The notes below the pieces were generated by a model, which did not search any database, was not told where the DNA came from, and was given only the letters and a program-made list of their open reading frames with translations. Both the position numbers and the translations under genes were made by a program. From Aquabacterium sp. NJ1 (GTDB taxonomy: Bacteria > Pseudomonadota > Gammaproteobacteria > Burkholderiales > Burkholderiaceae_C), in the NCBI RefSeq assembly GCF_000768065.1, contig NZ_JRKM01000001.1:496001-560000 (forward strand): DNA of 64,000 nucleotides, written 5' to 3'. Positions 1 through 64,000 of the stretch are shown piece by piece. Position 1 is the first letter of the stretch, and each line of letters starts with the position of its first letter.

Positions 1-109
1 TCTGATCGAACTGCCAACCCGAGGTGTGCACCTTCAGGGCCAGACGTTCCGTCAACTGGTGGTACTCCTCCCAGGAGACATACAGATGCTTGCCGTCGTC
101 AGTGAGCAT
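1..109 (-). CDS. Phosphoribosyltransferase, 5' part only (cut by window start)
   Basis: Only the first 36 codons are inside the window. They read MLTDDGKHLYVSWEEYHQL and on to a W-Q-F-D-Q segment, which is how the purine-type phosphoribosyltransferases next to purA begin in Burkholderiales. The family moves phosphoribosyl from PRPP to a base, but the PRPP-binding loop lies outside the window, so the substrate cannot be judged. The ATG at 109 has GAAGGAAG five bases upstream. An in-frame ATG at 163 has no comparable ribosome site, so the shorter start is chosen. It lies 62 bases downstream of purA on the same strand and is probably co-transcribed with it. The family call rests on the N-terminus and context. 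Confidence 0.6.
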   Translation of the reverse strand, partial: MLTDDGKHLYVSWEEYHQLTERLALKVHTSGWQFDQ

Positions 110-171
110 GAGAACTTCCTTCTTGCTGGATTGCGATGGGTTGAGCTTGGGACCTGCTTGCATCAGCCGTG

Positions 172-1563
<1,392 letters not shown>

Positions 1564-2757
1564 TTAGAGCGCGCGCACCGACCAGCGTCCATCGACCAGC
1601 GCGAGTTCGCGATCGCAGTCGAATTCCTGGACGTCGTGTTCATGTCCGGGCAGCACGCACACGACGGTGTGGCCCTGCCCTCTCAGTGCGCGCACAGCCT
1701 CGCGCAAGGCGGGATCTTCACCCCAGGGTGCACGCACAGCCGAACGCACAGACAGCCCCTGGAGGCCAGCCAGCAGATCAGCCAGGATCTTCAGGTCGAG
1801 ACTGAAGCCCACGGCGGGGCGACGACGGCCAAAGACCGCCCCCACCTCGTCGTAGCGGCCACCACGCACCAGGGCATCTGCATGCCCCTTGGCGTAAATG
1901 GCAAAACGGGTGCCGCTGTAGTAGGCGTACCCGCTCAGGTCGGACAAATCAAAGCCCACAGCCACATTGGGTTGCGCCTGACGCAACTGCTTGGCCAGCC
2001 AGGCGAGATCGTTCAGTGCGACATCAACCAGGGCATGACGGGGCAAGGCCTCGCGCGCCTGGGCCAGCACCTCTTCACCACCGAAGAGGCTGGTCAAACG
2101 CACCAGCACATCGGCGGCCGCGGGCACCGAAGCCAGGGCACCCTGCTTGGCCAGTTCGCGCAGCGTGCCGACGTCCTTGGCGGTCAGGGCCGCGATCAGG
2201 GCGTTGTGCAGGCTGGCATCCAGCGAGGGCACGCCCAGGCCAGCCAGCACGCCGTTGACCAGTCGCACATCGGCCAGGTCGATCACCAGGCCGCTCAGTC
2301 CAGTTGCCTGCAGGCCTTCCAGCGCCAGCTCCGTGGCTTCCAGATCGGCCTCCAGCCCGGCATGGCCGTAAATCTCGGCACCAAGCTGCAAGGGCTCACG
2401 GCTTGCATGCGGGCTGGCCGGGCGCGTATGCAGCACGGGGCCGCAGTAGCACAGACGGGTCACGCCGTCGCGGTTGAGCAGGTGGGCATCAATGCGAGCG
2501 ACTTGAGGCGTGGCATCAGCCCGCACACCCAGGGTACGACCGCTGAGCTGGTCAACCAGCTTGAAAGTCTTGAGGTCCAGTGCGTGGCCGGTGCCAGACA
2601 GCAGCGACTCGATGTGCTCGAGCAGCGGCGGCATGACCAGCTCATAGCCATAGCTGCGGGCCGCGTCCAGCCAGACACGGCGCAGCTCTTCCACGCGACG
2701 CGCCTGCGCAGGCAAGACGTCAGCAATGTGCTCTGGCAACAGCCAAGCAGACGACAT
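1564..2757 (-). CDS. hisZ: ATP phosphoribosyltransferase regulatory subunit HisZ
   Basis: HisZ is a histidyl-tRNA synthetase-like protein without synthetase activity. It pairs with the short HisG catalytic subunit to form the first enzyme of histidine synthesis and gives it histidine feedback control. The 397-residue product opens with [19 protein letters not shown] and keeps the class II fold segments (motif 2-like region around [15 protein letters not shown]). The full-length histidyl-tRNA synthetase is encoded separately in this window (hisS), which supports the paralog call. The ATG at 2757 is chosen because the reading frame upstream of it does not look like the family. No hisG is present nearby, which is normal for this betaproteobacterial arrangement. 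Confidence 0.92.
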
Positions 2758-2880
2758 AAGAAAACGTGTGGGGGTTAAAAACGGGATTCTACAGGGGGAA
2801 GACGTCGGTTTCACAAACCGCGAACATCTTCCCCGTGAACCAAGGCTCGGCTGGCGCGTCAAAGCGCCGCTCTGGCAGGC

Positions 2881-3075
2881 TCAATCGCCCATCTGAATGA
2901 GCCAGAGCATGATCAGCCCGGCCACCATGCTGATCAGGCCGATGGCCCTCACCTGCTGGTCACTCAGGCGCAGCAATTGCTCGAACATGCGGCGCCAGCC
3001 GGCCGGATTGATGGCTGGCATCAGGCCTTCCAACACCAGCAGCAAGGCCAGCGCGATCCAGATCGCATCGGACAT
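2881..3075 (-). CDS. DUF2065 small membrane protein
   Basis: A 64-residue protein with two hydrophobic segments, about residues 4-22 and 43-61, around a short polar turn containing NPAGWRRMFEQL. This matches the DUF2065 family, a small inner-membrane protein of unknown function that commonly sits directly downstream of hflC in Proteobacteria. Here it lies 24 bases after hflC and about 120 bases before hisZ. The constant link with hflKC suggests a role with the FtsH-HflKC complex, but that is an inference from position only. Confidence 0.85.
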   Translation of the reverse strand: MSDAIWIALALLLVLEGLMPAINPAGWRRMFEQLLRLSDQQVRAIGLISMVAGLIMLWLIQMGD

Positions 3076-3099
3076 GGGTGCGTTCGACTGACGAGCAGA

Positions 3100-3990
3100 T
3101 TACTTGCGCGCCGGTGCAGCCGGCGTGCCGCTGCCACGCATGGCCTTGAAAAACTCGCTGCTGGGATCCAGCACCATCACGTCAGACTTGCTGCGGAAGG
3201 TCGAGCGATAGGCTTCCAGGCTGCGGTAGAACTGCGCAAACTGCGGATCCTTGCCGAAGGCTTCCGCATAGATGGCAGACGCCTTGGCGTCACCATCACC
3301 CTTGATCTTTTGCGCATCACGGTAGGCTTCGGCCACGATGATTTCACGTTGACGATCGGCGTCAGCGCGGATCTTTTCGCCTTCAGCGCCACCGGTCGAG
3401 CGCAGCTCGTTGGCGGCACGCTTGCGCTCGGACTCCATACGGCGGTAGACCGAATCGGTGATGTTGGCGGAGAAGTCAACGCGCTTGATGCGCACGTCCA
3501 CCACCTCGATGCCAAAGGACTTGGCGTCATCCGCCAGGCGCTTGACCACCGCCTGCATGACCTTTTCACGCTCGGACGAGAGCATGTTGGCCACCGTGCG
3601 CTTGGTCACCTCTTCGTTGAGCGCGGCCTGCACGATCGGCGACAGGCGGTTCTCGGCGTTGCGCATGTCGACGCCGTTGTTGCGGATGAACTGCTTGGGC
3701 TCGACGATGCGCCACTTGACCAGCCAGTCAATGACCAGGCTCTTCTTCTCAGCCGTGAAAATGGGCCGCGACTCGGTGCTGTCCAGGGTCTGGATGCGAC
3801 GATCCAGGAAGACAACGTTTTGAAACGGCGCGGGCAATTTGACCTTCAGGCCCGGTTCGCTGATCACGGCCTTGATCTCGCCCAAGGCGTAGACCACGGC
3901 AAACTGCCGCTGATCGACCACAAACAAGGTCGAGGCCGCGATGATGATGGCCAGCACAACGCCGCCCAGGATGATGCCAAATCGATTCAT
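3100..3990 (-). CDS. hflC: Modulator of FtsH protease HflC
   Basis: HflC is an SPFH/band-7 protein that forms, with HflK, a large cage around the FtsH protease on the periplasmic face of the inner membrane and limits its access to membrane substrates. The 296-residue product has one N-terminal transmembrane helix (about residues 5-25), then the band-7 domain (VDQRQFAVVYALGEI onward), and a charged coiled-coil stretch rich in Ala, Glu and Lys. Start: ATG at 3990 with AAGGAA six bases upstream; an in-frame start 36 bases earlier has no site. It follows hflK with a 32-base gap and is expected to be co-transcribed with it. Confidence 0.96.
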   Translation of the reverse strand: MNRFGIILGGVVLAIIIAASTLFVVDQRQFAVVYALGEIKAVISEPGLKVKLPAPFQNVVFLDRRIQTLDSTESRPIFTAEKKSLVIDWLVKWRIVEPKQFIRNNGVDMRNAENRLSPIVQAALNEEVTKRTVANMLSSEREKVMQAVVKRLADDAKSFGIEVVDVRIKRVDFSANITDSVYRRMESERKRAANELRSTGGAEGEKIRADADRQREIIVAEAYRDAQKIKGDGDAKASAIYAEAFGKDPQFAQFYRSLEAYRSTFRSKSDVMVLDPSSEFFKAMRGSGTPAAPARK

Positions 3991-4022
3991 GTCAGATTCC
4001 TTGCCTGTCCTTGCTGTGCGGC

Positions 4023-5405
4023 TCAACGAGCTTCACGGTCGCGGCTGCGCAGACCGTCTCGTGACCGGACATCCTGGTTGACGGCTGCGGCGCTCGACGA
4101 TGCCGGCACATCGGTACCGGCGCTGCCACTTTGCGGCGCTGCAGGCACCGGGGTCACAGGAACCGCCCCACCCGAGGAAGACATCTGCATGATCTTGTCC
4201 AGGGGCAGGTACAGCAGGTTGGAGCCCTGGCGGGAGTCCACCATCACTTTGGTGACGTTGCTGTAGATCTGCTGCATGGTGTCGATGTAGAGGCGATCGC
4301 GCGTCACGCCGGGCGCCTTCTGGTACTCGGCCAGCACGGCCTTGAAGCGCTGCGCATCACCTTCGGCCTGCGCCACCACGCGGGCCGCATAACCAGCCGC
4401 TTCCTCGCGCAGACGCGCGGCTGTACCTTGCGCCTTGGGGATCACATCGTTGGCGTAGGCCTGGCCTTCGTTCTTGAGGCGTTCACGATCGGCACCGGCC
4501 TTGAATGCATCATCAAAAGCTGTCTGCACCTGCTCGGGCGCCTGCACGCTTTGCACATTGACGTTCACGACGGTGACGCCTGCCTTGAGCTTGTTGACCT
4601 GGTTCTGGATCGACTTGACCAGTTCGGCGGCGATGGCGTCACGTTGCTCGTACAGCACGGAATCCATGGTGCTGTTGCCGACGATCTCACGTACCGCCGA
4701 CTCGGCGGCCTGCAGCACGGCCTCATCGGAGTTGCGGTTCTCGAACAGGTACTGACGGGCATCAGACAGTCGGTATTGCACCGTGAAGCGGATGTCGACG
4801 ATGTTCTCGTCGCGGGTCAGCATGGACGAGTCACGCAGGCCGGTCGCCTGCATCACCGAATTGCTGCCGACATCGATGGAGCGCAACTGGGTGAGGTTGA
4901 CCACTTCATGGCTCTGGATGGGGAAAGGCGCACGCCACTGGAAGCCGGCATCGACCTTGTGGCTGTAGCTGCCAAAGGTCATGATCACGGCCTGCTGGCC
5001 TTCCTGCACGATGAAGAAGCCGCTACCCAGCCAGATCACGGCCACCAGGCCCAGCACCAGGCCAATACCGATGCCCGCGCCGGTCGGATCCGGCGTCATG
5101 CTGCCACCAGGACCATTGTCGCCACCACCGTTGCGACCGGAAAAGATGTTGCTGAGCTTGCGATTGAGGTCGCGCCACAGTTCGTCCAGATCGGGCGGAC
5201 CGTCATTGCGCTCGCTCATCATGCCCTGCGGCTTGGCCAGCCCCGGGACAGCCTGACGCACCGCCTGAGCAGCCAGCCAGCCGACCCGACGGGCCATGCC
5301 GGTGGCGCAAGCGGCCACGAGCCAGGCCGCATGAGGCACGGCACTCATCACCCAGGTACGACCTTGTTCAGGCTGAGCGCCTGTTTCCAGGGATTGCATG
5401 TTCAT
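4023..5405 (-). CDS. hflK: FtsH protease modulator HflK, with N-terminal extension
   Basis: HflK is the partner of HflC in the membrane cage around FtsH. Residues from about 63 match the usual beginning of the family (MSERNDGPPDLDELWRDLN), then a Gly/Asn-rich stretch, a transmembrane helix near residues 112-135, the SPFH domain and the coiled coil. The frame overlaps the hflX stop by ATGA, giving a 460-residue protein with about 60 extra N-terminal residues that are Ala- and Arg-rich and could form a membrane-seeking helix. A start at the internal ATG pair 5222/5219 would give the usual length; upstream of it only a weak AGGG is visible. The coupled start is used here. Confidence 0.93.
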   Translation of the reverse strand: MNMQSLETGAQPEQGRTWVMSAVPHAAWLVAACATGMARRVGWLAAQAVRQAVPGLAKPQGMMSERNDGPPDLDELWRDLNRKLSNIFSGRNGGGDNGPGGSMTPDPTGAGIGIGLVLGLVAVIWLGSGFFIVQEGQQAVIMTFGSYSHKVDAGFQWRAPFPIQSHEVVNLTQLRSIDVGSNSVMQATGLRDSSMLTRDENIVDIRFTVQYRLSDARQYLFENRNSDEAVLQAAESAVREIVGNSTMDSVLYEQRDAIAAELVKSIQNQVNKLKAGVTVVNVNVQSVQAPEQVQTAFDDAFKAGADRERLKNEGQAYANDVIPKAQGTAARLREEAAGYAARVVAQAEGDAQRFKAVLAEYQKAPGVTRDRLYIDTMQQIYSNVTKVMVDSRQGSNLLYLPLDKIMQMSSSGGAVPVTPVPAAPQSGSAGTDVPASSSAAAVNQDVRSRDGLRSRDREAR

Positions 5406-6655
5406 GTTCGGACTGTCGGAAAGTCAGGGCGCTCCGGGCTGGGCGCCTCTGCATCGATGGGATTGTGCATGCCGAAACGGGGATCCGACGGCGTATTGTC
5501 ATTGGGAGCGTCCCCAAGGCCATGCAAGGCCGCTTCAGCGAGTACCGCGCGCAACACATCCAGCCCCTCGCCCTTGAGGGCGCTGACAAAGACGCGTATG
5601 CAGCGGCGCCCCGAAGGCAGCTCGTAAAGATCGCGCTCGTGACGCGGTTGCTGGTGCTCAGGCAGGCAATCGCTCTTGTTGAACACCAGCACCTGGGGGA
5701 GTTGGCCTGCGCCGATGCTGTCGAGCACACGCAGCACCTCGTCGATCTGCTCGTGCAGCACGGGGCTGGCGGCGTCGACCACGTGCAGCAGCAGATCGGC
5801 CTCGGCCGCTTCCTGCAAGGTGGCTTCAAAAGACTCCACCAGCGAGTGAGGCAGATCGCGAATGAACCCGACCGTGTCGGACAGCGTCACGCTGCGCTGG
5901 GCCTCTGCCAGAAAGAGCTGGCGGGTGGTGGTGTCCAGCGTGGCAAACAGCTGGTTGGCCGCGTAGGTGCCCGCCTTGGTCAAGGCATTGAACAGGGTGG
6001 ACTTGCCAGCATTGGTGTAGCCCACCAGGGACACGCGGAACGTGCCAGTGCGCTCGCGGGAGCGGCGCTGGGTGTTGCGTTGCCGCTTGACCTTGATCAG
6101 GCTGTCCTTGAGCGACTTGATCTTGGTCTCGATCATCCGGCGGTCCAGTTCGAGCTGGGTTTCGCCGGGACCACCGCGGTGCCCCACGCCGCCGCGCTGG
6201 CGCTCCAGGTGGGACCAACGGCGAACGAGCCGCGTCGACAGATATTGCAGGCGCGCCAGTTCGACCTGCAGCTTGCCTTCGTGGCTGCGGGCGCGCGCAC
6301 CAAAAATTTCGAGAATCAGGCCCGTGCGGTCCAGCACCTCGACGCCGAGATGGCGCTCCAGGTTACGTTGCTGGGCGGGAGAAAGCGCCTGATCGAAGAT
6401 CACACCGTGAGCCTGGTACAGGTCCACGATCGATTTGATCTCATCGGCCTTGCCGGAGCCCACAAACAAGCGGGCATCGGGTGCCTTGCGCTTGGCGGTC
6501 ACCTTGGCAACAGGCATGTCGCCAGCGGACTCGGCCAGCAAGGCCAGTTCGTCAAGCGTGGGGTCGAATGACGACCCGGGGCCCAAATCGACCCCTACCA
6601 GCACGACCCTGGGGTCCTGAGAAGCGTTCAGCACAGACGTTGAAGAGGTCGTCAA
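5402..6655 (-). CDS. hflX: Ribosome-associated GTPase HflX
   Basis: HflX is a 50S-binding GTPase that splits stalled or heat-damaged ribosomes. The product has the N-terminal HflX domain (residues about 15-195) with the family motif RGGPGETQLELDRR at 160-173, then the G domain with G1 GYTNAGKS at 212-219, G3 DTVG at 260-263 and G4 NKSD further on. Length 417 is normal, with a short variable C-tail. The best start is TTG at 6655; no ATG is available in the right place and no clear Shine-Dalgarno is seen, so the exact start is uncertain. It lies 55 bases after hfq, and its stop overlaps the hflK start by ATGA, so the two are probably translationally coupled. Confidence 0.95.
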   Translation of the reverse strand: MTTSSTSVLNASQDPRVVLVGVDLGPGSSFDPTLDELALLAESAGDMPVAKVTAKRKAPDARLFVGSGKADEIKSIVDLYQAHGVIFDQALSPAQQRNLERHLGVEVLDRTGLILEIFGARARSHEGKLQVELARLQYLSTRLVRRWSHLERQRGGVGHRGGPGETQLELDRRMIETKIKSLKDSLIKVKRQRNTQRRSRERTGTFRVSLVGYTNAGKSTLFNALTKAGTYAANQLFATLDTTTRQLFLAEAQRSVTLSDTVGFIRDLPHSLVESFEATLQEAAEADLLLHVVDAASPVLHEQIDEVLRVLDSIGAGQLPQVLVFNKSDCLPEHQQPRHERDLYELPSGRRCIRVFVSALKGEGLDVLRAVLAEAALHGLGDAPNDNTPSDPRFGMHNPIDAEAPSPERPDFPTVRT

Positions 6656-6710
6656 GGCGTCAGTCAGGTCTGGGGTCGGCTGGTTGAGTGGGACTGCTCA
6701 GCAATGCTGA

Positions 6711-6950
6711 TCAGTCCTCGGTCGTTTCGCTGGCGTGGAAGTTGACTGCACGCCCAGGCACGACCGTGGAGATGGCGTGCTTGTAGACCATTTGTGTCAC
6801 CGTGTTGCGAAGCAACACGACGTACTGGTCAAACGATTCGATGTGGCCCTGGAGTTTGATGCCGTTGACCAGGTAAATGGACACCGGCACATGTTCTCTG
6901 CGCAAAAGGTTCAGGAACGGGTCTTGTAAAAGTTGCCCTTTGTTGCTCAC
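6711..6950 (-). CDS. hfq: RNA chaperone Hfq (GTG start)
   Basis: Hfq is a hexameric Sm-like protein that pairs small RNAs with mRNAs. The 79-residue product has Sm1 and Sm2 and the signature YKHAIS at residues 56-61, with the proximal-face Gln and Phe (QDPFLN near residues 9-14). The start is GTG at 6950 with GGAG eight bases upstream. The longer open frame running to 7070 contains no family-like sequence and is rejected. It lies between der and hflX, a standard betaproteobacterial order. A 135-base gap separates it from der, so it may also have its own promoter, but I could not pick a convincing one. Confidence 0.97.
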
Positions 6951-7085
6951 GATATGCTCCGTGTTGAAAAGTTTCGGATTTGCCACCTTAACACAGTCCC
7001 CGCCGCGTATCCGGCTTGGGTTATGTGATGGAGGGTGTTGGCTGGGGTTAATTGCCCTTTTCGGCACCATCCAAAAAGGTGGGGG

Positions 7086-8450
7086 TCATTCGTCCTTGTC
7101 GGCAAACGGATTCTGCGACGACTTGAACTCGATGCGCAAGGGCGTGCCACTGAGCTTGAAATGCTCGCGGAACCGCCCTTCCAGGTAACGTTTGTAGGCC
7201 GCGCTGATGTGCTCCAGCGAATTGCCATGGATGACGATGATGGGCGGGTTCTGACCACCCTGGTGGGCGTAGCGCAGCTTGGGGCGATAGGCACCGGCCA
7301 GCTTGGGCTGCTGGAACTGCACCGCCTCTTGCAGCAGGCGTGTGAGCACCGGCGTGGGCAGCTTCTTGGTGGCCGAGTTCCAGGCTGCCGTGATCGCCTT
7401 CCACAGAGGGCCCAGACCCTGGCGCTTGATGGCCGAGATGTGCAGCACGGGCGCGAACTTCAGGAAGGCCAGGCGCTGCTCGATCGAGCGCTGCAGCATC
7501 TCGCGCTGGTAGCTGTCGACCGCATCCCACTTGTTGATGGCGATCACCACGGCACGGCCGGACTCCAGCACGAAGCCGGCGATGTGCGCGTCTTGCTCGG
7601 TCACGCCCTGTGTGGCGTCCACCAGCAGCAACACGACGTTGGCATCCGAGATCGCCTGCAGGGTCTTGACCACGGAGAATTTCTCGATGGCCTCGAAGAC
7701 CTTGCCCTTGCGGCGCAGGCCTGCGGTATCGATCAACTCGAAGCGCTTGCCCTCGCGCTCGAAGGGCACGCTGATGGCGTCACGGGTGGTACCCGGCATG
7801 TCGAAGGCCACCAGGCGCTCTTCACCCAGCCAGGTGTTGATCAGGGTGGACTTGCCTACGTTCGGGCGCCCTGCCACGGCCAGACGGATGGGCTTGTCCA
7901 GATCCATCTCGCGCCAGTCACGGCCTTCGGGCAATTCGTCTTCTTCGTCCTCTTCAGGGAAGAAGCCTTCCAGTGCCATGTCGACCAGGCTGCGAATGCC
8001 CTGGCCGTGCGCAGCAGACACGGGAATCGGCTCACCGATGCCGAGCTCATAGAACTCGGCCAGTTGCGGCCCGGACTGCATCCCCTCGGCCTTGTTCGCA
8101 GCCAGCAGCACTTTCTTGTTGGCGGTGCGCAGGTACTTGGCGATGTCGTGGTCTTGTGCGGACAAGCCATTGCGGGCGTCCACCACAAAGACCACCGCAT
8201 CGGCCTCAGCCACGGCCTGGCGGGTCTGCTTGGCCATCTCCTTGAAGATGCCGGCCGTGCATTCAGGCTCGAAACCGCCGGTGTCGATGACGATGAACTC
8301 GTGCGAGCCCAACTTGCCCTCGCCATAGTGACGGTCGCGGGTCAGGCCGGCAAAGTCGGCCACGATGGCATCGCGGCTCTTGGTCATCCGGTTGAACAAC
8401 GTCGATTTGCCGACGTTGGGTCGTCCGACCAAGGCAATAACTGGTTTCAT
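7086..8450 (-). CDS. der: Ribosome assembly GTPase Der (EngA)
   Basis: Der is an essential GTPase with two G domains in tandem that helps mature the 50S subunit. The 454-residue product shows G1 GRPNVGKS twice, at residues 9-16 and 194-201, with DTGG at 56-59 and NKAE at 119-122 in the first domain, DTAG in the second, and a KH-like C-terminal domain. The acidic linker around residues 166-185 is typical. The start is ATG at 8450, 18 bases after bamB. It sits in the hisS-yfgM-bamB-der string found across Gammaproteobacteria and Betaproteobacteria. Confidence 0.97.
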
Positions 8451-8468
8451 GAAATTTCAGCTAACAGA

Positions 8469-9629
8469 TCAGTTGGCGCGCAGGGCGTACAGCGTGCCCT
8501 TGCGGGTGACGACCAGCAGGGTCTGGTCCACCACGACAGGCGCGGCTACCAGCGCACTGTCCAGTTCGGTACGGGCCAGCGTGCGGCCATCTTCAGACGC
8601 CAGCACATGCAGGTAACCGTCGTAGTCACCCACGACCACGCGGTTGCCCCAGATGGCCGGGGCGCTCAGGTTGCGATAGGTGAAGCGGTCCACCCGCCAG
8701 AGCAGGTCGCCGTTTTCAGCCTTCCAGGCACTCAGGCGGTCGGCACCATCGCTGCCCACCACCATGCGTTCGTTCGCAGCGACTGCCTGGCGCCCGGCCT
8801 GCGGACGCGTCCAGCGCAAGGAGCCACGGTTCAACTCCATGCACGCGACGGACAGCTGGAACGCGCGCACGCAAGCCTCGTCATCAACACGGGCCAGCGG
8901 GCCAACCAGATCAGCCAGGCGCTCGACCTCGTTGGTGCCGCGGGGCGTGCCCACGTTCACGTCAAAGCGCACGCTTCCCTTGAGCGGATCGAGCCCCACC
9001 AGACGGGCGCCCTGCCCCACCAGCAAGGTGTCGCGGAAGGCCGTGATCACGCCAGATGTGGCCAGCGCCAGAGGCTCGCCACCGGGGCGCTGGTACTGCC
9101 ACAACCACCGGCCGTCCAGCACATCGTACGCGCGCACGCTGCGGTCCACGGCCTGCACGAACACGCGCTCGCCCGCCACCAAAGGTGCCGTGATGACACG
9201 CCCCGGCAGGCGCTCGCGCCACAGGAGCTTGCCCTGGTCAAAAGCCAGCAGTTCATTGGCCTGCGTGACCACCGCGGCATAACGCCCGTCGCTGCCTACC
9301 ACGGCAGACAGATCGGCGTGAGCCTGGGCTCGCCAGCGCTCTTTGCCCGTGGCAATGTCGAAGGAGACGATGTCACCATCGGTGCTGGCCGTGGTGACCA
9401 CGCCATTGCTGACAGCCAGGTTCAGTTGGCCGTCGACGGACCCTACACGCTGAGACCAGGCCGTCGTCAAACGCAGGGCCGGCGCGCTCAGGGACTCCAG
9501 GGACGCCGGCGAGGGCTTGCTGGATCCGCAGGCCGCCAGCACGGCGACAACAGCGCAGGCCGCCGCCAGCTTCACGAAGCGCGAGGCTGAGGGAGTCAGG
9601 TTCACCAGTTTGGCACGGGTCAGGGTCAT
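8469..9629 (-). CDS. bamB: Outer membrane assembly lipoprotein BamB
   Basis: BamB is the beta-propeller lipoprotein of the BAM complex that inserts beta-barrel proteins into the outer membrane. The 386-residue product has a lipoprotein signal with lipobox LAAC and the lipidated Cys34, followed by about seven PQQ-like beta-propeller repeats (for example ATGKERWR, ENGDLLWR, EDGRTLAR). No Asp follows the Cys at position +2, which fits outer-membrane sorting. The start is ATG at 9629. It sits between yfgM and der. A second BAM lipoprotein, bamD, is encoded about 11 kb away on the opposite strand. Confidence 0.94.
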   Translation of the reverse strand: MTLTRAKLVNLTPSASRFVKLAAACAVVAVLAACGSSKPSPASLESLSAPALRLTTAWSQRVGSVDGQLNLAVSNGVVTTASTDGDIVSFDIATGKERWRAQAHADLSAVVGSDGRYAAVVTQANELLAFDQGKLLWRERLPGRVITAPLVAGERVFVQAVDRSVRAYDVLDGRWLWQYQRPGGEPLALATSGVITAFRDTLLVGQGARLVGLDPLKGSVRFDVNVGTPRGTNEVERLADLVGPLARVDDEACVRAFQLSVACMELNRGSLRWTRPQAGRQAVAANERMVVGSDGADRLSAWKAENGDLLWRVDRFTYRNLSAPAIWGNRVVVGDYDGYLHVLASEDGRTLARTELDSALVAAPVVVDQTLLVVTRKGTLYALRAN

Positions 9630-9719
9630 GTGTGCTGCCTAAGAAAGCGTCCGGAGTATTCGGTCAGGTCGAAACGATAGCAGGCTGATGGCGAGCCGAT
9701 AAGGGGCCAGAGGCCGCTC

Positions 9720-10394
9720 TCAGTTGGCTGCAACGGCCTTGTTCTGGACAGGTGGAGCAGGAGGCTGCCCCAGCGCGGTCAATTTGCCCTCGATGAAGCG
9801 ACGGTACTCCACCGTGGCATCCATGTTCTTCCAGGCCTCGGCATAAGCCTTGACGGCCTCGTCCTTTTTGCCTTGGGCCAGCAGCACATCGCCGCGGCGA
9901 TCCTGCACCAGGGCCGCAAACTCGGCTGGCGTGTCTGCAGACAAAGTCTTCAGGGCTTCGTCGTACTGCTTTGCATCCATCTGGACACCTGCCAGGCGCA
10001 AACGCGCGATGGCAACCAGATTGGCGTTCTTGCCGCTGTCAACCAGCCACTGCAGGGCGGCCTTGCCCTGGTCCGCCTTCTGGTGCTCGACAGCCACCTT
10101 GGCCACCATCAAGGCCCCCTGCTCGGCAAACGTGGTGCCTGCGTACTTGCTCTTCAAGTCGGCAAAGGCCTGGATGGCCTTGTCGGTGTTGCCAGCACCG
10201 GCCGCACGGTCGAGCTCTTCATACAAGCCGCCGGCGCCGATGGCGCGCTGCTGTTGCCAGTACAGATAACCCGTCCAGGCAGCATAAGCGCCCAGGGCCA
10301 GCACCAGCACCCAGGTGATCAGGTTGCCGTATTGCTTCCAGAAGTGCTTGACCTGGTCAAGCTGTTCCTGCTGCTCAAGATCGTAGGTCGCCAT
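9720..10394 (-). CDS. yfgM: YfgM-like membrane-anchored TPR protein
   Basis: A 224-residue inner-membrane protein with one N-terminal transmembrane helix (about residues 25-45) and a periplasmic tail with tetratricopeptide-like repeats. The N-terminus MATYDLEQQEQLDQVKHFWK is typical of the YfgM family. In Escherichia coli YfgM works with the foldase PpiD at the Sec translocon; that role is carried over by homology and gene order (hisS-yfgM-bamB), not shown by the sequence. The start is ATG at 10394. The C-terminal tail is Pro/Ala-rich and variable. Confidence 0.88.
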   Translation of the reverse strand: MATYDLEQQEQLDQVKHFWKQYGNLITWVLVLALGAYAAWTGYLYWQQQRAIGAGGLYEELDRAAGAGNTDKAIQAFADLKSKYAGTTFAEQGALMVAKVAVEHQKADQGKAALQWLVDSGKNANLVAIARLRLAGVQMDAKQYDEALKTLSADTPAEFAALVQDRRGDVLLAQGKKDEAVKAYAEAWKNMDATVEYRRFIEGKLTALGQPPAPPVQNKAVAAN

Positions 10395-10430
10395 GACGGT
10401 TCCCGTTTGTATGTGTGTAAAAGCCGTGGA

Positions 10431-11732
10431 TTATGACTGGGGTGCGGACAGCAGGCTTGCCGCCCAATCACCCGCCCCCGCCAGGGAGCGTGAAACCTGC
10501 TCGCCACCATCTCGCAAAGGCTTGATGGCGACCTGCCCTTGTGCAACCTCGTCGGGCCCGAAGATCAGGGCGTAACGGGCACCGCTGGCGTCGGCCTTCT
10601 TGAACTGCGACTTGGGGCTGGCCGGGCCATCCTTGCCCGCGGGGTTGAGCACCACGCTCACCCCCTTGGCACGCAAAGCCTCGATGGTGGTCAGGACGGT
10701 GCTCAAGGGGGTGCCGTTGAACACCACTGCGAAAGCATCCGGTGCGCTGGAAGGCGCCTCGATGCCCACCTCCTGCAGCAGCAGCAGCAGACGCTCCATG
10801 CCCAGGCCCCAGCCCACAGCCGGCGCAGGCTTGCCACCCAGCTGCTCGATCAGGCCGTCGTAGCGACCACCACCACACACCGTGCCCTGGGCCCCAAGCT
10901 TGTCGGTCACCCACTCGAACACGGTCAGGTTGTAGTAGTCCATGCCGCGCACCAGGCGCGTGTTGACCTGGTAGGGCACACCAGCTGCGTCCAGCACGTG
11001 CTTGACGGCCGCAAAATGCGCCAGCGAGGCCTCGCCCAGGAAATCGATCAGCTTGGGCGCCCCCTCGACCATGGCCTGCATGGCAGGGTTCTTGGTGTCC
11101 AGGATCCGCAGCGGGTTCGTGTGCAGGCGACGGCGGGCGTCCTCGTCCAGGAGCTCGGCGTGCGATTCCAGATAAGTGATCAGCGCCGCACGGTGTGCCT
11201 TGCGCTCGTCCGGCTGACCCAGGCTGTTGATCTGCAACACCACGTCGTGCCCGACCTTCAGGCCCAGGTCACGCCACAAGGCCGCCGTCATCAGGATCAG
11301 CTCGGCATCAACGTCCGGGCCAGCAAAGCCCAGCACCTCGGCACCCACCTGATGGAACTGGCGATAACGCCCCTTTTGCGGGCGCTCGTGGCGGAACATC
11401 GGGCCGATGTAGTACAGGCGCTTGCCGCCTTCGTACAGGAAGTTGTGCTCGATGATGGCGCGCACCGAACCGGCCGTGCCTTCAGGGCGCAGCGTGAGCT
11501 TGTCGCCATTGAGGCTGTCTTCGAAGGAGTACATCTCCTTCTCGACGATGTCGGTCACCTCGCCCAGGCCGCGCACGAACAGGGCCGTGGGCTCGACGAT
11601 GGGGGTTCGCATGTTCTGGTAGCCATAGCGGCGCATCACCTTGCGCACCACGTCTTCCAGCCACTCCCAGCGCGCCGATTCCGGCGGCAGGATGTCGTTC
11701 ATGCCTTTGATGGCTTTCAGGATCTCGGCCAT
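10431..11732 (-). CDS. hisS: Histidine-tRNA ligase
   Basis: HisS charges tRNA-His with histidine in the cytosol. The 433-residue product begins [20 protein letters not shown] and carries the class II synthetase core: motif 2 with [16 protein letters not shown], the histidine-specific segments [16 protein letters not shown] and [14 protein letters not shown], motif 3 GWGLGMERL, and a C-terminal anticodon-binding domain. The length is normal. Overlap with ispG is avoided by a 26-base gap. Together with hisZ 9 kb downstream, it gives both family members in one gene run. Confidence 0.97.
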
Positions 11733-11758
11733 GTCTGTCTTCTTGTTGGTATGGGATC

Positions 11759-13042
11759 TCAGGCTTTTTGCCCAGTCTGGGCTGCCTCGCCAAAACGGCG
11801 TTCGATATAGCTCTGCACGAGCTGCTGGAACTCTTCGGCAATGCGTTCGCCACGCAGGGTCATGGCCTTTTCGCCGTCAATGAACACGGGCGCCGCAGGC
11901 GCTTCACCCGTGCCTGGCAAGCTGATGCCGATATCGGCATGCTTGCTCTCGCCCGGGCCATTGACGATGCAACCCATCACGGCCACCTTCATCTTTTCAA
12001 CGCCGGGGTATTGGCTGCGCCAGGCAGGCATCTGCGCGCGCAGGAAATCGTCGATCTGCTTGGCCAGCTCCTGGAAGGTGGTGCTGGTGGTGCGGCCACA
12101 ACCCGGGCAGGCCGTGACGCTGGGCACGAAGGTGCGCAGGCCGAGCGCCTGCAGGATCTCCAGCGCGACCACGACTTCTTGCGTGCGGGCCTCGCCGGGC
12201 TGCGGCGTCAGCGAAACGCGGATGGTGTCGCCAATGCCCTCTTGCAGCAGGATGGACAAGGCCGTGGCAGAAGCCACCGTGCCCTTGGTGCCCATGCCGG
12301 CCTCGGTCAGGCCCAGGTGCAAGGGGTAGTCGCAACGGGCGGCCAGGCCTCGGTAGACGCTGATCAGATCCTGCACGCCACTGACCTTGCACGACAGGAT
12401 GATCTGCTCGGGCGCCATGCCCAGCTCCTGTGCAGCCTGGGCTGATTGCAAAGCCGAGCTGATGAGCGCCTGGTACATCACCTGCTGCGCATCCCAAGGG
12501 TCGGCGCTGCGAGCGTTCTCGTCCATCATGGAAGCGAGCAACTCCTGATCCAGGCTGCCCCAATTCACGCCGATGCGCACGACTTTGTTGTAGCGCATGG
12601 CGGCTTCGATCATCTGGCCGAACTGGCGGTCGCGCTTGTCACCCTTGCCAACGTTGCCCGGGTTGATGCGGTACTTGGACAGGGCCTCGGCGCATGCGGG
12701 GTATTCGGTCAGCAGGCGGTGGCCGTTGTAATGGAAATCTCCGACCAGCGGCACGTCGATGCCCATGCGGTCGAGCTGGTCACGCACGTGTGGCACGGCC
12801 TGCGCGGCTTCTGGCGTGTTGACGGTGATGCGTACCAGTTCCGAGCCGGCCTGCGCCAGCTCCTTGACCTGGATGGCGGTGCCGATGACGTCCACCGTAT
12901 CAGTGTTGGTCATGGACTGCACGCGCACTGGCGCATCACCACCGATGGTGACCACGCGCGAGCCCCACACGACGCGGGCCTGACGCGAACGCCGCGCAGC
13001 AGGTCGGGCGACGTCAATGAGGCTGAGGTTTTCCAGTGTCAT
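11759..13042 (-). CDS. ispG: 4-hydroxy-3-methylbut-2-enyl diphosphate synthase IspG (GcpE)
   Basis: IspG is the iron-sulfur enzyme that reduces MEcPP to HMBPP near the end of the MEP isoprenoid pathway. The 427-residue product has the TIM-barrel part ([30 protein letters not shown]) and the cluster domain with Cys312, Cys315 ([10 protein letters not shown]) and Cys358 (GCIVNGPGE), plus Glu365, which all fit the 4Fe-4S site. Its start codon overlaps the stop of the rodZ-like gene by ATGA, so translation is probably coupled. Linkage with pilW, rodZ and hisS is the usual one. Confidence 0.97.
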
Positions 13043-14061
13043 TTCAATTCCAGGCGGGCCACGTTGTTGCGTGTCGAGGCGGTCAGGTCAACCGGCTGGC
13101 CCTTGTAGCTCAACTGCACGCCAGGGGCATTGCCGATGCGCAGGCTCAGCGGCGCCACGCCATCCAGGGCCACTCGCTCGCCGGCCAGCACATTGCGCGA
13201 CAAGAGCTTGGCGCCCTTGGCATCACGCACTTCGATCCAGGAAGCATCACGCACAGCCAGTACCAGCGTGTCACCGCCCGCGCTGCTTGCAGAGGGCGTG
13301 ACAGACGCGGCCTGAGCCAGGCGAGGGTCAGCCGCCAGAACCGGCGCCGATGCCGGCGCCGCCGCGTCGGTTTTATCCAGCACCAAAGGCGCCAAACCAC
13401 CCGAAGCTGCAGGGGCTACTGGGGGCAAGGCAACCGGCACCGACATCGAAGACGCAGCCTCCGGTGGCGCTGATGCAGGCGGCACATCCTCCGCCGCCGA
13501 AGCAGCCACCGGCGGTTCGAGTTGCGTGGCCGATGCAGCCTGCTCGGCCTTCGTCACCTCCGTGGGCCGCGGTGCCATCTGCAGCACCTTCTGGAACCAG
13601 GCTGGCGCCTCGATGGACTCAGGCAGGACGTAGATGACCAGGGAGCCAACCAGCAACAAGATTGGTGCCAGCCACTTGAAACTCAGCAAACTGGACCAGT
13701 CCCAGTGGTGATCAAACAGCGGTGAGCCTCCGCGCACATCCTTGAAGGGTTGATTCAAGGGCGGCTTGCCTTCAGCCAGCGCCGCAGGCCTGGCAGCGGG
13801 CAAGGCAGCCAGCACTTCGGACGGGTCGACCTTGAGTGCGCGGCAGACCGTCATCGCCAGGGCACGCGTGAAATTGGCATCGGGCAGCAGGTCAAATTGC
13901 CCCGACTCCAGCGCCTCCAGCTTGGCCGGCGTGACCTTGATGGTAGAAGCCAAGCCTTCCAGCGTCATGTTCTGGGCTTCACGTGCACGACGCAGGATCT
14001 CACCGGCGCTGCGGTTACCCGCATCCGGCGCAGACAGGATGATGGGCGTCGGCTCAGTCAT
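13039..14061 (-). CDS. rodZ: RodZ-like helix-turn-helix membrane protein
   Basis: The 340-residue product has a cytoplasmic helix-turn-helix domain (about residues 18-80, including [22 protein letters not shown]), one transmembrane helix (about 128-146), a long Pro/Ala/Ser/Val-rich periplasmic linker, and a C-terminal DUF4115-type domain (about 255-335). This is the architecture of RodZ, which links MreB to the cell-wall elongation machinery. The usual length and order fit. The ATG at 14061 is chosen because the upstream part of the frame runs into pilW; the two genes overlap by 8 bases. Its position between pilW and ispG matches other Betaproteobacteria. Direct proof of an MreB role is not available from sequence. 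Confidence 0.88.
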
Positions 14062-14878
14062 CGAACTTCCCCAACTCCAGGGCATTGGCCTCGCGGGCTG
14101 TCGGGAATTTGCTGCGCAACTGGACCGCCAGCTCGTCACGGCCATTGGTGTTGCCCAGACGATGTTCGATGCGGATGGCCAGCCACAGGGACTCGGCCGT
14201 CACCTGGTTGGGCACGTTGTTGACGCGGCGGATATAGAAGCGCGCGCGCTCCAGTTCGCCACGGCGATAGAGCACCGCTGCCAGGTTATAGGCCGTTGCC
14301 GGATTGGAAGGATCCAGTTCATACGAATGCGCCAGGGTCTTTTCGGCCTCCGGGAACAACCCGGCGTTGATCTGGCAGACACCGCGGACCAGCAAGGTCT
14401 TGCTGGTGGCCACGGTCTGGGGCAAGGCTGCCGCACGCTCGAACAAGGCATCGGCCTCGGCGTACTGCCGCTTGCGACACAGGTACCAACCGTAGTTGTG
14501 CAGCACGCTGCCATTGCGCTCATCCAGCGACAGAGCCTGCTTGTAGTTCGACTCGGCGCGCTCGCTGTCACCCATGGCGTCATAGATCAGCGCACGCATC
14601 TCGTAGGCATCGGGCAAGGACGGATCAATGGCCACGGCCTGCTTGAGCTCATCCAGCGCGGTGTTGTATTGCCCTTGCGCGTAGTACGTGGAGGCCAGCT
14701 CCATGCGCAGGCGAGCGCGACGGCGAACGTCACCTTCGTCCGAGGCCGTGGTGATGTCTCCAGAAGACGACGATGCCCTGGGCATCGGGCCACCGGCACA
14801 GCCGCCCAGTTGCCCCAGTGCCATGACACAGGCACCCAGCCAGCAAGCTGTCAACACCACCGAGCGAAGCATCCTCAT
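14054..14878 (-). CDS. pilW: Type IV pilus biogenesis/stability protein PilW (PilF)
   Basis: PilW/PilF is an outer-membrane lipoprotein made of TPR repeats that helps the secretin PilQ assemble. The 274-residue product has an N-terminal signal with a Cys after a hydrophobic stretch (LGQLGGCAGG, a lipobox-like site at about Cys27) and at least five TPR units, such as ASTYYAQGQYNTALDELKQA and NLAAVLYRRGELERARFYIR. It overlaps the rodZ start by 8 bases and lies 58 bases after rlmN. No other pilus genes are in the window, which is normal, since this gene travels with ndk-rlmN-rodZ. Confidence 0.9.
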   Translation of the reverse strand: MRMLRSVVLTACWLGACVMALGQLGGCAGGPMPRASSSSGDITTASDEGDVRRRARLRMELASTYYAQGQYNTALDELKQAVAIDPSLPDAYEMRALIYDAMGDSERAESNYKQALSLDERNGSVLHNYGWYLCRKRQYAEADALFERAAALPQTVATSKTLLVRGVCQINAGLFPEAEKTLAHSYELDPSNPATAYNLAAVLYRRGELERARFYIRRVNNVPNQVTAESLWLAIRIEHRLGNTNGRDELAVQLRSKFPTAREANALELGKFDD

Positions 14879-14936
14879 GCAGCAGTCTCCTAAGAAAGGG
14901 GTCCAGTGTAGAGGCTCCTGCGCCCCTCACTGCGCC

Positions 14937-16079
14937 TCAATGGGCGTGGCGATTGCGTTCCCCGGGCTTCGGGGCGGCCACCTTGGCCTCGACAGGTTGA
15001 CGCAACATGCGGTCACGCGCATTGGTGCGATCCTGCACTTCGCCTGCCAGCTGGCCACAGGCCGCATCGATGTCATCACCGCGCGTCTTGCGCACCGTGG
15101 TGACGATGCCCGCATCGGCCAGCATCCGGGCAAAGGCCTGAACACGTGGCGCTTGAGAGCGGTGCAGACCCGATTGCGGGAAGGGGTTGAAGGGAATCAG
15201 GTTGAATTTGCAGTTGATGCGCCCCTTGACCAGGGTGATCAACTCACGGGCATGCTCGTCGGTGTCATTGACGCCATCGAGCATGCAGTATTCGAAGGTG
15301 ATGAAATCACGCGGCGCAGCGGTCAGGTAATCACGGCAGGCGTCGAGCAACTCGTGGATCGGGTACTTCTTGTTGATCGGCACCAGCTCGTCGCGCAAGG
15401 CGTCGTTGGGCGCGTGCAGCGACACGGCCAGCGCGACCGGGCAGTCGTGCTTCAGGCGCTCGATCATGGGCACCACACCCGAGGTCGACACGGTGACGCG
15501 GCGGCGCGACAGACCATAACCGTGGTCATCGAGCATCACCTTCAAGGCCGGCACCAGCGCGTTGTAGTTCTGCAGCGGCTCACCCATGCCCATCATCACC
15601 ACATTGCTGACGATGCGCTCGGTGGTACCCAGGCGCTGACGCAGGGCGTGCTCGGCGTGCCACAACTGGGCCAGGATCTCACCCGTGGTGAGATTGCGAC
15701 TGAAGCCCTGGTGGCCGGTGGAGCAGAAACGGCAACCCACGGCACAACCCGCCTGCGATGAAATGCACAGCGTGGCGCGGTCGTCTTCGGGGATGTAGAC
15801 ACTTTCGACGGCATTGCCGCCGCCCACATCAAACAGCCACTTGATCGTGCCGTCTGACGAAACATGCTCGCTGATCACGGGCAGGCGCTTGAGGGTGGCG
15901 ACACCCTGGAGCTTGCCGCGCAGCGACTTGGCGAGATCCGACATCTGATCGAAATCGGTCGCACCTTTTTGATGGATCCAGCGGAACAACTGGGTGGCGC
16001 GAAAACGCTTTTCACCCAGTTGCTCGCAGAACGCGGTCAACCCCTCAAGGTCATAGTCGAGCAGGTTGACGGCGTCCAT
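14937..16079 (-). CDS. rlmN: Dual-specificity RNA methyltransferase RlmN
   Basis: RlmN is a radical SAM enzyme that methylates C2 of adenosine 2503 in 23S rRNA and A37 of some tRNAs. The 380-residue product carries the radical SAM cluster motif CAVGCRFC with Cys112, Cys116 and Cys119, the SAM-binding [10 protein letters not shown] segment, and a C-terminal Cys (DAACGQLAG) that would form the transient methyl-Cys adduct. The length is normal, with a basic C-tail. It lies 26 bases after ndk and before pilW, as in many Proteobacteria. Confidence 0.97.
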
Positions 16080-16105
16080 ACTTCTTCAACAACGCAAGCC
16101 GCCAA

Positions 16106-16531
16106 TCAGCGGGCGTAGACGTTCAGAGCGGGGAAGAAGAAAGCGATTTCGACGGCAGCGGTTTCAGCGGCGTCGGAGCCGTGCACGGCGTTGGCATCGA
16201 TGCTGTCAGCGAAGTCAGCGCGGATGGTGCCCTTCTCGGCCTTCTTCGGGTCGGTGGCGCCCATCAGGTCACGGTTCTTCAGGATGGCGCCTTCGCCTTC
16301 GAGCACTTGCACGAACACGGGGCCGGAGATCATGAAGCTCACCAGATCCTTGAAGAAAGGACGAGCGGCGTGCACAGCGTAGAAAGCCTCGGCTTCAGCT
16401 TGCGACAGTTGCACCAGCTTGGCAGCGGCGACCTTCAGGCCAGCGCCTTCGAAGCGGCTGATGATTTGGCCGATGACGTTCTTGGCAACGGCGTCGGGTT
16501 TGATGATCGAGAGGGTGCGTTCGATAGCCAT
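16106..16531 (-). CDS. ndk: Nucleoside diphosphate kinase
   Basis: Ndk balances nucleoside triphosphates by passing a phosphate from ATP through a phospho-histidine. The 141-residue product has the catalytic His117 in NAVHGSDA and the conserved KPDAVAKN near the N-terminus. The ATG at 16531 has AGGAGA six bases upstream. A likely promoter lies just upstream, which makes ndk the first gene of the long minus-strand run to purA. Length and motifs are those of the standard enzyme. Confidence 0.98.
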
Positions 16532-16569
16532 TTAGTTCTCCTGAATCGGCAGATTTGACAAAACCCAGC

Positions 16570-16597
16570 ATTGTACTGTGCGAAGGTGTCAGTGCAA
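16570..16597 (-). promoter_or_regulatory. Predicted sigma-70 promoter for ndk
   Basis: Read on the minus strand: a -35-like TTGCAC (16597-16592), 16 bases, then a good -10 TACAAT (16575-16570). The transcript would begin about 30-35 bases before the ndk start codon. The -10 matches consensus at five of six positions; the -35 is weaker. It is the best promoter-like pair between rluB and ndk and would drive the ndk-rlmN-pilW-rodZ-ispG-hisS string. Confidence 0.5.
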
Positions 16598-16668
16598 TGC
16601 CAAACAAGTTTGAAACGGCGACTTGTCAACACGGGTTTCCCTGAGCGCCGACATGCCACCAGATGAAA

Positions 16669-18717
16669 TCAACGACGGCCGCGGCCGCCGCCTCCTCCAC
16701 CGCCGCGACGGCCGCCACCACCAGTCTTGCCGAAGTAGGCATCGGCGCCGATGTAGCCCACCGAGGTTTGCAGCGGGTCGGGCTGACGCGGGCCCTGGCC
16801 CTTCTTCTGCCCACCGTGGTCCTGCCCATGGTTCTGATCGGGGCGACCAAAGCCCGCGGTGATGCGCTTGGAGCCCTTCACGAAACGCTTGTCGAAGGTC
16901 TGCTCCAGGGGGTTGGGGATCGGTCCGATGTGGTCCAGATCGTCGTCCATGTCATGGCGAGGTGCCTGCTGGCGATCCTGCATGGGGGCGCGTTGCTGCT
17001 TGTTGCCAAAACCACCCTGGCCACCACCTTGGCCGCCATGTTGCGGACGGCCGCCGCGCTGGTCTTGCTGGCCTTGCTGACCACCACGACCTTGTTGCGG
17101 CTTGCCCTTGAAGCCCTGCTGGCTCTTTTGCTGACCCTGCCCCTTGCCACCGCGGCCCTGACCTTGGCCTTGGCCCTGGCCTTGACCAAACTCCTGGCGG
17201 TCCATGCCAGCCAGTGACTTCACGGCACGCACGTCGGACTCACCCAGCTCAACCCAGATGCCACGCTTGAGGCCGCGAGGCAGCACGATGGCGCCATAAC
17301 GCACACGGATCAGGCGGTTGACCGTGAGGCCGACGGCATCAAACAACTTGCGCACTTCGCGGTTGCGGCCTTCGGTGATGACCACGCGGTACCACTGGTT
17401 CACGCCCTCGCCCTCACCCTTGCTGATGGACACGAACGAGGCCGACTGGCCCTCGATCTCCACGCCGGTCAGCAGCTTGTTGCGGGCGGCATCGTCCAGC
17501 GTACCCAGCACGCGAACAGCGTACTCACGCTCCACGCCGAAACGCGGGTGCATGAGCTGGTTGGCCAGCTCGCCCGAGTTCGTGAACAGCAACAGGCCTT
17601 CGGTGTTGAGGTCCAGGCGACCCACCGACATCCACTTGCCGTTCTGCAGACGAGGCAGACGCTGGAACACCGTTGGGCGCCCCTGGGGGTCGTCATGCGT
17701 GACCACTTCGCCGGTCGGCTTGTGATACGCCAGGATGCGCGCGGGCGGCGGTGCAATGCGGACCTTGATCGGGCGGCCCGCCACCTTGATGCGATCCCCA
17801 AAGGAAATGCGCTGACCGATGTGGGCGACCTGGTCATTGACCTCGATGCGGCCGTCTTCGATCATCTGCTCGATGTCGCGGCGCGACCCGACGCCGGCCT
17901 GGGCCAGCACCTTCTGCAACTTGGGCGCATCAGGCTCCGGGCGCAGCACGCGCTTGTAGGGGCCGCTTTCTTCCGTCGAAGCGGCTTCAGCCGCTTCTTC
18001 TTCGCGCTGCTTGTCGAAATCACCGGACAGCAACTCGGCGAACACCTCGGTGGCCTGCTCGGCGGCAATGACCGCACGGCGCGACGGACGCTGCTCACCC
18101 GGCTCGCCGGCGTTTTCGCCGCCCTCACCGCCCGGCAAAGCATCCGACTCACCATCCGCCGCCGCGACCTGATCCTGCCGCGGCGGACGATCACCACGCG
18201 GGCCACGCTGGCGATCCCGGTCGCGCTCGCGGCGATTGCCACGCCCCTCGGGGCGCTGCTCGGCAGCGGGCTCGATCAACTCGCCCTGCACAGCCTCGAC
18301 CACCGCCGCATCCGCCTGCACCGGCACCGCCGGAGCCTCAGGCGCCAGTTCCACGAAACCATGCGGCGTCAATTCACGGGGCGCGTCCTGCGTTTCGGCA
18401 GACACCACCTCGACAAGCTCGGCAGCCTTCTTGCGAGGCGCACGCTTGGGCTTGGCCGGCGCAACGTCATCACCGCCTTGCTCCACCGTTGCTTCAGCGC
18501 CTTCTGCCGCCACAGGCAGGTCGGCCTCAACGGCCTTCTTGCGGCGCGTTGCGGCCTTCTTGGCGGGCACAGCCGCCTCTTCGGCAGAGGCCACGGCCTC
18601 GACTGGTGAGGCGTCTTCCGTCACCTTGGGGCGGCGCGCTCGCTTGGGCTTGACCACCTCGTCGGTGACCAAAGGCTGTTCATTGGGATCTTGCATGGGC
18701 ACGTTGTCTGTGGTCAT
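16669..18717 (-). CDS. rluB: 23S rRNA pseudouridine(2605) synthase RluB with long low-complexity tails
   Basis: RluB converts U2605 of 23S rRNA to pseudouridine. The 682-residue product has an S4 RNA-binding domain at about 265-312 and the RsuA-type catalytic domain at about 325-500, with catalytic Asp369 in GRLDLNTEG. About 260 residues precede it, rich in Ala, Glu, Lys and Arg with a basic [11 protein letters not shown] patch. About 180 residues follow, rich in Gln, Gly and Arg and ending in a poly-Gly/Arg tract. Both tails look disordered and RNA-binding. Its N-terminus overlaps the end of scpB by 38 bases. The ATG at 18717 has no strong ribosome site, so ATG 18696 (MQDPNEQ) is possible. 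Confidence 0.93.
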
Positions 18718-19471
18718 GGAGCGGGAAATGCTTGTTCTGTTCAGTATCGGGTGACTGCAGCCCGGCGCCCTCAAAGGACACGGGCTCAGCTTGAATGTCG
18801 GCTGCACAAGCGGGCGTCGCCTCGGCGGGTGCATCGCCAGTTGAATCGGTTTCCAGGAGAGAAGCCTGGTCTTGTGTTGTGCCACCTTCATCAGCCGGCA
18901 ACTCGTCGACACCAGCCTCCTCGAGGCCCGGCAGCAAGGCCTGGCTGACCGGCAGGCCGTCCAGCGTCGGCAACTGGTTGAGCGAGGCCAGCCCCAGGTC
19001 ACTGAGGAACTGCCGCGTGGTGGCAAACAGGCTTGGCCTGCCCGGCCCGTCACGGTGGCCGATCACCTCGATCCAGCCCCGATCTTCCAGTTGCTTGATG
19101 ATGTTGGCACTGACCGTCACACCCCGGATGTCTTCGATGTCACCCCGGGTCACGGGCTGCTTGTAGGCAATGATGGCCAGGGTCTCCAGCGTCGCACGCG
19201 AATACTTGGGCGGCTTCTCAGGGTTGAGCCGATCCAGGTGCGCCTGAACCTCTGCCCGCGTCTGGAAGCGCCACCCATTGGCCACCTGACGCAACTCGAC
19301 CCCCCGCCCGTCCCAGCGCGCGCCCAGGTCAGCCAGCAAGGCGAGCACGGCGTCCGCCGACATGGTGTCGTCGAACAACTGGCGCATCTCGCGCACCGTC
19401 ATGGGCTGGTCGGCGCACATCAGCGCCGCTTCGAGAATGCACTGGGCATCCTGGGGATTGAGGACTTCCAT
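18680..19471 (-). CDS. scpB: Chromosome segregation and condensation protein ScpB
   Basis: ScpB is a winged-helix kleisin partner of the SMC-ScpAB condensin. The product shows the family core, with [33 protein letters not shown] and then [33 protein letters not shown], followed by an acidic, Glu/Ala-rich C-tail. The ATG at 19471 gives the typical N-terminus ([20 protein letters not shown]); an in-frame GTG at 19537 would add 22 residues and has no ribosome site. scpA is not adjacent: about 290 bases with no gene separate it from rluD. Its end overlaps rluB by 38 bases. Confidence 0.93.
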
Positions 19472-19762
19472 CTCTTCAATCGAATAGGGTCGGACGGCCT
19501 TGCTGGCCACCGGACGACATTCAAAGCTGGCAGACACGCTGTTATCACGTGGCGAGTCCGCAAGTCGGGTTACACGAGGCGATTCACGCCCTGCTTGTAG
19601 CTTTTAAAGGAACCTCTGTGAGGTGATCGGGCCGGGGAGCACCTGAAGGCGCTTCAACCCTTGCTCGGCTTTTCAATCAGGAAAGCCGCCCGCATCCGGG
19701 CTCTGTGCCCGTTATTTGTCGAAGCATTATGCACCAGTTGTGCCCCGCCATGGCACAGATCA

Positions 19763-20863
19763 TCAAACCGCCCCGCAAACGGCCGCCAATTCGCTCCATG
19801 CGTGAGCCATGTCCTCTGGCAACGGCGCCTCGAATTTCAGCAACTCGCCCGTGATCGGATGCGCAAAGGACAAGCGCGCAGCATGCAAGGCCTGACGCAC
19901 CATGCCCAGCGCCGGGCCTCCACCATAAAGCGCATCGGCCACCAAGGGGTAGCGCCGGCTGCTCAGGTGGACGCGAATCTGGTGCGTACGGCCGGTGTGC
20001 AAGGTGCACAACACCCCGCTGAAGCTGCGCGGCACAGCACGATCACCCTTGCCCGCCGGCGACGCCGGCGCCCACTCGCCCGTGAGCAAGCGCTGCACAT
20101 CCGTGCGCGCCGGCTTGCCCGAGGGCACCACGGCCATCTTGACCCGGGTCGCCGGATCCCGGCCGATGGAGGATTCGACCGTGAACGACTCGGGCGGCAC
20201 GCCGTGCACCAGCGCCAGGTATTGCCGACTGACCTCACGTGCAGCAATGGCACGTGTCAGGGCCGTCACCGCCTCCAGCGTCTTGCCCACCACCATCAAA
20301 CCGCTGGTGTCCTTGTCCAACCGGTGCACGATGCCGGCGCGCGGCAGGTTGACGGCGCCAGCATGGTGCGCCAGCAAGCCGTTCATGAGGGTCCCCGTCC
20401 AGTTGCCGGCCGCGGGGTGCACGACCAGGCCGGCGGGCTTGTTGACCACCAGCAGGTGCGCATCCTCAAAGACGATGGGCAGCGCCATTGCCTCGGGCAC
20501 GAAGGCCTGGCTTTGGGCCGTGGGCTTGAGCAAAACGGCCACCCGCTGCCCGGCCAGCACTTTGCGCGAGGCCGCACTCGCCACCTTGCCGTCGACCTCG
20601 ACACACCCCTCTTCGACCAGATGCTTGAGGTGGCTGCGGGAGAACTCCCCCGCCCCCGCCACCAGGAACACATCCAGGCGTTGGCCATGGGCGGCCTCGC
20701 TCACCACCCACTCGCGACGCTCGGGCTCCCTGGGTGCGGCAGGCACGTCTGCCGACTCCAGCCACTCGTCATCGGCCAGATCGCCCCCCGGTACATCAGA
20801 TGCGGCATCCACCGCGGCTGGCAAGGTTTCAACGGGTGGTTCAACGGGAGTTCGACGGGCCAT
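19763..20863 (-). CDS. rluD: 23S rRNA pseudouridine(1911/1915/1917) synthase RluD
   Basis: RluD modifies helix 69 of 23S rRNA and supports 50S assembly. The 366-residue product has an S4-like domain (about 57-110) and the catalytic RluA-type domain with HRLDKDTSG at 180-188, catalytic Asp183. About 50 acidic residues precede the S4 domain. The ATG at 20863 is used because the upstream frame, toward 21064, lies in the divergent bamD region and does not match the family. It is divergent from bamD across about 110 bases, a pairing seen in many Proteobacteria. Confidence 0.95.
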   Translation of the reverse strand: MARRTPVEPPVETLPAAVDAASDVPGGDLADDEWLESADVPAAPREPERREWVVSEAAHGQRLDVFLVAGAGEFSRSHLKHLVEEGCVEVDGKVASAASRKVLAGQRVAVLLKPTAQSQAFVPEAMALPIVFEDAHLLVVNKPAGLVVHPAAGNWTGTLMNGLLAHHAGAVNLPRAGIVHRLDKDTSGLMVVGKTLEAVTALTRAIAAREVSRQYLALVHGVPPESFTVESSIGRDPATRVKMAVVPSGKPARTDVQRLLTGEWAPASPAGKGDRAVPRSFSGVLCTLHTGRTHQIRVHLSSRRYPLVADALYGGGPALGMVRQALHAARLSFAHPITGELLKFEAPLPEDMAHAWSELAAVCGAV

Positions 20864-20910
20864 GTGGCAAACAAACCTGGTTAGCGGAGAAAGATAAGGC
20901 GGAGGGCTTC

Positions 20911-20916
20911 TATACT
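20911..20916 (+). promoter_or_regulatory. Candidate -10 element for bamD
   Basis: TATACT lies 58 bases upstream of the bamD GTG and matches the sigma-70 -10 at five of six positions. No good -35 is found 16-18 bases upstream, so this is a half-supported promoter. The divergent rluD start is 50 bases away on the other side. Confidence 0.3.
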
Positions 20917-20973
20917 GCAGGTTCTGGCGCTGCAAGGCGGAACTGCAAGCGGAGCAATCCGCAACATACACAC

Positions 20974-21816
20974 GTGAAACTGCTGAAGAACACCTCCCGG
21001 AGCACCTGGACCGGCCAACGTGCCGGCCTGCTGGCACTGGCTGCGAGCGCCCTGATGGCGGCATGCGGGTCAGCCCCTCAAGACGAGTTTGCCAACATCA
21101 GCCCGGACAAATTGTACGCAGACGCCAAAGATGAAGCGGCTGACGGCAATTACGAGAACGCCATCAAGCGCCTGGAAAAGGTCGAAGCGCGCGCATCCGG
21201 CACGATCCTGGCGCAGCAGGCGCAGATCGACCTGGCCTATGCCTACTACAAAACCGGCGAAAAGGCCCAGGCCCTGGCCAAGCTGGAACGCTTCATCCGC
21301 CTGCACCCCACCAGCCCTGCGCTGGACTACGCCTACTACCTGCAAGGCCTGGTCAACTTCAACGACGACCTGGGTCTGTTCGGCCGCCTGGCCAGCCAGG
21401 ACCTGTCAGAGCGGGATCAACAAGCCTCACGTGACGCCTACGAGTCCTTCCGGCTGCTGAGTGAACGCTTTCCCGCCTCGAAGTACACACCCGATGCGCG
21501 CCTGCGCATGAACCACATCGTGAACTCGCTGGCTGCCGGCGAAGTGCACGTGGCGCGCTATTACCTGCGTCGCGGCGCCTACCTGGCCGCCGCGAACCGC
21601 GCCCAGCAAGCCGTCAAGGACTACCGCCAGTCGCCGGCCATCGAAGAAGCGCTCTACATCATGGTGGAAAGCTACGACAAGCTGGGCCTGACGCAGTTGC
21701 GTGACGACGCCCAACGCGTCCTCAAACAGAGCTTCCCCAGCAGCGTTTACCTGGGGGACCAGGCCGCCACCAATCTCAACGCGCCCGCCAAGAAGCCCTG
21801 GTGGCAGCTCTGGTGA
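20974..21816 (+). CDS. bamD: Outer membrane assembly lipoprotein BamD (ComL), GTG start
   Basis: BamD is the essential TPR lipoprotein of the BAM complex that binds BamA and incoming beta-barrels. The 280-residue product starts at GTG, has a basic N-terminus, a hydrophobic helix and the lipobox LMAAC with Cys31, then five TPR-like repeats (YADAKDEAADGNYENAIKRL, AQIDLAYAYYKTGEKAQALA, DYAYYLQGLVNF). No ATG in this frame leaves a complete signal peptide, so GTG is favoured; the Shine-Dalgarno is weak (GGAG about 19 bases away). It is divergent from rluD and convergent with aceK. Confidence 0.94.
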   Translation: MKLLKNTSRSTWTGQRAGLLALAASALMAACGSAPQDEFANISPDKLYADAKDEAADGNYENAIKRLEKVEARASGTILAQQAQIDLAYAYYKTGEKAQALAKLERFIRLHPTSPALDYAYYLQGLVNFNDDLGLFGRLASQDLSERDQQASRDAYESFRLLSERFPASKYTPDARLRMNHIVNSLAAGEVHVARYYLRRGAYLAAANRAQQAVKDYRQSPAIEEALYIMVESYDKLGLTQLRDDAQRVLKQSFPSSVYLGDQAATNLNAPAKKPWWQLW

Positions 21817-21837
21817 GGCCAGGCAGGCGGGGCGGGC

Positions 21838-23736
21838 TCAGTCCCCGCTGCTGGCGCCACCGGCTGTGAAGCCGGAGAGCGTCCCCTGGTCATGAACCTC
21901 GCGGCCCAGCGGTCGCACGTCCACAGGCTCTTCGGTCGGGGCCACCTCGGCAGAGGGCTCGGCCTGGATCTGCTCCAGGTGGATCTTGTGGATGAATCGG
22001 CGCGCCCTGTCGTACGGGAACACGTCATGCACATAACCCGCCTTGATGCGCTCCTTGTGCTGCTGCCAGAAATCGGCCTCCAGCAGATCGGCATGGTGTT
22101 CCATGAAGATTTTGCGCACGCGCGGGTCACCCAGCAGGAAGGGCCCGAAAGTCTCGGGGAACACATCGTGCGGGCCGACGCTATACCAGATCTCGCCTGA
22201 CATCTCCTCTTCCTCCGTGCGCGGCTCGGGCACCTTGCGGAAGTTGCAATCGGTGACGTACTCGATCTCGTCATAGTCGTAGAACACGACCTTGCCGTTG
22301 CGCGTCACGCCGAAGTTCTTCCACAGCATGTCACCCGGGAAGATGTTGGCCGCCACCAGGTCCTTCAGCGCGTTGCCGTACTCGATCACGGCGTGCTCCA
22401 GCGAATCGCCACTGGCTTCCTGGATGTAGATGTTGAGCGGCACCATGCGGCGCTCGATGTAGAGGTGCTTGAGGATCAGCACCTGGCCGTCCTCGTCTTC
22501 CTCCATCACGCTGGGGGCGAACTTCTTGAGCTCGGCAATCAGCTCCTCATCGAAGCGGTGGCGCGGAAAGGCCACGTTGGTGAACTCCAGCGAGTCGGCC
22601 ATGCGCCCCACGCGGTCGTGCTGCTTCACGAGCTGGTACTTGCTCATGATCAGGTCGCGTGTGGTTTCCTTCTGGGGCGGGAAGTAATCCTTGATGACCT
22701 TGAACACGAAGGGGTAGGACGGCAGGTCGAACACCAGCATGACCATGCCCTTGATGCCCGGCGCGATGCGGAACTTGTCGCTGGAATGCTTCAGGTGGAA
22801 CAGGAAGTCCCGGTAGAACAGGTTCTTGCCATGCTTCTGCAGACCGATGGCGCTGTAGAGCTCGCCGCGTGGCTTGCGGGGCATCAGCGTGCGCAGGAAC
22901 TGCACGTAAGCCGATGGCACCGGCATGTTCACCATGAAGTAGGCGCGCGCAAAGCTGAACAAGGCCAGCAGATCGTCCTCGCCAAACAAGGCCGCATCGA
23001 TGTAGAGGCGGTTCTTGGAGTTGTGCAGGATGGGGATCGCAAACGGCAGGCTGCGGAAGCCGTTGACCACCTTGCCGACGATGTACGCCCCCTTGTTGCG
23101 GAAGAACAAGGAGCTCAGAACCTGGATCTGGAAGTTGGTGCGCAAGCGCACATTGCCCACCTGCTCCATCAAGGCTTCGTACACGAAACCGATGTCGCGG
23201 TCCAGATCATCGAAGGGGATGGTCAGCTCGTAGTTCAGGACGATGGTCTTGAGCGTGTCGCGCAGGTTGTCGCGCGTGGGGTAGTAGGCACGGAAAGTGG
23301 CGTTGCCCTCACCTTCCTCGTCATCGATGTACTCGGTGGACACCGCCGGGCGCACGAAGATGAAGTCGTTGCGGTAGTACTTGCGGTGCAGGATCTTGAT
23401 GGTGACCGAGTTGAAGAAGGTCTCGGCCAGCTCCGGCTGCTTGTGCCCGGTCAGCAAGCCGATGTAGAACAGCTTGATCTGGTGCCAGACCTCCATGGGC
23501 AAGGTGCTGGCCTGGTAATCCTTTTCCAGGCGCTCGACGGCCTCTTCCACCCGCAGGTCATAGAACTCGATGCGCACACGCTGCGCTGTCTGCTGGCCAT
23601 GCCAGTCCGCCTGCTCGAAGCGCTTCTTGGACTGCGCACTGGTTTCGCTGAAGATCTTGTAGTGGCGGTCAAAGCCGTCCAGCAAAGCCTTGGCGATTTC
23701 AAAGACGCGGGAGTCGGTCAGCTGCTGTGGAAACAT
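21838..23736 (-). CDS. aceK: Isocitrate dehydrogenase kinase/phosphatase
   Basis: AceK phosphorylates and dephosphorylates isocitrate dehydrogenase to steer carbon between the TCA cycle and the glyoxylate shunt. The 632-residue product is full length and matches the family from [21 protein letters not shown] to the kinase core ([68 protein letters not shown]), which includes the ATP-binding and metal-binding acidic residues. About 60 residues at the C-terminus are variable and acidic. No aceA, aceB or icd is adjacent; in Betaproteobacteria aceK is often a stand-alone gene. It lies 18 bases after the carbonic anhydrase gene, on the same strand. Confidence 0.96.
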
Positions 23737-23754
23737 CGTGTGCCCTGGTATGGA

Positions 23755-24417
23755 TCAAGCCTTGTCGGCGTAACGCTGCTTGAGTTGATCGATGGCCTCG
23801 GCATACGCCTGGGGAAGCCCCTCTGGCCCCGCCACCGACATGCGCAAGTCATTGATCAGGCCATTATGAACGCCGTAAACCCAGCCATGCACCACGACCT
23901 CCTGCCCTCTTGACCAGGCCTCATGAACCATCGTGGTCTGGCACACATTAAAGGCTTGCTGCAAGACATTGAGCTCGCACAGCGCGTTGTAACGGCGATC
24001 GCCCTCTGGCACCGTCATCAGCCATTCCAGATGCTGGTTGCGCACATCCTTGACGTGGCGGATCCAGTTGTCGACGATGCCGATGCGCAGGTCGTCCATG
24101 GCGGCGCGCACGCCACCACAGCCGTAGTGCCCCACCACCATGATGTGCTTGACCTTGAGCATGTCGATGGCAAACTCCACCACCGACAGGCAGTTCAGGT
24201 CGGAATGCCCCACCACGTTGGCCACATTGCGATGCACGAACATCTCGCCAGGCAGAAGGCCGCAGATTTCGTTGGCGGGCACCCGGCTGTCCGAACAGCC
24301 GATCCACAGGTACTCCGGGGACTGCTGCTTTTGCAGCCTGGAGAAGAAACCAGGGGTGCGTTGTTCAATGTCTCGTGCCCAGGCACGGTTGTTGTCAAAC
24401 AGGTGATCAAGTTTCAT
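23755..24417 (-). CDS. can: Beta-carbonic anhydrase
   Basis: This enzyme interconverts carbon dioxide and bicarbonate, feeding carboxylases. The 220-residue product has the zinc ligands of the beta class: Cys41 and Asp43 in CSDSR, and His97 and Cys100 in HYGCGG. The length and the N-terminus MKLDHLFDNNRAWA match the E. coli Can type. The ATG at 24417 is chosen; the longer frame upstream has no family similarity. It may be co-transcribed with aceK. The 250 bases to the divergent metallo-hydrolase gene hold no further gene. Confidence 0.95.
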   Translation of the reverse strand: MKLDHLFDNNRAWARDIEQRTPGFFSRLQKQQSPEYLWIGCSDSRVPANEICGLLPGEMFVHRNVANVVGHSDLNCLSVVEFAIDMLKVKHIMVVGHYGCGGVRAAMDDLRIGIVDNWIRHVKDVRNQHLEWLMTVPEGDRRYNALCELNVLQQAFNVCQTTMVHEAWSRGQEVVVHGWVYGVHNGLINDLRMSVAGPEGLPQAYAEAIDQLKQRYADKA

Positions 24418-24576
24418 GCCCCACAGTGTAGTTAGGGATGCCCCTGATCGGGAAAAGGCAGGCCAAAAGAAACGGCCGCCCCGGTATTTGCCATGATGCC
24501 GACACTGTTGTTGCGCATAACAATGGCCGTGTCTCCTCATTCAGATGAACGCCACCCATCGGGCTGACGTTTCTCG

Positions 24577-24606
24577 CCCGGGTCGGTTTGGCCCGGGTTC
24601 TTTTCT
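24577..24606. other. CCCGGG/CCCGGG hairpin upstream of the metallo-hydrolase gene
   Basis: Two copies of CCCGGG (24577-24582 and 24592-24597), each self-complementary, are separated by 9 bases and followed by a T-rich run (TTCTTTTCTC) on the plus strand. It looks like a terminator or leader hairpin, but no plus-strand gene ends upstream. It could lie in the 5' leader of the gene at 24667. Confidence 0.3.
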
Positions 24607-24666
24607 CCCTTCGGCGAACCTGCACACAGCAAGGCACAATGGCTTGACTCCATCCTGCTGTGCCTC

Positions 24667-25746
24667 ATGCCTGCTACCTCAGAAGCCGCCAAGCCCTTGC
24701 ATTACCCGCTGGACAAGACCCAACCCCTACCTGGCCAGTTGATGACGATCCGGCCCGGCCTGCACTGGTTGCGCATGCCCATACCCTTTGCGCTCAACCA
24801 CATCAACCTGTGGGCACTGGACGATGAGCTGGACGGCCAGGCTGGCTGGACCATCGTGGATGCGGGCGTGGCCACCGAGCCCATCCGCGAAGCCTGGCAG
24901 ACGCTCTGGGCTGGCGCGCTGGCCGACAAGCCTCTGACGCGCATGCTGGTGACCCACATGCACCCCGACCACGTCGGCAACGCGCAATGGCTGATCGAGC
25001 ACTTCAGCGCACCAGGTCAGCCCGCCCGCTTGTGGATGAGCGCCACCGACCACTTCGCGGCCCAACTGGCGTGTGAATCAACCACCGGTTTTGGCGGCGC
25101 CCGTGCGGCTGATTTCTTCCAGCAACACGGCCTGAACAATCCAGAAGATGTCGAGAAGATCCGGGGGCGCAGCAACTATTTCAAATCGCTGGTGCCCACC
25201 GTGCCTTACAGCTATCGCCGGCTGCAGGACGGCATGCTGCTGCGCATCGGCGAACGCGAGTGGCGCTGTATCTCCGGCTACGGCCACAGCCCCGAGCACA
25301 TCGCCCTGTTCAACGAACGCGATGGCCTGCTCATCTCCGGGGACATGCTGCTGCCCAGCATCTCCACCAACGTCAGTGTGGTGGACATGGAGCCAGAAGG
25401 CGACGCGCTGGGCCTGTTCCTGAGCTCGCTGGACAAGATGGCCGCCTTACCCGGCGACACCTTGGCCCTGCCCTCGCATGGCCTGCCCTTCACGGGCATC
25501 CATGCCCGCATCCAGCAGTTGAAGGCCCACCATGACGATCGTCTGAGCGAGGTGCTGCAGGCCTGCGCGCTCAAGCCGTCGAGCGCCGCGGACATGCTGC
25601 CCGTGCTGTTCAAACGCCAGCTGGACCTGCACCAGACCACCTTTGCCATGGGCGAATCCATCGCCCACCTGAACTACCTGTGGCACCGCGGGCAACTGCA
25701 CCGCCACCAGGATGCGCAAGGCACCTGGTTGTTCGAGAAGGCCTGA
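24667..25746 (+). CDS. Metallo-beta-lactamase-fold hydrolase
   Basis: The 359-residue product has the MBL metal site: HMHPDH at residues 97-102, His207 in GHSPEH, Asp226 in SGDM, and His271 in PSHGLPF. Such proteins are two-metal hydrolases acting on thioesters, lactones or other esters. The C-terminal part (about 280-359) resembles the winged-helix end seen in LACTB2-like and glyoxalase II-related proteins. The substrate is not known; no biosynthetic neighbour hints at one. Its stop TGA abuts the stop of the convergent protease gene with no base between them, so the two share the sequence TGATCA. Confidence 0.9.
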   Translation: MPATSEAAKPLHYPLDKTQPLPGQLMTIRPGLHWLRMPIPFALNHINLWALDDELDGQAGWTIVDAGVATEPIREAWQTLWAGALADKPLTRMLVTHMHPDHVGNAQWLIEHFSAPGQPARLWMSATDHFAAQLACESTTGFGGARAADFFQQHGLNNPEDVEKIRGRSNYFKSLVPTVPYSYRRLQDGMLLRIGEREWRCISGYGHSPEHIALFNERDGLLISGDMLLPSISTNVSVVDMEPEGDALGLFLSSLDKMAALPGDTLALPSHGLPFTGIHARIQQLKAHHDDRLSEVLQACALKPSSAADMLPVLFKRQLDLHQTTFAMGESIAHLNYLWHRGQLHRHQDAQGTWLFEKA

Positions 25747-26790
25747 TCAGTCCGGGATGATCGCGTGGCGCAGCTGGTCACGCGGGCCATCAAACTCCGG
25801 CATGATCGAACGCACCACATCCCAGAAACGCGGGCTGTGGTTCATCTCGCGCAGGTGCGCCAACTCGTGCGCCACCACGTAATCGATCACGCTGATGCTG
25901 AAGTGGATCAGGCGCCAGTGCAGCCGGATCGAACCATCGGCGCTGGCACTGCCCCAGCGGGTCTTGGCCGATGACAGGCTGACCTTGCGCACCGACACGC
26001 CCAACTGGTCTGCGTAAACCGGCACACGCGCCAGGAAGACCTGCATGGCCTCGCGCTGCAGCCAGGCCTGCACGGCATCGCGGATCTGCTCGGCCGAGGC
26101 GTTCTGCGGCAAGCCCAGGTGCAGAGCCCGCTGCGCCACGCCGGGAAGGCCTTGATCGGCTTGCTGGAAAGGCGCTTGCAGGGCCGCCCCGTCGACACGG
26201 GGATCCAGCACCAGTACCACCGACTCGCCCATATAGGGCACGGTCGCGCCTTCGCGCCAGTCGATGCGCGCGGACAACTGCTTCTGAGCGCGTTCGCGCT
26301 GCTCGACCAGCTTGTTGCAGATCCAGCGCTCCTTGGCGCGCAAGGCGGTCTCGATGTCGGTGGACGAGACCCAGCGCGGCGCACGCACGCTCAGGCCCTC
26401 GACACCGACCACCATGCCAATGCTGCGGCGGCGCGCACGCTTGATTTCATAAGACACGATGGCCTTGCCCAGGCGGATTTCATGCTCACCCTGAGGGTGG
26501 CGAAACCAGGGCAGACCGCTCACGGGATGGCACTCATCATGCGCGTGATGCGGCACACGCAGGGCGGATGTCTTGGACACCGGTGCGTCATCGGGGCTGG
26601 GCACGCCATTGCCCCGAACAGCAGGGTCAGCGGCCAGGGAAGAGGAAGACAAAGGGGGAGCCGCAAGCGGCGATACAGCAGCAGTCAAAGGAGGCAAGGA
26701 ATGTGAAACGGCAGATACAGCCGACACGGGATCAGCGCAGAGATCATCGTCTCCCCACAGACCCAGTTGCATCGGCTCGGAGAGTCTCAA
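25747..26790 (-). CDS. YgjP-like zinc metalloprotease (M48 family, DUF45), TTG start
   Basis: The 347-residue product carries the zincin motif HELAH near residue 310 (VVAHELAHLREMNHSPRFW), with a third ligand expected just after it, and an upstream KTRWGSAS segment typical of the YgjP/DUF45 group. About 110 residues at the N-terminus are low complexity (Ala, Val, Ser, Pro). Its start may be TTG at 26790, preceded by GGGGGAG five bases away and overlapping the gmhB stop as TTGA; the ATG at 26772 lacks a ribosome site. The biological substrate of this family is unknown. It is convergent with the metallo-hydrolase gene and follows gmhB. Confidence 0.88.
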   Translation of the reverse strand: MRLSEPMQLGLWGDDDLCADPVSAVSAVSHSLPPLTAAVSPLAAPPLSSSSLAADPAVRGNGVPSPDDAPVSKTSALRVPHHAHDECHPVSGLPWFRHPQGEHEIRLGKAIVSYEIKRARRRSIGMVVGVEGLSVRAPRWVSSTDIETALRAKERWICNKLVEQRERAQKQLSARIDWREGATVPYMGESVVLVLDPRVDGAALQAPFQQADQGLPGVAQRALHLGLPQNASAEQIRDAVQAWLQREAMQVFLARVPVYADQLGVSVRKVSLSSAKTRWGSASADGSIRLHWRLIHFSISVIDYVVAHELAHLREMNHSPRFWDVVRSIMPEFDGPRDQLRHAIIPD

Positions 26791-27395
26791 GTCAACTCCC
26801 CCATATGGGTCGCGACCGGGCTGTCTTCGCCATGGGCCTTGCGATCCCGCAGGATGAGAAAGTCTGCAAACGCAGACAGGTCAGGGTGAATGGTCAGGTC
26901 GGGCACGCGCTGGCGCAGATCGAACAGGTCGGACTCGCTCATGGTGGCAGCCTGACCGGTACGCACCAGATGGGGTTCGCACCCCACGGATTGGGCGGCC
27001 AGCACGTCACGCGGGAGGTCGCCCACCATGGGCACACCGTCCAGGCTGCGCCCGAAGCGCTGGCCGATCATCTGGAACAAGCCCGGCAAGGGCTTGCGGC
27101 AGGTGCACTGGTCTTCAGGGGTGTGCGGGCAGAAGAACACCGCCTCCACACGCCCACCCACACGCGCCAGCATCTGGTTCATCTTGGCATGCATGGCGTT
27201 GAGCGCCACCATGTCGAACAGGCCACGGCCAATGCCCGACTGGTTGGTCGCCACCACCACATGCCAGCCGGCGTGGTTCAGGCGGGCAATGGCCTCCAGC
27301 GCACCAGGCAGCGGCACCCACTCGTCGCTGGACTTGATGTAGTCCTCGCGTTCGTGGTTGATCGTGCCGTCGCGATCGAGGATGACCAGTTTCAT
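26787..27395 (-). CDS. gmhB: D-glycero-beta-D-manno-heptose-1,7-bisphosphate 7-phosphatase
   Basis: GmhB removes the 7-phosphate in the ADP-heptose route to lipopolysaccharide core. The 202-residue HAD protein has Asp7 and Asp9 in LDRDGTIN, the zinc-binding segment CPHTPEDQCTCRKP (around residues 90-103), and VGDLPRDVLAA as the acidic metal motif. The ATG at 27395 with GGAGAGGGC upstream is chosen. Its stop overlaps the TTG start of the YgjP-like gene. It lies 34 bases after glyS. In Burkholderiales this glyQS-gmhB order is common, often followed by an acyltransferase gene, which is not seen here. Confidence 0.94.
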   Translation of the reverse strand: MKLVILDRDGTINHEREDYIKSSDEWVPLPGALEAIARLNHAGWHVVVATNQSGIGRGLFDMVALNAMHAKMNQMLARVGGRVEAVFFCPHTPEDQCTCRKPLPGLFQMIGQRFGRSLDGVPMVGDLPRDVLAAQSVGCEPHLVRTGQAATMSESDLFDLRQRVPDLTIHPDLSAFADFLILRDRKAHGEDSPVATHMGELT

Positions 27396-27429
27396 GCCCT
27401 CTCCGGGGTGGATGCGTCCAGACACGTGC

Positions 27430-29613
27430 TCAGGCCGCCAGCCTGGAGATGTCCGCCACCTGGTTCATGGCCTTGTGCAAGGTGGCCAGCAAGCCCAGAC
27501 GGTTCGCCTTCAGGGCAGCGTCATCGGCATTGACCATGACCCCGTCGAAGAAGGCATCAACCGGCGCCTTGAGCACGGCCAGCGCCTGCAAGCTTGCAGT
27601 GTAGTCACCTTCTTCGAAGGATGCGCGTGCTTTTGGCGCAGCAGCCTGCAGCGCGTCATACAGCGCACGCTCGGCGGCTTCTTTCAGCAGGCCCTCATCA
27701 ACCTTGGCTTCAACCTGGGTTTCCGCCTTCTTGAGGATGTTGCCCACGCGCTTGTTGGCAGCCGCCAGCGACGCAGCCTCGGGCAGCGCGGCAAAGGCGC
27801 GCACCGCCGCCAGGCGACGGGGGACGTCACCCAGGCGTTCGGGCTGCAGCGCCAGCACGGCGTCCACTTCCTGGGCACTGTAGCCTTGCTCGCGCAGGGA
27901 CACGGCCAGACGGTCCGAGAAAAACACCAGCAGGTGCTCGGCCGGGTTACTGATGAGCTCGCCAAACACGGGAATGGCCGCAGCGATCAACGCAGGCAGC
28001 TCCAATGGCAAGTTGTTCTCGACGAGGATGCGGATCACGCCCAGCGCATGGCGGCGCAGCGCAAACGGGTCCTTGTCGCCGGTGGGCAGCTGGCCGATAC
28101 CGAACAAGCCGACCAGGGTCTCCAGCTTGTCGGCCAGGGCCACCACGGTACCGGTGTGGTTGCGAGGCAAGGCGTCACCAGCAAAACGAGGCTTGTAATG
28201 GTCTTCGATGGCGATGGCCACGCCGTCACGCAGGCCTTCGTGGCGCGCGTAATAGCCGCCCATGATGCCCTGCAGCTCGGGGAACTCGCCCACCATGTCG
28301 GTCAGCAAGTCGGTCTTGGCCAGGCGGGCAGCCTGCTGGACCTTGCTGTCGAGCACGGCAAAGTGATCCTGCGCCTCCACCGTGAACGGCAGGGTCGCCA
28401 GGCTCAGTTGCTTGACGATCTCGTGGCCGATGGCGCGCACGCGCTCGGCGCGGTCACCCTGCGTACCCAGCTTGCCGTGGTACACCACCTTGGCCAGGCC
28501 GTCCACGCGCGACTCCAGGGTCTTCTTGCGGTCCTGATCGAAGAAGAACTTGGCATCGGCCAGGCGCGGGCGCACCACACGCTCGTTGCCACCGATCACG
28601 GCGCTGGCGTCGTCGGGCTTGATGTTGCTGACGATCAGGAACTGGTTGGTCAGCTTGCCCGACGTATCCAGCAGCGGGAAGTACTTCTGGTTGGCCTTCA
28701 TCGTGAGGATCAGGCACTCCTGGGGCACGGCCAGGAAGGCTTCTTCGAAGCGACCGGTCAGCACATTGGGGCGCTCGACCAGGGCCGTCACCTCATCGAG
28801 CAAGGCGTCGTCTTCGATGGGCTTGAGGTTGCTACCGGCCTTGGCTGCGGCTGCGGCCAGTTGGCGCTCGATCTCGGCGCGACGCTCGGCAAAGCTGGCG
28901 ATCACGGCGCCTTCGTGCTGCAGCTGCTCGGCGTAGGTGTCGGCCGTGAGCAGGATGATTTTCTCGACGCGGGCTTCAAAGCGGTGGCCACGCGTGCTGC
29001 GGCCAGCCTTCAGACCCAGCGCAGACACAGCCACCTCCTGGTCACCATGCAAGGCCACCAGGCCATGCGCCGGACGCACGAAGTTCACGCTGGTCCAGCC
29101 CGGCTGGAAGTTGGCGCCATCGCCTTGCTCCAGCTGGTAGGTCATGACTTTGGGAATGGGCAGCTTGGCGATGCTCTCGTCCAGCGCCTTCTGCAGGCCT
29201 TCAGCCAGGGTGGCACCAGGCTTGATGCTGTCAAAGAACAAGGCCTCGGCCTTGCCATCAGGGGCACGCTTGAGACCCGGCACGGCTTCAGGACCAGCGC
29301 CCAGCGCCGCCAGCTTCTTGAGCAGGGCCGGCGTGGCCTGGCCGTTGGCATCCAGCCCCACGGCGACAGGCATCAGCTTTTGTTGCACGGCCTGGTCAGC
29401 AGCCTTGCCTGCCACGTTGCTGACATGCACGGCCAGACGGCGCGGCGAGGCAAACGGCGTGACCACCACATCGGCCGCGGCCAGACCTTGAGCCTTGAGG
29501 CTGTCAGCCAGCACGTTGGCAAAGGATTCACCCAGCTTCTTGAGCGCCTTGGGCGGCAGCTCTTCAACAAACAGTTCGACGAGGAGGTTCGCCTTGTGAT
29601 TGGAGGACGTCAT
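27430..29613 (-). CDS. glyS: Glycine-tRNA ligase beta subunit
   Basis: GlyS is the large subunit of the alpha2beta2 glycyl-tRNA synthetase and binds the tRNA. The 727-residue product begins with LLVELFVEELPPKALKKLGE and contains the HD-like domain near the middle (TDLLTDMVGEFPELQGIMGGYYA) and a C-terminal anticodon-binding domain. It starts 2 bases after the glyQ stop, so the two are co-translated. The length is in the usual range. Confidence 0.97.
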   Translation of the reverse strand: MTSSNHKANLLVELFVEELPPKALKKLGESFANVLADSLKAQGLAAADVVVTPFASPRRLAVHVSNVAGKAADQAVQQKLMPVAVGLDANGQATPALLKKLAALGAGPEAVPGLKRAPDGKAEALFFDSIKPGATLAEGLQKALDESIAKLPIPKVMTYQLEQGDGANFQPGWTSVNFVRPAHGLVALHGDQEVAVSALGLKAGRSTRGHRFEARVEKIILLTADTYAEQLQHEGAVIASFAERRAEIERQLAAAAAKAGSNLKPIEDDALLDEVTALVERPNVLTGRFEEAFLAVPQECLILTMKANQKYFPLLDTSGKLTNQFLIVSNIKPDDASAVIGGNERVVRPRLADAKFFFDQDRKKTLESRVDGLAKVVYHGKLGTQGDRAERVRAIGHEIVKQLSLATLPFTVEAQDHFAVLDSKVQQAARLAKTDLLTDMVGEFPELQGIMGGYYARHEGLRDGVAIAIEDHYKPRFAGDALPRNHTGTVVALADKLETLVGLFGIGQLPTGDKDPFALRRHALGVIRILVENNLPLELPALIAAAIPVFGELISNPAEHLLVFFSDRLAVSLREQGYSAQEVDAVLALQPERLGDVPRRLAAVRAFAALPEAASLAAANKRVGNILKKAETQVEAKVDEGLLKEAAERALYDALQAAAPKARASFEEGDYTASLQALAVLKAPVDAFFDGVMVNADDAALKANRLGLLATLHKAMNQVADISRLAA

Positions 29614-29615
29614 GC

Positions 29616-30536
29616 TCAGGCAGCCTTCTTGTTATTGAGTTGTTCGATCACTTCGTCGGCCCAGGCCTTGGGGGCCATGGGGAAGCCCAGTCGAGCGCGG
29701 CTATCCAGGTAGCTGGCCGCCACAGCGCGGGCCAGATTGCGGATACGACCGATGTAGGCGGCACGCTCGGTCACCGAGATGGCGCCACGGGCATCCAGCA
29801 GGTTGAAGGTGTGGGCGGCCTTGAGCACCTGCTCGTAAGCCGGCAGCGCCAGTTGCTGCTCCATCAGGTACTTTGCCTGCGTCTCATAGTTGGTGAACGC
29901 GTCCAGCAGAAAATCGACATTGCTGTGCTCGAAGTTGTAGGTGGACTGCTCCACCTCGTTCTGATGGAACACGTCGCCATATTTGACGCCGGGCGAGTAG
30001 ACCAGGTCGTACACGCTCTCCACGCCTTGCAGGTACATGGCCAGGCGTTCCAGGCCATAGGTGATCTCACCGGTGATGGGCTTGCAGTCAATGCCGCCCA
30101 CCTGCTGGAAGTAGGTGAACTGCGTCACCTCCATGCCGTTGAGCCAGACTTCCCAGCCCAGGCCCCAGGCGCCCAGCGTGGGGTTCTCCCAGTCGTCTTC
30201 CACAAAGCGGATGTCGTTCTTCTTCAGATCGAAACCCAGGGCCTCCAGCGAACCCAGGTACAACTCCAGGATGTTGCTGGGTGCGGGCTTGAGCACAACC
30301 TGGTACTGGTAGTAGTGCTGCAGGCGGTTGGGGTTCTCGCCATAACGGCCATCCTTCGGGCGGCGGCTGGGCTGCACATAAGCGGCCTTCCAGGGCTCCG
30401 GGCCCAGTGCGCGCAGGAAGGTGGCGGTATGGCTGGTGCCCGCGCCCACTTCCATGTCATAGGGTTGCAGCAGCGTGCAGCCCTGGGCGTCCCAGTAGCT
30501 TTGCAAACGCAGGATCAGTTGCTGGAAGGTCAGCAT
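29616..30536 (-). CDS. glyQ: Glycine-tRNA ligase alpha subunit
   Basis: GlyQ carries the aminoacylation site of the tetrameric glycyl-tRNA synthetase. The 306-residue product begins [20 protein letters not shown] and has class II motifs ([19 protein letters not shown] and [14 protein letters not shown]). The ATG at 30536 with AAGG upstream is chosen over an in-frame start 39 bases earlier. It is followed immediately by glyS and preceded, after 125 bases, by lnt on the same strand. Confidence 0.97.
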
Positions 30537-30661
30537 GGTGTTGCCTTGTGTGATACCGGGCGCTTCGAGGCGCACCCTTGATCGGTGAATGTGTGTTGTT
30601 CTGCCTCACACACCGGGACACGCAAAACAAGCGCGCCAGCCCCGGGTGCAAAAGCTCGATT

Positions 30662-32266
30662 CTAGTGAATGACGGGGCCGTTCCCGCCGAGGGGCAGCGG
30701 CGTGCGATTTCGCACACCTGCACACCCGCCCGCCATGAGCACCAGGGCCAGCCCGAACATGGGCCACAAGCCCCAGCGAGAGGCCCACCAGGCAAAGGGC
30801 GTCACCCCGGCGCGCCCCTGCACAGAGGCCTCCAGCACGCCACGCGTATTGGTGGGCAAGGCGTGCGTCACGCGGCCGGTGTGGTCGATCACGACGGTGG
30901 CGCCCGTGTTGGTGGCCCGCAGTGTGGGCAACTGGAACTCCAGCGAGCGCATGCGGGCGATCTGCAGGTGCTGAGAAATGGCCACGCGCTCACCGAACCA
31001 CGCGAGGTTGCTCACGTTGACCAGGATCGTGGGAGACGAGGCAGCGTCTTTGAAGCGCGCCGCGATCTCCTCGCCATACAAATCCTCATAGCAGATATTG
31101 GGCGCCACGCGCTGGTCCAGCACGGCAAAGGGCGGCGCATTCAGGGGCCCGCGGCTGAAATCCCCCAGGGGCATGTTCATCATCCGCACAAACCAGTGGA
31201 AGCCGTAGGGGATGACTTCACCGAACGGCACCAGGTGGTGCTTGTTGTAACGATACATGCCCTCGGGCGTCGCCAGCGCATCAGCAGACAAGCCCGCCAC
31301 CGAGTTGGTGTAGCCCCGCTCGAAGTCACCCAAGGGCACACCAATGAGTGCAAAGCGATGGCTGCCCGGGCCAAAGCCGCTTCTGATCTGATCCCAGTAG
31401 CCCGGAGGCAACTGCATGGGCAGCATGGGAATGGCCGTTTCAGGTGCGACAACGAGTTGCCCCTGTGCCGACAGGATCTGCTGCCCATGCCAGATCAGCA
31501 TGGGTACCTGCCGTTCGGACAGGAATTTCTCGTCCTGCGGCACATTACCTTGCAGCAAGGTGACGCTCAGGGAGCGACCGTGGGCCTGGGTAAAGACCTG
31601 CGTGGGCATGAACTGCAATGCCAACACACCCAGCAGGATCGCCGCGGGCACCCCAAGGCGCACCCTGGCAGACACCCCGCCCCACGCCGACATGACCAGC
31701 AGCGCCACGCCCAGAGCCCAGACGCAGCCGAGGCCATACACCCCCAGCCACGGCGCGAACCTGACCAGTGGCGCCTCCAGCATGCCGTAACCGCTGGCGC
31801 CCCAGGGAAAACCGGTGAGGATGACCGCACGCGCCATCTCGGCCAGCAACCACAGCCCGGCAAACAACAGGGCATCGGCCCACCAGACCCGGCGACGCCA
31901 ACGCGCCCAGGCCCAGCCCACCAGCGCCATGTACAAGGACAAGGCCGCACAGAGCGCCACCACGGCGCTGGCAGCCAGCCAGCCTGGCAACTCGCCATAG
32001 CGGTGCAGGCTCACATACATCCACCCCGTCGCACCGATGAGCCACACCGTGCCGTACAGCCACATCACGGCCGAGGCCTTGCCTGGCGTCAGCTCCTTGC
32101 GGCACAAGGCGGACAGGACCACCACCAGGGCCAGCGTCTGAATCAGCGCGGGCGCGACCTTGCCCCAATCCTGACACCAGGGAGAGAGCGACCAGGCATG
32201 AAGCGCCCCACCCAGCACAGCCCAGGCCAAGGCAGGATGGCGCCACCACGGCGCAGACTGCGTCAT
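30662..32266 (-). CDS. lnt: Apolipoprotein N-acyltransferase
   Basis: Lnt adds the third acyl chain to lipoproteins at the inner membrane. The 534-residue product has about seven N-terminal hydrophobic helices (residues 10-220) and then a nitrilase-like periplasmic domain with the catalytic triad Glu276 (VAPETAIP), Lys342 (YNKHHLVPFGE) and Cys392 (NICYEDL), and a last helix near the C-terminus. It starts 10 bases after corC, an arrangement common in Proteobacteria. BamB and BamD in this window would be among its substrates. Confidence 0.96.
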   Translation of the reverse strand: MTQSAPWWRHPALAWAVLGGALHAWSLSPWCQDWGKVAPALIQTLALVVVLSALCRKELTPGKASAVMWLYGTVWLIGATGWMYVSLHRYGELPGWLAASAVVALCAALSLYMALVGWAWARWRRRVWWADALLFAGLWLLAEMARAVILTGFPWGASGYGMLEAPLVRFAPWLGVYGLGCVWALGVALLVMSAWGGVSARVRLGVPAAILLGVLALQFMPTQVFTQAHGRSLSVTLLQGNVPQDEKFLSERQVPMLIWHGQQILSAQGQLVVAPETAIPMLPMQLPPGYWDQIRSGFGPGSHRFALIGVPLGDFERGYTNSVAGLSADALATPEGMYRYNKHHLVPFGEVIPYGFHWFVRMMNMPLGDFSRGPLNAPPFAVLDQRVAPNICYEDLYGEEIAARFKDAASSPTILVNVSNLAWFGERVAISQHLQIARMRSLEFQLPTLRATNTGATVVIDHTGRVTHALPTNTRGVLEASVQGRAGVTPFAWWASRWGLWPMFGLALVLMAGGCAGVRNRTPLPLGGNGPVIH

Positions 32267-32276
32267 GCTTGAGGCC

Positions 32277-33209
32277 TCACTGCTCGACGGGCTCGGTCAC
32301 GTCAGGCGCACGTGTCACCTTGAACCAGCGCACGGCCCCGCCACGCGCCAGCATGACGGTAAAACGCAAGCCGCCGATGTCCACGTGCTCGCCCCGGTGC
32401 GGCACCCGCCCCAGTTCATGCGCGACCAGGCCACCGATGGTGTCGAAATCCTCTTCGGGCAGGTTCGTCTCGAAGGTCTCGTTCACCGAGACGATGGAGG
32501 CATCGCCGGCCACCCGCTGGCTGCCATCTGCCAGCGTGAAGATGCTCGACTGGCGGTCTTCCTCGTCGAACTCGTCTTCGATCTCGCCGACGATTTCCTC
32601 GAGCACGTCTTCAATCGTGATCAGCCCGGCCGTCTTGCCGAACTCGTCGATCACGATGGCCATGTGACTGCGATTCGAGCGGAACTCACGCAGCAGCTCA
32701 TTGAGCCCCTTGGACTCCGGCACGAACACCGGCGTACGCAACAAGGTGCGCAAGCTGAGCTCGGGTGCCCGCTGCAGCTTGAGCAGGTCCTTGGCCATGA
32801 GCATGCCGATGATGTTGTCGCGCGACCCCTCGAAAACAGGGAAACGAGAGTGACCGGTTTCAATCACCTGGCCCAGCAAGGCGTCGTAAGGTGAGTCGAT
32901 GTCCAGCAGATCCATGCGCTTGACGGCGACCATCACGTCGCCAGCGGTCATGCTGGCCATGCGGATCACGCCCTCCAGCATCACGCGGGATTCGGGCTCG
33001 ATCAGCTCTCGGTGTTCGGCATCAGCCAGGGTTTCGATCAACTCGGCCGTGGAGTCCGGCCCTGGGGAAAGGAATTCCACCAGGCGAACGAACAGGCTGC
33101 GTTGATCACGCTCCCGCTTGTGGGGATGCGCATGATGTTTGTCGCCCTTGAGGGGCCGACTATGGGAGGGTTCGGACACGGCGGGGGTGTCGTGGTTGGG
33201 ATGCCGCAA
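32277..33209 (-). CDS. corC: CBS-domain protein CorC (HlyC/CorC family)
   Basis: The 310-residue protein has two CBS domains (about residues 75-200, with MTAGDVMVAVKRMDLLDID and PVFVPESKGLNELLREF), an acidic linker and a C-terminal transporter-associated domain (DTIGGLVAHELGRVPHRGEHV). It lacks the membrane domain, as expected for CorC rather than the CNNM transporters. CorC is linked with magnesium and cobalt efflux in enteric bacteria. The best start is TTG at 33209 with AGGG six bases upstream; the N-terminal 40 residues are His/Lys-rich. It is divergent from the COG0523 GTPase gene and upstream of lnt. Confidence 0.9.
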   Translation of the reverse strand: MRHPNHDTPAVSEPSHSRPLKGDKHHAHPHKRERDQRSLFVRLVEFLSPGPDSTAELIETLADAEHRELIEPESRVMLEGVIRMASMTAGDVMVAVKRMDLLDIDSPYDALLGQVIETGHSRFPVFEGSRDNIIGMLMAKDLLKLQRAPELSLRTLLRTPVFVPESKGLNELLREFRSNRSHMAIVIDEFGKTAGLITIEDVLEEIVGEIEDEFDEEDRQSSIFTLADGSQRVAGDASIVSVNETFETNLPEEDFDTIGGLVAHELGRVPHRGEHVDIGGLRFTVMLARGGAVRWFKVTRAPDVTEPVEQ

Positions 33210-33282
33210 GAATACCCTATGGTCGCGTCAATTCAGTCACAGCCGCTGCTCAGGGCGCGCAACACAGGGCTACACTTGTGCT

Positions 33283-34323
33283 ATGAGCCTGATTCCCGTC
33301 ACCATCCTCACCGGTTTCCTGGGCAGCGGTAAGACCACCCTGCTCAAGCGCGTCCTCACCGAAGCCCACGGGCAGCGCATTGCTGTCATCGAAAACGAGT
33401 TCGGCGAAGAAAACATCGACAACGACATCCTGGTCGCCGACACCGAAGAGCAGATCATCCAGATGAGCAATGGCTGCATCTGCTGCACCATCCGGGAAGA
33501 TCTGCGCGACACCTTGTCCGACCTGGCCAAGCAAAAGCGTGCCGGCACCCTGACTTTTGACCGCGTGGTGATCGAGACCACCGGCGTGGCTGACCCTGGC
33601 CCTGTCGCCCAGACCTTCTTCATGGACGACGAGATCGCCGAGCTGTACCTGCTGGACGCCATCGTCACCCTGGTGGACGCCAAGCACGGCGACAAGCAAC
33701 TCGACGAGCGCCAGGAAGCGCGCCGCCAGGTGGGCTTTGCCGACCAGATCTTCATGAGCAAGACCGACCTGGTCAGCCCTGAAGAGGCCGATGCCCTCTC
33801 CCACCGCATCAAGCACATGAACCCGCGCGCGCCCCAGAAACGCGTGCATTTCGGGGACGTGCCGCTCAAGGAAGTCTTCGACATCAAGGGCTTCAACCTC
33901 AACGCCAAGCTCGACATCGACCCCGACTTCCTCAAGGAAGACGGCCATGGTCATGATCACCATCATCATGACCACGATCATGAGCATGGCGAGCACTGCA
34001 ACCACCCGCATCACCACGCCCACGACGATGACGTCAAGTCCTTCGTCTACAAGGCCACCCGCCCCTTCAACCCCACCAAGCTGGAAGATTTCCTGGGCTC
34101 CATGGTCCAGATCTACGGCCCGCGCATGCTGCGCTACAAGGGCGTCCTGCACGTCACCGGCATGGACAAGAAGGTGGTATTCCAGGGCGTGCACCAGCTG
34201 ATGGGCAGTGACGTGGGGCCCAAATGGGCGCCCGGCGAGACCAAAATCAGCAAGATGGTGTTCATTGGCATCGACCTGCCGCAGGACCTGTTCAAGGCCG
34301 GCCTGGACCAGTGCCTGTCCTGA
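33283..34323 (+). CDS. COG0523/CobW-family GTP-dependent metallochaperone with His-rich loop
   Basis: The 346-residue product has the P-loop GFLGSGKT at 11-18, the metal-binding CxCC motif GCICC at 64-68, the ENEFGE and ETTGVADP switch segments, a NKTD-like MSKTD, and a CobW C-terminal domain. Between the two domains (residues 222-247) is a dense His/Asp stretch. The family passes zinc or cobalt to client enzymes. The ATG at 33283 has no Shine-Dalgarno; a -10-like TACACT ends only 6 bases upstream, so the mRNA could be leaderless. No Zur-like operator was recognised. The metal is not decided by the sequence. Confidence 0.9.
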   Translation: MSLIPVTILTGFLGSGKTTLLKRVLTEAHGQRIAVIENEFGEENIDNDILVADTEEQIIQMSNGCICCTIREDLRDTLSDLAKQKRAGTLTFDRVVIETTGVADPGPVAQTFFMDDEIAELYLLDAIVTLVDAKHGDKQLDERQEARRQVGFADQIFMSKTDLVSPEEADALSHRIKHMNPRAPQKRVHFGDVPLKEVFDIKGFNLNAKLDIDPDFLKEDGHGHDHHHHDHDHEHGEHCNHPHHHAHDDDVKSFVYKATRPFNPTKLEDFLGSMVQIYGPRMLRYKGVLHVTGMDKKVVFQGVHQLMGSDVGPKWAPGETKISKMVFIGIDLPQDLFKAGLDQCLS

Positions 34324-34363
34324 GCCCGGAGTAACCGAAATGAACACCTTGAGGGATAGTCTG

Positions 34364-34393
34364 GTGAAAACTGACGACAAGCGTGGCTACAAT
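34364..34393 (+). promoter_or_regulatory. Predicted sigma-70 promoter for dksA
   Basis: A -35-like GTGAAA (34364-34369), 18 bases, then TACAAT (34388-34393). A GC-rich run (CCGCGCGCC) follows the -10, which would sit at the discriminator and is a hallmark of promoters inhibited by ppGpp and DksA. That would allow autoregulation, but this is inferred. The leader to the GTG start would be about 130 bases. Confidence 0.5.
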
Positions 34394-34529
34394 CCGCGCG
34401 CCTCCCGTACTGGCGACAGCCGGAACGGGGCCCTCGTTTGAGCATTCTGGCGATGGAGCAGTACCTGGCCACGCGTTACCGAATCAAGACATCAGTCTGT
34501 GGATCACGCATTTTGGGAAGGAGGATCCT

Positions 34530-35258
34530 GTGACGAAAACATCCGCCTCTGCGAGCAAATCGGCAGTCCCCGCCTCGGCGAAAACCGCCAAGGCGAGCCC
34601 GTCCGCCGCCAAAACGCCAGCCAAGCCCGCCGCCAAGAAGACCAGCGCGGACACCAAGGCATCTGCCGAGGTCAAACCCGTCAAAACCCCTACTCAAGCT
34701 GAGGCAAAGCCTGCCGAAGCTGCCGTATCAGCCAAATCCGTGGCGACCGGACGACCGTCGTCCAAAATCAGTACCCCAGACAACATGCCCACCCCTGCCA
34801 CCAAGGTTGACACCAAACTCGCCAACGCCTGGAAAACCAAAGCCGGCAAAGACTTGTCCGAAGCCGAACTGCTGGCCATGCCTGACGCCGAATACATGAG
34901 CGACAAGCAGCTGGACTTCTTCCGCGCCCGCCTGGAAGAGCAGAAGGATGACCTGCTGTCCAACGCCGGCGAAACCACCGAGCACCTGCGCGAAGACACC
35001 TCCATCGTGCCCGACCCGGCAGACCGCGCCACCATCGAAGAAGAACACGCCCTGGAACTGCGCACCCGCGACCGCGAGCGCAAACTGCTCAAGAAGATCT
35101 CGCAAGCGCTGGCCCGCATTGAATCGGGTGAATACGGCTTCTGCGACGAAACGGGTGAGCCCATCGGCCTGGGTCGCCTGCTGGCCCGCCCGACCGCCAC
35201 GCTGTCGCTCGAAGCTCAGCAGCGCCGTGAACTCAAGCAAAAAATGTTCGGCGACTGA
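34530..35258 (+). CDS. dksA: RNA polymerase-binding transcription factor DksA, cysteine-poor, with H1-like N-terminal tail
   Basis: DksA enters the secondary channel of RNA polymerase and with ppGpp runs the stringent response. The product begins at GTG 34530, six bases after AAGGAGG. Residues 1-95 are an Ala/Lys/Pro/Ser/Thr tail. The coiled coil spans about 125-195, with the tip DPADRATIEEE. The globular part has GEYGFCDETGEPIGLGRLLARP, with only Cys205; the other three zinc-finger positions are Thr208, Ser226 and Ala229. This zinc-free form is known in Betaproteobacteria and in Pseudomonas DksA2. The STAS gene starts 3 bases after its stop. Confidence 0.94.
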   Translation: MTKTSASASKSAVPASAKTAKASPSAAKTPAKPAAKKTSADTKASAEVKPVKTPTQAEAKPAEAAVSAKSVATGRPSSKISTPDNMPTPATKVDTKLANAWKTKAGKDLSEAELLAMPDAEYMSDKQLDFFRARLEEQKDDLLSNAGETTEHLREDTSIVPDPADRATIEEEHALELRTRDRERKLLKKISQALARIESGEYGFCDETGEPIGLGRLLARPTATLSLEAQQRRELKQKMFGD

Positions 35259-35261
35259 TTC

Positions 35262-37025
35262 ATGAGCAAGGAATCGGGCGGTTTCCTGCGCAAGGTCGCG
35301 CGCTTCGTTGCCAATCCCACCACGGATTGGACGGAGCTTGACGCGCCTGGCTCGGGTACTGGCGAAAGCGAATACGCCAAAACCGAAATCAAGGCCATGA
35401 TCGAGCGCAAGCGGCGCAACGACTTCGTGCGCAAGCGCGAACTCGACATGCTGCGCAAGATCCGTCGCGAAGGCCTCAGCCCGGATAACGCGCTGGCCTT
35501 GAGCAGCCCGTCCAACATGGATCCGGACTCGCGCCCTCAGGCCAGCAGCACCCGCTCCGATGCAGCCGTGAAGGCCAAGATCGACGAGATCGAGTTGCAA
35601 ATGGTGGGTGGCGCTGGCAGGCCGCCCGCGCTGCAACCGGCGGCCCAACCCTCCATGCCCGGCCGGCTGGTGGACCCAGCCACCACGGCCCCCAACACCC
35701 TCACGGTGCCGGCCGCCCTGCGCTACGACGACGAAGAGCCCCCACAGATTTCCCAGGAAGTGCTGGACGTGGCCCGGTCTTCTGCGCCACGCATGTCGGC
35801 CAACCCCGCTTCGCTCAACGGCCTCGGCGGCCGTTCGGACGACGAACTGGCTGTGCACGTCATGGAAGTCGTGCACGATCCGGAACTCGACGAGGCAGTC
35901 ATCGCCTTTGCCAACGCCGATTTTGACCAATGCGAGCGTTGCCTGCTCGATCTGGTGCAACCGGGTGCACCGCGGCACGACCAACCCGAAACCTGGCTGG
36001 TCCTGTTCGACTTCTACCGTACGCTGGATCTGCAGCAGAAATTCGACCACCTCGCCGTGTCCTTCGCACAGAAGTTCGGCGTATCCGCCCCGCAGTGGTA
36101 TTCGCTGCCGCAAAAAGTGGCCGCCTTCCTCGCGCACCGGGACCAGTCCAAGACGGCCAACAAGGAAGCGCAGCAGCCCGCCGCGGCTGAGGCCATCGTC
36201 AACACCGAACCCCTGCCTCTGGACGCCCTCCCCTCTGCACGGCTGGAGGGCTGGATTGCGCCTGACTTGATCGACGCCGAGGCTGCGGCCCGTTTGCGCA
36301 TTGAAGTGTTGCAAATGCCCCGCCCATGGATCATGGACTGGAGCCAGGTGCAAACGGTCACGCCGGAAGGTGCCGGGCAACTGGTGCAACTGATGCGACA
36401 GTGGGCCCGCGAGACCCAGGAGCTGATCTGGATTGGCGCCGCCCACCTGCTGGACGTGCTGGGTGAAGCCTCTCCCTCTGGCGTCAAGGACACCGATCCC
36501 GCCTACTGGATGCTGCGACTGGAAATCCTGAGGCTGTGCAACATGCCGGTTCAGTTTGACGAAGTCGCCATCGACTACTGCGTCACCTACGAACTGTCGC
36601 CGCCCTCATGGGAGCACGCAGCATGCCGCGTGCGCGAACAGACCGATGCGATCCAGGCCCACACTCGCCCCTTGTCGCACGTCAGCGAGATCACGACCAG
36701 CTTCGTCGAATCCCAACTGCAGGACGACGAGATCGAGTTCATCCAGGTGGCCGCACTGAATCTGTCCGGCCAGCTCGTGGGCGACATCGGCCAGACCTTG
36801 AACCAGCTGGACGACCAGCTCAGCTCCAGCGTGACGCTGGAGATCGACTGCGAACACCTGCTGCGCGTGGACTTCATCGCGGCAGGCGACTTGCTCAACT
36901 GGGTACTGGCACGCCGAGCCGAAGAACGTCAGGTGGTCTTCCTGAACCCGCACCGGCTCATCGCCCTGTTCTTTGGCGCCATGGGCATCAACGAGCACGC
37001 CAAGGTCAAACTGCAAACGACCTGA
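35262..37025 (+). CDS. STAS-domain protein of unknown function
   Basis: A 587-residue soluble protein with no signal peptide or membrane segment. Residues 1-80 are charged and helical; 85-200 are low complexity. Residues 207-280 (PELDEAVIAFANADFDQCERCLLDL and on) look like one or two TPR-type hairpins with a FimV-like flavour. The C-terminus holds two STAS-like units, about 325-440 and 495-585, the second with SSSVTLEIDCEHLLRVDFIAAGDLLNWV. STAS domains usually mediate switching between partners, as in anti-anti-sigma factors. I see no conserved Ser in the usual phosphorylation place. It starts 3 bases after dksA and 100 bases before hslV. Similar proteins seem to be common in Burkholderiales at this locus; no function is known to me. 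Confidence 0.75.
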   Translation: MSKESGGFLRKVARFVANPTTDWTELDAPGSGTGESEYAKTEIKAMIERKRRNDFVRKRELDMLRKIRREGLSPDNALALSSPSNMDPDSRPQASSTRSDAAVKAKIDEIELQMVGGAGRPPALQPAAQPSMPGRLVDPATTAPNTLTVPAALRYDDEEPPQISQEVLDVARSSAPRMSANPASLNGLGGRSDDELAVHVMEVVHDPELDEAVIAFANADFDQCERCLLDLVQPGAPRHDQPETWLVLFDFYRTLDLQQKFDHLAVSFAQKFGVSAPQWYSLPQKVAAFLAHRDQSKTANKEAQQPAAAEAIVNTEPLPLDALPSARLEGWIAPDLIDAEAAARLRIEVLQMPRPWIMDWSQVQTVTPEGAGQLVQLMRQWARETQELIWIGAAHLLDVLGEASPSGVKDTDPAYWMLRLEILRLCNMPVQFDEVAIDYCVTYELSPPSWEHAACRVREQTDAIQAHTRPLSHVSEITTSFVESQLQDDEIEFIQVAALNLSGQLVGDIGQTLNQLDDQLSSSVTLEIDCEHLLRVDFIAAGDLLNWVLARRAEERQVVFLNPHRLIALFFGAMGINEHAKVKLQTT

Positions 37026-37058
37026 TCACGGGGGCTGTGCCGCTGACGCAAGCGGCCC

Positions 37059-37085
37059 CTTGAAACCGGTGAGCCTGCCCCAAAC
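37059..37085 (+). promoter_or_regulatory. Heat-shock (sigma-32) promoter for hslVU
   Basis: CTTGAAA (37059-37065) and CCCCAAAC (37078-37085) are separated by 12 bases. The sigma-32 consensus is CTTGAAA, 11-16 bases, CCCCATNT, so the -35 is exact and the -10 nearly so. The start of hslV is 40 bases downstream. hslVU is a classic heat-shock operon, which supports the call. Confidence 0.8.
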
Positions 37086-37124
37086 TGCCGCTACTTCGTG
37101 CCTTTGCACTTCTCACGTAGCGTC

Positions 37125-37673
37125 ATGGACTCCTATCACGGCACCACCATCGTCAGCGTCCGCCGCCAGACACCGAATGGCTGGCAGGTTGCCATGGGCG
37201 GCGACGGCCAGGTCACCCTGGGCCACATCGTTGTCAAGGCCTCGGCCCGCAAGGTCCGCACCCTTTACCGCGACCAGGTGCTCGCGGGCTTCGCAGGCGC
37301 CACGGCCGACGCCTTCACGCTGTTCGAGCGCTTTGAAGCCAAGCTGGAAAAGCACCAGGGCAACCTGACGCGTGCGGCCGTCGAGCTGACCCGTGACTGG
37401 CGCACCGACCGCGTCCTGCGCAAACTCGAAGCCATGCTGGCCGTGGCCGACCGCGACACCTCCCTGATCATCACCGGCAACGGCGACGTGCTGGAGCCCG
37501 AGCACGGCATCATCGCCATCGGCTCGGGCGGCGCCTATGCCCAGGCCGCTGCGCGCGCCCTGGCCGCCAACACCGATCTGCCCGCCGCAGACATGGTGAA
37601 GAAGTCCCTGGAGATCGCCGGCGACTTGTGCATCTACACCAACCAGAACCACACCATCGTTTCGCTGGGCTGA
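37125..37673 (+). CDS. hslV: ATP-dependent protease peptidase subunit HslV (ClpQ)
   Basis: HslV is the threonine protease that forms a double hexamer ring and degrades proteins fed by HslU. The 182-residue product starts [14 protein letters not shown]; processing before the first Thr (residue 7) would expose the catalytic Thr. The GGDGQVTLG and AIGSGGAYA segments are conserved. The ATG at 37125 is chosen because the upstream 9 residues do not fit. It is followed 6 bases later by hslU. Confidence 0.97.
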
Positions 37674-37679
37674 ACCACC

Positions 37680-39011
37680 ATGAGCATGACCCCACAAGAC
37701 ATCGTCAACGAACTGGACCGCCACATCGTCGGCCAGCGCGACGCCAAACGTGCCGTGGCCATTGCCTTGCGCAACCGCTGGCGCCGCCAGCAGGTCGACG
37801 ACAAGCTGCGCAGCGAGATCACGCCCAAGAACATCCTCATGATCGGCCCCACCGGCGTGGGCAAGACCGAGATCGCACGCCGCCTGGCCAAGCTGGCGGA
37901 CGCACCTTTCATCAAGGTGGAGGCCACCAAGTTCACCGAAGTGGGCTATGTGGGCAAGGACGTCGACACCATCATCCGCGACCTGGTCGAGACCGCCGTC
38001 AAGCAGGAGCGCGCGCACCAGATCCAGGCCCAACGTGCCAAGGCCGAAGACGCCGCCGAAGAACGCCTGCTGGACGTGCTGGTGCCGCCCCCGCGCTCGG
38101 AGTTCGGCATCACCCAGACACCACCTGCCGACAACACGGCACGCCAGGTCATGCGCAAACGCTTGCGCGAGGGCACGCTGGATGACCGCGAAATCGAGAT
38201 CGAGTTGTCGGAAGCCAAGGCACCTACGGTCGAGATCATGAGCCCCGCCGGCATGGAAGACATGGCCGAGCAGCTGCGTGGCATGTTCTCCCAACTGGGG
38301 CAAAACAAGCGCAAGACCTGCAAGGTCACTGTGGCTGAGGCCCGGGCGCAACTGATCGAAGAGGAAGCCGTCAAGCTGCTCAACGACGAGGACGTCAAGG
38401 CCCGTGCACTGGAGCGGGCCGAACAAAATGGCATCGTCTTCATCGACGAGATCGACAAGGTCGCCAGCCAGGCCGAGGGCCAGGGTGCAGAGGTGTCGCG
38501 CCAGGGCGTTCAGCGTGATCTGCTGCCGCTGGTCGAGGGCACCACCGTCAACACCAAGTACGGCATGGTCAAGACCGACCACATCCTGTTCATCGCCTCG
38601 GGCGCGTTTCACCTGAGCCGGCCCAGCGACCTCATCCCCGAACTTCAAGGGCGTTTCCCCATCCGGGTGGAACTGTCGTCCCTGTCGGTGGACGACTTCG
38701 AAGCCATCCTCACGCAGCCCACGGCCAGCCTGATCAAGCAGTATCAGGCCCTGCTGTCCGCAGAAGGCGTGACGCTGGATTTCACGCCAGAGGCCATTCG
38801 CCGCCTGGCGCAGATCGCCTTCGAGGTCAACGAGCGCACCGAGAACATCGGCGCACGCCGCCTGTCGACCGTGATGGAGCGCCTGCTGGACGAGCTGTCG
38901 TTCAACGCGCCCGCCATGCAGGGGCAGACGCACACCGTGGATGTGGACGAAGTGGAACGCCGCCTGGGTGAGCTGGCCCGCGATGAGGATCTGTCGCGCT
39001 TCATCCTGTGA
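37680..39011 (+). CDS. hslU: HslU ATPase (ClpY)
   Basis: HslU is the AAA+ unfoldase that drives HslV. The 443-residue product has [21 protein letters not shown], Walker A GPTGVGKT at 56-63, the pore loop GYVGKDVDT nearby, the I domain (about 110-245), Walker B VFIDEIDK, and the C-terminal helix pair ending DEDLSRFIL, whose tail inserts into HslV. All the parts needed for function are there. It is convergent with coaX; a short hairpin separates the two. Confidence 0.97.
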
Positions 39012-39019
39012 AGCTGCAT

Positions 39020-39034
39020 CGCTCAAGCTGAGCG
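39020..39034. terminator. Small hairpin between convergent hslU and coaX
   Basis: CGCTCA and TGAGCG form a 6-bp stem with a 3-base loop, 9 bases after the hslU stop. No T-run follows on either strand, so if it ends transcription it would be weak or Rho-assisted. Confidence 0.25.
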
Positions 39035-39045
39035 GTGCCCCGACC

Positions 39046-39837
39046 TCAGGGCTGCGCTGGCGGTGTCGAAGCGTTCGCCGCCAGCGTCAGCAGGCCCTCG
39101 AAGATGAGGTTCTCGACCACGCTGGCCGGCAACTCTTCGACATGCGACAAGCGGGTGACGGCGCCACCCGACATGATCAGCAGCGGCTCGCGACCACACT
39201 GGACACGCAAGCGGCGCAAGCTGCGCTCGATGGCGCCGGCGATGGCATCGGTGCCACCGCTCATCAGCGCATCGCTGGTGTTGGTGGGGAAGTCCTGCAC
39301 CTCGCCTGTGGGCACTTTCAGGCCCGCGGTGCCGCTTTCCAGGGCCCGGTACATCAAACCAAAGCCCGGCAGGATCAAACCACCCAGGAAACGCCCGCCT
39401 TGGTCGACGGCATCCACGGTCACGGCGGTGCCCACCATGACAGCCAGCACCGGCGGGGGATTGGCCGGGTCTTGCTTCAAAGCCCGCTGGCGCGCCCCGA
39501 TGATGGCCGCCCAGCGGTCGGAGCCCAGGCGCTGAGGGTGCTCGTAACCATTCACCACCCCACCCGCTCGGGCGCTGGACGACAGCCACTGAGGCGCCAG
39601 GCCCCAACCTTCGATCAGCTGTTCTTCGACACGCTTCTTGATGGCCTCACCGGCGACCACACAGCCCAGCATGCCCTGGGGCTTGTGCATCAGGTTCTTC
39701 CAGTGCAGCTCCCAGAGGTAATCGATGTCCTCCAGGACAACGGCGCCGTGTGCCAGCAACTCGGCCCCTGGGGCGGGCTGTGCATACAGGCCCCATTTAA
39801 GGCGGGTGTTACCAATATCGATGACCAAAAAAGACAT
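39046..39837 (-). CDS. coaX: Type III pantothenate kinase
   Basis: CoaX phosphorylates pantothenate, the first step of coenzyme A synthesis, and unlike type I kinases is not inhibited by CoA. The 263-residue product has the phosphate-1 motif [18 protein letters not shown], the middle segment [24 protein letters not shown] with the catalytic Asp, and [15 protein letters not shown]. The ATG at 39837 is chosen; the frame extends to 39954 but without family sequence. birA, its usual partner upstream, is not next to it here. Confidence 0.94.
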
Positions 39838-40080
39838 GCGTAACTTTCGTTCGCGAGGAACACCCCGGGGCCTTTGATGGGTTGCCATTGTCGCTGCAAT
39901 ACGCGGCGGGCACCGATGCCGCAGTGCAGCAATAAAGCCACGCTGGCAAAACAATTACCTATTGAGGGGGGACATGTCTGCAGTCAGTTCAGATATGGTG
40001 CGATCCGAAACACGACAGCGCCCGCCCCCAGGCGGTCTGCACGTCACCGGATTGCCCTGTTCGAAGCATTGGAGAGTGCC

Positions 40081-40662
40081 ATGAAGTCCTTCACACGCAA
40101 GTTGGTTTTGTCCGTCGCCCTGGCCGCGACCTTGCCCGCATGGGCGGCCGTCGAGATCAAGGGCGCCAAATTCAATGACACCTACCAGCTGGCCAATCAA
40201 GCCTTGCAGCTCAACGGTGCGGGCGTGCGCGTGAAGATCGTGATCGATGTCTATGCCGCCGGCCTGTACGTGGCCCACAAGGAGCACAACGCCACCGCGC
40301 TCATCAGCCAGCCTGGCCCCAAGAGCATGCAGATCGTGCTGCTGCGCGACCTGACGGGCGAAGACTTTGCGGACGCCATGGTCAAGGGCTTCAAGAAGAA
40401 CAACAGCGATGCCGACGTCGCCAAGTACCAGCCCAAGCTGGATGAGATCCGCGCGCTGATGATGGGGTTCGGTCAGGTCAAGAAGGGCACGTCCATCCAC
40501 ATCGACAACACCCCAGGGGTGGGCACGCGCGTGCTGGTTGATGGCGTACAGAAGGGCCCCGAGATGACGGGCGACGACTTCTACGCCGCCCTGTTGCGCA
40601 TCTGGCTGGGCAACTCTCCGGTGGACTCCGACCTCAAGGAAGCCCTGATCGGCTCCAAGTAA
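40081..40662 (+). CDS. Secreted chalcone isomerase-like protein
   Basis: A 193-residue protein with a cleavable signal (residues 1-22, ending LPAWA). The mature part (VEIKGAKFNDTYQLANQ, then LQLNGAGVRVKIVIDVYAAGLYV and MQIVLLRDLTGEDFADAM) matches the chalcone isomerase-like fold common in Proteobacteria, which usually lacks plant-type activity. GGAGAG lies 6 bases before the ATG. The role is unknown; it would be periplasmic. The 240 bases upstream to coaX hold no other gene. Confidence 0.88.
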   Translation: MKSFTRKLVLSVALAATLPAWAAVEIKGAKFNDTYQLANQALQLNGAGVRVKIVIDVYAAGLYVAHKEHNATALISQPGPKSMQIVLLRDLTGEDFADAMVKGFKKNNSDADVAKYQPKLDEIRALMMGFGQVKKGTSIHIDNTPGVGTRVLVDGVQKGPEMTGDDFYAALLRIWLGNSPVDSDLKEALIGSK

Positions 40663-40717
40663 GCAATTGTTACACGCCTGTCGTGACGAAATGGGCATGC
40701 CCGCGGGCAAGCCCGGC

Positions 40718-40746
40718 TTGCTAAATTCGGTCAATGTGCCGATAAG
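40718..40746 (+). promoter_or_regulatory. Candidate promoter for the HDOD gene
   Basis: TTGCTA (40718-40723), 17 bases, GATAAG (40741-40746) gives a plausible sigma-70 pair with four of six matches on each side. The same place contains GCCGATAA (40738-40745), an exact match to the flagellar sigma-28 -10 box, but the TAAA at 40722-40725 is 12 rather than about 15 bases away, so the flagellar reading is doubtful. Confidence 0.35.
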
Positions 40747-40752
40747 GGGATC

Positions 40753-40779
40753 ATGCGTACTGGGTTAACCCGACCATGA
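40753..40779 (+). CDS. Possible 8-codon leader peptide upstream of the HDOD gene
   Basis: An ATG at 40753, preceded by AAGGGG at short spacing, opens an 8-codon frame MRTGLTRP that stops at TGA 40777-40779. The stop overlaps the ATG of the HDOD gene (40776) as ATGA. The HDOD start itself has no Shine-Dalgarno, so ribosomes ending the leader could feed it. A perfect 10-base palindrome GGGTTAACCC lies inside (40762-40771). No similarity can be judged at this length. Confidence 0.3.
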   Translation: MRTGLTRP

Positions 40780-41618
40780 TCGAATCCGCCCTGCCTTCTC
40801 TGCGCGCGTGGGTCGATGCCATGAGCAGCATCGAGATCCCCATCCTGCCTGGCTCCGTTGCCGAGTTGAGCCAGCTTCGCGTCATCGAGGAAACAAAAGG
40901 CACGGTGGACGCGCACATGCTGGCAGAAGGCCTGTCCAGCGACCCGCTCATGACGCTCAAGGTGCTGGTGCATGTCTCCCGCTACTGCACGCGCTTGAGC
41001 GTCGAGCCCCCCGAAACCATGGTGGGCGCCATCGTGATGCAGGGCATCACCCCCTTCTTCAAAGCCTTCGAGCAGGTACCCACCATCCTGGAGTGGCTGC
41101 GTGAACAGCCCGAGGCCCTGAGTGGCCTGATCAAGGTCATCACCCGCTCCAGAAGGGCCGCGCACTTCGCCATGGGCTTCGCCCTGCGTCGCCAGGACGA
41201 GGATGCCGTGGTGATCCAGGAGGCCGCGCTGCTGCACGACTTCGCCGAGATGCTGCTGTGGTGCCACGCGCCCAAACTGGCCCTGGAGATCGCCAGGCGG
41301 CTCAAGGCCGACTACACCATGCGTTCGGCCGACGTTCAGCAAGAGGTGCTGGGCATTCAGCTGGCGGACTTGTCCCAGGATCTGATGCGGCTGTGGCAAC
41401 TCCCCTATTTGCTGATCCGCTGCACGGACGACCGCAATGCCACCGACCCGAAGATCCGCAGCGTGATGCTGGGCGTGCGCCTTGCCCGCCACACCCAATA
41501 TGGCTGGGACGACCCGCACGCGCAGGCCGCCATGCCCGATGACGTGGCCGACGTGGCCAAGCTGCTCAACCTGTCCAACGAGGCCGCCTACCGGCTGCTG
41601 GTCGGCATGGACAGTTGA
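40776..41618 (+). CDS. HDOD-domain protein
   Basis: A 280-residue protein with the HDOD fold across about residues 10-215 (LPGSVAELSQLRVIEETKGTVDAHMLAEGLSSDPLMTLKVL and EAALLHDFAEMLLWCHAP). HDOD domains are relatives of HD phosphohydrolases that have lost most metal ligands; they act in signalling and motility networks. The HD pair is partly kept as LLHDF, but the rest of the metal site is not evident, so catalysis is unlikely. There is no attached GGDEF, EAL or receiver domain. It is convergent with the S49 peptidase gene 9 bases away. Confidence 0.88.
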   Translation: MIESALPSLRAWVDAMSSIEIPILPGSVAELSQLRVIEETKGTVDAHMLAEGLSSDPLMTLKVLVHVSRYCTRLSVEPPETMVGAIVMQGITPFFKAFEQVPTILEWLREQPEALSGLIKVITRSRRAAHFAMGFALRRQDEDAVVIQEAALLHDFAEMLLWCHAPKLALEIARRLKADYTMRSADVQQEVLGIQLADLSQDLMRLWQLPYLLIRCTDDRNATDPKIRSVMLGVRLARHTQYGWDDPHAQAAMPDDVADVAKLLNLSNEAAYRLLVGMDS

Positions 41619-41627
41619 AACCCGTGC

Positions 41628-42587
41628 TCAGTGGATGCTGATCGACGAACGCATCGACTGAACCGCACCGGCACCAAAGGCCGCGCCAAACCGTTTGGCC
41701 AGACGCTCGGCCAGGTTTTCCTTCTGGGTGTAGTCGATGATGTCTTCGGCCTTGACGACGTCACGCGCGATCTCATCGAGGCTGCCCAGCTTGTCCGCCA
41801 GCCCCAGCTCGACCGCCTTCTGACCGTTCCAGAAGAGGCCAGAGAAGGTCTCGGGGGTTTCCTTCAGGCGATTGCCACGGCCTTCCTTCACCACGGCAAT
41901 GAACTGCTGATGGATCTGGTCCAACATGGCCTGGGCGAACTCTTCGTGACGCGGGTTGCGCGGCGAGAACGGGTCCAGCATGCCCTTGTTTGCACCGGCG
42001 GTCATCAGGCGGCGCTCCACGCCCACCTTTTCCATGACGCCCGTGAAGCCGAAGCCGTCCATCAACACGCCGATGGAGCCCACCATCGAGGCCTTGTCCA
42101 CAAAGATCTGGTCGGCCGACACGGCGATGTAATAGGCAGCGGACGCGCACATCTCCTCGCACACGGCGTAGACCTTCTTCTTGTGCAAGGCCTTGAGGCG
42201 GCGCACTTCGTCATTGACCAGGCCCGCCTGCACAGGGCTGCCGCCCGGTGAGTTGATGCGCAGCACAACCGCCTGCGCACCTTCATCCTCGAACGCGCTG
42301 CGCAGGGCGGCCAGCAGGTTGTCCGCATTGGCTTCGGTGTCGGCAGCGATCTCGCCCCGGATCTCGACCAGCGCCGTGTGCGGCGAGGATTGAGACTTGG
42401 CCGAGGGCACGGTCTGCAGCGTGGCCCAGATCATGCTGACAGCCACGCCAATCCAGACGATGCGCCAGAACCAGCGCCAGCGCTTTTCGCGCTGCTGCTG
42501 CGCCAGGTAGGCCTGTGCAAACTGGTTCAGCAGGGCATGGCTGGCCGTGGACAGGTTGTCCGACGAAGAAGGATCGACAGCGCTCAT
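41628..42587 (-). CDS. S49 family signal-peptide-peptidase-type protease (SppA-like)
   Basis: The 319-residue product has an N-terminal cytoplasmic tail, one transmembrane helix (about 42-60) and a periplasmic S49 domain. Ser149 in MCASAAYY is the nucleophile and Lys201 in AGANKG the general base; the 52-residue spacing equals that of Bacillus SppA, supporting the short 36-kDa type of enzyme. It would degrade leftover signal peptides. ATG at 42587. It may form a unit with the Rieske and phosphatase genes 50 bases upstream. Confidence 0.92.
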   Translation of the reverse strand: MSAVDPSSSDNLSTASHALLNQFAQAYLAQQQREKRWRWFWRIVWIGVAVSMIWATLQTVPSAKSQSSPHTALVEIRGEIAADTEANADNLLAALRSAFEDEGAQAVVLRINSPGGSPVQAGLVNDEVRRLKALHKKKVYAVCEEMCASAAYYIAVSADQIFVDKASMVGSIGVLMDGFGFTGVMEKVGVERRLMTAGANKGMLDPFSPRNPRHEEFAQAMLDQIHQQFIAVVKEGRGNRLKETPETFSGLFWNGQKAVELGLADKLGSLDEIARDVVKAEDIIDYTQKENLAERLAKRFGAAFGAGAVQSMRSSISIH

Positions 42588-42636
42588 GAACGGGCTCGGT
42601 TGAGTGAATGGGACGGGACTGAATCAGATGGACGCA

Positions 42637-43014
42637 TCAGAACAGAGGCTGAAAGCGTTCGGAAGGATACCAATAGACCTGGCCGCTTTCTTCGCGCACC
42701 TCGATGGCCACCAGGTGGGCGCCATGGCACGGCCCACTGACGCACAGGCCGTTGGGCGGGTCATACAGGGCACCATGGACGGAGCAGATGATGAAGCGCT
42801 TGTCCATGTCCCAGAACTTGCCGGGCTGCCAGTCCATCTCGGCGGGGATATGGGCACAGCGGTTCAGGTAGGCCAGCGCGACATTGTCGAAGCGCACCGC
42901 AAAGGCCGGGGCGTTCTGCCCCCACTCCGAGACCTCGAAGAGCACGGCGTCACCGCATTCCTGCAGCGCGGCAGCGTCACACAAATACTGCGGCGCCAGG
43001 TTCAACTCAGGCAT
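42637..43014 (-). CDS. Rieske [2Fe-2S] protein
   Basis: A 125-residue soluble protein with the Rieske motifs: Cys53 and His55 in RCAHIP, and Cys77 and His80 in CSVHGALYDPPNG, which together bind one 2Fe-2S cluster. Two more Cys (91 and 96) in GLCVSGPC are also kept. It has no membrane anchor or oxygenase partner nearby. Its ATG overlaps the stop of the phosphatase gene by 8 bases, so they are co-translated. The same pair, a HAD phosphatase with a small Rieske protein, is common in Burkholderiales before an S49 peptidase. Its electron partner is not known. Confidence 0.9.
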   Translation of the reverse strand: MPELNLAPQYLCDAAALQECGDAVLFEVSEWGQNAPAFAVRFDNVALAYLNRCAHIPAEMDWQPGKFWDMDKRFIICSVHGALYDPPNGLCVSGPCHGAHLVAIEVREESGQVYWYPSERFQPLF

Positions 43015-43687
43015 GTCGGCTCAACCAGTCGTGCAGCTCGCCCATCGAGTGGGCCACGAAACGGGTGGGGTAATCGGCAAAAGCGGCGGGTTCGTGCGCG
43101 CCGAAGCTGACCGCCACGCTGTGCGTACCGGCGTTGACCGCCAGTTGCAGGTCATGGGTGGTGTCGCCGATCATCAGCGTGCGCTCGGGGTCGACACCAA
43201 ACTCGGCGATGAGCTCCTGCAGCATGCGCGGGTGTGGCTTGGAAAAAGTCTCGTCGGCCGTGCGGGAGCTGTCGAACAAGCCGCTGAGCTCCACATGCGC
43301 CAAGGCTTCGTCCAGCCCCTGGCGCGTCTTGCCGGTGGCCACGGCCAGCCAGTGGTTGCGCTCCTTGAGGCTGGCCAGCAGAGGCAGCACGCCCTCGAAC
43401 AGGCTCAACTCATGCTGGCGCTGGAAGTAATGATGGCGGTAGCGCAGACCCAGCTCGGGCACACGCTCGGGTGGCAAGGTGGGCGCCACATGGGCGAGGG
43501 CGTCGTGCAGGCCCAGGCCGATCACATAGGCCGCTTCCGAGCGCGCGGGCACCGGCAAACCCAGGTCCTCGCAGGCGGACTGGATGCAGCGCACGATCAG
43601 CGCGGTGGAGTCATACAAGGTGCCATCCCAGTCGAACACGACGAGGTCATAGGCACGTGGACGCAGTCCATTGTCGGTGGGGTTCAA
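43007..43687 (-). CDS. HAD-family hydrolase, phosphoglycolate phosphatase-like (TTG start)
   Basis: A 226-residue HAD enzyme of the Gph/YjjG group, with Asp19 and Asp21 in FDWDGTLYD, the Lys in SKPHPRML and the acidic motif MIGDTTHDL. The start is TTG at 43687 with AGGAG five bases upstream; no ATG is available. Substrate specificity cannot be read from the sequence; phosphoglycolate is one option. It is translationally linked to the Rieske gene. Confidence 0.85.
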   Translation of the reverse strand: MNPTDNGLRPRAYDLVVFDWDGTLYDSTALIVRCIQSACEDLGLPVPARSEAAYVIGLGLHDALAHVAPTLPPERVPELGLRYRHHYFQRQHELSLFEGVLPLLASLKERNHWLAVATGKTRQGLDEALAHVELSGLFDSSRTADETFSKPHPRMLQELIAEFGVDPERTLMIGDTTHDLQLAVNAGTHSVAVSFGAHEPAAFADYPTRFVAHSMGELHDWLSRHA

Positions 43688-43717
43688 GCAAGCTCCTGTG
43701 TAGCCCAGGCACGCACT

Positions 43718-44893
43718 TTACTGGGCATGCGATGACACCGCACTCAGTGCGGACAGCAGCGTGTTGCATTCAGGAGGCAAAGGCGCCTCCAGCACGATGT
43801 CCTCGCCGGTATGCGGATGCGGCAGGCGCAGGTAGCGCGCATGCAGGAACATGCGCTCGAAACGGCCGTCATTCAGCTTGCGGCGGTCCACGCCCGGGAT
43901 CGCCTGGTCGCCCGCGCCTCTGGCCAAGGCCTTGTTCAGCGTGAAATCACCGTATTTGTCATCACCGACGATGGCGTGCCCCTCGTGCGACAGGTGCACC
44001 CGGATCTGGTGGGTGCGCCCCGTCTTGATGGTCACATCCAGCAGGCTGAAGCCCTCGAAGCGCTGCACGACCTTGACCAGGGTGATGGAGCGGCGGCCCT
44101 CGTCATCGTCGCCCTTGACGGCCTTGACCCGGCGCTCGCCCTCGGCGGTCAGGAATTTGTGCAGCGCCACATCGATGACCTTCTTGCGATCAGGCCAGTC
44201 GCCGATCACCAGGGCCGCGTAGGTCTTGTGCGCCTGGCGGTGGCGGAAGAAGTCCTGCAAGGTGACCAGGGCGCTGCGTTTCTTGGCGATCAGCAGGATG
44301 CCCGAGGTTTCCTTGTCCAGCCGGTGCACCAGCTCCAGAAACTTGGCCTGTGGCCTGGCGCGCCGCAATTGTTCGATCACGCCAAAGCTCACGCCGCTGC
44401 CACCGTGCACGGCCACGCCGGCCGGCTTGTTGATGGCCAGCAGGTAGTCGTCTTCAAACAGAACCGGGAATTCACGCGCCGGCACGGCTGCGGCTTTGGC
44501 TTCGTCTTTTTCTGCCAGGCGCAGTGGCGGCACCCGGATGTTGTCGCCCAGCGCCAGCTTGGTATCCGCCGCCGCCCTGCCCTTGTTCACCCGCACCTCG
44601 CCACTGCGGATGATGCGGTAGACCAGGGTCTTGGGCGCCCCTTTCAGCACCTTGATCAGGAAGTTGTCCAGGCGCTGGCCCGCACCACCTTCATCCACCA
44701 CGATGTGCTGCACCTGCGCGACCGCGGGTTCGGCGGCGTTGGTGGCGGGCGCAGCGGGTGGGGCCGGCTTCGCGGAGGATGGCCGCGCGACAGACACCCC
44801 CGATGGGGGCTTGACCTTGCTGGTGGGCTGTGTTTTCGCGGCTATTCTGGAGCGGCGGGATGCGGATTTCGCACCTATAATGGGCTGAGCCAC
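43718..44893 (-). CDS. rluC: 23S rRNA pseudouridine(955/2504/2580) synthase RluC (GTG start)
   Basis: RluC modifies three uridines in 23S rRNA. The 391-residue product has an S4 domain (about 62-125) and the RluA-type catalytic domain with HRLDKETSG at 190-198 and catalytic Asp193. About 60 N-terminal residues are rich in Ala, Pro, Ser and Lys. GTG at 44893 is the only reasonable start. It is divergent from rne over about 720 bases; the rluC-rne pairing and the following HAD/S49 genes are typical of Proteobacteria. Confidence 0.95.
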   Translation of the reverse strand: MAQPIIGAKSASRRSRIAAKTQPTSKVKPPSGVSVARPSSAKPAPPAAPATNAAEPAVAQVQHIVVDEGGAGQRLDNFLIKVLKGAPKTLVYRIIRSGEVRVNKGRAAADTKLALGDNIRVPPLRLAEKDEAKAAAVPAREFPVLFEDDYLLAINKPAGVAVHGGSGVSFGVIEQLRRARPQAKFLELVHRLDKETSGILLIAKKRSALVTLQDFFRHRQAHKTYAALVIGDWPDRKKVIDVALHKFLTAEGERRVKAVKGDDDEGRRSITLVKVVQRFEGFSLLDVTIKTGRTHQIRVHLSHEGHAIVGDDKYGDFTLNKALARGAGDQAIPGVDRRKLNDGRFERMFLHARYLRLPHPHTGEDIVLEAPLPPECNTLLSALSAVSSHAQ

Positions 44894-45610
44894 GTTGTGA
44901 AATGTTTGTTTGTTGATAGGGCTTGTGCTTGTGTCAACAGCAACAAATAGGCAAAGCCAGATCCCATTTTACCTTTTGAGCGGGTTTGGCGGCGCTGCAT
45001 GACAAGGCCCGGCGGGGTGTCCCGCCAATTTGATGGTGATGCAGCATGTGCTGCCCGCCGGAGAAAACCACCCAAGGTGTGGTTTTGCCAGTGGTCTGCA
45101 TGTGTCAGAGCCAACGTTGAAAGAACCACGATTCAAGGTTTATTGGATTCCAGCGCGGCGCATGGTTGCAAACCGATCTGCATTGCGCTGGTATCTGCGT
45201 CGAGTGACTGCCCACGTGTCCCGCCTCATCAGATCCTCCACCCGAGCCGCCTGTCAGCAGGCCGCCTCCCGCATGCCATCAAGAGCATCGGGGGCCGGCA
45301 CACTGCGCTGCGCCGTGTCGGGTCTGCGATTTGATGGCGCCCCTTCCCCCGCCTCATTGACCCGGCTGATCGCGCCAGATGCGCATCGTGGTGCCGGTGT
45401 GGGGTGGCGGCAGGCCCGTGTCCAAGTCTCGGCGCGCGCGCCCCTGCTGAAAGAGCGCCTCTCGCGTCACTGACAGCCAAGGCAATTCCTTTAAGGTTCC
45501 ACATCGTTGCTCGTGCATGAATGCTGCCGCCACCCGCAAGGGAGGTGGTGAGTGGAGGCTTTTCCGGCGCCATCCCGGCGGGGCCTCGATACGATTCTCG
45601 TGGAGACCAC
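44894..45610. other. Intergenic region and probable 5' leader of rne
   Basis: No convincing gene is found in these 717 bases. The open frame of 147 codons at 45030-45473 has no family-like composition and no start site. Three small perfect hairpins stand in a row: GGCGGG/CCCGCC (45011-45026), GCAGC/GCTGC (45041-45054) and AAAACCAC/GTGGTTTT (45064-45086). A possible promoter TTGAAA, 18 bases, TATTGG lies at 45117-45146. In enteric bacteria the rne leader controls RNase E levels by self-cleavage; the size here would allow the same. Confidence 0.5.
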
Positions 45611-48529
45611 ATGAAGCGCATGCTGATCAACGCCACGCAGCCGGAAGAACGGCGCCTGGCCATTGTTGACGGACAAAAACTGCTCGACTTCGAAACTGAA
45701 ATCGAAGGGCGCGAACAGCGCAAGGGCAACATCTACAAAGCGGTTGTCACCCGCGTCGAACCCTCCCTGGAAGCCTGTTTCGTCGATTACGGCGAAGAGC
45801 GCCACGGCTTCCTGCCGTTCAAGGAAATCTCGCGTCAGTATTTCAAGGAAGGCGTTGAAGTCCGCTCGGCCCGCATCCAGGACGTGATCAAGGAAGGGCA
45901 GGAACTGCTCGTCCAGGTCGAAAAGGAAGAACGCGGCAACAAGGGCGCCGCCCTGACCACCTTTGTCTCGCTGGCCGGCCGTTACCTGGTCCTGATGCCC
46001 AACAACCCGCGTGGCGGTGGCGTGAGCCGTCGCATCGAGGGCGACGAGCGTGAAGAGCTGAAAGAAGCCATGGATCAGCTCGAATACCCCAAGGGTATGA
46101 GCCTGATCGCCCGCACCGCCGGCATCGGCCGCTCCGCCGCCGAGCTGCAGTGGGACCTGAACTACATGCTCAAGCTGTGGACGGCCATCGACGAGGCCTC
46201 CACCGCTGGCAAGGGCGCCTACCTGATCTATCAGGAGTCCTCGCTGGTGATCCGCGCCATCCGCGATTACTTCACCTCCGACATCGGCGAGATCCTGATC
46301 GACACGGACGACATCTACGAGCAGGCGAACCAGTTCATGCTGCACGTGATGCCGGACCAGGCCAATCGCGTCAAGCGTTACCGCGATGATGCAGCCCTGT
46401 TCTCGCGCTTCCAGATCGAGCACCAGATCGAAACGGCCTTCAGCCGTACGGTGAACCTGCCTTCTGGCGGCGCCATCGTGATCGACCACACCGAAGCCCT
46501 GGTGGCCGTGGACGTGAACTCGGCGCGCGCCACCCGTGGCAGCGACATCGAGGAAACCGCCTTCCGCACCAACCTGGAAGCGGCCGACGAAATCGCCCGC
46601 CAGATGCGCCTGCGCGACCTGGGTGGCCTGATCGTCATGGACTTCATCGACATGGAGGAGTCCAAGAACCGCCGCGAGGTCGAGCAACGCCTGCGCGACG
46701 CCCTGCGCTTTGACCGCGCCCGCGTGCAGTTCAGCTCGATCAGCAAGTTCGGCCTGCTGGAAATGTCGCGCCAGCGCCTGCGCCCTGCGCTGAGCGAAGG
46801 CTCGCACATCACCTGCCCTCGTTGCAACGGCACCGGCCACATCCGCGACACCGAGTCCTCGGCGCTGCAGATCCTGCGCATCATCCAGGAAGAGTCCATG
46901 AAGGACAACACGGCCGCCGTGCACGTTCAGGTGCCGGTGGAGGTGACCTCCTTCCTGCTCAACGAGAAGCGCACGGAAATCACCAAGATCGAGCTCAAGC
47001 AGCGCGTGACCGTGCTGCTGGTGCCCAACAAGCACCTCGACACCCCGAACTACAAGCTCGAGCGCCTGCGCCACGACGACCCACGCCTGGAAAACATCCA
47101 GGCCAGCTACTCGATGATCGAGGAGCCGGACGACGAAGTGGGCATCACGCGCCGCGAGAAGGCCAAGCCCAAGCAGGAGCCGGTGATCAAGGGTGTGCTG
47201 CCCGATCAGCCCGCTCCTGTGGCACCACCCAAGCCCGAGCACGACGTGCCGGCCGTGGCTGCCGCTCCGATGGCTGCGCCGCCTGCCCCCGCCCCGGCTG
47301 CCCCTGCATCGTCAGGCGGCTTCTTTGGCTGGATCAAGCGCCTGTTTGGCGGTGAAGCCCCTGCTCCCGTGGTCACCCCCGCACCGGCAGTCGCCCCCGT
47401 GACCCCTGCCACGCAGGAAGAGTCCAAGGAAGGCGGCAAGGGCCAAGGCCGTGGCCGCCGTGATGGCCAGCGCCGCGGTGAACGCAGCGAGCGTGGCGGT
47501 GAACGCGGCGAGCGCAATGGTGAGCGCCGTGAACGTGGCGAACGCGCCGACAAGGGCGAACGCGGCGAGAACCGCGAAAACGGCCGAGGCCGCCGCAAGG
47601 AGCGCGAAGAGCGCCCGCAACTGGCTGAAGGTGCGGAAGGCCGCAGCGATGAAGGCAACAACCGTGGCGAGGGCCGTCGTGGCCGTGGTGGCCGTGGTGG
47701 TGAGCGCAACGGCGAGCGCCCGGTGATCAACCGTGAGGCGATTGCCGCTGAAGCCGCAGCCCTTGGTCAGGCTGCTGCAGTTGGCGCCCAGGACGTGGAT
47801 GTCATGGGCGGCGCCCCCGCAGCCGAAGGCGAACAACGCGAGGGCGGCCGTCGCCGTCGTCGTGGTGGCCGCGGCCGTGGCGAGCGTGAAGAAGGCCAGA
47901 ACCAGCTGGAAGGCGTTGCGCAGGCCGACGCAGAAGCAACCAGCACCCCAGCAGCAGAAGGCGAAGAAGCCAGCACCGAGGGCGACAACCAGGAGGGGGG
48001 TCGCCGCCGTCGTGGCCGAGGTCGCCAGGAGCGTCGCGAAGGTGGTGAGCGCGTTGAAAACGCAGGCCAGCAAGACGACACCGCGTTTGCTGACACGCAA
48101 CCCGGCACTGAAGCTGCGGCTGAACTGTCCATGCCCCTGCCCACACCGGCTGTGGCCGAGACAAGCGCCTTCAGCCTGGCACCGGAGCCTGCCGCAAAGC
48201 CGGCCGAAGCGCCCGCTGTGGCCGTGGCTGCCGCTGCCCCCGTGGCCGCACAAGACGTTGCACAAGAGACCGCCGTGGCCCCTGCCACACCCTTCGTGCT
48301 GCCCATGGATGAACTCCAAGCCATCGCCCAGTCGGCTGGCCTGGAATGGGTGAACTCGGATGCCGAGAAGATCCGCATCGTGCAGGAAGCCATCGCCAAC
48401 GAGCCCAAGCCGGTGCACGTGCCACGCGAGCGCAAGCCCGCCGTGGTGCTGGACGAAGGCCCGCTGATCCTGGTCGAGACCCGCAAGGACCTCAGCCAGA
48501 TCACGCTGCCCTTTGAAAACGCAGCCTGA
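45611..48529 (+). CDS. rne: Ribonuclease E
   Basis: RNase E makes the first cuts in mRNA decay and matures rRNA and tRNA; it forms a tetramer at the inner membrane. The 972-residue product has the S1 domain (about 36-120), the catalytic Asp301 (AVDVNSAR) and Asp344 (IVMDFIDM), and the zinc-link CPRCNGTG at 402-409. After about 520 comes a long disordered half. It includes an amphipathic membrane-anchor helix, [11 protein letters not shown] (near 571-581), an Arg/Glu/Gly-rich RNA-binding stretch (about 600-820), an Ala/Pro-rich spacer and a conserved C-terminal end. ATG at 45611 with GGAG six bases upstream. An intrinsic terminator follows. Confidence 0.97.
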
Positions 48530-48550
48530 CCAATCAGGCTCTCCGCGAAA

Positions 48551-48575
48551 AACCCGGCCTTGCGCCGGGTTTTTT
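48551..48575 (+). terminator. Intrinsic terminator of rne
   Basis: AACCCGGC and GCCGGGTT form an 8-bp stem with a 5-base loop, followed by a run of six T (48570-48575). It begins 22 bases after the rne stop. A second weaker hairpin CCCTCA/TGAGGG follows at 48580-48600. Confidence 0.9.
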
Positions 48576-48620
48576 CATGCCCTCAGGAAAACCATGAGGG
48601 TTTCACCTATACGCCAATAT

Positions 48621-48638
48621 GTTGACGCATACGTCAAC
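48621..48638. promoter_or_regulatory. Palindromic operator candidate upstream of the acyl-CoA synthetase gene
   Basis: GTTGACG and CGTCAAC, 7-bp perfect arms with 4 bases (CATA) between, lie 38 bases before the ATG. The symmetry and size are typical of dimeric repressors. Fatty-acid or branched-chain degradation genes in Betaproteobacteria are often under TetR- or MerR-type repressors with palindromes of this kind; which one acts here is not known. Confidence 0.5.
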
Positions 48639-48675
48639 CATGCCATCTAATCTCTGATCAAAGTTGGAGACCGGC

Positions 48676-50562
48676 ATGCCCCTTACTTCCGCAACGACGC
48701 ACGCACGCTCCTGGCCATCTCAGCCCTCATCCCCCAGCGAGCAGACAGACGTGGAAATGACATTTGCAGACTTCATCGCCCCCCCTGTCAAGCTGTTCGA
48801 GACAGCCGGCAACCTGGCAGGCAGGCCGGCTTACTGGGTCAGAGGCGAGCAACACTGGCGGGCAACCAGCTGGCAGGAATACGCTCAGCAGGTGAAGCAG
48901 GCCGCGCGGGCGCTGCTGTCCCTGGGGGTTGAGCGGGGCGATGCCGTTGCCATACTCAGCTTCAACCGACCCGAATGGGCCATCACGGCCTATGCCGCGA
49001 TGAGCATCGGCGCCATCCCGGTAGGCATCTACTGGACCAGCTCTACCGCCGACATCGACTACATCCTCAACCACTGCAAGGCGCCCGTGCTGGTGATCGA
49101 GGATGCAGACCGTTTTGAGCGCGTCCAGGCATGCGCGCTGAACCTGACGCACTTGCGCACCGTGGTGCAAATCAACGACACGCCGCAGGCCATGTCGACC
49201 TGCCAGACGCTGGCCTGGCAGGACTTCATGCAACACGGTTTGCTAGCACAGTCCTCCGAGCAGGACCTGGTGATCCAGAAGCGCCTGTCTGCCATTCAGG
49301 CGCAAGACACCGCCACGCTGATCTACACCTCAGGCACCACGGGCCCTTCCAAGGCCGTCGTGCTCAGCCATGGCAACCTCTGGTGGGTAGCGAACTCGCT
49401 GGGCCAGCTCTTCCATGCCGACGAGAACGATCGCATGCTGTCCTACCTGCCCCTGGCCCACATCGCCGAGCAGATGGGCACCATGCACAACCAGGTGTAT
49501 GCAGGCTTTGCGGTGTACTTTGCCAAGAGCATCGAGCAGTTGGGCGAGCACCTCAAGGAGGTCAAGCCCACCGTGTTCTTCGGCGTGCCACGCGTATGGG
49601 AAAAGATGCAGGTGGCCATCGAAGCCAAGCTGCAGCAGGCCACCGGCGTGAAGGCCAGGCTGGCCACCTGGGCCATGTCAGTAGGCCAACGCTGGAATGA
49701 GCGAGACATGGCGGGCCAACCCACCGGCTTCTGGCTCGATTTGCAAAAGTCGCTGGCGCAAAAGCTGATTTTCCAGAAGGTCCAGGAGGCCCTGGGGTTT
49801 GATCAGGCCCGCATGTTGAGCACCGGCGCCGCCCCCATCGCACCAGAAAGCCTGAAGTTCTTCCACGGCCTCAACATCCTGGTGCGGGAGCTGTACGGGC
49901 AATCCGAAGCGTGTGGCCCGTCTACCCTGAGCTTGCCCGGCTCCACACGCGTGGGCTCAGTGGGCAAGCCCCTGCCAGACACCGAGGTGCGCGTGGCCGA
50001 AGACGGCGAACTGCTGATCCGGGGCCCGCACATCTTCAAAGGCTATATGGGGCAGCCTACCGCCACAGCCGAAACCATCGTGGATGGCTGGTTGCAGACA
50101 GGTGACCTGGGTCGCGTGGACGCGGATGGTTATGTCTACATCACCGGCCGCAAGAAGGACCTGATCATCACCTCTGGCGGCAAGAACATCTCGCCCGCCA
50201 ACATCGAGGCCGCCTTGATGGACAGCCACCTGATCGAATACGCGGTGGTGTGCGGGGACGGCCGCAATTACCTGACGGCCCTGCTGACCCTGGAAGCGCA
50301 AAGCCTGGCTGACTTTGCCAGGACACATGGCCTGACACCTGGGCCCGATCTGCACAAGCACCCGCTGGTGCTGGAGGCCCTGCAGCACGCTGTAGACCAC
50401 GTCAACGAACAGCAAGCGAGGGTCGCGCAGATCCGCAAGTTCGCAGTGCTGACCCAGCCGTTCAGCATCGAAGGCGGCGAGTTGACGCCCACCCTCAAGG
50501 TCAAGCGCAAGGTGGTGCTGGAACGCCAGCACGCCTTGATTCAGTCGCTTTACGCCAACTGA
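48676..50562 (+). CDS. Long-chain acyl-CoA synthetase (AMP-dependent ligase)
   Basis: The 628-residue product belongs to the FAA1-type AMP-forming ligases, which activate fatty acids to acyl-CoA. It has the P-loop-like LIYTSGTTGPSKAVVLSH (about 217-234), YGQSEACGP (the adenine-binding motif), GWLQTGDLGRVD and the hinge GRKKDLIITSGGKNISPANIE. The C-terminal Lys of TPTLKVKRK is present. The ATG at 48676 with GGAG upstream is chosen over a TTG 12 bases earlier. It is a lone gene between rne and the convergent nagZ. The chain-length preference is unknown. Confidence 0.9.
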   Translation: MPLTSATTHARSWPSQPSSPSEQTDVEMTFADFIAPPVKLFETAGNLAGRPAYWVRGEQHWRATSWQEYAQQVKQAARALLSLGVERGDAVAILSFNRPEWAITAYAAMSIGAIPVGIYWTSSTADIDYILNHCKAPVLVIEDADRFERVQACALNLTHLRTVVQINDTPQAMSTCQTLAWQDFMQHGLLAQSSEQDLVIQKRLSAIQAQDTATLIYTSGTTGPSKAVVLSHGNLWWVANSLGQLFHADENDRMLSYLPLAHIAEQMGTMHNQVYAGFAVYFAKSIEQLGEHLKEVKPTVFFGVPRVWEKMQVAIEAKLQQATGVKARLATWAMSVGQRWNERDMAGQPTGFWLDLQKSLAQKLIFQKVQEALGFDQARMLSTGAAPIAPESLKFFHGLNILVRELYGQSEACGPSTLSLPGSTRVGSVGKPLPDTEVRVAEDGELLIRGPHIFKGYMGQPTATAETIVDGWLQTGDLGRVDADGYVYITGRKKDLIITSGGKNISPANIEAALMDSHLIEYAVVCGDGRNYLTALLTLEAQSLADFARTHGLTPGPDLHKHPLVLEALQHAVDHVNEQQARVAQIRKFAVLTQPFSIEGGELTPTLKVKRKVVLERQHALIQSLYAN

Positions 50563-50580
50563 ATCAGGCATCACGCCGGA

Positions 50581-51708
50581 TCAACGTGGCAGCTTGAACA
50601 AGGCATGCTGGTACACGGGCGAGTACATCAACTCGTCCCAGGTCAGCGGCGCAGTCTGGGGCAGCAGGTCCAGGCGGCGCGCTTCGCTGTCAGGGCTGGC
50701 AACCCATTCGCCGCGGGCAAGTGCTTCACTCAGGCCGTCCAGCAAGGCGTCCACTGGCTTGCCACCGTTGAGCGACTGGTTGCACAGGAGCACCATGTCG
50801 CAGCCCGCGTTGAGCGCGGCGATCGCACCCTGGGTGTGGTTGCCGGCCACGCTGGCGCCTTCCATGCTGAGGTCATCACTGAAGATGGCGCCTGTGAAGC
50901 CCATCTGCGTGCGCAGGATGTCCTGCAACCATTTGCGTGAGAAGCCCGCAGGCGCCGCATCCACCTTGGGGTAGATCACATGGGCGGGCATCACGCTGGT
51001 CAGCGAGGTGCTCAGCCACTCGTAAGGCCTGGCGTCGTCAGACAGGATGGCCTTGAGGCTGCGCTTGTCGATGGGCACATCCACATGCGAGTCGGCCTTC
51101 ACAAAACCGTGGCCGGGGAAATGTTTGCCGCAGTTGGCCATACCGGCCAGCAGCAGGCCGTGCATGACGCTCTTGGCCAGCACGGACACGACACGGGGAT
51201 CACGATCAAAAGCCCGGTCGCCAATGACGCCGCTCTCGCCCCAGTCCAGATCCAGCACGGGCGTGAAGGTCAGGTCCACACCACAGGCACGCAACTCGCT
51301 GGCCAGCACGTAGCCGCAGGCCGTAGCCGCATCCGTTGCCGCCATGGCACCAGCGCCCTCGCCGCCCTTGCCGTCTTTCATCCACATCTCGCCCAGGCTG
51401 CGCATGGCCGGCACCTGGGTGAAGCCATCCGTGCGGAATCGCTGCACGCGCCCACCTTCGTGGTCCACGCAGATCAGCACATCCGGGCGGATGGATTTGA
51501 TCTCGGTACACAGTGCCGTCAACTGCGCGCGGTTGGCCCAATTACGGGCAAACAGGATGAGACCACCTGTCAGCGGATGAAGCAGGCGACGGCGATCGTC
51601 GTCATCCAGGGTCAGGCCGGCGATGTCCAGCACCACGGGGGCGTGGGCGATGGTTTCCAGCGGCAGATCGGCAGAAGCGGCCTGGCTGTTCTTGATTTTC
51701 TTGCTCAT
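50581..51708 (-). CDS. nagZ: Beta-N-acetylglucosaminidase NagZ
   Basis: NagZ removes GlcNAc from recycled muropeptides in the cytosol; its product can induce AmpC in bacteria that have the ampR-ampC pair. The 375-residue product is a GH3 enzyme with CVDHEGGRVQRF, KHFPGHG, the catalytic His in DSHVDVP and the nucleophile Asp in IFSDDLSMEGA. It lies 18 bases after pdxJ. In many relatives acpS stands between these two genes; here there is no room for it. It is the last gene of the lepA-to-nagZ run. Confidence 0.94.
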   Translation of the reverse strand: MSKKIKNSQAASADLPLETIAHAPVVLDIAGLTLDDDDRRRLLHPLTGGLILFARNWANRAQLTALCTEIKSIRPDVLICVDHEGGRVQRFRTDGFTQVPAMRSLGEMWMKDGKGGEGAGAMAATDAATACGYVLASELRACGVDLTFTPVLDLDWGESGVIGDRAFDRDPRVVSVLAKSVMHGLLLAGMANCGKHFPGHGFVKADSHVDVPIDKRSLKAILSDDARPYEWLSTSLTSVMPAHVIYPKVDAAPAGFSRKWLQDILRTQMGFTGAIFSDDLSMEGASVAGNHTQGAIAALNAGCDMVLLCNQSLNGGKPVDALLDGLSEALARGEWVASPDSEARRLDLLPQTAPLTWDELMYSPVYQHALFKLPR

Positions 51709-51726
51709 GAGATGGATGCGGTTGAA

Positions 51727-52560
51727 TCAGTTGGACGATGCCTGGCGGCGCGCAATCACGGCCTCGGCCTTGAAGTCGGCGATGGCCTCACGCAGGCCCA
51801 CGAACAGTGCGTGCCCCATCAGTGCATGGCCGATGTGCAACTCGCTGACATCGGGCAAGGCGGCCACCAGGGCCGTGCTGCTGACCTGGCCGGGTTTGAC
51901 CAGCTCGTCACCCACCGGCAGATTTTGCGTGAGAGCCAGGCCGTGGCCGGCGTGCGTGCGCAAACCCAGGCTGCGCCCGAGTTTCAGGCCGGCCTTGAGT
52001 CGATCCAGCTCATGGGCCAGCAAAGCGGCGTCCCCGTCCCACCAGGCGTTGGCCAGGGCGCCCGTGTGCAGTTCGATGCAAGGGGCGCCCACTTCAGCAG
52101 CCGCCTGGATCTGAGCGGGGTCAGCACCAATGAACAACGACACGCGGCAACCTGCCCTTGCCAGACGCTGACAGGCATCCTGCATGCGGCTGCGTTGCCC
52201 CAGCACATCCAGCCCACCTTCTGTGGTGATCTCCTGGCGGCGCTCGGGTACCAGGCACACGTGCTCAGGGGCCGTGCGTTCGATGATGTCGAGCATCTCG
52301 TCGGTCACGGCCGCTTCGAAGTTCAGGGGCACGGGCACATGGGCCTTCAAGCGCTGCACGTCTTCATCGCGGATGTGACGGCGGTCTTCGCGCAGGTGAA
52401 AGGTGATGATGTCTGCACCCGCCTCGACCGCCAGCAGCGCCGCGGCCACCGGGTCGGGAAAACGCCCGCCGCGTGCGTTGCGCACCGTGGCGATGTGGTC
52501 GATGTTGACACCCAGCAAAGGTGCGTCCACGGCGGTCAGTTGAGAGCCAGAGTAGGTCAT
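51727..52560 (-). CDS. pdxJ: Pyridoxine 5'-phosphate synthase PdxJ
   Basis: PdxJ joins 1-deoxyxylulose 5-phosphate and 3-amino-2-oxopropyl phosphate to make pyridoxine 5'-phosphate. The 277-residue product has [26 protein letters not shown] with active-site His, the catalytic Glu region EQ-like [16 protein letters not shown] and THAGHGL. The N-terminal 14 residues are extra. Its start overlaps the stop of recO by ATGA, so the two are coupled. Linkage with recO, era and rnc is the rule in Proteobacteria. Confidence 0.96.
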
Positions 52561-53330
52561 GGTTGTTGAAGCTCCATCATGAGCTGGCGCGTGCGCAGCG
52601 TCTGGGAACCGAGATGATAGTGAATCAAGGTGCGCAACAGGGCTTTGAGTTCACTCAATGCCGGCATGCAGGCTGCCATCAGCGTGGGGATGCCGCCTGT
52701 GAGCGACAAGGCCTGCTCGATGGCCATCAGCACCTGCCCATCCAGCACCACCGGGCCCGCACCGGACTCCCCCACCCACAAGGCCTCACGCACACCCAGG
52801 TCGGGATGCAACTCGTAAGGCTGGCCAGCCACCACGGGCTGGTTGCCAATCGTCTGCACGGACAGTTGCGGCAGATGCCCCAGTTGGCGCAGCAAAGTCA
52901 ACTCGAAGGCCCGGAGGGCCGCCTGCAACAGCGCCGGGTCACCCATGGCGTGCAATGTCTGCACGTAAGCGTCAAACAAGGTGGGGTGCGGGTCGTGGCG
53001 CACCATCAGGCGCATCAGCAACTCATTGAGGTAAAAGCCCGGCAGCAAGGCAGCGCCACCAGGCCAGGCCGGGCCTCCGGCCCATTCGGCCTGCCGCAAG
53101 AGCCAGACCTCCGCGTCTTCCGAGCGCTTGACACCGAACACCACCGACAGGCACTGAAACGGCATCAACACCGGGCGCAACTGCGAGTAAGGCCGTTTGG
53201 CCCCCTTGGCCACCGCCACCACGCGCCCATGCTCACGCGTGAACAGATCCAGGATCAGGCTGGATTCGCTCCAGTCATGGCTGTGCAGCACATACGCTGC
53301 CACCCCAGAACGTTGAGACGCGCGCGCCAC
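52557..53330 (-). CDS. recO: DNA repair protein RecO (GTG start)
   Basis: RecO helps RecR load RecA on SSB-coated single strands. The 257-residue product has the N-terminal OB fold ([28 protein letters not shown]) and the helical C-terminal part ([26 protein letters not shown]). No zinc cysteine cluster is seen, normal for proteobacterial RecO. GTG at 53330 with AGGTGG upstream is the likely start. Its end overlaps pdxJ by 4 bases. Confidence 0.93.
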
Positions 53331-53357
53331 GTGCCACCTGCCCCTTTGCAGCCTAGG

Positions 53358-54509
53358 TCACTCGTAGCCATAGGTACGCAGGCGGGCCTCATCATCTGCC
53401 CAGCCCGAGCGCACCTTCACCCAGATCTCTAGGAAGACCTTGACGCCCATGAGGCGCTCAAGCTCCGTGCGCGCCTCGGTGCCGATGCGCTTGAGGCGCT
53501 CGCCCTTGTCGCCAATGACCATGCCCTTGTGCTGCTCGCGCTCGACGATGATGGTCGCCGCGATCCGCACCAGGCCCGTGGCCTTGGGCTTGCCCGGAGG
53601 GGGCGGCTCTTCGTTGTACAGGTCGATCACCACGGTCGAGGTGTAAGGCAACTCGTCGCCCGTCAGGCGGAACAGCTTCTCGCGGATGATCTCGCTGGCC
53701 AGGAAGCGGTCGGTGCGGTCGGTCAGGGCCTCGGCGTCGTACCACCAGGCCTGCTCGGGCAGGTAGGGCTTGACCACGGCCATGAGCCGCTTGGTGTCAT
53801 CCTCTTTCTGGGCAGACAAGGGGATGAACTCGGCAAAGGTGTGATGCGCCTGCATGCCCTGCAACCAGGGGAAAAGATCCTCGCGACGGTGCACCAGATC
53901 CAGCTTGTTGGCCACGAGGATCACGGGCTTGTCCTTGGGCAGCAAGGCCACGACCTTGGCGTCATCCGGCCCGAACTTGCCGGCCTCGACCAGGAACAGC
54001 ACCACATCCACATCCGACAAGGTGGCCTGCACTGTCTTGTTCAGGTTGCGGTTGAGCGCCGCCGTACCACGCACCGTGTGGCGAGTCTGGAAGCCCGGTG
54101 TGTCCACGAACACGAACTGCGTGTCGCCATCCGTGCGGATGCCGGTGATGCGGTGGCGCGTGGTCTGTGCCTTGCGCGAAGTGATGGACACCTTCTGACC
54201 GACCAGCGCGTTCAGCAAAGTGGACTTGCCCACATTGGGCCGGCCGATGATGGCGATCAGGCCACAGCGCTGCTGCAGAGCCGGGGCGGCCGAATCGCCA
54301 CCGCTTTTCTTGGCCATGGACAGGTTGGCCAGCATGGCGTCCAGATCAGGATTGACCTTGTCCGAAGCGGGCTTGGGCGTCTTGGCTGGCTTGGCGGACT
54401 TGGCAGCAGGCGCAGCCTTGCTTGACTTTGCTGCAGGCCCTGCCTTGACGGGCTTGGCGGTCTTTGCAGGTTTGGCGGATTCGGTCGGTGTGCTGGGCTT
54501 CTTCGGCAT
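53358..54509 (-). CDS. era: GTPase Era with H1-like N-terminal extension
   Basis: Era binds 16S rRNA and checks 30S maturation. The 383-residue product has the G domain (G1 GRPNVGKS at 89-96, DTPGF, NKLDL) and the C-terminal KH domain ([15 protein letters not shown]). Residues 1-50 are a run of Ala, Lys and Pro repeats such as [12 protein letters not shown], and 50-82 a linker. E. coli Era lacks such a tail and is about 300 residues. ATG at 54509 is used; a TTG 9 bases earlier is possible, and neither has a Shine-Dalgarno. It follows rnc by 31 bases. Confidence 0.95.
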
Positions 54510-54540
54510 GGCAATCAATCAGTTGGGTTCGGGCGATGCG

Positions 54541-55329
54541 TCAGACGCGTTTTTTCTTGACCACCACGGTCGGTTTGGCCCCATTGGGCAACTCTTTGGA
54601 TGGCAGGGCTTGCAGACGCGTGAGCGCAGCCTGCGCCGCCGCCTGCTCGGCCGCACGACGCGAAAGGCCTTCGCCCGTCACGACGAGGCCCTGCACGGGC
54701 AATTCACAAGCGACGATGAAGGTCTGCTCATGCGCCTTGCCGCGCGTTTCTTCAATGCGATAGACCGGCACGGCCAGCTTGCGCCCTTGCAGCCATTCCT
54801 GCAAGGCCGTCTTGGCGTCCTTGCTCCAGCCCTCCATGGTGGACTCGGCCACCAGTGGCTCGAACAGGCGCAACACCAGATCGCGGGCGGCATCAAACCC
54901 CGCATCCAGGTACACCGCACCGATGATGGCTTCCAGCGCGTCAGCCAGGATGGATGGGCGCTGCGCCCCGCCGCCCTTGGCCTCGCCCTCGCTCAGGCGC
55001 ATGACCTGAGGCAGGTCCAGTTGCTGAGCCAGCTTGAACAGCATGTCCTGGCGCACCAGATGGGCACGCACGCGGGTGAGATCACCTTCGTCGCTGCGGT
55101 CAAAGCGGCGGTACAGCAAGGCCGACACCCCCAGACTCAAGACCGCGTCGCCCAGGAATTCCAGGCGCTCGTAGTGATCCGAGCCGAAGCTCTTGTGCGT
55201 CACGGCACGCGCCAGCAAACCGCCATCGGCGAAGGTGTACCCCAGCCGCTGTTGCAAGGCCTGCAGCGGTTGCGACAGCGATGCAAGGCCGGCTGCGCCA
55301 CCTTTTTTGCTTGGAGATGAGGTCGCCAT
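54541..55329 (-). CDS. rnc: Ribonuclease III
   Basis: RNase III cuts double-stranded RNA and processes rRNA precursors. The 262-residue product has the signature ERLEFLGDAVLSL with metal-binding Glu and Asp, a second acidic segment DALEAIIGAVYLDAG, and a C-terminal double-stranded RNA-binding domain (TALQEWLQGRKLAVPVYRIEE). ATG at 55329. No Shine-Dalgarno is present: the base run before the ATG is a U-rich tail of a hairpin. The gene opens the rnc-era-recO-pdxJ-nagZ string. Confidence 0.97.
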   Translation of the reverse strand: MATSSPSKKGGAAGLASLSQPLQALQQRLGYTFADGGLLARAVTHKSFGSDHYERLEFLGDAVLSLGVSALLYRRFDRSDEGDLTRVRAHLVRQDMLFKLAQQLDLPQVMRLSEGEAKGGGAQRPSILADALEAIIGAVYLDAGFDAARDLVLRLFEPLVAESTMEGWSKDAKTALQEWLQGRKLAVPVYRIEETRGKAHEQTFIVACELPVQGLVVTGEGLSRRAAEQAAAQAALTRLQALPSKELPNGAKPTVVVKKKRV

Positions 55330-55359
55330 CAAAACAAAGCGGGCCTGAACTCAGGCCCG
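55330..55359 (-). promoter_or_regulatory. Terminator-like hairpin abutting the rnc start codon
   Basis: Read on the minus strand: a 9-bp inverted repeat, CGGGCCTGA and TCAGGCCCG (plus-strand 55340-55348 and 55351-55359) with a very tight loop, then CTTTGTTTTG, then the ATG of rnc. It looks like an intrinsic terminator or a leader structure. In E. coli the rnc leader is cut by RNase III itself to limit its own synthesis. Confidence 0.65.
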
Positions 55360-55401
55360 TGGTGTGTGAATTGCCAAAAAGCCGGCATCAGGAGGCCAGC
55401 C

Positions 55402-55782
55402 TCACTTGGACTGCCCATGAAATTTCAGCAGCAGGTACACCGGGTCCATCAACTCGATCTCCCGGTCATAGGCAAACTTGACCACCACCTTGTCGTCTTC
55501 CTTGGTGATCTCCAGATCCTTTGCGGTGATGGAGGTCACGCCATATTCGATAGAGGCTGAGCGGTCAAACGCGTTGCGAATGTCCTGCACCGTGCTGCCA
55601 CCATCGTGGGCCGCCTTGTTCACCATGGACTGGATGGTCCGGTACTCGGTCACCGCCGGGAAGACCTTCATCAGGACCAGGGCGAACATGGAAATCAGAA
55701 CGGCCCAGAACAGCAGGCCAACCAGCGTAATACCCGACTGCGGACGACGGGCAGCATGAGGACGAGACGTCAGATTCATCAT
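55402..55782 (-). CDS. DUF4845 membrane protein
   Basis: A 126-residue protein with one N-terminal transmembrane helix (about residues 17-40, SGITLVGLLFWAVLISMFAL) and a small periplasmic domain (TVQDIRNAFDRSASIEYG and EDDKVVVKFAYDREIEL). This is the DUF4845 family, which sits between lepB and rnc in Betaproteobacteria and Gammaproteobacteria. The N-terminus resembles a pilin-like leader (SGITLVGLLFW), but there is no GFTLIE motif. Function unknown. Two ATGs in a row (55782, 55779) open the frame. Confidence 0.85.
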   Translation of the reverse strand: MMNLTSRPHAARRPQSGITLVGLLFWAVLISMFALVLMKVFPAVTEYRTIQSMVNKAAHDGGSTVQDIRNAFDRSASIEYGVTSITAKDLEITKEDDKVVVKFAYDREIELMDPVYLLLKFHGQSK

Positions 55783-55794
55783 GTCTGTCTTGGC

Positions 55795-56766
55795 TTAGTG
55801 GAAAAAACCGATGCGCTTGAAGTCGCTGAAGTTCATCCAGATCACGAATGCCTTGCCCACGATGTTTTCATCAGGCACAAAGCCCCAGAAACGGGAGTCC
55901 TGCGAGTTGTCGCGGTTGTCACCCATCATGAAGTAGTGACCCGGCGGCACCTTGCAGACCACGCCCTCGCCACTGTAGCGGCAGTTTTCCTTGTTGGGGA
56001 AATCTTCGATCGCCTGAGGTGGCACGAACGGTGGGCGGTCCTTGTCCACCAGGATGCGGTGGCTCACGCCCATGAGGTTTTCCGAGTACTGCAGCGAGTA
56101 CTTCAGGCTGTCCTCGTCATAGAACTCGGCCAGTGGCGTCTGTTCGATGGGCGTCCCGTTGATGGTCAGGCGCTTGTTGATGTAGGCGATCTCGTCACCC
56201 GGCAGGCCCACCACGCGCTTGATGTAGTCCAGGCTGGGGTTGACGGGGTAGCGGAACACCATCACGTCACCACGTTCCGGCTCGTGGTTGGAAATGATCT
56301 TCTTGTTGATCACCGGCAGGCGGATGCCGTAGTGGAATTTGTTGACCAGAATGAGGTCGCCCACCAGCAGCGTCGGGATCATCGAGCCTGAAGGGATCTT
56401 GAACGGCTCGAACAGGAACGAGCGCATCAGGAACACGGCGCAGATGACCGGGAACAGACCGGCTGTCCAGTCCAGCCACCAGGGCTGCATCAGCAGCTTC
56501 TCGCGCGCCTGGCTGACGTTGCCGTCCACCTGCGCGATGCCCTGGCTGGCCAGTTGCTTGCGACGGGCTTCGTCCTCAACCAGCAGCTTGGCTGCGGCAG
56601 CCTCCCGCTCCGGCTGGAACTTGTAGCGCTCGGCCAGCCAGTAGACCAGCGTGACCAGCGTCAGCACGAACAGCAACAGGGAAAAGTTACCCTGCCATTG
56701 GCCGACGTACCAGCCCCCCAGGTACGCCAGCAGCGCAGCGTACAACACACCTGTGATCAAACTCAT
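55795..56766 (-). CDS. lepB: Signal peptidase I
   Basis: LepB removes signal peptides from exported proteins. The product has an N-terminal pair of hydrophobic segments (about 2-20 and 26-45), a cytoplasmic Lys/Glu-rich linker, a second anchor (about 101-118), Ser128 in IPSGSMIPT as nucleophile, and Lys183 in YIKRVVGLPGDEI as base; GDNRDNSQDSRFWG ends the catalytic core. The ATG at 56766 shares one base with the stop of lepA (TGATG), so translation is coupled; the TTG just before is not needed. Confidence 0.96.
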   Translation of the reverse strand: MSLITGVLYAALLAYLGGWYVGQWQGNFSLLLFVLTLVTLVYWLAERYKFQPEREAAAAKLLVEDEARRKQLASQGIAQVDGNVSQAREKLLMQPWWLDWTAGLFPVICAVFLMRSFLFEPFKIPSGSMIPTLLVGDLILVNKFHYGIRLPVINKKIISNHEPERGDVMVFRYPVNPSLDYIKRVVGLPGDEIAYINKRLTINGTPIEQTPLAEFYDEDSLKYSLQYSENLMGVSHRILVDKDRPPFVPPQAIEDFPNKENCRYSGEGVVCKVPPGHYFMMGDNRDNSQDSRFWGFVPDENIVGKAFVIWMNFSDFKRIGFFH

Positions 56767-58574
56767 CAATCGTCCACTTGAAGGATGGCCAGGAAAGCTT
56801 CTTGCGGCACCTCGACGGAGCCCACCTGCTTCATGCGCTTTTTACCGGCCTTTTGTTTTTCGAGCAGTTTCTTCTTGCGGGTGATGTCACCGCCGTAGCA
56901 TTTTGCCAGCACGTTCTTGCGAAGCGCCTTGATGTTTTCACGCGCAATGATGTTGCCGCCAATGGCCGCCTGAATCGCCACGTCGTACATCTGGCGCGGG
57001 ATCTGTTCGCGCATCTTGGCCGCCACGGCGCGGCCACGGTACTGGCTTTGCGCGCGGTGCACGATGATCGACAGCGCGTCCACGCGGTCCCCGTTGATCA
57101 TCAGGTCGACCTTGACCACGTCCGAGGCCCGGTACTCCTTGAACTCGTAGTCCATGGAGGCGTAACCACGCGACACGCTCTTGAGCTTGTCGAAGAAGTC
57201 CAGCACGATTTCGGCCAGCGGCATCTCGTAGGTCAGCATGACCTGGCGGCCGTGATAGGCCATGTTGAGCTGCACGCCACGCTTCTGGTTGGCCAGCGTC
57301 ATCACCGGGCCGACATAGTCTTGCGGCATGTACAGGTGCACGGTGACGATGGGCTCGCGGATCTCCTTGATCTTGGCCACCTCGGGCATCTTCGAGGGGT
57401 TCTCGACCTCGATGACCTCGCCGCCATTGAGCTCGACCTGGTAGACCACGCTGGGCGCCGTCGTGATCAGGTCCTGATCGAACTCGCGCTCCAGGCGCTC
57501 CTGCACGATCTCCATGTGCAGCAGGCCGAGGAAACCGCAGCGAAAGCCAAAGCCCAGCGCTTGCGACACCTCAGGCTCATAGCGCAGCGAGGAATCATTG
57601 AGCTTGAGCTTTTCCAGCGCGTCACGCAGCTGGTCGTACTCGCTGGCCTCGGTGGGGTACAAGCCCGCGAACACCTGCGGCTGGATTTCCTTGAAGCCGG
57701 GCAGCGCCTCGGTAGCCGGGCCTGCGTTATTGGGCAGCTTCTTTTCAACGGTGACGGTGTCGCCCACCTTGGCCGCCTGCAACTCCTTGATGCCGGCGAT
57801 GATGAAACCCACCTCGCCTGCCTTGAGCGCGTCACGGTTTTCAGACTTGGGCGAGAACACGCCCAGGTGCTCGGCCGGGTAGACGGCGTTGGAGGCCATC
57901 ATGCGGATGCGTTCACCCTTGCGCAACTGGCCATCGACCACGCGCACCAGCATCACCACGCCCACGTAGTTGTCGAACCACGAGTCGATGATCATGGCGC
58001 GCAGCGGGCCATCAGGATCACCCTTGGGCGGTGGGATGCGTGCCACCACAGCTTCGAGGATCTCGTCCACACCCATGCCGGTCTTGGCCGAGCAAGGGAT
58101 GCCGTCGGTGGCGTCGATGCCGATGACGTCTTCGATCTCGGCCTTGGCGCGCTCAGGGTCAGCCTGAGGCAAGTCCATCTTGTTGAGGACGGGCACCACC
58201 TCCACGCCCAGATCGAGCGCGGTGTAGCAGTTGGCCACCGTCTGGGCTTCCACGCCCTGGCTGGCGTCCACAACGAGCAAAGCGCCTTCACATGCGGACA
58301 GCGAGCGGCTCACTTCATAAGAGAAGTCCACATGGCCCGGGGTGTCGATCAGGTTGAGGTTGTAGACCTGGCCGTCCTTGGCCTTGTATTGCAGCGCAGC
58401 GGTCTGCGCCTTGATGGTGATGCCACGTTCGCGCTCGATGTCCATCGAGTCGAGAACCTGTGCTTCCATCTCACGGTCACTCAAGCCCCCGCAGCGCTGG
58501 ATGATGCGATCGGCCAGCGTGGACTTGCCGTGGTCGATGTGGGCAATGATCGAAAAATTACGGATGTGATTCAT
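56766..58574 (-). CDS. lepA: Elongation factor 4 (LepA)
   Basis: LepA is a ribosomal GTPase that acts in initiation or back-translocation. The 602-residue product starts [20 protein letters not shown] and has all EF-G-like domains ([14 protein letters not shown]) plus the special C-terminal domain ([17 protein letters not shown] and then KREN-like [13 protein letters not shown]). It lies downstream of degP and upstream of lepB. No Shine-Dalgarno is visible; the start follows directly on a run of eight U at the base of a hairpin. Start is fixed by the family N-terminus. Confidence 0.97.
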
Positions 58575-58608
58575 AAAAAAAAGGCACGTCCAAAGGAGTG
58601 ACGCGCCT
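58575..58608 (-). terminator. Terminator-like hairpin and U8 run abutting the lepA start codon
   Basis: On the minus strand, AGGCGCGTC and GACGTGCCT pair over 9 bp with one G-U wobble (plus 58608-58600 and 58590-58582), with loop ACTCCTTTG, and are followed by a run of U ending immediately at the lepA ATG. This is the form of an intrinsic terminator or attenuator in the lepA leader. There is no ribosome-binding site between it and the ATG. Confidence 0.65.
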
Positions 58609-58646
58609 TCCAACAAAAACGTATGGCAACTGCTTGTTGGACTTTC

Positions 58647-58652
58647 ATTGTA
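58647..58652 (-). promoter_or_regulatory. Candidate -10 for lepA
   Basis: TACAAT on the minus strand about 73 bases before the lepA ATG. The -35 region is poor. If real, the leader would be about 65 bases and include the hairpin with the U8 run. Confidence 0.35.
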
Positions 58653-58721
58653 TCGAAAAGCCCCCCCGAAAAGGCCGCGTCACAGCCATATACGGGGATG
58701 TTGCGAGGCCCTCAAAAAACG

Positions 58722-58846
58722 TTATCCACAAGTTATCAACAGACCAATGTGGGTAACTTTGGTGTTTTTGCTTGCTTCTTGAGGGGGGGTTCGTCAGCCC
58801 GGGGATTGTACGGGCATTCCCAAGCCCTACCGCTCAGTTATCAACA
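58722..58846. promoter_or_regulatory. Cluster of four DnaA-box-like sites upstream of lepA
   Basis: One perfect DnaA box TTATCCACA (58722-58730); a one-mismatch box TTATCAACA 11 bases further (58733-58741); a reverse box TGTGGGTAA (58748-58756, one mismatch); and another TTATCAACA (58838-58846). Four within 125 bases in a short intergenic region is well above chance. No dnaA, dnaN or AT-rich unwinding element is seen, so this is not the origin. It could be a DnaA titration or reactivation site, or control lepA. Confidence 0.55.
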
Positions 58847-58916
58847 GCAAAACGGGGTGTAGAGGCCAGCCAACAACCCATGAAATCGATCAAGTTTTCG
58901 GCGAATTTTCCGCAAT

Positions 58917-58952
58917 AAAAAACCCTGATCGGGTCTCGGGTACCGATCAGGG
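58917..58952 (-). terminator. Intrinsic terminator of the degP gene
   Basis: On the minus strand, CCCTGATCGG pairs with CCGATCAGGG (10 bp, perfect) with a 10-base loop, followed by six T. It starts 88 bases after the degP stop. It separates degP and its upstream sigma-E genes from lepA. Confidence 0.92.
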
Positions 58953-59039
58953 CGGCCTTCGGGGCAGGCTGGGGAGCGCCCCACCCCACCCTGCAGGCGC
59001 CAGGGTTGACCTGGCCGTCACGTGGTCATCACTTGACCA

Positions 59040-60599
59040 TTACTTGGCGTTCGGTCGAATCACCGCGTACTGCGCCCACTCGCCACGGCGCACCAGCACG
59101 CTCACAGGGCGAGACCGGTCGAGCTTGGCCAGCACAGCTTCGAATTCCTTGACGCCACTGATCTGGACGTTGGCCACGGCCAGCACCACATCACCAGGGC
59201 GCAAGCCCGCACGTGCAGCGGGGCCCTCGACGCCTTCCACCAGCACGCCGCCGTTTTGCTTGAGCTCGCGCTTCTGGTCTGCATTGAGGTCAATGATCTT
59301 CAAGCCCAGCGCAGAAGCGGCCAGCTTGGCGTCCGCCTTGCCTGAGTCAGCCTTGTCATCCTTGGCCTTGCCGGATGAGTCCAACTCGGCCACGGTGATG
59401 CTCAGATCCTTGTAGCTGCCGCGGCGGAAGACTTGAATGGAGGTCCTGGTACCCGGCTTGGTCGCCCCTACCAGGCGAGGCAGGTCCTGCGCCTTCTCGA
59501 TGGCCTGGCCTGCAAACTTGGTGATGATGTCGCCCGCCTCCAGGCCGGCTTTCTCGGAAGGTGTGCCCGCTTCAACACTTTGCACCAGCGCGCCCACCGG
59601 CTTGCCAAGGCCAATGGATTCGGCCACGTCCTTGGTCACCGGCGCAATGGCCACACCAATGCGGCCGCGAATCACCTTGCCGCCTGCACGCAGTTGCTCG
59701 GCCACCTTCATGGCGTCGTCAATGGGGATCGACAGCGAGATCCCCATGAAGCCACCAGAGCGGCTGAGGATCTGCGAGTTGATGCCCACCACCTCGCCAC
59801 GCATGTTGATCAGAGGGCCGCCCGAGTTACCCGGGTTCACCGCCACGTCAGTCTGGATGAAGCGGATCTCTTCACCGGTATCGCGCGCCTTGGCACTGAC
59901 GATACCTGCCGTCACCGTGTTGTCCAGCCCGAAGGGCGTGCCGATGGCCATCACCCACTCGCCGACCTTCAACCTGCTGACGTCACCAATCGAGACGGCA
60001 GGTAGCTTGGACGCCTGGATCTTGAGCACGGCCACGTCGGTGCGCTTGTCCACGCCCACCACCTTGGCCTTGAACTCGCGCTTGTCGGTCAGGTTGACGT
60101 ACACCTCATCGGCGCCATCCACCACGTGGGCGTTGGTCATCACATAACCATCAGGGCTCAGGATGAAACCCGAGCCCACGCCACGGGGGCGCTCTTCACC
60201 TTGATCTCCACCCTTTTTGGGCGCGCTCCTGCGCGGTGTCTGACCCGGCATGGGTGTGCCAAAGAAGCGCTTGAAGAACTCGCGCATCTGCGCATCGGCT
60301 TCATCGTCGCCCTCATCGGCATCTTCCACCACACGTTGAGTGGTGCGGATGCTGACCACCGAGGGGCCCACACGCTCAACCAGCTCGGTGAAATCGGGCA
60401 AGCCCTTGACGATCACCGGTGGCTGCGTTGCCTGGGGTGCCGGTGCGCTGAACGTTGTCGCAGGCTGTTGGGCCTGAGACGCATGCGGGAACAAGCTGGA
60501 GCTCAGCACCAGGCCGACGGCCGAGACCACCGCGCCGACCACCAAGGTACGGCGAACAACAGAACGGGTCGAAGAACCAGACTGCAGAGAGGACGTCAT
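59040..60599 (-). CDS. Periplasmic serine protease DegP/MucD family
   Basis: A 519-residue HtrA protein that degrades or holds misfolded envelope proteins. It has an N-terminal signal (about 1-43, ending SQA), an acidic linker, the catalytic triad His158 (TNAHVV), Asp188 (TDVAV) and Ser259 (GNSGGPL), and two PDZ domains (about 300-395 and 420-510). A linker rich in Lys/Asp/Ser (about 400-420) precedes the second. The ATG at 60599 is used; the GAGG is 9 bases away. It follows rseA across 177 bases, and a terminator ends it. Confidence 0.94.
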   Translation of the reverse strand: MTSSLQSGSSTRSVVRRTLVVGAVVSAVGLVLSSSLFPHASQAQQPATTFSAPAPQATQPPVIVKGLPDFTELVERVGPSVVSIRTTQRVVEDADEGDDEADAQMREFFKRFFGTPMPGQTPRRSAPKKGGDQGEERPRGVGSGFILSPDGYVMTNAHVVDGADEVYVNLTDKREFKAKVVGVDKRTDVAVLKIQASKLPAVSIGDVSRLKVGEWVMAIGTPFGLDNTVTAGIVSAKARDTGEEIRFIQTDVAVNPGNSGGPLINMRGEVVGINSQILSRSGGFMGISLSIPIDDAMKVAEQLRAGGKVIRGRIGVAIAPVTKDVAESIGLGKPVGALVQSVEAGTPSEKAGLEAGDIITKFAGQAIEKAQDLPRLVGATKPGTRTSIQVFRRGSYKDLSITVAELDSSGKAKDDKADSGKADAKLAASALGLKIIDLNADQKRELKQNGGVLVEGVEGPAARAGLRPGDVVLAVANVQISGVKEFEAVLAKLDRSRPVSVLVRRGEWAQYAVIRPNAK

Positions 60600-60649
60600 T
60601 TGCAAAACCTCGTTTGACAAAAAAACGGAAGGACAGAAACTACAACGTA

Positions 60650-60676
60650 GGAGACCAACTTGCGGCTGACAGTTCA
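60650..60676 (-). promoter_or_regulatory. Candidate sigma-E promoter for degP
   Basis: On the minus strand TGAACTG, 15 bases, then TCTCC. The sigma-E consensus is GGAACTT, 16 bases, TCTGA or TCAAA, so the match is partial. The gene type and its place after rpoE-rseA make sigma-E control likely, but this exact site is uncertain. Confidence 0.3.
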
Positions 60677-60717
60677 TCAGGCGCGTGTGAAGTCAGGTAA
60701 AGACGCGACGCAATGTC

Positions 60718-60752
60718 AAAGGCCGCAATCAGCCCGAGAGCTGAACGCGGCC
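60718..60752 (-). terminator. Hairpin downstream of rseA
   Basis: GGCCGC (60721-60726) pairs with GCGGCC (60747-60752), and inside it CAGC (60730-60733) with GCTG (60740-60743), separated by 3-base bulges. On the minus strand it is followed by only three T. It lies 24 bases after the rseA stop and could partly separate rseA from degP. Confidence 0.4.
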
Positions 60753-60776
60753 TGAGAGGCGGAGAAAACGGCTGCT

Positions 60777-61484
60777 TCAGCGGCCGTCGAACACCACCTG
60801 ACGTGTCAGGGCGCCCTGCCCCTGGAATGACCCATCACCCCACTGGTTGGCGCGCTGCATGGCCAAAGCCTGGTCAAGCTGCGGATTGCGGATCAGCACG
60901 ACCTCGCCAGGTTGCTGGAATGAAGCACCGTCACCCACGGTGAGGGTTGATGCGCGCGACGCGTCCGGCACGAAGCCGTTGACAGACCACTGACCTGCGC
61001 TGGCCAGCGACAGCGCGCCGCCGCCCACCGGGCCGGACTGCGCCATGCCGGCATCGCCGCCCTGGGGGCCTCCCGGCAAGATCTGCGAAGACAGCATTGC
61101 GCCAACCACCAGCGCAAAACCGGCCGCCACGCTCATGGGGCCGGCCCACGCACGGCGCTTCAGCGGCCTGGCCTGGTTCAGCGCCACGACCTTGTCCTGC
61201 ACGGGACGCTGAGCCTGTGCAGCGCTCGGCGCCAGCACCACCGGCTCCTGAGCCAGGCGCTCACGGAAGTTCTTCAGGAAAGTTTCACCGGAACCGGCCT
61301 GGGCCAGATCATCGGAACGCATCACGTCACCAATCAATTGGTACGCATGCCAGTTCGCCCGCGCATCAGCGTGATCGCGCCAGGCGGCGCATGCTCGGGC
61401 CACTTCCTGAGACTGGGCCTCGCCATCGGCCAGGGCCGACAACGCTTCACGCTCTGCATCACTGTCACTGAAACGGTCAGACAT
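60777..61484 (-). CDS. rseA: Anti-sigma-E factor RseA-like
   Basis: The 235-residue product has the RseA N-terminal sigma-binding domain (residues 8-75, REALSALADGEAQSQEVARA and RANWHAYQLIGDVMRSDDLA), one transmembrane helix (about 114-136) and a periplasmic C-terminus of 100 residues. RseA holds sigma-E at the membrane until DegS and RseP cut it. It lies 99 bases after rpoE. rseB, which normally follows and protects RseA, is not present before degP. ATG 61484 with GGAG nine bases upstream. Confidence 0.9.
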   Translation of the reverse strand: MSDRFSDSDAEREALSALADGEAQSQEVARACAAWRDHADARANWHAYQLIGDVMRSDDLAQAGSGETFLKNFRERLAQEPVVLAPSAAQAQRPVQDKVVALNQARPLKRRAWAGPMSVAAGFALVVGAMLSSQILPGGPQGGDAGMAQSGPVGGGALSLASAGQWSVNGFVPDASRASTLTVGDGASFQQPGEVVLIRNPQLDQALAMQRANQWGDGSFQGQGALTRQVVFDGR

Positions 61485-61583
61485 GAGGGTTTGCTCCAGA
61501 TTCGCCACACGGATGACACATCCAAGGTCATCCACATGGTGAACAGATCAGGCTCAGGGAAAAAAGTTCACTGAGTTTTACAT

Positions 61584-62321
61584 TTACCAGCGCTCGCCCT
61601 GGCGGGTGTCGAGCAAAGGTCTCAGTCTGGTTGCAATGGCCTCGCGCGCCCGGAAGATCCGGGAGCGGACCGTGCCGATGGGGCAGTTCATGAGCTCGGA
61701 GATTTCCTCGTAGCTCAGGCCCTCGATTTCGCGCAGGGTGATCGCCTGACGCAAGTCTTCCGACAGCGACTCGATCGCTGCGTTCACGGTTTCGGCAATC
61801 TGCCGGCTGGCCAGCACAGATTCCGGTGTTTCACCGTCACTCAGCTCGTTTTCAACGCGAGAAGCGCCCTCATCCTCCTCGTTGACAGCCGCCATGGCTG
61901 ATTCGGTGAGAACAGGATCACGCTTGAGGCCGATCATGGCCTTTTTGGCCGTGTTGACGGCGATGCGGTAGAGCCAGGTGTAAAACGCGCTCTCACCGCG
62001 GAAATTGGGCAAGGCCCGATAAGCCCGGATGAAGGCCTCTTGCGCGATGTCTTCGACCAGATCGACGTCACGCACCATCCGCGCGATCAGGCGTTCGATG
62101 CGACGCTGGTACTTCACCACCAGCATTTCAAAGGCCTTCTGGTCGCCGCGCTGTACACGCTCCACCAGGGCGGCATCGACATCCACGATGGGCTCGGCCA
62201 GCCCCATGCGCTCGGCCCCGTCCGTGGCAGCCGCTACGCGGATACCTGGCTCGGGCAACACCTGATCCGGCAGCTGGCCGGGCTCATCGGCACCGGGGCC
62301 TTGGGGTTCATGGGGCGTCAC
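61584..62321 (-). CDS. rpoE: RNA polymerase sigma factor RpoE (sigma-E), GTG start
   Basis: Sigma-E directs the envelope stress response. The 245-residue product has region 2 (FEMLVVKYQRRIERLIARMV through FRGESAFYTWLYRI, residues 63-122) and region 4 (SEDLRQAITLREIEGLSYEEI to VRSRIFRAREAI, about 188-232). It has about 45 extra N-terminal residues compared with E. coli RpoE. GTG at 62321 has GGAG eight bases upstream and overlaps the stop of the preceding gene as GTGA; ATG 62207 would give the usual length. Region 4 is basic, as expected. Confidence 0.95.
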   Translation of the reverse strand: MTPHEPQGPGADEPGQLPDQVLPEPGIRVAAATDGAERMGLAEPIVDVDAALVERVQRGDQKAFEMLVVKYQRRIERLIARMVRDVDLVEDIAQEAFIRAYRALPNFRGESAFYTWLYRIAVNTAKKAMIGLKRDPVLTESAMAAVNEEDEGASRVENELSDGETPESVLASRQIAETVNAAIESLSEDLRQAITLREIEGLSYEEISELMNCPIGTVRSRIFRAREAIATRLRPLLDTRQGERW

Positions 62322-63088
62322 ACGCGTTCTCCGGCGCGGACGGCAGGGCGCGGATCCAGCGCGTCTTCCTCACGCATGACCAACGTAGAAGGGAAAGTGG
62401 ACTCGGAGGGCAAGGACAAGGTGTTGACGCCTTGCACCGTACGAGGCGGGATGACAGATGAACGCAACTTGGATCCTGATTTGAATGAGTGCGCCCATGA
62501 TGCCACCGCATGGCGCAGCCACTGGCCTGCTCCCCCATTGCCGGGCGTGGCGCTGCCCGCTATGGCCGTCAGGCGCGCAGGCAGGTAAACCAGCGTGCGC
62601 AGTTGATGCAAAGGGCTGCGGGCCGAGGTCTCCAGCCACAACCAGGATTGCCTGGGCGCCCCGCTGGTTGCGGTCACCCGCAACAGCATCCAGCGCTGCA
62701 GATCCAGCACGGCCTCTACCTTGACGGAGGCGTCCCATTGCGCCAGGCGAAAGCCCCCGATCCAGCCAGCGACGCCAGTGAGCTCATCCGGGTTCTCGCG
62801 AACCGGGCCCGTCCAGATCAGGGTCAACTGCGTACGGTCTGCGCGCCAGGTTGACCATGTGGACCAGGCCAGCCAGCACCACACCACCGCCACAGACAAA
62901 CCGGAAATCAGCAAGAGGGGCGACGCCCCCCAGATCACCGCCTCATGCCACAGCCCGGCTACCCAGGCCATCAGCATGATGGTGCCTGCCAGCCAGAATG
63001 CGGCAGCCGCCCGCTGCACGGTGGGAATGCCACCGGAGCCGGACCAGATCGCCCAGGAAGCGGGCTTCATCAAGGGGTTCGTGGCCAT
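62318..63088 (-). CDS. Unknown membrane protein upstream of rpoE (YgfX-like in layout)
   Basis: A 256-residue protein with two close transmembrane helices (about 29-47 and 52-75) and a cytoplasmic tail rich in Trp, Arg and Ser (QWDASVKVEAVLDLQRWMLLRV, ETSARSPLHQLRTLVY). That layout resembles YgfX/CptA-type inner-membrane proteins, but I cannot prove family membership. The C-terminal 60 residues look unstructured. Its stop overlaps the rpoE GTG by 4 bases, so translation is coupled, and it lies 41 bases after fabF. The constant place between fabF and rpoE in Betaproteobacteria suggests an envelope role. Confidence 0.7.
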   Translation of the reverse strand: MATNPLMKPASWAIWSGSGGIPTVQRAAAAFWLAGTIMLMAWVAGLWHEAVIWGASPLLLISGLSVAVVWCWLAWSTWSTWRADRTQLTLIWTGPVRENPDELTGVAGWIGGFRLAQWDASVKVEAVLDLQRWMLLRVTATSGAPRQSWLWLETSARSPLHQLRTLVYLPARLTAIAGSATPGNGGAGQWLRHAVASWAHSFKSGSKLRSSVIPPRTVQGVNTLSLPSESTFPSTLVMREEDALDPRPAVRAGERV

Positions 63089-63129
63089 GCCGACTTGATC
63101 CGTGCAAGAGAGCCTGGCTCACCCGGGCG

Positions 63130-64000
63130 TCAAACGCGCTTGAACACCAGCGAGCCGTTGGTGCCACCAAAGCCGAAGTTGTTCTTGAGCGCCACATCGA
63201 TCTTCATCTCACGTGCGGTGTTGGCGCAGTAGTCCAGGTCGCACTCGGGGTCCTGGTTGAAGATGTTGATGGTGGGTGGCGACACCTGGTGGTGCACAGC
63301 CAGGGCCGTGAACACGGATTCAATGCCACCAGCACCGCCCAGCAAATGGCCAGTCATGGACTTGGTCGAGTTCACGACCAGGTTCTTGGCATGGTCACCA
63401 AACGCCGCCTTGATGGCGTTGGTTTCGTTCACGTCACCCAGCGGCGTGGACGTGCCGTGCGCGTTCAGGTAATGCACCTGATCGGGGTTGATGCCCGCAT
63501 TGCGCAGGGCCGCCAGCATGGAACGCTTGGGGCCATCCACGTCGGGGGCGGTCATGTGATAGGCATCGCCGGTCATACCGAAGCCGACCAGTTCTGCATA
63601 GATCTTCGCGCCGCGAGCCTTGGCGCTTTCGTACTCTTCGAGCACCATCACGCCGGCGCCCTCGCCCAGCACGAAGCCGTCGCGGTCCTTGTCCCAGGGA
63701 CGCGAGGCCGTCTTGGGGTCATCATTGCGGGTCGACAGCGCACGGGCGGCGGCAAAGCCACCAATACCCAACGGCGACACGGTGGACTCGGCGCCACCAG
63801 CCACCATGATGTCTGCGTCACCATACTCGATCATGCGAGCGGCCAGGCCGATGGCATGCAGGCCGGTGGTGCAAGCCGTGACCACGCCGATGTTCGGGCC
63901 CTTGAAGCCGTACTGGATGGACACGTGACCCGAGATCATGTTGATGATGGAGGCGGGCACGAAGAAAGGCGAGATGCGGCGTGGGCCGCGTTCGCTGTAT
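63130..64000 (-). CDS. fabF: 3-oxoacyl-ACP synthase II, C-terminal part (cut by window end)
   Basis: FabF elongates acyl-ACP with malonyl-ACP in fatty acid synthesis. The window holds about 290 C-terminal residues, starting within [18 protein letters not shown]. The active-site Cys is in [13 protein letters not shown], the two His in [11 protein letters not shown] and [15 protein letters not shown], and the end is [16 protein letters not shown]. All catalytic residues are there. It precedes the rpoE operon in the usual order; the N-terminus lies beyond the window. Confidence 0.96.

Follow-up and report, generated by a model that had tools for sequence, protein, structure and literature searches.

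The promoters known to be controlled by DnaA as a transcription factor are limited in number, and at E. coli nrdAB it can activate or repress according to nucleotide and level (PMC8203912, a review, excerpt). The DnaA-oligomerization region of E. coli oriC is described, in the excerpted text of PMC10316083, as two facing arrays of same-direction boxes; for Thermotoga DnaA, the same excerpts give cooperative binding as best on like-oriented boxes 2 bp apart and higher complexes on facing boxes 5–6 bp apart. Domain IV of Cyanothece DnaA bound and footprinted DNA in which TTATCAACA was one box, with weaker binding than to two perfect boxes 2 nt apart (PMC4674748, excerpt), so that DnaA, at least that of another phylum, can bind TTATCAACA-type boxes. 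E. coli datA includes a site for IHF and is located close to oriC (PMC5742627, excerpt). Among the open-access papers listed for the terms used, titles and opening lines of abstracts yielded no precedent for DnaA boxes at lepA in betaproteobacteria.

We lean, by a modest degree, to the view that the box cluster upstream of lepA described here is a DnaA-oligomer site, which would regulate the promoter of a lepA leader RNA and, through it, lepA-lepB-rnc.

Experimental section

lepA loci were collected in four sets: by LepA similarity (80 loci), by lepA-upstream DNA of the genus (30), by the exact tandem pair (30, from 101 matching genomes) and by lack of the exact pattern (40). Loci carrying the pair in any set (128) were reduced to 119 distinct rows with enough flank, and these to 90 rows below 75% identity; alignment A1 was built without L119, the sequence of which was truncated. 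The labels 'Comamonadaceae-type' and 'Rubrivivax/Roseateles-type' refer to a split by leader motif, not by taxonomy. Names of neighbouring genes were assigned by family and order, and dnaA was used as the marker of oriC in position estimates.

Results

The window, i.e. the whole 64-kb stretch of DNA that was analysed, carries on its minus strand, in this order, an rpoE-type sigma factor gene, rseA, degP, a gap, lepA, lepB and rnc, according to Pfam matches; the nearest LepA among the collected loci, from an Aquabacterium sp., was 99% identical. The degP-lepA gap contains four DnaA-box-like 9-mers at 58722–58846:

59040–60677, minus strand: degP/mucD-type serine protease gene, upstream neighbour (Trypsin_2, PDZ_2)
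58838–58846, plus strand: fourth box, TTATCAACA, one mismatch; exact 9-mer kept in the genus, spacing variable
58805–58810, minus strand: upstream TACAAT, flanked by the fourth box and box I, which may be a second −10; present in the genus loci printed
58748–58756, minus strand: box I, TTACCCACA, one mismatch; faces the pair, −15 site of a converging array in 11-bp register
58733–58741, plus strand: box II, TTATCAACA, one mismatch; member of the tandem pair farther from lepA, 2-bp gap and 11-bp register to box III
58722–58730, plus strand: box III, TTATCCACA, a perfect DnaA box; member of the tandem pair nearer lepA, the pair being kept in relatives
56766–58574, minus strand: lepA (elongation factor 4; GTP_EFTU, LepA_C)

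The initial annotation had reported four such sites here, one perfect and three with one mismatch, and all were recovered; the starts of the first two are indeed 11 bp apart, and the third box is on the opposite strand, as had been described. The fourth box was present as exact TTATCAACA in 28 of the 30 genus loci (L090–L119; counted from the listing).

The total of near-matches in the 64-kb window was ordinary (19, against a shuffle mean of 14.65; 12 of 100 shuffles reached 19). Their clustering is beyond chance: among 1000 simulated first-order Markov windows of 64 kb, the maximum per 125 bp was one near-match in 636 windows, two in 358, three in 6 and never four. The whole genome (5,020,969 bases) was then searched for exact TTATCMACA, which occurred 18 times, three of them at the cluster, and for exact TTATNCACA, which occurred 19 times. 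Same-direction TTRTNMACA pairs at most 30 bp apart numbered one, the pair upstream of lepA (reversed-pattern control: one). A genome-wide scan had been proposed initially as a check, and frequent box clusters are rejected by these box and pair counts. A separate observation concerns contig C2 of genome G000 (81,637 bases), which may be a plasmid and carries the palindrome TTGTCCACACTGTGGACAA three times, at 18766, 73472 and 75271.

With at most two mismatches in the 11-bp register, the tandem pair was found in 37 of the 76 usable LepA-selected upstream regions (four of the 80 loci, L013, L047, L065 and L069, were omitted for short upstream sequence), in all 30 genus loci, and in 31 of the 40 loci picked for absence of the exact pattern, these being from the first 40 genomes of those listed. 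The boxes are therefore kept in close relatives, a point on which the initial annotation had made its proposal depend. Over the four sets, with only the strand opposite lepA scored, the pair was present in 128 of 176 loci; wherever the strand was printed (the LepA-selected set and the set lacking the exact pattern, including all 37 LepA-selected pairs), it lay opposite lepA. Pair scores were two-peaked, nearly all loci having 0–2 or 4–8 mismatches and one locus 3, and two mismatches or fewer were never reached by shuffles (20 per locus). Within the LepA-selected set, with genera taken from record titles, the pair was present in Aquabacterium, Pelomonas, Roseateles, Rubrivivax, Aquincola, Limnohabitans, Acidovorax, Xylophilus, Hylemonella, Curvibacter, Comamonas, Hydrogenophaga, Pseudorhodoferax, Variovorax, Ramlibacter and Polaromonas, and missing from the loci of Paraburkholderia, Trinickia, Achromobacter, Cupriavidus, Massilia, Duganella and Pandoraea as well as from those of Rhodoferax, Extensimonas and Tepidimonas.

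The exact pattern TTATNMACANNTTATNMACA matched once in each of 101 of the 299 family genomes (58 of 126 genera) and never twice, and its reversed control had no match in the same 299 genomes. Of the exact pairs that were placed, 66 of 67 were at lepA, the remaining 34 of the 101 being outside the placed set: all 30 fetched exact-pair loci were upstream of lepA, and 37 of the other 71 pairs were placed, 35 of them at 187–334 bp upstream of lepA on the opposite strand and one, in G203, at lepA across a contig break. The sole exception was a perfect pair, TGTGGATAAGCTGTGGATAA, away from lepA in G083 (L227, G083:C1:209500-213500); inspection by eye of the lepA gap of this genome revealed no pair and no leader RNA of the usual kind. 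Judged by its distribution, the pair is a clade-wide element.

Under a chance explanation, the cluster would be a coincidence of DnaA-like words, as the ordinary near-match total of the window might suggest; with four boxes in 125 bp in 0 of 1000 simulated windows and conservation across many genera, this is given practically no credence, and the conservation refutes it.

On the lepA side of the pair, a predicted promoter and a short RNA were located:

58647–58652, minus strand: TACAAT, 69 bp from the pair; predicted −10 of the promoter for leader RNA and lepA
58576–58652, minus strand: −10 and short leader RNA, conserved (model R1 match, 89.9 bits)
58609–58641, minus strand: first hairpin of the leader RNA (CCAACAA...TTGTTGG; fold, z −4.44 for 58575–58645)
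58575–58608, minus strand: terminator-like hairpin and U run, directly abutting the lepA start codon (basis: fold, U run and conservation)

Counted from the pair's first base, TACAAT lay 87–92 bp away in 88 of the 90 de-duplicated loci, the other two having no TACAAT at that place; counted from its end, 67–72 bp separated the pair from TACAAT on the lepA strand in 117 of the 119 rows, in all three groups. The distance from TACAAT to the ATG varied from 78 to 231 bp, and mean identity was 37% over the 37 bp upstream of the −10, versus 76% for the pair. With the transcription start taken as 7 nt past TACAAT, the pair is centred at about −92. The boxes thus stand at a set position relative to the predicted promoter, as would be looked for at a DnaA-regulated promoter. 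A strong −35 was not seen at spacers of 16–18 (best mean 2.7 of 6 matches to TTGACA, Comamonadaceae-type, spacer 16); this fits an activated promoter, a point that is only suggestive. A simple promoter and terminator scan listed neither at the leader, so that both predictions have fold and conservation as their basis. lepA may be transcribed from elsewhere as well.

The RNA of ~70 nt that would follow TACAAT has a CCAAC...GTTGG hairpin, followed by a GC hairpin and a U run, and is strongly conserved; GCAGTTGCC was invariant across 24 aligned leader-RNA sequences. The U run meets the lepA start codon in Aquabacterium, and in other groups lepA starts further downstream. The covariance model scored at least 36 bits in 43 of 77 LepA-selected loci (L047, L065 and L069 of the 80 were omitted), where 16 of the 24 model sequences were drawn from LepA-selected loci and hence match by construction, and where the 36-bit line was chosen after the list had been viewed, so that L056, L049, L035 and L052 (17–23 bits) count as absent. 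On whole genomes, 22 of 25 members of the genus had the RNA and none of 16 genomes belonging to the order's other families did; there was one copy per genome except for two contigs of G008 (9% contamination). No Rfam 15 family matched at its gathering score (0 matches in the window); below that score, in the window and the six relatives searched, AsrC matches lay antisense to the lepA 5′ end (window, L023, L039, L045 and L058), probably reflecting lepA coding similarity, and there was one weak Xist_exon1 match. The leader RNA is conserved, was previously unannotated and belongs to no Rfam family.

Across 76 loci, pair and RNA were both present in 37, both absent in 34, with the RNA alone in five and the pair alone in none. 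The five loci with RNA and no pair (L050, L053 with boxes 22 bp apart, L054, L058 and L070) indicate that the RNA does not need the pair; the co-occurrence itself we take to mean that the pair serves the leader-RNA promoter.

DnaA-like 9-mers were further found on the lepA strand upstream of the pair, at −15, −26, −37 and −48, i.e. in steps of 11 bp. The genus has the −15 site, Rubrivivax/Roseateles-type loci the −15 and −26 sites, and Comamonadaceae-type loci the −26, −37 and −48 sites, partly with a 1-bp shift; the −15 box is not kept in the last group. In the 90 de-duplicated loci, 150 of 203 facing sites fell in two of eleven phases, a count that is not a probability because the loci are related; 2000 shuffles gave a mean total of 63, a largest total of 88 and a largest single-phase count of 24. 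With 80 sites of this kind, the opposite strand of the same stretch likewise exceeded the shuffle mean. At least one facing site was present in 70 of the 90 loci, and at least one site scoring 6 or more of 8 at −15, −26, −37 or −48 (±1) in 20 of the 21 de-duplicated genus loci. In the window itself, the −15 box (58748–58756) is the only facing box that stands out.

DnaA is, with good confidence, the probable binder of this array. A loose position 5, a near-invariant ACA at positions 7–9, the 2-bp spacing and the facing arrays all match DnaA. Perfect TTATNCACA occurred in 69 of the 90 pairs, and the pairs without any perfect TTATNCACA numbered 21, versus 27.9 under random pairing (P 0.002). What chiefly weakens this assignment is that A is frequent at box position 6: in 53 of the 90 lepA pairs, one box or both have it; box-like words of relatives had C at this position in 24 of 29 cases in dnaA-dnaN gaps and in 19 of 23 in dnaA-upstream regions. 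TTATCAACA as the standard box at dnaA in this clade was rejected, being absent from 21 dnaA-dnaN gaps (about half of them without any box-like word, and dnaN not found in one) and from the dnaA-upstream regions of relatives. Relative to dnaA, TTATCCACA had the orientation that the pair has relative to lepA in 14 of 16 usable dnaA-upstream regions, 72–126 bp upstream of the dnaA start used (L206–L225), the two exceptions being L208, in which the box faces the other way, and the genome of the window, for which the dnaA start is probably misplaced; this arrangement fits autoregulation. In the dnaA-dnaN gap of L120 (G000:C1:2585000-2595000; 617 bp), TTGTCCACA boxes are repeated 130 bp apart, which suggests a tandem duplication inside the likely origin.

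The same caveat gives some room to another regulator that would bind 9-mers resembling DnaA boxes and control the same promoter, since TTATCAACA did not appear in the dnaA-linked regions read. A candidate second site is also at hand: in Comamonadaceae-type loci (e.g. L039), an inverted repeat GTTGC-N6-GCAAC lies between pair and promoter at +27 to +42 from the pair, most of its columns being 77–89% conserved, and it is possibly the site of a second regulator, so that another factor may act here. Substitution of DnaA by such a protein is nonetheless judged unlikely, if a serious contender, against the DnaA-like features of the boxes, the frequency of perfect TTATNCACA and the occurrence of just one exact pair in each matching genome; of the six neighbouring proteins that were scanned, none but the sigma factor and an RseA-type anti-sigma factor is a regulator.

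Discussion

Drawn from the boxes, their register, uniqueness and conservation, the near-fixed TACAAT spacing and the conserved RNA, all of them observed, the reading that we lean towards is that of DnaA regulating the leader-RNA promoter. The tandem pair would be the nucleation site for DnaA, usually at the better-matching box, and from there DnaA would spread to the weaker facing boxes in 11-bp register, to form a complex centred ~92 bp upstream of the predicted start and at a near-fixed distance from RNA polymerase. Activation would be somewhat likelier than repression, being favoured because no strong −35 was seen, with a sign that perhaps switches between the ATP and ADP forms of DnaA, in the manner of E. 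coli nrdAB. Transcription would first yield the ~70-nt RNA ending in the terminator-like hairpin, and an RNA terminated in this way would be either an attenuator for lepA or an sRNA. Coupling of lepA-lepB-rnc to DnaA had been suggested in the initial annotation; it gains support here and a sharper form, in that the pair appears locked to the predicted leader-RNA promoter.

A more far-reaching version seems doubtful at present, if worth stating: comamonad and Rubrivivax/Roseateles-type Burkholderiales would possess, throughout the clade, a single DnaA-controlled sRNA gene, at which oriC-like facing arrays near −92 toggle the ~70-nt RNA with the DnaA-ATP cycle, yielding a replication-timed RNA that acts on lepA or other targets. 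If DnaA control holds, one array per genome at one promoter would be a simple place to study the input of replication initiation to gene expression, and the array would point to a function for the unannotated conserved RNA before lepA.

Comparison with known systems

The locus shares with E. coli datA that it is a DnaA-box cluster outside oriC. A datA-like position was rejected, as the cluster lies at approximately 0.81 of the half-chromosome from dnaA in its own genome (dnaA being 2.0 Mb away) and lepA at approximately 0.30–0.93 in 16 genomes (G326 among them without the exact pair).

For DARS, the core of E. coli DARS1 was found to consist of TTATCCACT facing TTATCCACA and TAATACACA, the latter two in the same direction, with starts at 0/14/26; the best site of this geometry in the E. 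coli mutH region, also with starts at 0/14/26, we take for the core of DARS2, identified by its geometry. The genus likewise has three boxes over a 26-bp span, with box I facing boxes II and III (orientation as in the excerpted text of PMC5742627). A titration, inactivation or reactivation site of the datA or DARS kind, acting on DnaA itself with the promoter merely adjacent, would draw on this shared orientation and span, and on the rarity of strong boxes in the genome together with the single exact pair per matching genome. It is considered improbable: the starts in the genus are 0/15/26, which gives a spacing of 15/11 versus 14/12 and places box II 1 bp off the DARS register, the facing −15 box is not general in the clade, having been lost in Comamonadaceae-type loci, and the chromosomal position is not conserved. 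Nor would such a site need a near-fixed TACAAT spacing or co-occurrence with a leader RNA. DARS identity was rejected on the spacing and on the loss of the −15 box, and the initial suggestion of a datA/DARS-like site found no support as an identity; of the two ideas put forward at the outset, coupling to transcription is the better one. The amount of DnaA bound by the array may still be large enough for titration, but the promoter is what the array is most conservedly related to.

Further parallels are found at E. coli oriC and nrdAB. Same-direction boxes, facing arrays and weak sites beside better anchors are shared with E. coli oriC (excerpted text of PMC10316083 and PMC4285127), and the oriC-type arrangement, with boxes 2 bp apart and two facing arrays, is seen as a pattern over the loci, the window itself showing one facing box; unlike oriC, the lepA array has fewer boxes and is not beside dnaA. 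With E. coli nrdAB, it has in common DnaA boxes in a promoter region. It differs from nrdAB in its two facing arrays in 11-bp register, ~90 bp from the predicted −10 and kept over many genera, and in that the first product on the lepA side would be a terminated leader RNA, under what is here a putative control by DnaA.
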